From positions 1-32,493 of the forward strand of contig CABYRE010000013.1 in NCBI GenBank assembly GCA_902521325.1: DNA of 32,493 nucleotides. Reading direction: 5' to 3'. Origin of the DNA: an uncultured Alphaproteobacteria bacterium. GTDB taxonomy: Bacteria > Pseudomonadota > Alphaproteobacteria > HIMB59 > GCA-002718135. The notes beneath the pieces are model-generated. The model worked only from the letters and a program-made list of their open reading frames with translations, did no database searches and was not told where the DNA came from. Below are positions 1-32,493 of this stretch, piece after piece (position 1 is the stretch's first letter; each line of letters starts with the position of its first letter). Both the position numbers and the translations under genes were made by a program.

Positions 1-335
1 ATTGTTGTGTCATCTAAAATAAAATTTATTTTATCAAACTCATTTTCAAAGATAGCACTATTGACTAAATTTTGAAGTGATATTTGATGAACTTGAAAGC
101 TTCTTATTTGCTCACCAGTTAGTGGACTTCCGATCATTTGAGAAAATTGGTCAATATTCATATCCATTGATCTAAGAAATTTTGTTGTTGAAATAGGTGT
201 TCCTGAAATATCAGCTACGAAGTTATCGGAATTAAATAAATTTGAATATCTTGTTGACCCTCTAAAAAAGAACAAACTTGCCGCAAAAAGAATTGCCAGT
301 CCTATCCCAATCCATGATTTTCTAAATGCTCTCAT
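1..335 (-). CDS. ppiD: PpiD-like periplasmic peptidyl-prolyl isomerase/chaperone, N-terminal part (cut by window edge)
   Basis: Reading in from an ATG at 335, the frame stays open to the window edge (111 codons). It starts MRAFRKSWIGIGLAILFAAS: a short basic stretch followed by one hydrophobic segment (about residues 8-24), a signal anchor that would put the rest in the periplasm. A SurA/PpiD-like N-terminal region follows, with the pattern VADISGTPISTTKF and then helices containing GSPLTGEQIR and LQNLVNSAIFENEF, as in PpiD proteins. PpiD is an inner-membrane-anchored chaperone that helps exported proteins fold. The parvulin domain would lie outside the window. It diverges from tpiA across 49 bases, a common alphaproteobacterial arrangement. 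The family call rests only on the N-terminus; another SurA_N-domain protein is possible. Confidence 0.75.
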   Translation of the reverse strand, partial: MRAFRKSWIGIGLAILFAASLFFFRGSTRYSNLFNSDNFVADISGTPISTTKFLRSMDMNIDQFSQMIGSPLTGEQIRSFQVHQISLQNLVNSAIFENEFDKINFILDDTT

Positions 336-344
336 AAAATTTCT

Positions 345-373
345 ATTGCTTCTATAATATTAGTTTCTATAAA
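345..373 (+). promoter_or_regulatory. candidate sigma-70 promoter for tpiA
   Basis: TTGCTT at 345-350, a 17-base spacer and TATAAA at 368-373. The -10 box ends 11 bases before the tpiA ATG, so the leader would be only about 5 nt. A second TATAAT lies at 353-358 but has no good -35. The 49-base region is shared with the divergent ppiD start. Boxes were judged by eye in AT-rich DNA. Confidence 0.3.
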
Positions 374-384
374 TAAAAGTAATT

Positions 385-1104
385 ATGGTAAATCTTGATA
401 AATATTCCTCAATTTTTATAGCAAATTGGAAATTAAATGGAAATTCGACATTTTTAAAAGATTATTATGAAAAATTAAAAGTTAATTCTAATAATTGTAC
501 GATTATCTGCTCACCTTCAATTTACTTAAAATCACTTAAAGGAAATAATGAAAACTTATTTTGTGGTGCACAAGATGTCTCTTCTTTTAAAGAAGGTGCA
601 TATACTGGAGAATTATCCGCCTCAATGCTAAAGGATAATAATATAGATTTTTGTTTGGTTGGACACTCTGAGAGAAGACAATATTTCTCAGAAACAAATG
701 ATAAAGTGAATGTTAAAAGTTCAAACCTTATTGAAGAAAATATAATCCCAGTGATCTGCATAGGTGAAACCTTAGAACAAAAAGAAAAAAGCTTAACGGA
801 AGAAATTTTAACTTCACAAATTAAGGATAGTGTTCCAAATTTAGCAAATCATCAAAATGCATTAATTGCTTATGAGCCAGTTTGGGCAATAGGAACAGGA
901 TTAACTCCAACCTTAGATGAAATAAATCAAGCTCACGAATTAATCAAAAATTTTGATCAAAAGTTTATTGACTTTAAAGTGCTTTATGGAGGTTCTGTTA
1001 AGTCTTCAAATTCAAAAGAAATTACTAACTTGAGTCATGTAGATGGCTGTTTAATTGGAGGAGCATCATTAAAAGTTGATGAATTCAATACAATTATTTC
1101 TTGA
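385..1104 (+). CDS. tpiA: triosephosphate isomerase
   Basis: Interconverts dihydroxyacetone phosphate and glyceraldehyde 3-phosphate in cytosolic glycolysis and gluconeogenesis. The 239 residues are slightly short for the family (about 250) but complete. Visible are the substrate-binding ANWKLNG with Lys16, HSERR with electrophile His94, the catalytic-base motif AYEPVWAIGTG with Glu164 followed by flexible loop 6, and the phosphate-binding YGGSV (201-205) and IGGASL (224-229). The ATG at 385 puts the NWK motif at residue 14, as usual for the family. It leads the tpiA-secG-pyrG-kdsA-eno series and is followed by secG after 32 bases. It ends in TGA, a minority stop here. Confidence 0.97.
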   Translation: MVNLDKYSSIFIANWKLNGNSTFLKDYYEKLKVNSNNCTIICSPSIYLKSLKGNNENLFCGAQDVSSFKEGAYTGELSASMLKDNNIDFCLVGHSERRQYFSETNDKVNVKSSNLIEENIIPVICIGETLEQKEKSLTEEILTSQIKDSVPNLANHQNALIAYEPVWAIGTGLTPTLDEINQAHELIKNFDQKFIDFKVLYGGSVKSSNSKEITNLSHVDGCLIGGASLKVDEFNTIIS

Positions 1105-1128
1105 TTAATGAAATCAATTTAATATAAA
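1101..1128 (+). promoter_or_regulatory. candidate promoter for secG overlapping the tpiA stop
   Basis: TTGATT at 1101-1106 (overlapping the tpiA TGA), a 16-base spacer and TATAAA at 1123-1128. The -10 ends 8 bases before the secG ATG, so a transcript would be essentially leaderless. This is weak evidence on its own, but the geometry repeats elsewhere in the window. Confidence 0.25.
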
Positions 1129-1136
1129 GCGCAATT

Positions 1137-1442
1137 ATGACAACTTTAGTAATAATTCAGCTTATACTTGCTCTTGCCTTGGTTGTATTAGTTTTATTAC
1201 AAGGATCTGATAACGATAGCTTGGGACTTGGTGGTGGAACTTCAACTGGAATGATGTCAGCTCGAGGTACTGCAAACCTACTTTCTAGGCTAACTGCAAT
1301 AATTGCTGGTTTATTCATGATAATGAGTATCGTTCTAACAATTACAGCCTCTATTGGTTCAGATCGCAATGTTTTAGAGTCACTTCCTTCAATTAATACT
1401 GAAGAGACTTCAGAAGAACCAACTATACCAGAAAATAATTAA
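1137..1442 (+). CDS. secG: protein-export membrane protein SecG
   Basis: Small auxiliary subunit of the SecYEG translocon, which assists SecA-driven export across the inner membrane. The 101 residues show the SecG plan: transmembrane helix 1 at about 3-21, a glycine-rich cytosolic loop (QGSDNDSLGLGGG, then RGTANLLSRLT), helix 2 at about 50-70 and an acidic, disordered tail (EETSEEPTIPENN). It lies 32 bases after tpiA and 47 before pyrG, the standard alphaproteobacterial tpiA-secG-pyrG order. No strong ribosome-binding site is visible upstream. Confidence 0.93.
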   Translation: MTTLVIIQLILALALVVLVLLQGSDNDSLGLGGGTSTGMMSARGTANLLSRLTAIIAGLFMIMSIVLTITASIGSDRNVLESLPSINTEETSEEPTIPENN

Positions 1443-1446
1443 TAAT

Positions 1447-1464
1447 ATCTTGCTATAACAAGAT
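1447..1464. promoter_or_regulatory. perfect inverted repeat upstream of pyrG
   Basis: ATCTTG-CTATAA-CAAGAT: two perfect 6-base arms around a 6-base centre. It overlaps the candidate pyrG -35 box (1450-1455), so it could be an operator for a dimeric repressor or a small RNA hairpin. No T-run follows, so it is not a typical intrinsic terminator for secG. Confidence 0.3.
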
Positions 1465-1478
1465 CTATTATGTATCAC
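1450..1478 (+). promoter_or_regulatory. candidate promoter for pyrG
   Basis: TTGCTA at 1450-1455, a 17-base spacer and TATCAC at 1473-1478 (each 4 of 6 to consensus). The -10 ends 11 bases before the pyrG ATG, predicting a leader of about 5 nt. The -35 lies inside the inverted repeat at 1447-1464. Confidence 0.25.
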
Positions 1479-1489
1479 GATATTCCGTA

Positions 1490-3103
1490 ATGCATTTTGT
1501 TTTTATTACGGGTGGAGTAGCATCCTCTCTTGGAAAAGGTATAGCCTCGGCATCTCTTGCAACGCTTCTTAAAAGCAGAAAATTTAAAGTAAGAATAAGA
1601 AAGTTAGATCCTTATTTGAATGTGGATCCAGGAACAATGAGTCCATATCAGCATGGAGAAGTTTATGTTACAGATGATGGTGCAGAAACAGATCTTGATC
1701 TCGGTCATTATGAAAGATTCACAAATCAATCTGCTAAACAATCAGATAGTGTATCATCAGGTAAGATTTACTCTAATGTTCTTATAAAAGAAAGAAAGGG
1801 AGATTACCTTGGGTCTACTATTCAAGTCATTCCTCATGTTACTAATGAAATAAAGTCATTTATTAATAGTGATTTAAAAAATGAAGATATTGCTATTTAT
1901 GAAATTGGAGGCACAGTTGGAGATATTGAATCTCTTCCTTTTTTAGAAGCAATACGACAAATTAGAAATGATAAAAATATTTCATCAGCATTAATTCATA
2001 TGACTTATATTCCTTATTTAAGTTCAGCCGGTGAGTTAAAAACAAAACCTACTCAACATTCAGTTAAAGAACTTCTTAATGCTGGTATTCAACCAGATAT
2101 CGTTATGTGTAGATCAGAACAACCAATAGATAACGATTCAATTTCTAAAATATCTTTATTTTGTAATGTAAAAAAAGAATCTGTAATTCCTGCATTGAAT
2201 GCTAAATCAATTTATGAAGTTCCTTCATTGTATTCCAAGTATGGTTTGGATGAAGCACTTCTTAAACAATTAGGCTATAATCCAATAAATCATAAACTAA
2301 ATTTAAAGCCTTGGATTGATCTTCAAAAAAAAATTAAAAAGAAAAAACATAAGGTTAAAATCGCAGTAGTTGGTAAATATACTAATCTTAAAGATAGTTA
2401 TAAATCTTTAAATGAAGCATTAGTTCATGGAGGAATAGAAAATTCTGCTGAAGTAATTATTCAATGGATTAATTCTGAAAAAGAAAACAACATCAGTTTA
2501 ATGAAAAAATTAAAAGGTTGTGATGGAATTTTAATTCCAGGTGGTTTTGGTATTCGTGGAATTAATGGAAAAATTAATGCCATTAAATATGCAAGAGAAA
2601 ACAATATTCCCTTTTTTGGAATTTGTCTTGGAATGCAATTAGCTGTTATTGAAATAGCACAAAATGTACTAAAAATTAAAAACGCTCATTCTTCAGAATT
2701 TAAAAAAACTAATAAATCAGTTGTAGGATTAATGACAGAATGGGTAAATAAAAACAAGATCGAAAAAAGAGATAAAAATAGTGATAAGGGTGGAACAATG
2801 CGTCTTGGAGCATATAAAGCTATTTTGAAAAAAAATTCAAAAATCTTTTCTATATATAAAAGTAAAGTAATTAGTGAGAGGCATAGACATAGATACGAAG
2901 TAAATCAGAAATTTCTATCAAAATTTGAAAACAAAGGTTATTATTTTAGTGGTATGTCACCAGATGGATTATTACCTGAAGTGCTTGAGAGTAAGAAACA
3001 TAAATGGTTTATAGGAGTTCAATTTCATCCAGAGTTAAAATCAAGACCATTAGATCCTCATCCTCTTTTCGTATCATTTATAAAGGCTGCAATTAATGAT
3101 TAA
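1490..3103 (+). CDS. pyrG: CTP synthase (glutamine-hydrolysing)
   Basis: Makes CTP from UTP with ATP and glutamine, the last step of pyrimidine nucleotide synthesis. The 537 residues match the usual full length. The synthetase domain (about 1-270) opens with ITGGVASSLGKG (P-loop 12-17) and carries YQHGEVYVTDDGAETDLDLG and EIGGTVGDIES. The glutaminase domain (about 288-537) has the oxyanion region PGGFGIRG, the nucleophile in FGICLGMQ (Cys379), RHRHRYE (464-470) and the GVQFHPE dyad (His513, Glu515). The linker is very lysine-rich. The stop overlaps the kdsA start by 8 bases (ATGATTAA), so the two are probably translationally coupled. Confidence 0.98.
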   Translation: MHFVFITGGVASSLGKGIASASLATLLKSRKFKVRIRKLDPYLNVDPGTMSPYQHGEVYVTDDGAETDLDLGHYERFTNQSAKQSDSVSSGKIYSNVLIKERKGDYLGSTIQVIPHVTNEIKSFINSDLKNEDIAIYEIGGTVGDIESLPFLEAIRQIRNDKNISSALIHMTYIPYLSSAGELKTKPTQHSVKELLNAGIQPDIVMCRSEQPIDNDSISKISLFCNVKKESVIPALNAKSIYEVPSLYSKYGLDEALLKQLGYNPINHKLNLKPWIDLQKKIKKKKHKVKIAVVGKYTNLKDSYKSLNEALVHGGIENSAEVIIQWINSEKENNISLMKKLKGCDGILIPGGFGIRGINGKINAIKYARENNIPFFGICLGMQLAVIEIAQNVLKIKNAHSSEFKKTNKSVVGLMTEWVNKNKIEKRDKNSDKGGTMRLGAYKAILKKNSKIFSIYKSKVISERHRHRYEVNQKFLSKFENKGYYFSGMSPDGLLPEVLESKKHKWFIGVQFHPELKSRPLDPHPLFVSFIKAAIND

Positions 3104-3926
3104 TATTAATCTAAAAAATTTTTCTATCTCAAATAATTCTTCATTTGTTTTAATTGCAGGTCCTTGTGTAATAGAAAATGAAAGTCATTCATTGATGATT
3201 GCAGAAAAGCTACATAAAATTTGTGATGATGTTGGTATTAATCTAATTTTTAAATCTAGTTTTGATAAGGCAAATCGATCAAGTATTAAAAGTGACAGAG
3301 GGATTAAGCTCGATGACGCATTAAAAATCTTTGAAAAAATTAAAACTAATTTTAATGTACCAATACTTACTGATGTGCATAATGAGCATCAATGTAATGA
3401 ATTAAATCAAGATAGTATTATCGATATTCTTCAAATACCTGCTTTTCTATGCCGTCAAACAGATTTATTATTAGCTGCAGGTAATACAAATAAAATTATT
3501 AATGTTAAAAAAGGTCAATTTTTATCACCGACTGATGTAAAAAATATTTTTACCAAGATAGAAACTACAAATAATAAAAACATCATGATAACTGAAAGAG
3601 GAACATCTTTTGGTTACAACACACTAGTAAATGATTTTAAAGGTTTAGATATTATGAAAAGATATGAATACCCTGTAATTTTTGATGCAACTCATTCTGT
3701 TCAACAACCAGGAGGATTGGGTGATAAAAGTGGTGGGCAAAGAGAGCATATTCCTTCTTTATGTAAAGCTGCCATATCTATTGGTGTGGCAGGTTTATTT
3801 TTAGAAACGCATAATGATCCCGATAATGCCCCTAGCGATGGACCAAATATGATTAATATAAAAAATTTAAAAAATTTATTAATTCAACTTAAAAAATTTG
3901 ATGATATAGCAAAAAATAATGCCTAA
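3096..3926 (+). CDS. kdsA: 3-deoxy-D-manno-octulosonate 8-phosphate synthase, metal-dependent type
   Basis: Condenses phosphoenolpyruvate with arabinose 5-phosphate to give KDO-8-phosphate for lipopolysaccharide, so it implies a KDO-containing outer membrane. The 276 residues carry IAGPCVIE (20-27), [46 protein letters not shown] and [16 protein letters not shown]. Cys24, His200, Glu237 and Asp248 reproduce the spacing of the four metal ligands of the Aquifex enzyme (Cys11, His185, Glu222, Asp233). The E. coli metal-independent enzyme has Asn at the Cys position. This copy should therefore need a divalent metal. It overlaps both pyrG and eno by 8 bases. Confidence 0.96.
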
Positions 3927-5199
3927 AATAACGAATATAAAAGCAAGACAAATAATAGATAGCAGAGGGAATCCTACTGTTGAATGCGATATAGAGTTTG
4001 AAAATTCTACCTTTGGAAGAGCTGCTGTTCCAAGTGGGGCATCTACTGGAGTGCATGAGGCTTTAGAATTGCGAGATAATGATAAATCTCAATATAAAGG
4101 TAAAGGAGTTTTGAAAGCAGTAGGAAATATCAATGATACAATCTCTAATGCACTAGTTGGAAAATCATATGAAGATATTTCTTCTTTTGACGATTTTTTA
4201 TTACAACTAGATGGTACGGAAAATAAATCTAACCTAGGCGCGAATGCAACCCTTGCTGCAAGTTTAGCTTTTGCAAAATGTTTAGCTTCTTCTGAAGGTT
4301 ATGAATTGTATTCTTTTCTTGGTAAAGAGCATACAATGAGTCTTCCTGTTCCAATGATGAACATTATTAATGGCGGTTCACATGCAGATAATGATGTTGA
4401 TATTCAAGAATTTATGGTTGCACCAATTGGCGCAAATAATTTTTCAGAAGCACTTCAATATGGTTGCGAAATATTTCATTCATTAAAGTCATTATTAAAA
4501 TCAAAAGGCTTGAATACAAATGTTGGTGATGAAGGTGGATTTGCTCCTAACATAAATAGTTCAAGCGAAGTCATAGAAACTGTTTTGAAATCAGTGGAGG
4601 ATGCAGGTTTTAAACCTGGAAAAGATATTTATCTTGCACTTGATGTTGCATCAACTGAATTTTACAAAAATAATAAATATGATTTACAAGGAGAAAAAAT
4701 TGTTTTGTCTTCTGATGAAATGATCAAATATTTAGAGAAATTGGTAAATGCTTATCCAATTTATTCTATTGAAGATGGAATGTCAGAGGATGATTGGGAT
4801 GGTTGGTCTAATTTAACATCAACAATAGGAAAAAAAGTTCAGTTAGTTGGTGACGATTTATTTGTTACAAATAAAAAAAGATTACAAAAAGGTATTTCAG
4901 AGAGTGCGGGGAATTCTATTTTAGTTAAAGTAAATCAAATAGGAACTTTAAAAGAAACTTTAGAGTCGATTAAATTAGCTAAACAAAATAATTTTACTAC
5001 TATAATCTCACATCGTTCTGGCGAGACTGAAGATACGACGATTGCTGATTTATCAGTTGGTGTTTCAGCAGGTCAAATTAAAACAGGTTCTTTATCTAGA
5101 ACAGATAGAACGGCAAAATATAATCAATTATTAAGAATTGAAGAGGCATTACAAGGTAAAGCAAAGTATGCTGGATCTTCTATCTTAAATAATAATTGA
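3919..5199 (+). CDS. eno: enolase
   Basis: Dehydrates 2-phosphoglycerate to phosphoenolpyruvate, which also feeds KdsA next door. The 426 residues are complete. Visible are the N-terminal [13 protein letters not shown], the GASTG loop (40-44), GGSHADN with His155, GDEGGFAPN with catalytic Glu205, metal ligands Asp242, Glu285 ([14 protein letters not shown]) and Asp312 (GDDLFVTN), catalytic Lys337 (LVKVNQIGT) and the substrate-binding SHRSGETED. The ATG lies inside the kdsA stop region (ATGCCTAA), giving an 8-base overlap. It ends in TGA, which forms part of a consensus TTGACA facing ftsB. Confidence 0.98.
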
Positions 5200-5226
5200 C
5201 AGTCTCGAACTTAAATATGTTATTTA
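5196..5226 (+). promoter_or_regulatory. candidate promoter for ftsB overlapping the eno stop
   Basis: A consensus TTGACA at 5196-5201 overlaps the eno TGA. TATTTA at 5221-5226 gives a 19-base spacer; GTTATT with 17 bases is the alternative. The -10 ends 8 bases before the ftsB ATG. The -35 is convincing and the -10 less so. Confidence 0.3.
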
Positions 5227-5234
5227 TATAGAAA

Positions 5235-5546
5235 ATGAACAAATCATTAGTTTTAAAAAATAAATTTTATTTTTATTTGTCTTTTTTATTTACTTTTTTT
5301 CTATTTGTTTATCTTCTTTATTTTCTTGTAAATGGTGAGAGGGGATTACTGAAATATTTCAGTCTTAAAAATCTTAATGCTCAATACAATAAACAATATA
5401 TTTCCTTAAAAATTGAAAATGAATTTTATCTAGATAGAATTAAAAGATTACAACCAAATACTATAGATTTGGACTATTTAGATGAGATATTTAGGAAAGT
5501 TACAGGATTTACTTCAGAAAACGAAACAGTTATAATTATAGAATAA
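5235..5546 (+). CDS. ftsB: FtsB/DivIC-family cell division protein (septum formation initiator)
   Basis: Small bitopic membrane protein. In the family it bridges FtsL and FtsQ in the divisome. The 103 residues show a short basic cytosolic start, one transmembrane helix (about 11-32, very Phe/Leu-rich), the family signature NGERGLLKYFSL just after the membrane, a predicted coiled coil (about 44-72) and a C-terminal part with DLDYLDEIFRKVTGFTSENETVII, matching the D-x-D-x-[IL]-x-E pattern of DivIC/FtsB. It sits between eno and pdhA, the usual alphaproteobacterial position. Sequence identity in this family is always low, so the call rests on architecture and synteny. Confidence 0.85.
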   Translation: MNKSLVLKNKFYFYLSFLFTFFLFVYLLYFLVNGERGLLKYFSLKNLNAQYNKQYISLKIENEFYLDRIKRLQPNTIDLDYLDEIFRKVTGFTSENETVIIIE

Positions 5547-5556
5547 ATTGATTTAT

Positions 5557-5583
5557 TTGACAAAAAATTACCCTAATTATAAT
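5557..5583 (+). promoter_or_regulatory. strong candidate sigma-70 promoter for pdhA
   Basis: Perfect -35 TTGACA (5557-5562) and perfect -10 TATAAT (5578-5583) with a 15-base spacer. An alternative -10, TAATTA at 5580-5585, gives 17. The -10 ends 13 bases before the pdhA ATG, so transcription would begin at about 5590 with a leader near 7 nt and no Shine-Dalgarno. This is the best promoter-like site in the window and would drive pdhABC-lipA-coq10. Confidence 0.55.
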
Positions 5584-5596
5584 TAAAGATTATCAT

Positions 5597-6559
5597 ATGA
5601 AGAAACTTCAAAAAGCAGATTATATCAAGATGTACTCTTATATGCTCAAGATTAGAAGATTTGAGGAAAGGGCAGCTCAACTTTATGGAATGGGTAAAAT
5701 AGGTGGTTTTTGTCATTTATATATTGGCCAAGAAGCTGTTGTTGTTGGTATACTAATGACAATAGATAAAAATGACTCAGTTGTAACAACTTATAGAGAT
5801 CATGGTCATATGATTGCAAGGGGATTAGATCCAAAACGTATTATGGCAGAATTGACTGGAAGAGAAGATGGTTATTCTGCTGGTAAGGGCGGTTCAATGC
5901 ATATGTTCTCTAAAGAAAATAATTTTTATGGTGGTCATGGTATTGTTGGGGCTCAAGTACCAATTGGAACAGGTATTGCATTTACACACAAATATAATGG
6001 AGAAAAAAATATATGCAGAACATATATTGGTGATGGAGCAATGAACAATGGACAAGTTTTTGAAGCTTTTAATCTAGCTGCTTTATGGAAGCTTCCCGTT
6101 TTATACATTATTGAAAATAATAAATATGGAATGGGCACATCTGTGGATCGAGCGGCGGCTGGATTAGATTTGTATAAAAGAGGTGAGGCATTTGGTATTC
6201 CTGGTGAGAAGGTAGATGGAATGAATGTATTTTCAGTTATAGAAGCAGCAGATAAAGCAGGTAAATATGTTAGGGAAGGTAATGGGCCTTATATTATCGA
6301 GGTACAAACATATCGATATAGAGGACATTCAATGTCAGATCCTGCAAAATATAGAACGAAAGAAGAATTAGATAATTATAAGCAAACTGACCCTATTGAA
6401 ATAGTTAAAGCTGAAATATTAAAGAAAAAAATTGCAACTAATGATGAAATTGAAAAAATTAATAAAGATACTTTAGAAGAAATAAAAAATGCTGCTGAAT
6501 TTGCAACCAACAGTCCTTTTCCAAAGGATAGTGAGCTTTATACGGACGTTTATTTATAA
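5597..6559 (+). CDS. pdhA: pyruvate dehydrogenase E1 component, alpha subunit
   Basis: Thiamine-diphosphate-dependent decarboxylation of pyruvate, acting as a heterotetramer with PdhB. The 320 residues match the alphaproteobacterial/mitochondrial-type E1 alpha. Visible are RRFEERAAQLYGMGKIGGF, TYRDHGH (65-71), GKGGSMHMF, the GDG...NN thiamine-diphosphate/Mg motif (Gly145-Asp146-Gly147 to Asn174-Asn175) and the loop YRYRGHSMSDPAKYRTKEE that in mitochondria carries the phosphorylated serines. There is no mitochondrial-type leader. The gap to pdhB is only 3 bases. Branched-chain 2-oxo acid dehydrogenase is less likely, given the adjacent lipoyl-E1 beta and E2 genes. Confidence 0.96.
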   Translation: MKKLQKADYIKMYSYMLKIRRFEERAAQLYGMGKIGGFCHLYIGQEAVVVGILMTIDKNDSVVTTYRDHGHMIARGLDPKRIMAELTGREDGYSAGKGGSMHMFSKENNFYGGHGIVGAQVPIGTGIAFTHKYNGEKNICRTYIGDGAMNNGQVFEAFNLAALWKLPVLYIIENNKYGMGTSVDRAAAGLDLYKRGEAFGIPGEKVDGMNVFSVIEAADKAGKYVREGNGPYIIEVQTYRYRGHSMSDPAKYRTKEELDNYKQTDPIEIVKAEILKKKIATNDEIEKINKDTLEEIKNAAEFATNSPFPKDSELYTDVYL

Positions 6560-6562
6560 AGT

Positions 6563-7942
6563 ATGAGTACAGAAATTTTAATGCCTGCATTATCACCAAC
6601 AATGACAGAAGGGAATCTGTCTAAGTGGTTAATTAAAAAAGGGGATACTGTTAAAGCTGGTGATTTGATTGCAGAAATTGAAACTGATAAAGCTACAATG
6701 GAAGTAGAAGCGGTAGATGAAGGTGTTGTTCTTGATCTTTTATTTAAAGAAGGAGAGGCAAATATTCCAGTAAATAAAGCTATAGCAATTATTGGTGATC
6801 CAAATGAAAAAATTGAAGTAAAAAAAGAGGCTCCTGTTGAAAAAGTGATTGAAGAAAAGAAAATTGAAAAAAATATTGAGACAAAAATTGAGAATAAGAA
6901 AGATGATATAATCGATACACCATCACCTAAAATAGAAGAAGATACAAATTTAAGTTCAGTAGAAATTACTATGCGTCAAGCGCTTAGAGATACAATGGCA
7001 GAAGAAATGAGAAAAGATAATAAAGTTTTCATACTTGGAGAGGAAGTTGCCGAGTATCAAGGTGCGTATAAAGTAACGCAAGGTCTTCTTCAGGAATTTG
7101 GTAAAGAAAGAGTGTTAGATACTCCTATTTCCGAACATGGATTTACTGGATTAGCAGTTGGAACAGCATTTAAGGGATTGAGACCAATTTTAGAATTCAT
7201 GACTTTTAATTTTTCTATGCAAGCAATTGATCAAATTATAAATTCAGCTGCAAAAACACTTTACATGTCTGGGGGACAAATTAATTGTCCTATTGTTTTC
7301 AGAGGACCTAATGGTGCTGCGGCCCAAGTTGCTGCACAACATAGTCAGGATTTCTCTTCTTGGTATTCTCAAGTGCCAGGTTTAAAAGTCATTACACCAT
7401 CTACTCCTTATAACGCAAAAGGCTTGTTGCGTTCTGCAATATCAGATCCAAATCCCGTGATTTTTCTAGAAAATGAAATTCTTTATGGATTAAAAGGTCC
7501 TGTTAATAATGATGTTAACTTCTCAATACCTATTGGAAAAGCAAATATTGAAAAAGAAGGAAAAGATTTAACAATTGTCACTTATTCTATAATGTTGCAG
7601 AAATCGAAAGAAGCTGCATTAAGATTAAAAGAGGAATATAATTTAGATATAGAAATTATTGATTTACAAACTTTAAGACCTCTGGATACGGAAACAATAT
7701 TAAATTCAGTTAAAAAAACTAATAGACTAATCACTGTTGAAGAGTCATGGCCATTTGGTAGTGTTGGCTCTGAAATTGCAAATATTGTTCAAAGAAATGT
7801 ATTTGATTATTTAGACTCACCAGTGATAAAAGTTAATAGTGCTGATGTTCCAATGCCATATTCATTAAGCTTAGAAAAATTATACCTTCCTCAAGTTGAA
7901 GATATTATAAATGCTGCAAAAAAAGTAAGTTACATAAAATAA
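6563..7942 (+). CDS. pdhB: pyruvate dehydrogenase E1 component, beta subunit with N-terminal lipoyl domain
   Basis: Partner of PdhA. The 459 residues comprise a lipoyl domain (about 4-80, lipoyl Lys43 in [11 protein letters not shown]), a charged linker (about 82-130, rich in Lys and Glu) and the E1 beta transketolase-like domain (about 132-459; [54 protein letters not shown]). The lipoyl-E1 beta fusion is established in alphaproteobacteria. The linker is odd: it lacks the Ala/Pro-rich swinging-arm composition and looks like a charged helix or disordered chain. The lipoyl domain is nearly identical to that of PdhC. pdhC starts immediately after the stop (TAA-ATG). Confidence 0.96.
6572..6724 (+). 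repeat. diverged direct repeat, copy 1: lipoyl-domain segment of pdhB
   Basis: About 153 bases encoding residues 4-54 of PdhB match, base for base in long blocks, bases 7952-8104 in pdhC. TTTTAATGCCTGCATTATC and ATTGAAACTGATAAAGC occur in both copies. Paralogous lipoyl domains, possibly kept alike by gene conversion. Confidence 0.8.
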
Positions 7943-9172
7943 ATGACCATTAAAGTTTTAATGCCTGCATTATCTCCCACAATGTCAGAGGGTGTAATTA
8001 ATAAGTGGTTAGTTAATATTGGTGATACTGTTTCAGCTGGAGATATATTAGCGGAAATTGAAACTGATAAAGCAACAATGGAAGTTGAAGCAGTTGATGA
8101 GGGAGAAATTACACATTTAATTGATACAACATCAGATAAACAAATTGCTGTTAATTCTGTCATTGCTTTAATCAATGGACGCAAAGATGAAAGATTACAA
8201 GATTATAATGATAAAGATCAAACTGTAAGCAGTGAAGAAAAAAATGAAGTTTCAGAAACACCTAAATTAAACAATGAAGTAGATAAAAATCAAATAATAG
8301 AAAGCAGTAAAGATACAAACACTAAACAAAATACAAATTTTGCTTCACCGTTTGTAAAAAAATTTTCTAAAGATAACAATATTGATCTAACTCTTATTAA
8401 AGGGTCTGGACCTCAGGGTAGGATAATAAAAAAAGATATTCAAAATTTTGAACTTCATATTAATGATGAAAATATATCTGTAATTGAGCCTTCTAGTATT
8501 AGAAAAATAATTGCTGAAAGAACAACACAAACAAAAAATGAGGTTCCACATTTTTATCTTACTATTGAAACAAGAATGGATAAGCTAATAAATTTAAGAA
8601 AAAAAATAAATTCAAATAGTGATATCAAAATCTCGTTTAATGATCTCATTGTTAAAGCATGCGCAATGGCAATAGTGAAAAATCCAGAAACAAATATTTC
8701 TTGGATGAATGGTAAAATTCATCAATATAAAAATATCGATATTGCTATAGCGGTAGCGTTAAAAGAAGGATTGATTACACCTATTGTTAAAGAAGCTGAT
8801 ACAAAAGGATTAGCTAAAATCTCAACAGAAATTAAATCATTAGTAAAAAAAGCTAATCAAAATAAATTATTACCAGAAGAATATAGTGGAGGATCTATAA
8901 CTATCTCAAACTTAGGCATGTTTGGAATCACAGAATTTCAAGCAATTATTAATCCGCCACAATCAAGTATTATTGCAATTGGATCTATAATTGAAAAACC
9001 TGTTGTGAACTCTGGCAGTATTGAAATAGGGCATACAATGAAATCTACTATTTCAGCAGATCATAGATCACTGGATGGTGCCGTTGCGGCAAAATTACTC
9101 AAAGATTTTAGCGATATTTTAGAAGATCCCTTCCAAATATGGTTGAATAGCATGGATATGGAAGTTATTTAA
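7943..9172 (+). CDS. pdhC: dihydrolipoamide acetyltransferase (pyruvate dehydrogenase E2)
   Basis: Transfers the acetyl group from lipoamide to CoA and forms the core of the complex. The 409 residues comprise one lipoyl domain (about 4-80, lipoyl Lys43), a charged linker, a peripheral-subunit-binding domain (about 133-169; [20 protein letters not shown] then [13 protein letters not shown]) and an acyltransferase catalytic domain (about 180-409). The catalytic motif is [14 protein letters not shown] with His374 and Asp378; [14 protein letters not shown] is also present. The binding domain implies an E3 partner, but no dihydrolipoamide dehydrogenase gene lies in the window. lipA follows 5 bases later, where lpd is often found in relatives. 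Confidence 0.96.
7952..8104 (+). repeat. diverged direct repeat, copy 2: lipoyl-domain segment of pdhC
   Basis: Partner of 6572-6724. The encoded segments share LMPALSPTM and [18 protein letters not shown] exactly. Differences in the DNA are scattered, and many are silent. Confidence 0.8.
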
Positions 9173-9177
9173 CCTGC

Positions 9178-10113
9178 ATGAGTGGACCACGACATCCTGA
9201 GAAAGTTAAAAACAAATCAAATCCAATTCCTAAAAAGCCAAGTTGGATTAGAGTAAAAGCACCAACTTCAAAATTTTTCAAAGAAACAAATAAACTCCTA
9301 AAAGATAAAAAAATTGTAACTGTATGCGAAGAAGCTGCATGTCCAAATATAGCTGAATGTTGGCAAAAAAAACATGCAACATTTATGATACTCGGAGATA
9401 TATGTACTAGAGCTTGCGCATTTTGTAATATTAAAACTGGCAAACCTCATTATATTGATCACGGTGAAGCTATAAGAATTGCTGAATCAGTTAAGCAATT
9501 GAATTTAGAACATGTTGTAATAACTAGTGTTGACAGAGACGACCTAATAGATGGTGGAGCACTACATTTTATCAACGTAATAGATTCAATTAAATCTTTA
9601 AATCCAAGTTGCACAATTGAAATTTTAACTCCTGATTTTAAAAATAAACCTGAAGCTATAGATATTTTATCAAAAAATTTACCTGACGTCTTCAATCATA
9701 ACTTAGAAACAGTGCCAAGATTATATCCATCAATTCGTCCGGGTTCACGTTACTTTGTAAGTTTGAATTTACTTAGTCAAATCAAAGAAAAAAACCCAAG
9801 TATATTTACAAAATCAGGTCTAATGGTTGGTTTAGGTGAAACTAGAGAAGAAGTATATCAGGTAATGGATGATTTAAGAGCAGCTAATGTTGATTTTATT
9901 ACAATAGGGCAATACTTACCTCCAACACCGAAACACGCTAAGCTAGAAAAATTTATTACTCCTCAAGAATTTGATGAATATAAAAAAATGGCATACGCAA
10001 AAGGATTTCTAATGGTGGCATCATCACCGCTAACTCGTTCAAGTTATCATGCTTCTGATGATTTTAAAATCATGCAAGAAAATAGGAAAAATAAACTTTA
10101 TTCAATTCAATGA
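9178..10113 (+). CDS. lipA: lipoyl synthase
   Basis: Radical-SAM enzyme that inserts two sulfurs into protein-bound octanoate to make the lipoyl arms of PdhB and PdhC just upstream. The 311 residues hold the auxiliary cluster cysteines C50-x4-C55-x5-C61 ([15 protein letters not shown]), the radical-SAM motif C76-x3-C80-x2-C83 ([10 protein letters not shown]) and the C-terminal RSSY (287-290) whose serine ligates the auxiliary cluster. [17 protein letters not shown] and [11 protein letters not shown] are family-typical. The ATG at 9178 gives the expected RHPEK...[15 protein letters not shown] opening. It overlaps coq10 by 4 bases (ATGA). Confidence 0.97.
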
Positions 10114-10547
10114 GATCTTCAAATAGAGAGGAAATAGTCGATCACGACGCAAAAGAACTTTTCGATATTGTTTTAGATATTGAAAGTTATCCGTATTTTA
10201 TTCCTTGGTGTTCAGCAATGAGAATTCATTCAAAAAATAAAAATGAAATATATGCTGATATGGTCGTATGGTATAAATATTTTATGCCTCAAACTTTTGG
10301 CTCTCACGTCACTTTTGATAAAAAAAAACTTTCAATAAGTACAACTTATATTGAAGGACCTTTAAAAGATCTTAAAACTAATTGGATTTTTGAATCATTA
10401 AAAAAAAATCAAACAAGAATTCATTTTAATGTTGAATTTGAATTTAAACGATTTTTTCACCAAAAAATTGCTGAAGCTTTTTTCCCTTTAATTGAAAACA
10501 AAATGATTGAATCATTTAAAGTTCGTGCTGATGAAATTTTAGATTAA
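10110..10547 (+). CDS. Coq10/RatA-family START-domain protein (ubiquinone-binding chaperone)
   Basis: 145 residues of a START/SRPBCC fold: the opening [21 protein letters not shown], then [32 protein letters not shown] and a C-terminal helix [13 protein letters not shown]. The pattern matches the Coq10/YfjG (RatA) family, whose members bind ubiquinone to support respiration. In E. coli the homologue was also named as a ribosome-association toxin. The lipA-coq10-cinA order is typical of alphaproteobacteria, which favours the ubiquinone role. It starts inside the lipA stop (ATGA) and its 3' end overlaps the convergent pncC gene by 9 bases. Confidence 0.85.
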
Positions 10548-11003
10548 TTGATTAATTTTGCTAAATATAAAATCTCTAGTTTTTCTCTGTATCTCCAATC
10601 GTTTCCCTTTGTATATTTTCTTGAAAATATAATTACTTTTATTAACTTTAATTCCAATAAACACTAATCCTACTGGCTTTAACTTTGTCCCACCATTAGG
10701 ACCTGCTATACCAGTTGTAGAAATGCAGATTTTTGTTTTTTCATTTTTGTACAGACCATTTATCATGTCCTCAGCTACTTCTTTACTTACAGCTCCAAAT
10801 TTAGAGAGATTACTTTTTGAAACAGATAAATATTTAAATTTAGCTTTATTTGAATAACTAATAATCCCGTAAGAGAAAATTTTTGAAACTCCACTATATT
10901 TTGTGATAGTGTTTGCTATTAACCCACCTGTGCATGACTCGGCAACTGAAATTGAGATATTTTTTTTTATCAATTTATCTATAACTTTTTTAATAATAGG
11001 CAT
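10539..11003 (-). CDS. pncC: CinA C-terminal-domain protein, nicotinamide-nucleotide amidase (PncC)
   Basis: Family role: deamidates nicotinamide mononucleotide to nicotinate mononucleotide in the pyridine nucleotide salvage cycle. The 154 residues form a standalone CinA C-terminal domain: SVAESCTGGLIAN with the active-site serine (Ser23), ISYSNKAK (Tyr50, Lys55), GAVSKEVAEDM and GIAGPNGGTKLKPVGLV (98-114). The N-terminal MoCF/COG1058 domain of full-length CinA is absent, as in E. coli PncC, so this is a normal short form and not a truncation. Its start lies within the last 14 bases of pgpA on the same strand. The 3' end converges on coq10. Confidence 0.9.
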   Translation of the reverse strand: MPIIKKVIDKLIKKNISISVAESCTGGLIANTITKYSGVSKIFSYGIISYSNKAKFKYLSVSKSNLSKFGAVSKEVAEDMINGLYKNEKTKICISTTGIAGPNGGTKLKPVGLVFIGIKVNKSNYIFKKIYKGKRLEIQRKTRDFIFSKINQLI

Positions 11004-11466
11004 TTACAATATAAAGAATTATTACTGTATATATTCCTGCTATTAAATCATCAAGAATTACACCAAAAGCTGATTTAAGTTTCCTGTCTACTATGTTGGC
11101 TGGAAAAATTTTCAATATATCAAAAAAACGAAATAAAATAAAAATTAACATTATTGTTACATAAGGATTTATTATTTTAATTTGATCATAAAATATTAAA
11201 ATTAAGTATACTCCTAAGAATTCATCAATAACTATTATTTTTGAGTCATGTGATTTTGTATGTGAAGAGAATTTATTAATGAAAAATAAAGATAGTAAAA
11301 AGATTACAAGAAAAATAACTACAAATATTTCTAAAGAAATAATTTTGTATTCAACAATAGGAAATAAAATAGCTATTGATAGAAAAGATGCAAAGGTTCC
11401 TGATGGTATTAATTTAATATATCCAGCAAAAGATAAAGATACAAAAAAATTAGCTAATTTTATCAT
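10990..11466 (-). CDS. pgpA: phosphatidylglycerophosphatase A
   Basis: Dephosphorylates phosphatidylglycerol phosphate to phosphatidylglycerol at the inner membrane. The 158 residues have about four hydrophobic segments. Visible are GYIKLIPSGTFASFL near the N-terminus, the acidic signature IVIDEFLGVYLILI, and the C-terminal FRFFDILKIFPANIVDRKL and ILDDLIAGIYTVI, where the DD-x-x-AG motif is diagnostic. The usual GTxGS reads GTFAS, a mild divergence. It overlaps ispDF upstream by 17 bases and pncC downstream by 14, so the three minus-strand genes probably form one mRNA. Confidence 0.88.
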   Translation of the reverse strand: MIKLANFFVSLSFAGYIKLIPSGTFASFLSIAILFPIVEYKIISLEIFVVIFLVIFLLSLFFINKFSSHTKSHDSKIIVIDEFLGVYLILIFYDQIKIINPYVTIMLIFILFRFFDILKIFPANIVDRKLKSAFGVILDDLIAGIYTVIILYIVNAYY

Positions 11467-12589
11467 CTGTTATATGAATTATTGACTCGGCTGCAATTCC
11501 TTCACCATTACCAATAAAACCAATTTTTTCATTTGTAGTTGCTTTAATAGATACAGAGGTATTTTTAATTTGAAGTAATGTTGAAATATTTTTAATCATT
11601 TTTGAAACATATTTATTAATTTTAGGTTTTTCAGCTATTATATTTATATCTAGATTGATTACAGAATAACCTTTTTCTTTAAGTTTATTTCTACAATAAA
11701 CAATGAACTTAGATGAATCTGCATTTTCCCATTTTTTATCTGTGTTTGGAAAGTGATAACCTATGTCTCTCATAGAGAGCGCTCCAAAAATACTATCACA
11801 AATTGCATGCAGTACAACGTCCGCATCAGAATGACCAATTAATTTAGAGAAAGGAATTTTAACACCCCCTAATTTTAATCCATTTTTGGTTTTTTTATCA
11901 ATTTGATGAATATCATAACCAATACCGTATTTTGTTATGGGCTTTCTATATAAATCAAATAACAGAATATCTTCTGGGTAAGTAATTTTAATATTATTTT
12001 TTTCACCTTCGACAAAATTTATTTCTATTTTTGACTTTTGTAATAGCCCTGCATCATCATTAAATTCGAAATTTTTATATTTGATATGTTCTTTTAATAT
12101 TAAATTATAATTAAAACCCTGAGGTGTTTGTACGTTAATTGCTTTTGTTTCTAATTTACTTTTCTTTATTAATTGTCTGTCATTATATTCAACATATGGA
12201 ATTACATTAGTATTTTTACCTAATTTGGATATAATTTTTTTAATTAATTTATTACTACATAAAGGACGTGCAGCATCATGTATTAATACATTTTTAATTT
12301 TAAATTTTTTTAAATTTTTTAAAGCATTAAAAGATGAAATTTGTCTTGTAAGCCCAGGTTTTGAATAGGTAATTTTTATTTTCTCAGAAATAGCCTTATG
12401 ATTAAAGTAAGTGTTTTGATATTTTTTATCTATTGAAATATTAATAATATCGAAGTTTGATAAATCTAAATTTGAAATAAAATAATTTAAAAAATTTGTA
12501 TTCCCAATTTTTAAGAATTGTTTTGGAATTTTTTGACCAAATCTCTTTCCTTTTCCACCAGCTAGAATTACAAGTGCATTTTTCATCAT
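11450..12589 (-). CDS. ispDF: bifunctional IspDF (MEP cytidylyltransferase / MECDP synthase)
   Basis: Carries out two steps of the MEP isoprenoid pathway. The 379 residues fuse IspD (about 1-215; nucleotide-binding LAGGKGKRFGQKIPKQF, LIHDAARPLCS, QTPQGF) to IspF (about 221-379; GIGYDIHQ with metal ligands Asp226 and His228, GHSDADVVLHAICDS with His261, ALSMRDIGYHFP, GFIGNGEGIAAESI). The fusion is characteristic of alphaproteobacteria and Campylobacterota. The start has tandem ATGs (12589, 12586). Catalysis of steps 2 and 5 by one protein explains the absence of a separate ispF. It diverges from ntrY with only 59 bases between the starts. Confidence 0.97.
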   Translation of the reverse strand: MMKNALVILAGGKGKRFGQKIPKQFLKIGNTNFLNYFISNLDLSNFDIINISIDKKYQNTYFNHKAISEKIKITYSKPGLTRQISSFNALKNLKKFKIKNVLIHDAARPLCSNKLIKKIISKLGKNTNVIPYVEYNDRQLIKKSKLETKAINVQTPQGFNYNLILKEHIKYKNFEFNDDAGLLQKSKIEINFVEGEKNNIKITYPEDILLFDLYRKPITKYGIGYDIHQIDKKTKNGLKLGGVKIPFSKLIGHSDADVVLHAICDSIFGALSMRDIGYHFPNTDKKWENADSSKFIVYCRNKLKEKGYSVINLDINIIAEKPKINKYVSKMIKNISTLLQIKNTSVSIKATTNEKIGFIGNGEGIAAESIIHITDDKIS

Positions 12590-12601
12590 TTTAATTTATA
12601 T

Positions 12602-12630
12602 ATTATACTGTTTTACTATCATTATTTAAA
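12602..12630 (-). promoter_or_regulatory. candidate sigma-70 promoter for ispDF-pgpA-pncC
   Basis: On the minus strand, TTTAAA (12630-12625), a 17-base spacer and a perfect TATAAT (12607-12602). The -10 ends 12 bases before the first ispDF ATG, predicting a leader near 6 nt and no Shine-Dalgarno. The same stretch on the plus strand contains TATACT (12604-12609), a possible overlapping -10 for ntrY. Confidence 0.45.
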
Positions 12631-12648
12631 AACTAACTAAAGTATACA

Positions 12649-14793
12649 GTGTTTAACCTATCAAAATTACTTAAATCTATTCATCTTTCAAGATTATCTT
12701 TTTATTTTTTAATTTTTTTAATCATATTGAGTTTCTCGATCACATTCTACTTAATGCTTCCAAATAACGATCTAGTAAAAGATCCAAGAAGACTACAATT
12801 TTTTCTATTGGCGGATGTAATTTTTGTCATTTTATTGATATCCATAATTATTAGACAAATTGTTCTGATTTTAGTGAGAAGAAGAAAAAGTTATGATGAA
12901 TCTCGATTATATATAAAATTTGTAAATTTATTTGCTGCAATGGCTTTAGGTCCAGCCATTGGCTTAGTTATTATAACATCATTATTCTTTAATTTAGAAT
13001 TAAGAACTTGGTATGGTGATGCTGTAAGGGATGCGGTTGTAAATTCTAATATCGTAGCAAGAAATTATGAAAATGAAATACAGGCAGAAATTGTGTCTGA
13101 TACTCAGTTAATTATGAGAGAGATATTAAAAGTTTCTCAAAATAATGAGGTTAATATTCAATCTATTAGAACAGCTTTAAGTGAATTTATTAACTTAAGA
13201 ACAATTTCAAGTATTTATATTTTTAATACGGAAGGCAATATATATTTAAGCTTAAAAGATCCTGATAATAAAAATTTTTCAGTGCCATCAAATGAAATAT
13301 TTAAGATTGTTAATCAAAATCGTGTTTATATTTTTCAATTAAATAAAAATTCTATTACAGCTTATAAAAAAATAAATTTTTTAAATGATGTTTACATGCA
13401 GGTTAATAGAAATCTAAATACCAATATCTGGGATCATATTAGCGCTACAAAAGAGGCATTTGAAATTTATACTATGAAAGAAGAGGAAAGTTCAGGAATT
13501 CAAATAACTTATTCAATGATATTTGTTCTTTTCTCCATTTGTTTTATATTAGTGGCTATTTTGATTGGATTTAATCTAGCTAGCAATCTTAGTAAACCAA
13601 TTACAAACTTAATCAAATCAGCGAATAAGATATCAGAGGGGAATTTTGATGCTAAAGTAAGTGAAGCAGATCAATTTCAAGAGATAAAAGTATTACTATC
13701 ATCTTATAATAAAATGATTTCTGAAATTGAGAATAAACAAAATGAGTTAATATCAAAAAGTCAAGAAGATGAAGAAAAAAGAATATTTATAGAGGCGATC
13801 TTAAGCCTTTTAACAATTGGCGTAATTTCCTTAGATAAAAATTTTAATATTTTGTTATACAATAAAACTTTAACAAAACTATTTAGAAACACTAAAACTT
13901 TTAAAATAAATGATAATTTTCTATCCTATTTCCCTGAATGGAAAAAGATATTCGAGAATTTTGAAATCTCAAATAAAGTATTATTAAATTTTCAATATGA
14001 TTTTACATTATATGATGATCAGAGGAATTTTAATATTAGAGTCATTAAAGAGATTAATGATAATAAAATTGAAGGATATGTTGTTGCCCTAGATGATGCT
14101 ACATCTTTAATTTTAGCAGAAAAACATGCTGCTTGGTCTGATATTGCAAGAAAGATAGCACACGAAGTTAAAAATCCTCTCACCCCTATTAAACTTTCTG
14201 CTGAAAGAATAGAAAAGAAATTTTTAGATCCAAAAACAGATAAGCAGGATATTTCACTTTTAACCAAAACAATATCAAGGCAAGTAGATGATATTGGAAA
14301 GTTAGTCGATGAATTTTCATCTTTTGCGAGAATGCCTGAAGCAGAAATTAAGCTTGATAACCTATCAAAATGTTTAGAAGAGTCATACCTTTTATACTTC
14401 AATACAAGGAAGGATATAAAGCTTAATATAATTAAACCTGAAAATGATATTTATTTTCACTTTGACACTCTTCAAATCTCAAGATGTTTCAGTAACTTAA
14501 TTAAAAATGCTATTGAAGCTGTAGAAAAAATACCCAACGCTGCAGTCGAAGTATTAATGGCTACTGATGCTAAAAATATAAAAATTGAAATAAAGGATAA
14601 TGGTGTGGGAATTGATGAAAAAATGTTGAGTAAAATATTTGAGCCTTATTTTACAACTAAAACAAAAGGAACCGGTCTTGGTTTATCTATTGTAAAAAGA
14701 ATTATTGAAGATCATGGTGGTAAAATAAAAATTGAGAAAAATAAAAATATGGCAGGAACAACATCACTAATTAATTTTGAATATAATGCATAA
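12649..14793 (+). CDS. ntrY: nitrogen/redox-responsive sensor histidine kinase NtrY
   Basis: Membrane kinase that phosphorylates NtrX. The 714 residues contain hydrophobic segments at about 18-37, 51-77 and 91-115, an extracytoplasmic region (about 118-284), a fourth segment (about 286-308), a HAMP region (about 309-360), a PAS-like region (about 375-490), the H-box IARKIAHEVKNPLTPIKLSA with His505, the N-box NLIKNAIEA (616-624), DNGVGID (650-656), FEPYFTTK and the G2 box GTGLGLS (674-680). All catalytic boxes are intact. The start is GTG; no nearby ATG preserves the first membrane segment. It overlaps ntrX by 8 bases. The dusB-ntrB-ntrC genes often found between ispDF and ntrY in relatives are not here. 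Confidence 0.93.
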   Translation: MFNLSKLLKSIHLSRLSFYFLIFLIILSFSITFYLMLPNNDLVKDPRRLQFFLLADVIFVILLISIIIRQIVLILVRRRKSYDESRLYIKFVNLFAAMALGPAIGLVIITSLFFNLELRTWYGDAVRDAVVNSNIVARNYENEIQAEIVSDTQLIMREILKVSQNNEVNIQSIRTALSEFINLRTISSIYIFNTEGNIYLSLKDPDNKNFSVPSNEIFKIVNQNRVYIFQLNKNSITAYKKINFLNDVYMQVNRNLNTNIWDHISATKEAFEIYTMKEEESSGIQITYSMIFVLFSICFILVAILIGFNLASNLSKPITNLIKSANKISEGNFDAKVSEADQFQEIKVLLSSYNKMISEIENKQNELISKSQEDEEKRIFIEAILSLLTIGVISLDKNFNILLYNKTLTKLFRNTKTFKINDNFLSYFPEWKKIFENFEISNKVLLNFQYDFTLYDDQRNFNIRVIKEINDNKIEGYVVALDDATSLILAEKHAAWSDIARKIAHEVKNPLTPIKLSAERIEKKFLDPKTDKQDISLLTKTISRQVDDIGKLVDEFSSFARMPEAEIKLDNLSKCLEESYLLYFNTRKDIKLNIIKPENDIYFHFDTLQISRCFSNLIKNAIEAVEKIPNAAVEVLMATDAKNIKIEIKDNGVGIDEKMLSKIFEPYFTTKTKGTGLGLSIVKRIIEDHGGKIKIEKNKNMAGTTSLINFEYNA

Positions 14794-16117
14794 AGTTTTA
14801 ATTATAGATGATGAAAAAGATATTTGTTTTCTTATTTCAGAAATTTTAAAAGATGAAAATTTTAATACTTCTATTGCTCTTAATTCAGATGAAGCAATAA
14901 GTAAATTCAATGAAATTAAACCTGATTTAGTTATTTTAGATGTATGGCTATCTAACAGTAAATTAGACGGTATTGAAATATTAAAAGAATTCAAATCGAT
15001 TAATAGCAATATTCCCATTATAATTATAAGTGGTCATGGCACTGTTGACCTTGCAGTAAAATCCATAAAAAATGGAGCGTATGACTTTTTAGAAAAGCCA
15101 TTCAACAGTGATAAATTAATTATTCTTACTAAGAGAGCAATAGAAAGTTCATCATTATTGAGTGAAAATAAAAATTTAAAAGATACCTTAATTAAAACAA
15201 CACCATTGATAGGAAATTCAGAATTTATTAAAAAAATTAATAAACTTTTAAACGAACAGATTTCAAGTAAATCTAGACTATTAATTGAAGGATCATTTGG
15301 AACAGGAAAAAAACACTTTACAAATTTAATACATCAAAATTCACAATATAGAGATAAACTTCCTATATCAATTGATTTTAAAAAACTAACAAATGAAGCA
15401 TTGGATAATATGTTTGCGGAAAATAAAGACTCAATTAATGAAAATATTTTTTATCGATCAAATAATAACACATTAATACTGCTTAATATTGAAACATTAC
15501 CAAATATTTATCAAAAGAAACTTTTAAATTTTCTAGAAAACAAAAAATTTTTTGAAGATCTCGATATTAAATTAAATCATAAAATTATAACAATTACTGA
15601 GAAAAATTTAGAAATTGAAATTGAAAAAGGTAATTTTATTAAAAGATTATACGATAGAATTTCAACAGATTTTATCAAATTTAAATCTCTCTCTGATAGG
15701 AGAGATGATGTTCTTCCTATTCTTGATTTTTATTTAAATGAAAAAAGTGGAGGAATTTTAAATTTTAAATTTTCTTCTAAAGCCTTAACTAAGTTACAAA
15801 TGTACGATTGGCCTGGAAATATATCTCAACTAATTAACTATGTAGAGAAAAGTCTAATACTTAATCAAGATCAAAATATAAAAGAGTTAGAGGTTGATGA
15901 TTTAGCACTACAAATGGGAGATGAAACTGCGTCAAATTCTTCCAATAATTCATTGGATTTGTCTTTAAAAGAAGCAAGATCGGAGTTTGAAAAAAATTAT
16001 TTAATATCGCAAATTAAGAGATTTAATGGTAATATAACTAAAGTTTCTGAGTTTACAGGAATGGAAAGAACTGCTCTTTATAGAAAATTTAAATCATTAG
16101 ATATAAAAGTAGAATAA
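14786..16117 (+). CDS. ntrX: response regulator NtrX with degenerate AAA+ domain
   Basis: 443 residues from the ATG at 14786 (a TTG at 14777 would add three residues). The receiver domain (about 1-120) is intact: Asp8/Asp9, phosphoacceptor Asp52 and Lys104. In the AAA+ region (about 138-360) a P-loop-like GSFGTGKK remains, but no GAFTGA loop can be found, and the Walker B position reads TLILLNIETLP where active proteins have TLFLDEIGDMP, so both acidic residues are gone. WPGNISQLINYVE is retained. A Fis-type HTH (about 395-440; GNITKVSEFTGMERTALYRKF) is intact. It probably binds DNA and responds to phosphorylation but should not activate sigma-54 RNA polymerase. Translationally coupled to ntrY by an ATGCATAA overlap. 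Confidence 0.92.
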   Translation: MHKVLIIDDEKDICFLISEILKDENFNTSIALNSDEAISKFNEIKPDLVILDVWLSNSKLDGIEILKEFKSINSNIPIIIISGHGTVDLAVKSIKNGAYDFLEKPFNSDKLIILTKRAIESSSLLSENKNLKDTLIKTTPLIGNSEFIKKINKLLNEQISSKSRLLIEGSFGTGKKHFTNLIHQNSQYRDKLPISIDFKKLTNEALDNMFAENKDSINENIFYRSNNNTLILLNIETLPNIYQKKLLNFLENKKFFEDLDIKLNHKIITITEKNLEIEIEKGNFIKRLYDRISTDFIKFKSLSDRRDDVLPILDFYLNEKSGGILNFKFSSKALTKLQMYDWPGNISQLINYVEKSLILNQDQNIKELEVDDLALQMGDETASNSSNNSLDLSLKEARSEFEKNYLISQIKRFNGNITKVSEFTGMERTALYRKFKSLDIKVE

Positions 16118-16124
16118 CTAATCA

Positions 16125-17489
16125 ATGAAAACAATTATTTGTGGTGCTGGAGATGTTGGCTATAGCATAGCTGATAAACTATCACGTGAAAATTTTGAAG
16201 TTACAGTTATTGATGAAGATGAAAATAAATTAAGTAAAGTATCTGAAACTTTGGATGTAAAAACTATAAATGGCATTCCTAGTATGCCATCAGTTTTAGA
16301 TAATGCTGGTGCTAATGACTGTGAAATACTGATTGCAGTTACAAAGAGTGATGAAACAAATATGGTTACTTGTCAAATTGGCCATTCTTTATTTAAAATT
16401 AAAAAGAAAATAGCAAGAATCAGACAGCAGGATTATTTAAAAAATGATTGGAAAGATTTATATAATGATGAAAATTTTCCAATAGATGCAATAATTTCTC
16501 CAGAACAAGAGGTAGCAAAAGGGATATTCAGAAGATTAATCTCACCAGGAACTATCGATATGGTTGAGTTATCTGATAAAAAATTGAAATTAATTGGATT
16601 AAAATGTGAAGATAATTTTTTACATTCAGGTCTAACTGTTAGAGAATTATCTCAAAAATTTCCTGATTACCTTGCTAACATAATGTTTATATTTAGAGGT
16701 GATCAAAAATTTACTGTAAATTCATCTACAAAAATTGAAAAAAAAGATACAATCTTTCTAGTTGTTGAAACTGACAATTTGACTGATGTTTTATCTGAGT
16801 TTGGGCATCAAGAGTTACAAGCTAAAAAAGCAGTTGTTATTGGTGGGGGTAACATTGGATTTTCGTTGGCACAATTAATTGAAAGTTCTGAGACTTACAT
16901 AAAAACTGAATTAATTGAAGCTAACAAAGAACGCGCTGAATTTCTTGCTTCAAATTTAGAGAATATTACGGTTACGTGTGGAGATGGGTTAGATAATCAG
17001 ATACTTGAAGAGGTAAATATATCAGAGGCTGGTTATTGTATATCTATTACTGAAGATGATGAAGTTAATATATTATCTTCCTTATTGGCTAAAAGAGCAG
17101 GCGCTGCAACATCAATAACTTTGATTAATAATAGCAATTATTCATCTTTGTTATCTAATATTGGTGTTGATATGACAATAGATCCAAAAATAATTACGAT
17201 TTCTAAAATTTTAGAAAAGGTAAGAGGCGTAAAAATAAGAAACGATTATTCAATTGGTGAAGGTTTTGGGGAAGTAATTGAGGCTGATATTCAATCAGAG
17301 TCATTTCTCTGTAATAAAAATCTTAAAGAATTAGAATTACCAAAAGGTATACGTATCGGTTCCATTGTAAGAGATAAAAAAATAATAATTCCTAATAGTC
17401 AGACTGTATTTAAAGAAAATGATGATGTTGTTTTTTTTGCTGAAACAAATTGTATAAAAAAACTAGAAAAACTTTTATCAAAAGTTTAA
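16125..17489 (+). CDS. trkA: Trk potassium uptake regulatory protein TrkA
   Basis: Cytosolic NAD-binding gating subunit of a Trk/Ktr K+ transporter. The 454 residues form two RCK repeats: a Rossmann domain with CGAGDVGYSIA (6-16) and acidic VIDED, an RCK_C-like part (about 140-220), a second Rossmann domain with VIGGGNIGFSLA (238-249) and LIEANKERAEFL, and a final RCK_C (about 370-454). This matches the tandem bacterial TrkA layout. It starts 7 bases after ntrX, and the ntrX-trkA linkage is standard in alphaproteobacteria. The membrane partner TrkH is not in the window. Confidence 0.95.
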   Translation: MKTIICGAGDVGYSIADKLSRENFEVTVIDEDENKLSKVSETLDVKTINGIPSMPSVLDNAGANDCEILIAVTKSDETNMVTCQIGHSLFKIKKKIARIRQQDYLKNDWKDLYNDENFPIDAIISPEQEVAKGIFRRLISPGTIDMVELSDKKLKLIGLKCEDNFLHSGLTVRELSQKFPDYLANIMFIFRGDQKFTVNSSTKIEKKDTIFLVVETDNLTDVLSEFGHQELQAKKAVVIGGGNIGFSLAQLIESSETYIKTELIEANKERAEFLASNLENITVTCGDGLDNQILEEVNISEAGYCISITEDDEVNILSSLLAKRAGAATSITLINNSNYSSLLSNIGVDMTIDPKIITISKILEKVRGVKIRNDYSIGEGFGEVIEADIQSESFLCNKNLKELELPKGIRIGSIVRDKKIIIPNSQTVFKENDDVVFFAETNCIKKLEKLLSKV

Positions 17490-17493
17490 CTCG

Positions 17494-18339
17494 ATGCCAA
17501 ATTTTGCTTTTATAAATAAAAAATTAGTAAATTTTAAATCTGCAAAAATTCATATAGAGGATAGAGGTTTACAATTTGCTGATAGTGTTTATGAAGTTAT
17601 CGCAGTTTTGGATAATAATTTAATTGATTTAGATTTTCATCTTAAGAGATTAAAATATTCTCTTCGTGAATTAGAAATTAAATTTACAATCAATAAAAAA
17701 AATTTAACTAATATTTTTCTAAATCTAATAAAGAAAAATAAAACAAGGAATGGTATAATATATTTACAAATTACAAGAGGTATTCAATTCAGAGAACATA
17801 AATATCAAAAAAAATTAACTCCAACTTTGATTGTATACACAAGAAATAAAAGTTTTAATTTACCTGGAAAAAAATTTGTAGGAGTAAATACAATTACATA
17901 CCAAGATCTTCGATGGAAAAGACGTGATATTAAAACAGTAAATTTGCTTCCAAATATTATAGCAGCAAACATGGCCAAAAAGAAAAATGCTTATGAAGCA
18001 ATTTTAATCCAAAATGGAAAAGTTACTGAAGGCACATCATCAAATATCTGGATTATAAGAAGAAATAATTTAATAACTCATCCAGCTAACTCAGATATCT
18101 TAAAAGGAGTAACTAGAACATCTCTCTTAAAAATTATAAAAAAAACTAAACTTAAATTAATAGAAAAACAATTTACTCATAAGCAATTATTTAATGCAGA
18201 TGAAGTATTTTTAACAAGCTCTGGAAGTTTTATTACTCCTATTTTAAAAATTGATAATAAAAAAATTAATAATGGTAAAATTGGCAATATTACATTGAAA
18301 CTAGCAGAGATGTATACTGAAGCATGTTTAAATGGATAA
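17494..18339 (+). CDS. dat: class IV aminotransferase, probable D-amino-acid (D-alanine) aminotransferase
   Basis: PLP-dependent fold type IV enzyme. Family role: interconverts D-alanine and other D-amino acids with 2-oxo acids, supplying D-glutamate or D-alanine for peptidoglycan. The 281 residues show KIHIEDRGLQFADSVYEVI (18-36), TRGIQFREH, the PLP lysine in DIKTVNLLPN (Lys147), EAILIQNGKVTEGTSSNIW with Glu179, and LTSSGSFITPI. Dat of Bacillus sp. YM-1 has Lys145 and Glu177, almost the same numbering. Branched-chain aminotransferase (IlvE) or aminodeoxychorismate lyase are alternatives, but position next to trkA and the motifs favour Dat. It overlaps the next gene by 8 bases. Confidence 0.85.
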   Translation: MPNFAFINKKLVNFKSAKIHIEDRGLQFADSVYEVIAVLDNNLIDLDFHLKRLKYSLRELEIKFTINKKNLTNIFLNLIKKNKTRNGIIYLQITRGIQFREHKYQKKLTPTLIVYTRNKSFNLPGKKFVGVNTITYQDLRWKRRDIKTVNLLPNIIAANMAKKKNAYEAILIQNGKVTEGTSSNIWIIRRNNLITHPANSDILKGVTRTSLLKIIKKTKLKLIEKQFTHKQLFNADEVFLTSSGSFITPILKIDNKKINNGKIGNITLKLAEMYTEACLNG

Positions 18340-19135
18340 TATAAAGCAAGAGGACATAGAGGACATTTGTTTTAACGTAAGTCAAAATATTATTTTGCCA
18401 AAATTTAAAAATTTATCAGACAATGAAATTAATTATAAAAATGGATCTGATTTAGTAACAGCAGCTGATATAGAAGCTGAAAAAGAATTAAAAAAAAATT
18501 TATTAAAAATTTTACCCTCTTCAAATTTTATAGGTGAAGAGGAATATTCCATAAATAAAAATATATTAAATTTTTATAACGAAGATGCATATTGTTGGAC
18601 TGTTGATCCAATAGATGGAACAACAAATTTTGCTAATGGTAGAAATAAATTTGCAATTATGATAGCCTTAACATTTAAAGAAAAAATTTTACGTTCTTGG
18701 ATATATAAGCCACTAGAAAAAATTATGTGCTCAGCTATTGTAAATGAGGGTGCTTATATTAATAATAATAAAATTTTTACAAAAGGTGAAAATATAATTG
18801 AAGAAACTATAGGATCAATAAGCACCAAATATTGGGAGCCAGGATTTAAAGATAAGCTTCAAGTTTTTAAAAATATTTTTAAAGAAGTTAGTTCTTATAG
18901 ATGTATTGGATTTGAATACATAGATATAGGTATTGGAGTTAGGAATTTTGCAATTTTATCCAAATTATCTCCGTGGGATCATATTCCTGGTATTCTTTTT
19001 GTTAGAGAAGCCGGTGGTGCTGATATTGATTTTAATAATAATAAATATGACTTTACAAAAAATAATAAGAATTTAATTGTTAGTAATTCAGAAGATTTGA
19101 ATTCAAATATTTTACAAAAACTAGGAGAATATTAA
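18332..19135 (+). CDS. inositol-monophosphatase-family phosphatase
   Basis: Mg-dependent phosphatase of 267 residues. Motifs: DLVTAADIEAEKEL (40-53), IGEEEY with metal ligands Glu69/Glu70, WTVDPIDGTTNFANG with Asp92 and Asp95, and the C-terminal WDHIPGILFVREAGG with Asp216. These define the IMPase superfamily. The physiological substrate is uncertain: bacterial members include inositol monophosphatase, histidinol-phosphate phosphatase (HisN type) and 3'-phosphoadenosine phosphatase. The WDHIPG form (and not WD-x-AA) and FANGRNKFAIMIAL resemble a subgroup without a clear assignment. Its stop and the next ATG share one base (TAATG). Confidence 0.82.
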   Translation: MDNIKQEDIEDICFNVSQNIILPKFKNLSDNEINYKNGSDLVTAADIEAEKELKKNLLKILPSSNFIGEEEYSINKNILNFYNEDAYCWTVDPIDGTTNFANGRNKFAIMIALTFKEKILRSWIYKPLEKIMCSAIVNEGAYINNNKIFTKGENIIEETIGSISTKYWEPGFKDKLQVFKNIFKEVSSYRCIGFEYIDIGIGVRNFAILSKLSPWDHIPGILFVREAGGADIDFNNNKYDFTKNNKNLIVSNSEDLNSNILQKLGEY

Positions 19136-20007
19136 TGAGTATTAAAAATGTATCTTTTATTGGATTAGGAGTAATGGGATATCCAATGGCAGGTCATCTA
19201 CAAAATAATGGTTACAATGTCACTGTATATAATAGAACTACTGCCAAAGCAGAAAAATGGGTAAATGAATACAAAGGTAACATGGCGAATACTCCGGGTG
19301 AAGCTTCTCAAAGTTCAGAAATTGTGTTTATGTGCGTAGGTCGTGATGAAGATATTATTGAGGTCATGGAAAGTGAAAGTGGAATTCTTTCAAAAGTATC
19401 TGAAGGAACAATCATCGTTGATCACACGACCGCATCTGCGGAGATAGCAAGAAATTATTATAAAAAACTTAAAAATAAAAAATTTAGTTTTCTTGATGCC
19501 CCTGTATCTGGCGGTCAAGCAGGTGCAGAAAATGGTGTTCTTTCTATTATGATAGGTGGTGATGAAAAAGATTATAATACTGTAAAGCCAGTCCTTCAAT
19601 CTTACGGTAAAGCCGTTGAACTTATAGGGCCTTCTGGCTCGGGTCAAATTGCTAAAATGGTAAATCAAATTTGTATTGCAGGATTAGTCCAAGGCTTATC
19701 CGAAGCAATGGCTTTTGGAAAAAAATCTAATGTAGACATGGAAAAAGTTCTTAGCGTAATATCTAAGGGAGCAGCTCAATCTTGGCAAATGGAAAATAGA
19801 TATAGAACTATGCTTGATGGGAAGTTTGATTATGGTTTTGCTGTAGATTGGATGCGTAAAGATTTATCAATTTGTTTTAATGAAGCTGATAAAAATGGAG
19901 CAATGCTTCCAGTTACAAAAATAGTTGATAAGTATTATGAAGAAGTTCAAAAAAATGGAGGCAATAGGTTTGATACATCTTCTCTAATGACTCTTGTAGA
20001 CAAGTAG
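19135..20007 (+). CDS. NAD(P)-dependent beta-hydroxyacid dehydrogenase (3-hydroxyisobutyrate/tartronate-semialdehyde reductase family)
   Basis: 290 residues with the full family signature: nucleotide-binding FIGLGVMGYPMAGHL (Gly10, Gly12, Gly15), VYNRTTAKAE, the substrate-binding DAPVSGGQAGAENG (121-134), catalytic Lys174 in GQIAKMVNQ, and the C-terminal WMRKDLSICFNEADKNGAMLP. Such enzymes reduce tartronate semialdehyde or glyoxylate, or oxidise 3-hydroxyisobutyrate or other beta-hydroxyacids. Asn-Arg after the second strand (VYNRTT) leans towards NADP. No valine- or glycolate-pathway genes lie nearby to choose between substrates. It ends in TAG, followed directly by the next gene's ATG. Confidence 0.85.
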   Translation: MSIKNVSFIGLGVMGYPMAGHLQNNGYNVTVYNRTTAKAEKWVNEYKGNMANTPGEASQSSEIVFMCVGRDEDIIEVMESESGILSKVSEGTIIVDHTTASAEIARNYYKKLKNKKFSFLDAPVSGGQAGAENGVLSIMIGGDEKDYNTVKPVLQSYGKAVELIGPSGSGQIAKMVNQICIAGLVQGLSEAMAFGKKSNVDMEKVLSVISKGAAQSWQMENRYRTMLDGKFDYGFAVDWMRKDLSICFNEADKNGAMLPVTKIVDKYYEEVQKNGGNRFDTSSLMTLVDK

Positions 20008-20907
20008 ATGCCAAGAAACCTAGCATTAGCTATAGTTCTACTTATAGCGTCTTCTTTTTTTTGGTCTGGTAATTTTTTTTCTGGAAAGGTTGCTTTTTTA
20101 ACTAACTTAACTCCTTTCAAGCTTAGTTTTTTTCGTTGGATTTTAGCATTACTAATACTATTACCTTTTACCTATAAGCAGATCATTATAGATTTAGATT
20201 ATTATAGAAAGAATATATTTTTAATGATTATCATTTCTATTTTAGGTGTTACATTTTTTAATTCTTTTACTTACATTTCTCTTCGTTCTTCAATGGTTAT
20301 TAATTCAACATTAATGGCTTCAATTGCTCCTGTTATGATGATAGGTTTTTCTTGGCTGTTATTTAGAACTAAAACTACAAAACTTCAGTTTGCTGGCATA
20401 ATCTTATCTCTAATTGGAGCTTTTTCTATAATTTTAAAAGGTAATTTAGATAATTTATATAATTTGTATTTTACATCAGGAGACTTATGGATGATAGCTG
20501 CAGTTATTTCCTGGTGTCTCTATTCAGTCTTACTTAAAAAAATTGATAGTAAAACATCTCAATTAGCAAATTTAGAAGTAATGATTATAATAGGTATTAT
20601 ATTTATTACACCATTTTATATTTTTGAATCAGTTAATTCGACATTTCTGCCATCTTCTCAATTAGATTTTGTAATAATTAGTTATGTAGCTGTATTTGCA
20701 AGTATAGTTGCATTTTTTTCATGGAATAAAGGAGTGTCAATAATAGGACCAAACAGAGCTAGTCTTTTTTTACACTTAATACCTGTTTTTAGTGCTGTTT
20801 GGGCTATTACATTTTTAGATGAAAAATTTGCCTTTTTTCATATTATTGGGGTAATTTTTATACTATCTGGAATTATATTATCTAATGTAAAATCATATAA
20901 TGACTAA
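20008..20907 (+). CDS. EamA/DMT-superfamily permease
   Basis: 299 residues, almost entirely hydrophobic, fitting about ten transmembrane helices as two five-helix EamA repeats (about 8-135 and 150-293). The first repeat has SSFFWSGNFFSGKVAF and FKLSFFRWILALLILLPF, which matches the family pattern (F-x-R, W-x-x-x, L-L-P). Mid-protein, SLIGAFSIILKG closes repeat one, and WCLYSVLLKKI begins repeat two. The C-terminal IGPNRASLFLHLIPVFSAVWAI and LDEKFAFFHIIGVIFILSGI are typical. Members export or import small metabolites; the substrate cannot be told from sequence. It abuts the upstream gene and overlaps msrB by 8 bases. Confidence 0.88.
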   Translation: MPRNLALAIVLLIASSFFWSGNFFSGKVAFLTNLTPFKLSFFRWILALLILLPFTYKQIIIDLDYYRKNIFLMIIISILGVTFFNSFTYISLRSSMVINSTLMASIAPVMMIGFSWLLFRTKTTKLQFAGIILSLIGAFSIILKGNLDNLYNLYFTSGDLWMIAAVISWCLYSVLLKKIDSKTSQLANLEVMIIIGIIFITPFYIFESVNSTFLPSSQLDFVIISYVAVFASIVAFFSWNKGVSIIGPNRASLFLHLIPVFSAVWAITFLDEKFAFFHIIGVIFILSGIILSNVKSYND

Positions 20908-21295
20908 GATTACTAAAACTGACAAAGAATGGAAATCTCTTCTCACCGAAGACGAATATTACGTAACAAGGCAAAAGGGAACAGAACCCCCTTTCTCTGG
21001 TAAAAATTTTGAAATTATTAATGGTGGTATTTTTAAATGTAAATGCTGTGGTAATGAATTATTTAATAGCTCTACAAAATATGATTCTTATTGTGGATGG
21101 CCGAGTTTTTTTGAACAAATATCAACTGAATCAATTAAAACAGAGACTGATAGATCTCATGGAATGGTGCGTATTGAAATTATGTGTGCCAAATGCGATG
21201 CACATTTAGGTCATGTCTTTGATGATGGGCCTGAGCCTACCGGCAAAAGATACTGTGTAAATTCTCTTTCTATTAATTACGAAGAGTTTGAATAA
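20900..21295 (+). CDS. msrB: peptide-methionine (R)-S-oxide reductase MsrB
   Basis: Repairs the R-sulfoxide of methionine in oxidised proteins. The 131 residues match the usual MsrB size. Zinc-binding pairs are Cys47/Cys50 (CKCCG) and Cys96/Cys99 (CAKC). The catalytic cysteine is Cys119 in GKRYCVNSLSI. YCGWPSF (64-70) and RSHGMVRIEI contribute the substrate pocket, and HLGHVFDDGP is invariant in the family. Cys65 could be the resolving cysteine. The ATG lies in ATGACTAA at the end of the transporter gene. No msrA is present in the window. Confidence 0.96.
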   Translation: MTKITKTDKEWKSLLTEDEYYVTRQKGTEPPFSGKNFEIINGGIFKCKCCGNELFNSSTKYDSYCGWPSFFEQISTESIKTETDRSHGMVRIEIMCAKCDAHLGHVFDDGPEPTGKRYCVNSLSINYEEFE

Positions 21296-22469
21296 TACTT
21301 TTTATACACTCCTATTTTCATCTATAGGCCATGCGCTCATGCATATGTTTGCAGCATTTTATTTTGTAATCGTTCTGACGATAGAAAAAGAATGGAATAT
21401 TTCTTATGATCAATTGATAAGATTATGGTCTCTCGGAGCTCTACTAATTGGTTTAGGGGCAATTCCTTTCGGGTGGTTAAGTGATAAATGGTCTCGTTCA
21501 GGAGCAATGACAATTATGTTTATTGGAATGGGATTAGCTTCCATTTTATGTGGACTAAGTACATCAATTTCATTTTTATTTTTTTCATTATCACTTCTTG
21601 GACTTTTCTGTTCAATTTATCATCCAGTAGGTATTCCTTGGGTAATTCATGCAGCAAACAAAAAGGGAAGAGCACTTGGTGTAAATGGCATTTTTGGTGG
21701 AGTAGGGATAGGGTCCGGAGCATTTGTTGCTGGCACTCTAACAGAATTACTAAATTGGCAACTAGCTTTTATATTACCTGGTTTAATATCTATTATTATA
21801 GGATTTATTCTTATTTACTTAATCTTAATTGATAAAATATCTTACAAAAATTATTTTATTAAAAATGATGATCAAGATCATTCTCGTAATGAAATGATTT
21901 TAATTGCATTAATAATGCTATTATCAATGTTTGCCCTTGGATTATCTTTTCATAATACACAAACAGCCTTACCAAAAGTTTTTGAAATACGTATTGGTAA
22001 AATAAACTCTATTCAAATTGGATTTATGATAGCAATTATTTATTTTATTTCTGGTGCTACAACATTTGTTGGAGGCTTACTTGCTGATAGATTTAATTTA
22101 AAAACCATTTACTTAATTGGTATATTTCTTCAGTTTCCGTGTTATCTTGGTATAGCTTATATATCTGGTTACTCTTTAGTAGTATTATGTATTCTAGCTG
22201 CCGTATTTAATGCAAGTATTCTACCTACAGAAAACCTTCTACTTGGAAGATTTACACCTCAAAAGTACCACGGTGTTGTATACGGAATAAAGTTTATTCT
22301 CGCATTTGGATCAGGACCAATTTCGGTATTCTTAATTTCAGAAATATATTCCATAACTTTAGAGTTTACGTATTTGTTTTTAATTAATGCAATAATGATG
22401 GCTATAGTTTCAATCTTTATTATTTTCTTACCTATTCAAAGTAATCAAAGAATCGCTACTCAGGATTAG
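21288..22469 (+). CDS. major facilitator superfamily transporter
   Basis: 393 residues with about twelve hydrophobic segments. The MFS loop 2-3 signature is visible as GAIPFGWLSDKWSRSGAM, repeated in the second half as FVGGLLADRFNLKTIY, and SIYHPVGIPWVI plus NGIFGGVGIGSG mark helices 4-5. The only start that keeps the first membrane helix is TTG at 21288; the next ATGs (21339, 21345) would cut it. That TTG lies in TTGAATAA, the same 8-base overlap seen at other junctions. The substrate is unknown; general resemblance to drug/sugar efflux or fosmidomycin-resistance-type carriers is not enough to assign one. The 3' end converges on the 75-residue gene with a 14-base overlap. Confidence 0.85.
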   Translation: MNNTFYTLLFSSIGHALMHMFAAFYFVIVLTIEKEWNISYDQLIRLWSLGALLIGLGAIPFGWLSDKWSRSGAMTIMFIGMGLASILCGLSTSISFLFFSLSLLGLFCSIYHPVGIPWVIHAANKKGRALGVNGIFGGVGIGSGAFVAGTLTELLNWQLAFILPGLISIIIGFILIYLILIDKISYKNYFIKNDDQDHSRNEMILIALIMLLSMFALGLSFHNTQTALPKVFEIRIGKINSIQIGFMIAIIYFISGATTFVGGLLADRFNLKTIYLIGIFLQFPCYLGIAYISGYSLVVLCILAAVFNASILPTENLLLGRFTPQKYHGVVYGIKFILAFGSGPISVFLISEIYSITLEFTYLFLINAIMMAIVSIFIIFLPIQSNQRIATQD

Positions 22470-22683
22470 ATTTTATTTCTTCAAGGTAATTAATAACTTC
22501 ATTAAATTTTTCATCAGGTATATCTTTATAGGTCATACCAAAATGATTTTTTACCTCTAAAGCAACATGAGCATAGGGATTTCTGCCCTTAGGATGATTG
22601 GGGTGATCAGGTAATTTTCCTTTTAAAAAGTCTCCTGTTTCTTGAATTAATTTCCAAATTTTAGATGCGTTATCTTTATTCAA
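22456..22683 (-). CDS. small protein resembling the ORF6C domain of phage antirepressors
   Basis: 75 residues, soluble, no signal peptide or membrane segment. The only start in frame is TTG at 22683; a TAG three codons earlier blocks extension, and pepC stops one base upstream (TAA-A-TTG), implying coupling. The first half contains WKLIQETGDFLKG and PDHPNHPKGRNPYAH, with a His/Pro/Gly-rich turn. The second half reads HFGMTYKDIPDEKFNEVINY. That F-G-x-x-Y-K-D-I-P-x-x-x-F-x-E-x-I pattern recalls the ORF6C domain at the C-terminus of phage Rha/BRO-type antirepressors, here alone. Function unknown; the similarity is from memory and needs a profile search. The uninterrupted frame, clean junction and mixed composition argue that it is a real gene. 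Confidence 0.7.
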   Translation of the reverse strand: MNKDNASKIWKLIQETGDFLKGKLPDHPNHPKGRNPYAHVALEVKNHFGMTYKDIPDEKFNEVINYLEEIKSNPE

Positions 22684-22684
22684 T

Positions 22685-24007
22685 TTACTTAGCTAAAGCA
22701 CCCATTGGATCCCAAGGTGCAAGTGCTACTGGTTCCATATCTAAGTATTTTAAAAGTCTTTTGTTTAGATATTTTTTATCAATAACAACTTCATAGGTAT
22801 ATTCATCAAACCATTCATCGGTCATCATCATATATCCTTGGTTACCACTTTTTGTTCCCCAGCTATTTTCAATTTTCCATTTAGTTGAATTTCTTTTTTT
22901 AATATCGACACCTGTTAAAAGCATAGCATGAGTCATTTCACTATCACCGTATTCTAAACGAGTTTGTTTATTCATCTTAAATGAAGTTTGAAAAACATTT
23001 TCATAGTCATAAATACCCATATCAAGCACACCCATATCACGACTAAAACGTTTCCCCACATCACAACCAAACCATACAGCTTCATTATTTTTTATTGAGT
23101 CCATTGCAGATTTTTTTAATTCTTTAATATCGACATTTAAATATTTAATAATTTGTCCTTCAACAACATTTCCAAGATATTCAACCGTGTACATTGTATT
23201 AAATTTTTTATTGCTCATTGGAGCATGAATTAAGCAAACTTTATTTTTAATATTGATATCAGCATATTTTTTGCAGAAATCAATTGGTGTCATATCTGAA
23301 ATAACAATGTGTCTATTATCTTTATTTCTAGTAGACCAATTGATAACATCTGGCGGCTGACCAAGAAACATTGCTAGTAAATTATAAATTGTTTCCATCA
23401 TGTCTTTTTTAAGAGCTGAAGAATTTTTTGCTGGTTTCTTTCTTAGTATAGAAGCAAACTCTCTTAATTTGTGTGTAAGAATATAATTCATAGCACCAGA
23501 TTTACTGCTATGATTTGTTTCAGGCATTACGTCTTTTGGAACTGAACCGTACTTTTTGATTAAGTTTACAAACATATCCCACTGTCCGCCATCTTGTACA
23601 GGTGCTTTTAAAAGATGAGTAATTAGTCTGCTCTCATATGATTCATCTCTTGATTTAATAATATTCTCTAAAAAATAGTTTGCTTTTTCTAACTTATCCC
23701 AAAACATGAAATAATTTTGGGAAAACTCAAATGTATTTAGTTCAAGACTATCAACAACTTGCAAACGCATAAGATTTAATCCTGCAAATCCCCAACATCT
23801 ACCTGATGCCATTTGGTTTGTTGCAGGTAGTTCTTTTTTAATTAGATTAGAAAAATTATGATTGATTTGACTAAAGTTTTCCCAATTGAGTGCAACATTA
23901 GCTAAATCATTTTTTATTAATGCATTTCTTGAAGCTGTATTTTTATTATTTCTTAAAAATTTATTTTTGTAAGTTTTGATTGTTGATAGAGATATATTTT
24001 TTGCCAT
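22685..24007 (-). CDS. pepC: aminopeptidase C / bleomycin-hydrolase-type cysteine peptidase
   Basis: Papain-fold (C1B) peptidase of 440 residues, the usual bleomycin hydrolase length. The triad is clear: Cys71 in NQMASGRCWGFAGLNLMR, His360 in EMTHAMLLTGVD and Asn381 in WKIENSWGT. The C-terminal APWDPMGALAK matches the conserved tail that lies in the active-site cleft and sets aminopeptidase specificity. The family forms hexameric barrels in the cytosol that trim peptides and deamidate bleomycin-like compounds. No secretion signal is visible. The family is best known from Firmicutes, Bacteroidetes and eukaryotes, so transfer is possible, although base composition matches the neighbours. It lies 30 bases after topA on the same strand. 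Confidence 0.95.
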   Translation of the reverse strand: MAKNISLSTIKTYKNKFLRNNKNTASRNALIKNDLANVALNWENFSQINHNFSNLIKKELPATNQMASGRCWGFAGLNLMRLQVVDSLELNTFEFSQNYFMFWDKLEKANYFLENIIKSRDESYESRLITHLLKAPVQDGGQWDMFVNLIKKYGSVPKDVMPETNHSSKSGAMNYILTHKLREFASILRKKPAKNSSALKKDMMETIYNLLAMFLGQPPDVINWSTRNKDNRHIVISDMTPIDFCKKYADINIKNKVCLIHAPMSNKKFNTMYTVEYLGNVVEGQIIKYLNVDIKELKKSAMDSIKNNEAVWFGCDVGKRFSRDMGVLDMGIYDYENVFQTSFKMNKQTRLEYGDSEMTHAMLLTGVDIKKRNSTKWKIENSWGTKSGNQGYMMMTDEWFDEYTYEVVIDKKYLNKRLLKYLDMEPVALAPWDPMGALAK

Positions 24008-24037
24008 ATTCTCTATTTAAAACTATTTCAGCTTAAT

Positions 24038-26563
24038 TCAATTCTTAACTGTTTTTTTCTTTTTTTTAAGACCCATTTTAGCTTTTCTTTCATCAATTAA
24101 CCTAATAGCATCTTCTAGTTTTAAACTATCAATTGTTTGATCACCAAGAATTGATGCATTTATTTTTCCACATTTTACATATGGTCCAAATTTTCCATCA
24201 TGAGCGGTAATACTTTTCTTTTCTGTTGGATGCTCTCCAAATGTTTTTAACGTTGCATTACCTCTCTGTGTAGGCTTAGCAATTAATTCAATGGCTCTTT
24301 CAAGTTCAATATCAAGAATATTATCTGTTTTTTCGAGAGCTTTATATTTTTTATCATGCAGAATATATGGACCGTACATTCCAATACCGGCACTAACTGT
24401 TTTATTTGTTTCAGGATGAAATCCTAATTTACGAGGTAAACCAAGTAGTTGAATAGCTGTGTTTAATCCTATTTCATCTGGTTCAAAATTTTTAGGAATA
24501 GAAACTCTTTTTGGTTTCTTTTCTTTCGTTCCTTCACCAACTTGCATATAAAATCCATAAGGACCTTTTCGAAGTGTAATCATTTCTCCTGTTTCAGGAT
24601 AAATACCAATCTCTTTTGGTCCACTAAGTGCAGTTCCGTCTTTATCGTTTAATTGGTTAAATTGAACTGTATATTTGCAATCGGGATAATTAGAGCAACC
24701 AATAAATCCTCCAAACTTTCCAACTTTAATCCCTAATCTTCCATTATCACACGTAGGACATTTCCTTTTTTCATCTGAACCATTTGGCGGAAAGAAATGT
24801 GGACCTAATGCTTCATCAAGAACATCAATAACCTCTCTGTTAGACTTACCTACGGTTTCATCACAAAGTTGTTTAAATGTTTCCCAAAATTTTCTCAGAA
24901 CCTCTTTCCAATCAAGTTTACCATCAGAAATTTCATCAAGTTGATTTTCAAGATCAGCGGTAAAATCGTATTCCACATATTGATTGAAATATTTTTCTAA
25001 AAATATTGATACTATTCGCCCTCGATCATGAGGATTAAAACGTTTTTTATCTAAAATTACATAATCTCTATCTTGTAGAACCTTAATAATAGAAGCGTAA
25101 GTAGATGGTCTACCAATGCCAAGTTCTTCAAGTTTCTTTACTAAGCTTGCTTCAGTATAACGAGGAGGAGGGGAAGTAAAATGTTGTGTCTTTTCAACTT
25201 CTTTTAAATTTAAACTTTCTCCTTCAATCATGGCAGGAAGAATTGATTCTTTTTCTTCATCTTTATCATCATCTTTAGCCTCTTGATAAACTTTGTACAT
25301 CCCAGGAAACTTAATTGTTGATCCATTTGCTCGTAAAATAATTTTTTTATCTTCGTTTGTAATATCAACTGCTACTTGATCTAATACAGCACTTGCCATT
25401 TGTGAACTTACCGCTCTTTGCCATATTATTTCATATAACTTGTATTCTTCTAAAGTAATGTATTGCTTAATATCTTTTGGTGTTAGATAAATATTTGTTG
25501 GTCTAATGCATTCATGTGCTTCTTGGGCATTTTTAGCTTTAGATTTATAAACTCTTGGTGCTTCTGGTAAATAGTTTGCACCGTAATTATCAGTAACAAA
25601 ACCTCGAATTTGGTTAATAGCTTCTTTTGACATGACGACACTGTCTGTTCGCATATAAGTTATTAAGCCAGTTGTTTCTCCTTTAATATCTGTTCCTTCA
25701 TAAAGGCGTTGAGCTGTGCGCATTGTTTGACTAGCACTAAGACCAAGTTTACGACTAGACTCAATTTGCATTGTTGATGTAGTAAAAGCAGGGTAGGGAT
25801 TTCTTCTAGCTTCTTTTTTTGAGATATTTCCAACAGTGAAAGTAGAATTTTTAATATCATTAAAAATTTTTGTCGCTTCACTCTCATTTTTAATATCAAG
25901 TTTATCTACTTTATTCCCATCATAAACTGTTAGTCTAGAATTAATGATTTTATCTTCTTTATTTCTAAACTCGCCTTGTAAAGACCAATATTCCTGTGGA
26001 ATAAATTTTTCTATTTCAAGTTCTCTTTCACTTATTATTCTTAAAGCAACAGATTGAACTCTACCTGCTGATTTTGATCCTGGTAATTTTCTCCATAGTA
26101 CTGGAGAAAGTGTAAAACCGACAAGAAAATCTAAAGCTCTTCTTGCAAGATAAGCATTAACTAGATTTTCATCTATTTCTCTTGGCTCTTTAAGACTATC
26201 AAGAACTGCATTTTTTGTAATTTCATTAAATGTAACTCGGTGAATATTTAATTTTGAAAGTGATGAATTATCTCTAAGTAGTTTTTCTACATGCCAGGCT
26301 ATGGCTTCACCTTCACGGTCGGGGTCAGTTGCTAGATATAAATTTTCAGATTTTTTCGCAGCATCTGTAATTTCCTTTATTACTTTTTTTCCACGATCAC
26401 TGGTTTCCCATTTCATTTGAAAATCATTTTCAGTATCTATCGCATCATTTTTTGCTGATAAATCTCGGACATGTCCAACACTTGCGAGAACTTTGAAGTC
26501 AGAGCCTAAATATTTATTAATAGACTTTGCCTTCGATGGTGATTCAACAATTAATACATTCAT
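24038..26563 (-). CDS. topA: DNA topoisomerase I
   Basis: Type IA topoisomerase that relaxes negative supercoils. The 841 residues start at the ATG at 26563. A TTG at 26578 would add five residues, but GGAG lies 9 bases before the ATG and overlaps that TTG. The Toprim domain begins LIVESPSKAKSINKYLG with Glu7 and DPDREGEAIAW (Asp80, Asp82). The active-site tyrosine is Tyr303 in GLITYMRTDSV. GRPSTYASIIKVLQDRDYV is conserved. One C4 zinc ribbon follows (RKCPTCDNGRLGI to CSNYPDCKY), then cysteine-poor Topo_C-type repeats (GPYGFYMQVGEG, GMYGPYILHDKKYKAL, GKFGPYVKCGK) and a lysine-rich tail (KMGLKKKKKTVKN), the usual alphaproteobacterial architecture. Confidence 0.97.
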   Translation of the reverse strand: MNVLIVESPSKAKSINKYLGSDFKVLASVGHVRDLSAKNDAIDTENDFQMKWETSDRGKKVIKEITDAAKKSENLYLATDPDREGEAIAWHVEKLLRDNSSLSKLNIHRVTFNEITKNAVLDSLKEPREIDENLVNAYLARRALDFLVGFTLSPVLWRKLPGSKSAGRVQSVALRIISERELEIEKFIPQEYWSLQGEFRNKEDKIINSRLTVYDGNKVDKLDIKNESEATKIFNDIKNSTFTVGNISKKEARRNPYPAFTTSTMQIESSRKLGLSASQTMRTAQRLYEGTDIKGETTGLITYMRTDSVVMSKEAINQIRGFVTDNYGANYLPEAPRVYKSKAKNAQEAHECIRPTNIYLTPKDIKQYITLEEYKLYEIIWQRAVSSQMASAVLDQVAVDITNEDKKIILRANGSTIKFPGMYKVYQEAKDDDKDEEKESILPAMIEGESLNLKEVEKTQHFTSPPPRYTEASLVKKLEELGIGRPSTYASIIKVLQDRDYVILDKKRFNPHDRGRIVSIFLEKYFNQYVEYDFTADLENQLDEISDGKLDWKEVLRKFWETFKQLCDETVGKSNREVIDVLDEALGPHFFPPNGSDEKRKCPTCDNGRLGIKVGKFGGFIGCSNYPDCKYTVQFNQLNDKDGTALSGPKEIGIYPETGEMITLRKGPYGFYMQVGEGTKEKKPKRVSIPKNFEPDEIGLNTAIQLLGLPRKLGFHPETNKTVSAGIGMYGPYILHDKKYKALEKTDNILDIELERAIELIAKPTQRGNATLKTFGEHPTEKKSITAHDGKFGPYVKCGKINASILGDQTIDSLKLEDAIRLIDERKAKMGLKKKKKTVKN

Positions 26564-26572
26564 AAATTTGGG

Positions 26573-26576
26573 CTCC
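26573..26576 (-). promoter_or_regulatory. Shine-Dalgarno GGAG for topA
   Basis: GGAG on the minus strand, 9 bases before the ATG at 26563. It decides the start against the upstream in-frame TTG at 26578, which it partly overlaps. It is one of only two clear Shine-Dalgarno sites I see in the window. Confidence 0.6.
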
Positions 26577-26628
26577 AAATTTCAGTTTAAAGATAATTCG
26601 TCAAGAAATTTTAAAAAAAAGTATATTT

Positions 26629-27234
26629 TTACTTGGATAATTTAATTTTACTTTCAGTTTTGTTTATGAGTCTTTTAATGTTTTCTGTGTGTTTAATATA
26701 AATAATTAAAGTCAAATAAATAAAGAAAATTAGAATATAAAAATTAAAATTAATAAAAATATAATAAGATGGCGCTACTAAAATTCCAATTAAAGATCCA
26801 AGAGAAGAGTATTTACTTACAAAAGCAGTAACAAGCCATACTAATAAAAATAAAATTGCAATGTAAGGATTAAAACCAAATAAAAAGCCAATATACGTTG
26901 CTACTCCTTTTCCACCTTTGAATTTTAACCAAACAGGATAGATATGACCTAATATGGCAAAATGACATAGAAGTATTTTATTCAATAAAGAAATATCTTG
27001 AAAATACATTTGTAAAATGAGGAATGGAAGAAAGCCTTTAAAAATATCAAAACAAAGAACAATGAATGCTAAAAATTTATTTCCTGTTCTTAAAACATTG
27101 GTTGCACCTACATTGCCAGAACCAACCTTTCTAATATCTTCCAAGCCAAATAATTTTGTAAAAATCAATGCAAAGGGTAATGATCCTATCACATAAAAAA
27201 ATATGATTAATGATAAACTACTTACTAAAGTCAT
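26629..27234 (-). CDS. plsY: acyl-phosphate:glycerol-3-phosphate acyltransferase PlsY
   Basis: Integral membrane enzyme for the first acylation in phospholipid synthesis. The 201 residues have about five to seven hydrophobic segments and the three PlsY motifs: VIGSLPFALIFTKLF with the downstream VGSGNVGATNVLR (37-49), GHIYPVWLKFKGGKGVAT (96-113, glycine-rich phosphate loop), and a third motif region around VSKYSSLGSLIGIL, which resembles T-R-Y-x-S-L-x-S. The 3' part is basic (KRLINKTESKIKLSK). It overlaps the end of pyrB by 17 bases on the same strand. dprA, often located between plsY and topA in relatives, is absent. Confidence 0.94.
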   Translation of the reverse strand: MTLVSSLSLIIFFYVIGSLPFALIFTKLFGLEDIRKVGSGNVGATNVLRTGNKFLAFIVLCFDIFKGFLPFLILQMYFQDISLLNKILLCHFAILGHIYPVWLKFKGGKGVATYIGFLFGFNPYIAILFLLVWLVTAFVSKYSSLGSLIGILVAPSYYIFINFNFYILIFFIYLTLIIYIKHTENIKRLINKTESKIKLSK

Positions 27235-28363
27235 CTCTGTTTTTAATGATTAAGTCTAAGCATGCCATTCTTACTGCAACACCCATAGCTACCTGTTCTT
27301 GTATTAAGCTCCTCGTGACGTCATCGGCAAGTTTCGAGTCTATTTCTACACCACGGTTCATTGGGCCTGGATGCATAACGGAAGCATTTTTTTTTGCATA
27401 TTTAAGTTTATTGTAATCTAAACCATACTTTTTAAAATAAGTCTTTTGATTTGGCATTATTTTCCCAACTATTCTTTCTTTTTGAATACGTAGCATCATA
27501 ACAATATCACAATTTTGTAATCCCTTTTTCATTTCCGTATAAACATTCACAGGTAGTTTATTTAAACTTTTTGGTAACCATTCCTTAGGCCCAATAACAT
27601 TTATTTTTGCACCTAACTTTGTTAGTATGATTATGTTTGATCGAGCAACACGGCTATGTAAAATATCCCCGCATATAGCAATTTTTAATTTTGAAAAATT
27701 TTCAAATTTATTTTTTATAGTAAGTGCGTCTAATAACGCTTGTGTGGGATGCTCATGACTACCATCACCAGCGTTAATTACAGACGCATCTACTGTTTCT
27801 GAAATTTTTTTACTAATTCCTTCCTCTGGATGTCTGACAATTAAAACGTCAGGATTCATTGAATTAATAGTAGTCATAGTATCGAGTAAGGTCTCACCTT
27901 TGTTAATAGAGCTATCTTTTACCACTACATTAATGAGATCTGCTCCTAGCCTTTTAGCAGCAACTTCAAAACTTGTTCTTGTTCTTGTTGAATCTTCAAA
28001 AAAAAGATTAAATATTGTTCTTCCTTCTAGAACATTAATTTTTTTAATTTTACTTTTATTAAAAGTTATATATTTTTTAGATTCATCTAAGATGTGCTCA
28101 ATTTCTTTCTTGGTTAAATCAGCTGTTTCTACTAAATGAATTTTTTTAAAAATATTTTTACTTCTTTTTAATTTGATATTTGTTTTTGAAGAAATTGATG
28201 AATAATATTTTAAAGCTATTTTTTCTGCATCTTTAAGAATTTTTGATCCTGTAGATGATCTGATTGCTTTTAATTTTGGCAATTTCACTTTCATTTGCCA
28301 ATATTTTGAATTTTCTCTTTTATATAATTTTATGTGTCCTGATTTAAGTAGCTTTGAATTCAT
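27218..28363 (-). CDS. pyrB: aspartate carbamoyltransferase with an unusual N-terminal integrase-arm-like extension
   Basis: Forms carbamoyl-aspartate in pyrimidine synthesis. The ATG at 28363 gives 381 residues against about 310 for a typical catalytic chain. Residues about 75-381 are a complete ATCase: HLVETADLTKKEIEHILD, carbamoyl-phosphate site FFEDSTRTRTSFE (STRTR 125-129), KGETLLDT with Lys155, GSHEHPTQALLDAL (HPTQ 205-208), LRIQKER and MHPGPMNRGVEI (331-342). Residues 1-73 are extra and lysine-rich; LYKRENSKYW (13-22), then IRSSTGSKILKDAEKIALKY (34-53), recall the arm-type DNA-binding domain of tyrosine recombinases. The fused frame is open throughout. If a later start is used, none with an ATG lies just before residue 75 (the only internal ATG is Met24). 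pyrC, often adjacent, is absent. Confidence 0.93.
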   Translation of the reverse strand: MNSKLLKSGHIKLYKRENSKYWQMKVKLPKLKAIRSSTGSKILKDAEKIALKYYSSISSKTNIKLKRSKNIFKKIHLVETADLTKKEIEHILDESKKYITFNKSKIKKINVLEGRTIFNLFFEDSTRTRTSFEVAAKRLGADLINVVVKDSSINKGETLLDTMTTINSMNPDVLIVRHPEEGISKKISETVDASVINAGDGSHEHPTQALLDALTIKNKFENFSKLKIAICGDILHSRVARSNIIILTKLGAKINVIGPKEWLPKSLNKLPVNVYTEMKKGLQNCDIVMMLRIQKERIVGKIMPNQKTYFKKYGLDYNKLKYAKKNASVMHPGPMNRGVEIDSKLADDVTRSLIQEQVAMGVAVRMACLDLIIKNRDDFSK

Positions 28364-28401
28364 ATGTGTCAATAATGTGAAAGTGTGTGTAAACTAATTT
28401 A

Positions 28402-28860
28402 TTAATTATTTCTATATCTATCTAAATATCCTTGTAAGATATAAGCAGCTGATTGTTGATCAAGTTTACTTTTTATCTTTGTTTTACTTAAATCGGTTTT
28501 TCGCATTTCTTTAAAGATTACATCTGATGAAAATCTTTCATCCCAAAGAGCTGTAGGTTTTTTAAAAAAAGTTTGAAGATTAATATTAAAATCTCTTACT
28601 AATTGGCTTTGTTTGTTTTCACTATTATCCAGGCTAATCGGCAGACCAAGAATAAATCCACCAATTTCATACTCTTTCAAAATATCTTTCAAGATAATTA
28701 AATCTTTATTAGTTCCTTTTCTTACGATAATTGAAAGAGGTGTAGCGATTATTTTTGATCTATCGCTTACTGCAACACCAATCGTTTTAGTTCCTAGGTC
28801 TAGACCTACAAGTATTTGTGATGTATTAAGACCATCGATTAAATTATTTTGATCATTCAT
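28402..28860 (-). CDS. ruvX: YqgF/RuvX-family putative pre-16S rRNA nuclease
   Basis: RNase H-like nuclease. E. coli YqgF is implicated in maturing the 16S rRNA 5' end, and a Holliday junction resolvase role was proposed earlier. From the ATG at 28860 the protein has 152 residues; a TTG further out at 28899 would run back into gatC. Visible are VGLDLGTKTIGVAVSD (Asp21), GFILGLPISLDNSE, the acidic WDERFSSD (Glu108) and LDQQSAAYILQGYLD (Asp134), the catalytic set of the family. It diverges from gatC with 17 bases between the starts. pyrB follows 38 bases downstream on the same strand. Confidence 0.92.
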   Translation of the reverse strand: MNDQNNLIDGLNTSQILVGLDLGTKTIGVAVSDRSKIIATPLSIIVRKGTNKDLIILKDILKEYEIGGFILGLPISLDNSENKQSQLVRDFNINLQTFFKKPTALWDERFSSDVIFKEMRKTDLSKTKIKSKLDQQSAAYILQGYLDRYRNN

Positions 28861-28865
28861 ATAAT
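28860..28865 (+). promoter_or_regulatory. TATAAT -10-like element before gatC
   Basis: A perfect TATAAT spanning the first base of the ruvX start codon and ending 12 bases before the gatC TTG. No good -35 is visible at 16-18 bases. If it is used, transcription would begin near 28872, downstream of the GGAG at 28866-28869, so this promoter and that Shine-Dalgarno cannot both serve the same mRNA. Confidence 0.25.
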
Positions 28866-28869
28866 GGAG
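28866..28869 (+). promoter_or_regulatory. Shine-Dalgarno GGAG for gatC
   Basis: GGAG with 8 bases to the TTG at 28878. This supports TTG as the gatC start, since no in-frame ATG lies nearby and the ATG at 28864 is in another frame. Confidence 0.5.
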
Positions 28870-28877
28870 CTTATAAA

Positions 28878-29165
28878 TTGAAGATTGATAAAAATACAAT
28901 AAATAAAATTGCTCGTCTATCTAGAATAAAGTTAGATGATAAAGAATCTGAAGATTATATTAAGGATCTTAATTCCATTTTAGACTGGGTAGAGCAGTTA
29001 AATGAAGTAAATACTGAAAATGTAGAACCGTTAAGTAACATATCATCATCAATTTTACCTAAAAGAGAAGATGTATCTAATGATACTAATTCTAGTGAGG
29101 AAATTCTTGAAAATGCTCCTGATAAACTCGAAGGTTTTTTTGCAGTACCAAAGGTTGTAGAATAA
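28878..29165 (+). CDS. gatC: Asp-tRNA(Asn)/Glu-tRNA(Gln) amidotransferase subunit C
   Basis: Small linker subunit that wraps around GatA and GatB in the GatCAB transamidase. The 95 residues begin KIDKNTINKIARLSRIKLDD, the typical GatC opening, then LNSILDWVEQLNEVNTENVEPL (family pattern: hydrophobic helix, then N-T-x-x-V-x-P), LPKREDVSND and the C-terminal APDKLEGFFAVPKVVE. The start is TTG, supported by the upstream GGAG and by the conserved residues beginning immediately after it. Its stop shares one base with the gatA ATG (TAATG). Confidence 0.95.
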   Translation: MKIDKNTINKIARLSRIKLDDKESEDYIKDLNSILDWVEQLNEVNTENVEPLSNISSSILPKREDVSNDTNSSEEILENAPDKLEGFFAVPKVVE

Positions 29166-30589
29166 TGTCTAAATCATCTTTGAAACAAACGTTAAAAGAT
29201 CTCAATACAAAAAAAATATCAATAAGAGAATTAAATCAGGATTATTTAAAAAGAATTAAGGAAAATGAAAACTTAAATGTTTTTATTCATTTTAGTGAAG
29301 ATAATGTTTTAAAGCAGATAGATAACTTAGAGAATGATAATTCAACAAAAAAATTAAAAGGCATTCCGATTGCAATCAAGGATTTATTCTGCACTAAAAG
29401 CATGCCTACAACAGCAGCTTCAAAGATTTTAGAAAATTTTAATCCAACTTATGAATCATTTGTTACTCAAAAATTATTAGACGAAGGATCTATTTTTGTT
29501 GGCAAAACAAATTTAGATGAGTTTGCTATGGGCTCAGCTACTAATACAAGTTTTTTTGGAAATACAATTAACCCTTTATCAAAAGAGTATGAGCCTTTAG
29601 CGCCTGGTGGATCCTCAGGTGGTTCTGCAGCTGCTGTTGCTGCAGATTTATGTTTAGGTGCCACTGGAACAGATACTGGTGGATCAATAAGACAACCAGC
29701 TAGCTTTTGTGGTGTTGTAGGTATTAAACCAACATATGGCCTATGTTCACGCTGGGGAATAGCTGCATTTGCTTCTAGTTTAGATCAAGCAGGAATTTTT
29801 TCTCATAATGTTGAAGATGCATCAATTTTATTACAATCTATTGCTGGATTTGATCAAAGAGATAGTACAAGTGCTAAAGTAGATGTTCCAAATTATTTTG
29901 AAAATTTAGACGATGATTTAAATGGAAAAACTGTTGGTATACCAAAAGAGTATTCTATTGATGGTATACCAATGGAAATAAGTCAGATATGGGAAGATGC
30001 TATCAAAGTTTTAGAAAAAAAAGGTGTGAAAATTAAAAATATTTCACTTCCTCATACTAAATATGCACTTCCTACTTATTATATAATTGCACCAGCTGAA
30101 GCTTCCTCAAATTTAGCTCGATATGATGGAGTAAAATATGGTTTTAGATCTGATGAAATTGATTCTCTTGATGAAATGTATGAGAATACTAGAGCGCAGG
30201 GATTTGGAAAAGAAGTTAAAAGAAGAATTTTAATAGGAACATATGTATTATCTGCAGGCTATTATGATGCATATTATCTTAAAGCACAAAAAGTAAGAAA
30301 ATTAATTGCAGATGATTTTAATAGAGCTTTTAAAGAATGTGATTTTATAGTTACTCCTACTGCACCAAGCGCTGCATTTCCCTTAAATGAAAAACAAAAT
30401 GATCCTATAAAAATGTATTTAAATGATGTGTTTACAGTTCCTGCTTCTTTAGCTGGCCTACCAGGTATTTCCATTCCCTTTGGGAAAGATAAAAATAATT
30501 TACCACTAGGTATTCAAATATTAGGAAAACACTTTGATGAACAACTAGTTTTTAACGTAGCTGTATCTCTAGAAAGATCATATGAATAA
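29165..30589 (+). CDS. gatA: Asp-tRNA(Asn)/Glu-tRNA(Gln) amidotransferase subunit A
   Basis: Amidase-signature glutaminase subunit that releases ammonia for converting Glu-tRNA(Gln) to Gln-tRNA(Gln), and possibly Asp-tRNA(Asn). The 474 residues contain the Ser-cisSer-Lys triad: Lys72 in IPIAIKDLFC, Ser150 in PGGSSGGSAAAVAA and Ser174 in GTDTGGSIRQPASFCG. FVGKTNLDEFAMGSATNTS and LAGLPGISIPFG are family-specific. The length is normal (about 480). It lies between gatC and gatB, with a 1-base overlap upstream and an 8-base ATGAATAA overlap downstream, so the three subunits are probably co-translated. Confidence 0.97.
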   Translation: MSKSSLKQTLKDLNTKKISIRELNQDYLKRIKENENLNVFIHFSEDNVLKQIDNLENDNSTKKLKGIPIAIKDLFCTKSMPTTAASKILENFNPTYESFVTQKLLDEGSIFVGKTNLDEFAMGSATNTSFFGNTINPLSKEYEPLAPGGSSGGSAAAVAADLCLGATGTDTGGSIRQPASFCGVVGIKPTYGLCSRWGIAAFASSLDQAGIFSHNVEDASILLQSIAGFDQRDSTSAKVDVPNYFENLDDDLNGKTVGIPKEYSIDGIPMEISQIWEDAIKVLEKKGVKIKNISLPHTKYALPTYYIIAPAEASSNLARYDGVKYGFRSDEIDSLDEMYENTRAQGFGKEVKRRILIGTYVLSAGYYDAYYLKAQKVRKLIADDFNRAFKECDFIVTPTAPSAAFPLNEKQNDPIKMYLNDVFTVPASLAGLPGISIPFGKDKNNLPLGIQILGKHFDEQLVFNVAVSLERSYE

Positions 30590-32057
30590 TATAATAAAAG
30601 GTGAAAAGCATGATTGGGAAATGGTAATCGGTCTTGAAATACATGCTCAAGTAAAATCAAATTCCAAATTATTTTCTTCATCATCAACAAAATTTGGCTC
30701 TTCACCAAATAGTCAAGTATCTTTAGTTGATGCTGCTATGCCAGGAATGTTGCCTGTAATTAATAAGTACTGTGTAGAACAGGCAGTGAAAACTGGAGTT
30801 GGTTTGAACGCTAAAATTAATAATTATTCAGTCTTTGATAGAAAAAATTACTTTTATGCTGATCTCCCACAAGGATATCAAATTAGCCAGTATAAATATC
30901 CGATTGTTGGAGAGGGAAAAGTTACAATTGATTTTAAAGACGGTACATCAAAAGATATTAGAATTGTAAGATTACATTTAGAACAAGATGCTGGTAAAAG
31001 TTTACACGATCAAAATCCTTCAAAAACATATGTGGATCTTAATAGATCTGGTGTTGCTTTAATGGAAATTGTTAGTGAGCCTGACATTAGAACCCCTGAC
31101 GAAGCTGGAATGTATATATCCAAAATCAGATCAATTTTAATGTATTTAGATACATGTGATGGAAATATGCAAGAGGGCTCATTAAGAGCTGATGTAAATA
31201 TTTCAGTAAGAAAACCTGGTGATGAATATGGAACTCGTTGTGAAATAAAAAACTTAAATTCTATAAAGTTTATTAAACAAGCTATTAATTATGAAGTAAA
31301 ACGACAAATAGAAATATTGGAGGCAGGAGGTTCTATTGAACAGAACACAATGCTCTTTAATACATCTACTGGTAAAACTAGACCTATGAGAAATAAAGAA
31401 GAAGCTCATGATTACAGATACTTTCCAGATCCAGATTTATTACCACTAGAAATTTCTGAAGAAGAAATAGGAAAAATTAAGACATCAATACCAGAGCTTC
31501 CAGATGAGCTTAAGAATAAATTTATTGATACTTATAAATTGTCTAACTATGATGCATCAGTATTAACTGCAGAGAAGCAAACATCAGATTATTTCAATGA
31601 ATCAATAAATTCAGATCCAGAATTAAAAAAACATGCAAAAATAGTTGTAAATTGGATTACATCGGAGCTGTTTTCATTGCTAAATAAAAATAATCTCGAG
31701 CTCAATAACTCCCCAGTATCACCAGAAAATTTAGGACAACTTATAAAGTTAATTTCCACAAATGAAATTTCTGGTAAAATTGCAAAAGATGTATTGGAAG
31801 ATATGTTTTCTACAGGAAAAACAGCAAGACAAATTGTAGATGAAAAAGGTTTGCAACAAGTTTCAGATCAGGAGGAAATAGAAAAAGTTATTGATGAGGT
31901 TATTGCAACAAATCCAAAAATGGTTGAGCAATATCTTGATGGTAAAGATAAGTTATTAGGCTTCTTTGTTGGCCAAGCTATGAAATTAACTAAAGGAAAA
32001 GCTAATCCAAAAATGTTAAATGATATTTTAATGCGAAAATTAAATAAAAAAAATTAA
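30582..32057 (+). CDS. gatB: Asp-tRNA(Asn)/Glu-tRNA(Gln) amidotransferase subunit B
   Basis: tRNA-binding and kinase/transamidase subunit of GatCAB. The 491 residues show the catalytic cradle: MVIGLEIHAQVKSNSKLFS, FDRKNYFYADLPQGYQISQY, RLHLEQDAGKS, DLNRSGVALMEIVSEPD, MQEGSLRADVNISV and EAHDYRYFPDPDLLPL. The helical and YqeY-like tail (about 340-491) ends with KMLNDILMRKLN and contains the tRNA-sensing region. Presence of all three subunits implies indirect Gln-tRNA (and perhaps Asn-tRNA) formation; no glnS or asnS lies in the window. The 3' end overlaps the convergent membrane-protein gene by 18 bases. Confidence 0.97.
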   Translation: MNNIIKGEKHDWEMVIGLEIHAQVKSNSKLFSSSSTKFGSSPNSQVSLVDAAMPGMLPVINKYCVEQAVKTGVGLNAKINNYSVFDRKNYFYADLPQGYQISQYKYPIVGEGKVTIDFKDGTSKDIRIVRLHLEQDAGKSLHDQNPSKTYVDLNRSGVALMEIVSEPDIRTPDEAGMYISKIRSILMYLDTCDGNMQEGSLRADVNISVRKPGDEYGTRCEIKNLNSIKFIKQAINYEVKRQIEILEAGGSIEQNTMLFNTSTGKTRPMRNKEEAHDYRYFPDPDLLPLEISEEEIGKIKTSIPELPDELKNKFIDTYKLSNYDASVLTAEKQTSDYFNESINSDPELKKHAKIVVNWITSELFSLLNKNNLELNNSPVSPENLGQLIKLISTNEISGKIAKDVLEDMFSTGKTARQIVDEKGLQQVSDQEEIEKVIDEVIATNPKMVEQYLDGKDKLLGFFVGQAMKLTKGKANPKMLNDILMRKLNKKN

Positions 32058-32381
32058 GCGTAGAGAATAACATCTATAAGCTACAATTATAAAAGTTAAA
32101 ACTATCCAAATAATGCTCCCTTTATAATTTTCTGCAGCTCTCCAAATTCCAATAGAAATAAATATTGTCCAAATAAAAATTACAATTTTTGAGATGAAAG
32201 CAAGATTAGTAAAATCTAAAAATGGTATTTGCGAAACAGAGCTATTTGTATTAAAAAAATAAATTTCAAGATTAAATATAATGAGTAAAACAATACCATT
32301 TAATAGTTCGCCAACTAACCAATAGGATTTCCAGAGTTTTATTTTTCCTTCAAAAAAATTTTTTATTATCTGTTTGCTCAT
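32040..32381 (-). CDS. small three-helix membrane protein, function unknown
   Basis: 113 residues from an ATG at 32381. Hydrophobic segments at about 20-40, 62-80 and 88-110 suggest three transmembrane helices and almost no soluble domain. The opening is amphipathic and basic (KNFFEGKIKLWKSYWLVGEL). The motif GIWRAAENYKGS between the last two helices resembles a G-I-W-R-[SA]-A-x-x-Y-x-G signature I recall from small uncharacterised proteobacterial membrane proteins. I cannot assign a function. It converges on gatB with an 18-base overlap and has its own promoter-like sequence upstream. Confidence 0.75.
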   Translation of the reverse strand: MSKQIIKNFFEGKIKLWKSYWLVGELLNGIVLLIIFNLEIYFFNTNSSVSQIPFLDFTNLAFISKIVIFIWTIFISIGIWRAAENYKGSIIWIVLTFIIVAYRCYSLRLIFFI

Positions 32382-32389
32382 ATAAAAAT

Positions 32390-32417
32390 ATAATATAAAT
32401 TCATTTAATTCTTACAA
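32390..32417 (-). promoter_or_regulatory. candidate promoter for the small membrane protein
   Basis: On the minus strand, TTGTAA (32417-32412), a 16-base spacer and TATTAT (32395-32390). The -10 ends 8 bases before the ATG at 32381, so the mRNA would be leaderless. The surrounding DNA is extremely AT-rich, which raises the chance of a fortuitous match. Confidence 0.3.
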
Positions 32418-32493
32418 TTATGATTACTATATATGATTATTTTATTCTAAAAATAAATTTATTTAAAAATAATAAATTGTTATATAATCAAAA

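Follow-up and report, generated by a model that had tools for sequence, protein, structure and literature searches.

An integrase-type N-terminal domain on aspartate transcarbamoylase and conserved repeats at its start codon: a candidate enzyme-repressor in an uncultured alphaproteobacterium

Why should the aspartate transcarbamoylase (ATCase; pyrB gene product) of an uncultured alphaproteobacterium begin with 72 residues ahead of the enzyme proper, and what might these residues do? The question arises from a contig of 32,493 nucleotides, whose whole length is called the window below. The initial annotation of this DNA took the additional residues for a domesticated integrase module and guessed that PyrB may regulate itself. 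The reading favored here, held with good though not full confidence, is that PyrB is an enzyme-repressor fusion, in which an integrase arm-type domain is combined with direct repeats at the pyrB start that serve as its operator; binding and repression are inferred.

Architecture and history of the extended PyrB

The PyrB N-terminus, read in the open frame from ATG 28363, starts with MNSKLLKSGHIKLYKRENSKYWQMKVKLPKLKAIRSSTGSKILKDAEKIALKYYSS and is followed by a full aspartate carbamoyltransferase. The features of this region are the following:

27218-28363, minus strand: pyrB, a 381-codon frame opening at ATG 28363
28193-28363, minus strand: PyrB residues 1-57, read as an integrase arm-binding-type domain (from conservation, profile searches, predicted strands and helix, and dN/dS)
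28148-28192, minus strand: PyrB residues 58-72, a variable linker (from the alignment and a dN/dS of about 0.6)
27218-28147, minus strand: PyrB residues 73-381 and the stop codon, the aspartate transcarbamoylase core (Pfam OTCace_N and OTCace)
28402-28860, minus strand: ruvX, preceding pyrB in the same orientation (context)
26629-27234, minus strand: a frame overlapping the pyrB end, read from its sequence as plsY (context)

The Pfam models OTCace_N (1.3e-42, from residue 76) and OTCace (1.6e-21) match PyrB, and the motifs STRTRT, HPTQ, and HPGPMNR are invariant in the ATCase core of 29 aligned rows; by these motifs and Pfam the protein is a complete catalytic enzyme, its activity being inferred. 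The remainder after the extension consists of OTCace_N/OTCace, with no recombinase C-terminal catalytic domain, and judged by its domain content PyrB is not an integrase. A TTG nine bases upstream extends the frame in the window, but many relatives have TTA or TTT at this place, so that the comparison points to ATG 28363 as the likely pyrB start. The full-length AlphaFold model rests on a shallow alignment (core mean pLDDT 54), and the domain arrangement cannot be read from it.

Regarding the surroundings, the gene order ruvX-pyrB-plsY-topA occupies 24038-28860 of the window, with a gap of 38 bases between ruvX and pyrB; pyrC and dprA, which sit between these genes in many alphaproteobacteria, are absent from that stretch. 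A 440-residue frame with the motif QMASGRCWGFA follows at 22685-24007 and presumably, by this motif, resembles a bleomycin-hydrolase/PepC-type cysteine peptidase. PyrI was found above the cut-off in none of 16 genomes (one genome of family f2 lay below it), and 7 of 14 control genomes, including E. coli, were positive.

The source genome (1.09 Mb, 57% complete) is a member of family f1 of the HIMB59 order, which is given as synonymous with AEGEAN-169, a group of marine bacterioplankton, in the title of PMC10308909; the bacterium is small and probably marine. In a survey of 150 genomes of the order, 79 f1 genomes had a pyrB match, and the extension was in frame (match from residue 1-6) in 72 of them. 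The remaining seven comprise five with pyrB cut by a contig end (G086, G012, and G105 checked directly; G030 and G011 judged from coordinates), one with a frameshift in the linker (G028), and one in which the extension is absent (G063), whereas in the sister family f2 it was reached by none of 36 PyrB matches. The G028 frameshift (L145, G028:C7, 1033-1257) lies between extension and core within an A-rich stretch, where either a sequencing error or a true split of the gene is possible.

Median dN/dS values (11 sequences, 55 pairs, of which 49, 51, and 55 were usable for domain, linker, and core) were 0.093 for residues 2-57, 0.60 for the linker, and 0.054 for the core, and it follows from the low value of the domain that, as far as codon comparison can tell, it is translated and constrained. 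According to these data two claims of the initial annotation are borne out: PyrB does carry an additional N-terminal part, in which a conserved domain of 57 residues and a loose linker precede the complete ATCase, and this part, being conserved in the family and constrained, is not a stretch left open by chance.

A decayed copy of the extension upstream of pyrB in a relative without it had been named in advance as a refuting observation. In G063, the sole such relative encountered, no decayed copy was present upstream of pyrB, and because this genome is nested among extension bearers in the TopA tree, where the bearers as one clade were rejected (AU p 0.0008), its state is read as a loss; the PyrB-only tree left gain versus loss undecided (AU p 0.29). 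Phylogenetically, then, the extension is older than the split of the sampled f1 family and was lost at least once. Two further observations concern the trees: the f2 PyrB and TopA (L164, L165, L166) stand on very long branches of 2.8 and 2.3 changes per column, and it is possible that PyrB of f2 is not a straightforward orthologue; also, G128 (L152, L299) bears the group code g6 like G070 and G144, yet its PyrB and TopA cluster with g3, g5, and g7.

Relationship of the extension to tyrosine integrases

A profile of 29 extensions (A1) was searched against 385 genomes of the class; two PyrB aside, it matched 12 places with E values from 7e-8 to 4e-4, with mixed weaker matches below them. By reading, ten of these places hold frames of 298-551 codons whose C-termini look like those of tyrosine recombinases, and the other two are truncated N-termini. 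Pfam integrase or SAM-like models match six of nine tested A1 frames at E up to 0.001, although L183 and L190 do not reach the curated cut-off; L181, L184, and L191 have no such match at E 0.001. The reverse search with an integrase-only profile (A3) found this PyrB at E 2.5e-12, and hhalign aligned the extension with the integrase profile over 59 columns (Prob 99, E 3.3e-18). Because of the two-way profile matches together with hhalign, the PyrB extension is, at the level of sequence profiles, homologous to tyrosine-integrase N-termini, and most of the residues that are invariant in PyrB (Y14, K15, R16, N18, S19, W22, Q23, R35) also occur commonly in these integrases. The proposal of a domesticated integrase arm-binding-type module is upheld in this sense by A1, A3, and hhalign; DNA binding is not shown.

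It could be supposed that there is no homology at all and that a short motif arose by convergence in a lineage-specific extension, since the libraries miss the domain: Pfam, NCBIfam, and PHROGs, applied to the extension alone or to 29 members, gave scattered weak matches that do not name it, a PDB profile search with the extension returned a single match at E 5, and Foldseek of the domain against PDB found no match below E 0.8. However, the reciprocal profile matches and the hhalign value (E 3e-18) already disfavor this supposition, and it is hardly tenable. The profile comparison suggested for the module thus has two sides, library profiles failing to name the domain and direct profile searches tying it to integrases. 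The DUF6538 label was not confirmed: Pfam DUF6538 is missing among the matches of the 29 members up to E 10, a search in which the HMMER filters discard weak similarities.

The predicted model of the domain (mean pLDDT 88) has strands at residues 2-6, 11-15, 23-26, and 34-37 and a helix at 43-61. In VIA-align the integrase arm domains 3rmp (Z 5.7) and 3jtz (Z 5.5) took ranks 2 and 3, and 3ju0 reached Z 4.9; an AP2 DNA-binding domain scored Z 5.3 and unrelated folds up to Z 6.2, and values such as those of 3rmp and 3jtz are unremarkable by the tool's own note. The model therefore has the strands and helix expected of an arm-like fold, but with these modest scores and no clear Foldseek match it is only consistent with an integrase arm domain, not proof of it.

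Extension matches at E 0.02-0.12 in G059, G006, G034, and G017 were inspected and rejected, being a dihydroorotase-like frame and other frames with no integrase among them; the inspection covered these four places and left out G022, G038, and G028:C1. No relative was confirmed when viral contigs were scanned once with the extension (106 pattern matches).

An integrase front is also found on another enzyme. In G169:C3 (L231 / L309) a 754-residue frame is matched by the integrase profile; its front consists of the integrase N-domain and a Phage_int_SAM_5 match (3.8e-6), and the rest, with 2Fe-2S_thioredx and Complex1_51K, is read from these matches as a formate-dehydrogenase-beta-like protein. 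Among 32 genomes of its family f10 the fusion is present in 4 (90-100% identity), the enzyme part only in 22, and no match in 6. Since the integrase piece is larger than in PyrB and the alphaproteobacterial family is different, the two fusions are, by this comparison, most likely independent, so that the joining of an integrase front to an enzyme would be more than a single accident. L310, L311, and L312 are also members of the fusion, and a conserved stretch, GGTGGACTACGTTTGACTTT, lies upstream.

Direct repeats at pyrB and at integrase genes

Three direct repeats, which the initial annotation does not mention, precede pyrB with the consensus TTN(A/G)CACAT, their starts being 10 or 11 bp apart and the last copy abutting the ATG:

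28385-28393, minus strand: repeat copy 1, TTTACACAC, in the DNA upstream of the pyrB start
28375-28383, minus strand: repeat copy 2, CTTTCACAT, off consensus with T instead of A/G before CACAT
28364-28372, minus strand: repeat copy 3, TTGACACAT, abutting the pyrB ATG

Taken by itself, the window shows no striking number of repeats (one exact TTNACACAT versus 2.1 expected; the TTNACACA pair present only at 2 mismatches), and for this reason the case for an operator rests on conservation. CACAT stands before the ATG in 63/63 distinct pyrB loci, chosen by protein alone. The CACA of copies 2 and 3 is identical in 960/960 comparisons of 16 representatives versus 41% at pyrB four-fold sites. The latter are the proper reference, because the four columns of the spacer (43% identity) had been picked as variable post hoc. 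Certain distant genera have a degenerate copy 1, and the base before A/G-CACA in copy 3 is freely A, G, or T.

The location of the repeats is nearly exclusive. Of the 110 family genomes, 66 contain the doublet ACACAT-N3-6-ACACATATG, each a single time (reversed control 0), and all 66 doublets adjoin the start of an extension-bearing pyrB. Across 162 genomes of the order, triple ACACA arrays were matched 74 times, of which 66 lie at pyrB and 8 elsewhere, with none in 52 f2 genomes; the reversed control is void here, the pattern being palindromic in reading order. The window pyrB fails both patterns since its copy 2 is off consensus. The TTNACACA pair at 12/14 or better is found upstream of 74/76 pyrB loci with the extension and 0/80 without it (best 10), where the 76 bearing loci overlap in genomes and the groups were scanned over 150 and 250 bases. 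Both domain and repeats are lacking in G063; this joint loss is no proof of a functional link because they adjoin and one deletion suffices. The absence of a pyrB Shine-Dalgarno sequence was discarded as evidence, since only 6/28 window genes show one by the pattern used.

On this comparative evidence the repeats are well supported as a conserved candidate operator, the operator function being inferred. It might be argued instead that the domain is a structural or assembly add-on of the ATCase oligomer and the repeats a mere fossil of the fusion, given that some class A ATCases are known to use N-terminal extensions in assembly and that the domain is under constraint by dN/dS; but CACA cores kept where synonymous sites vary do not suit a fossil, the freely evolving linker is ill-suited to rigid packing, and we regard this possibility as very improbable.

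Further support for an operator comes from the integrases. Phased repeats stand before the integrase start at homologous loci, for example TTACACAGTTCTTACACACTTTTACACAT in L181. The set analyzed comprises 81 domains, 80 of them with 120 bp upstream, with identical domains counted once and PyrB rows removed; among its members are 13 frames shorter than 250 codons, a pair of orthologues (L182/L188), and L231, the fusion with the formate-dehydrogenase-like protein, and "upstream" is measured from the domain start, not from the start codon. Control windows were taken inside or behind the integrase gene, and shuffled upstream regions served as a second control. The pyrB-derived TTNACACA pair (at least 12/14) was found in 16/80 integrase upstream regions versus 1/744 control windows. 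Nine-mers repeating at lag 11 were present in 29/80 regions versus 2.2% of controls (lags 10 and 12: 4/80 each). Repeats of this 11-bp-phased kind were counted in 30/80 regions versus 19/744 control windows, and a self-repeat at lag 10 or 11 in 30/80 versus 2.0 on average and at most 7 in 100 shuffled sets. With 13 regions seen before testing excluded, the lag-10/11 repeat remained in 23/67 and the TTNACACA pair in 9/67. By the lag test 50 of the 80 homologous upstream regions have no repeat, and triple repeats are few (3/80 versus 4/744 controls).

The repeat letters vary among integrases (CTTACACA, CTAGCACA, TGTACACA, CTTTGCAAA, CTGACCAAC), as expected if each integrase reads its own repeat, and the A/G choice before CACA at pyrB mirrors the integrase TTACACA and CTAGCACA. 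A coarse test of domain closeness to PyrB against repeat closeness to TTNACACA revealed no trend (Spearman 0.03). These data suggest a binding-site rule for integrases, namely, that this N-domain often goes with 11-bp-phased repeats upstream of the gene. As to the neighborhood of these genes, ARAGORN placed a tRNA in 15/21 scanned integrase loci, which in 14 of them precedes the integrase domain by no more than about 350 bases (distances computed by hand). A tRNA-Met (cat) lies just upstream of the integrase in 10/21 loci (L181, L182, L183, L186, L213, L216, L220, L233, L234, L236), which suggests one integration-site class.

The repeats might nevertheless be recognized by a different protein, such as CtrA, one resembling a directionality factor, or some further regulator, with the domain serving something else. 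Some copies resemble the CtrA box, TTAA-N7-TTAA; this box would not allow the free A, G, or T found before A/G-CACA in copy 3. Directionality factors are described in PMC7498355 as binding direct repeats spaced by one turn, att sites included. Against any such factor, the N-domain is the only part common to PyrB and the integrases, both of which have repeats; the repeats occur at none of the 80 pyrB loci without the domain, and the motif is almost exclusively at pyrB. This explanation is accordingly judged improbable.

A closer variant keeps the fusion and moves the target to RNA: the domain would bind three UUNACACAU repeats of the leader RNA and block the ribosome at the abutting AUG, i.e., translational autorepression. 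The repeats do abut the start codon within the 38-base gap behind ruvX, a ring-like trimer is inferred to suit repeats along a single strand, and no promoter-like site was seen nearby, the search for a sigma-70-like promoter at 28300-28950 giving 0 matches versus 4.7 in shuffles. The latter result also counts against the favored reading, leaving what the operator blocks unidentified. However, the homologous domain comes from integrases, which are known as duplex DNA binders, the matching phased repeats precede integrase genes by tens of bases, and a spacing of about one helical turn favors DNA; binding to RNA is thus considered unlikely.

Proposed self-repression and known systems

For the proposed fusion of enzyme and DNA-binding repressor the following course can be envisaged. 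An integrase gene would most likely have stood upstream of pyrB, and a deletion would have joined its 5' part to pyrB, the captured piece comprising arm sites, expression signals, and the first 57 or so codons; this route is inferred. The pyrB repeats would then be an operator, corresponding to the phased repeats that precede homologous integrase genes. ATCase catalytic subunits form trimers, and one trimer therefore suits three sites: the PyrB trimer may offer three flexibly tethered domains to three sites one helical turn apart, although this use of the three domains is likewise an inference. Bound PyrB would block the start of pyrB transcription or translation, and pyrimidine synthesis would thereby come under negative feedback at its first committed step. 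Integrase arm domains bind such repeat sites. At least the phage P4 integrase, according to a title cited in PMC7498355, represses its own gene. PyrB probably controls its own gene, binding and repression being inferred; the start-codon repeats raise the autoregulatory role from its initial guess to an inference with support, the binding itself being still not shown.

A wider scheme can be put forward only tentatively and in our estimate is somewhat more apt to fail than to hold. In it the capture of integrase 5' ends, with arm sites and arm-binding domain taken over at once, would be a recurrent route of metabolic genes to self-regulation, with the formate-dehydrogenase-beta fusion as an independent second case; three trimer arms would read three phased sites cooperatively, and their grip would be set by carbamoyl phosphate, aspartate, or nucleotides, making PyrB itself the pyrimidine sensor of bacteria poor in regulators. 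Control by substrates or nucleotides is inferred.

Small-genome bacteria have few regulators, and the control of their central pathways is largely open; the PyrB fusion, if true, is a testable answer for pyrimidine synthesis. It would also mean that one fusion event can produce a repressor along with its operator, that aspartate transcarbamoylase, among the best-studied enzymes, becomes a gene regulator, and that a metabolic enzyme has a new way to gain self-control from a mobile element.

Compared with the N-domains of tyrosine-recombinase arm proteins (P4-like/HPI integrases, 3rmp, 3jtz, 3ju0), the PyrB domain shares a profile with alphaproteobacterial integrases and is alike in the phased direct repeats by its own gene, and its strand-plus-helix model is consistent with theirs. 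It differs in being joined to a metabolic enzyme without a recombinase catalytic domain and in being kept in one chromosomal gene throughout the family. PyrR, and UMP kinase with PepA on carAB, are pyrimidine regulators made from pathway proteins; the likeness to the proposed PyrB is that a pathway protein reports the pyrimidine state to its genes, and the difference is that other proteins and mechanisms are involved. We know of no pyrimidine regulator that is ATCase itself with a fused domain, and a few targeted literature searches, limited to titles and abstract openings, found no integrase domain on ATCase.

In kind such a protein is known: PutA (proline dehydrogenase) and BirA (biotin ligase) are described in PMC6978683 as enzymes repressing their own pathway genes. 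PyrB is proposed as an enzyme that likewise represses its own gene, its repression being not yet shown. The DNA-binding domain of PutA is a ribbon-helix-helix and that of BirA a winged helix, whereas the domain and operator of PyrB look integrase-derived and the enzyme is aspartate transcarbamoylase. As far as our limited searches show, what is new is the integrase origin, the operator captured together with the domain, and ATCase in such a role.
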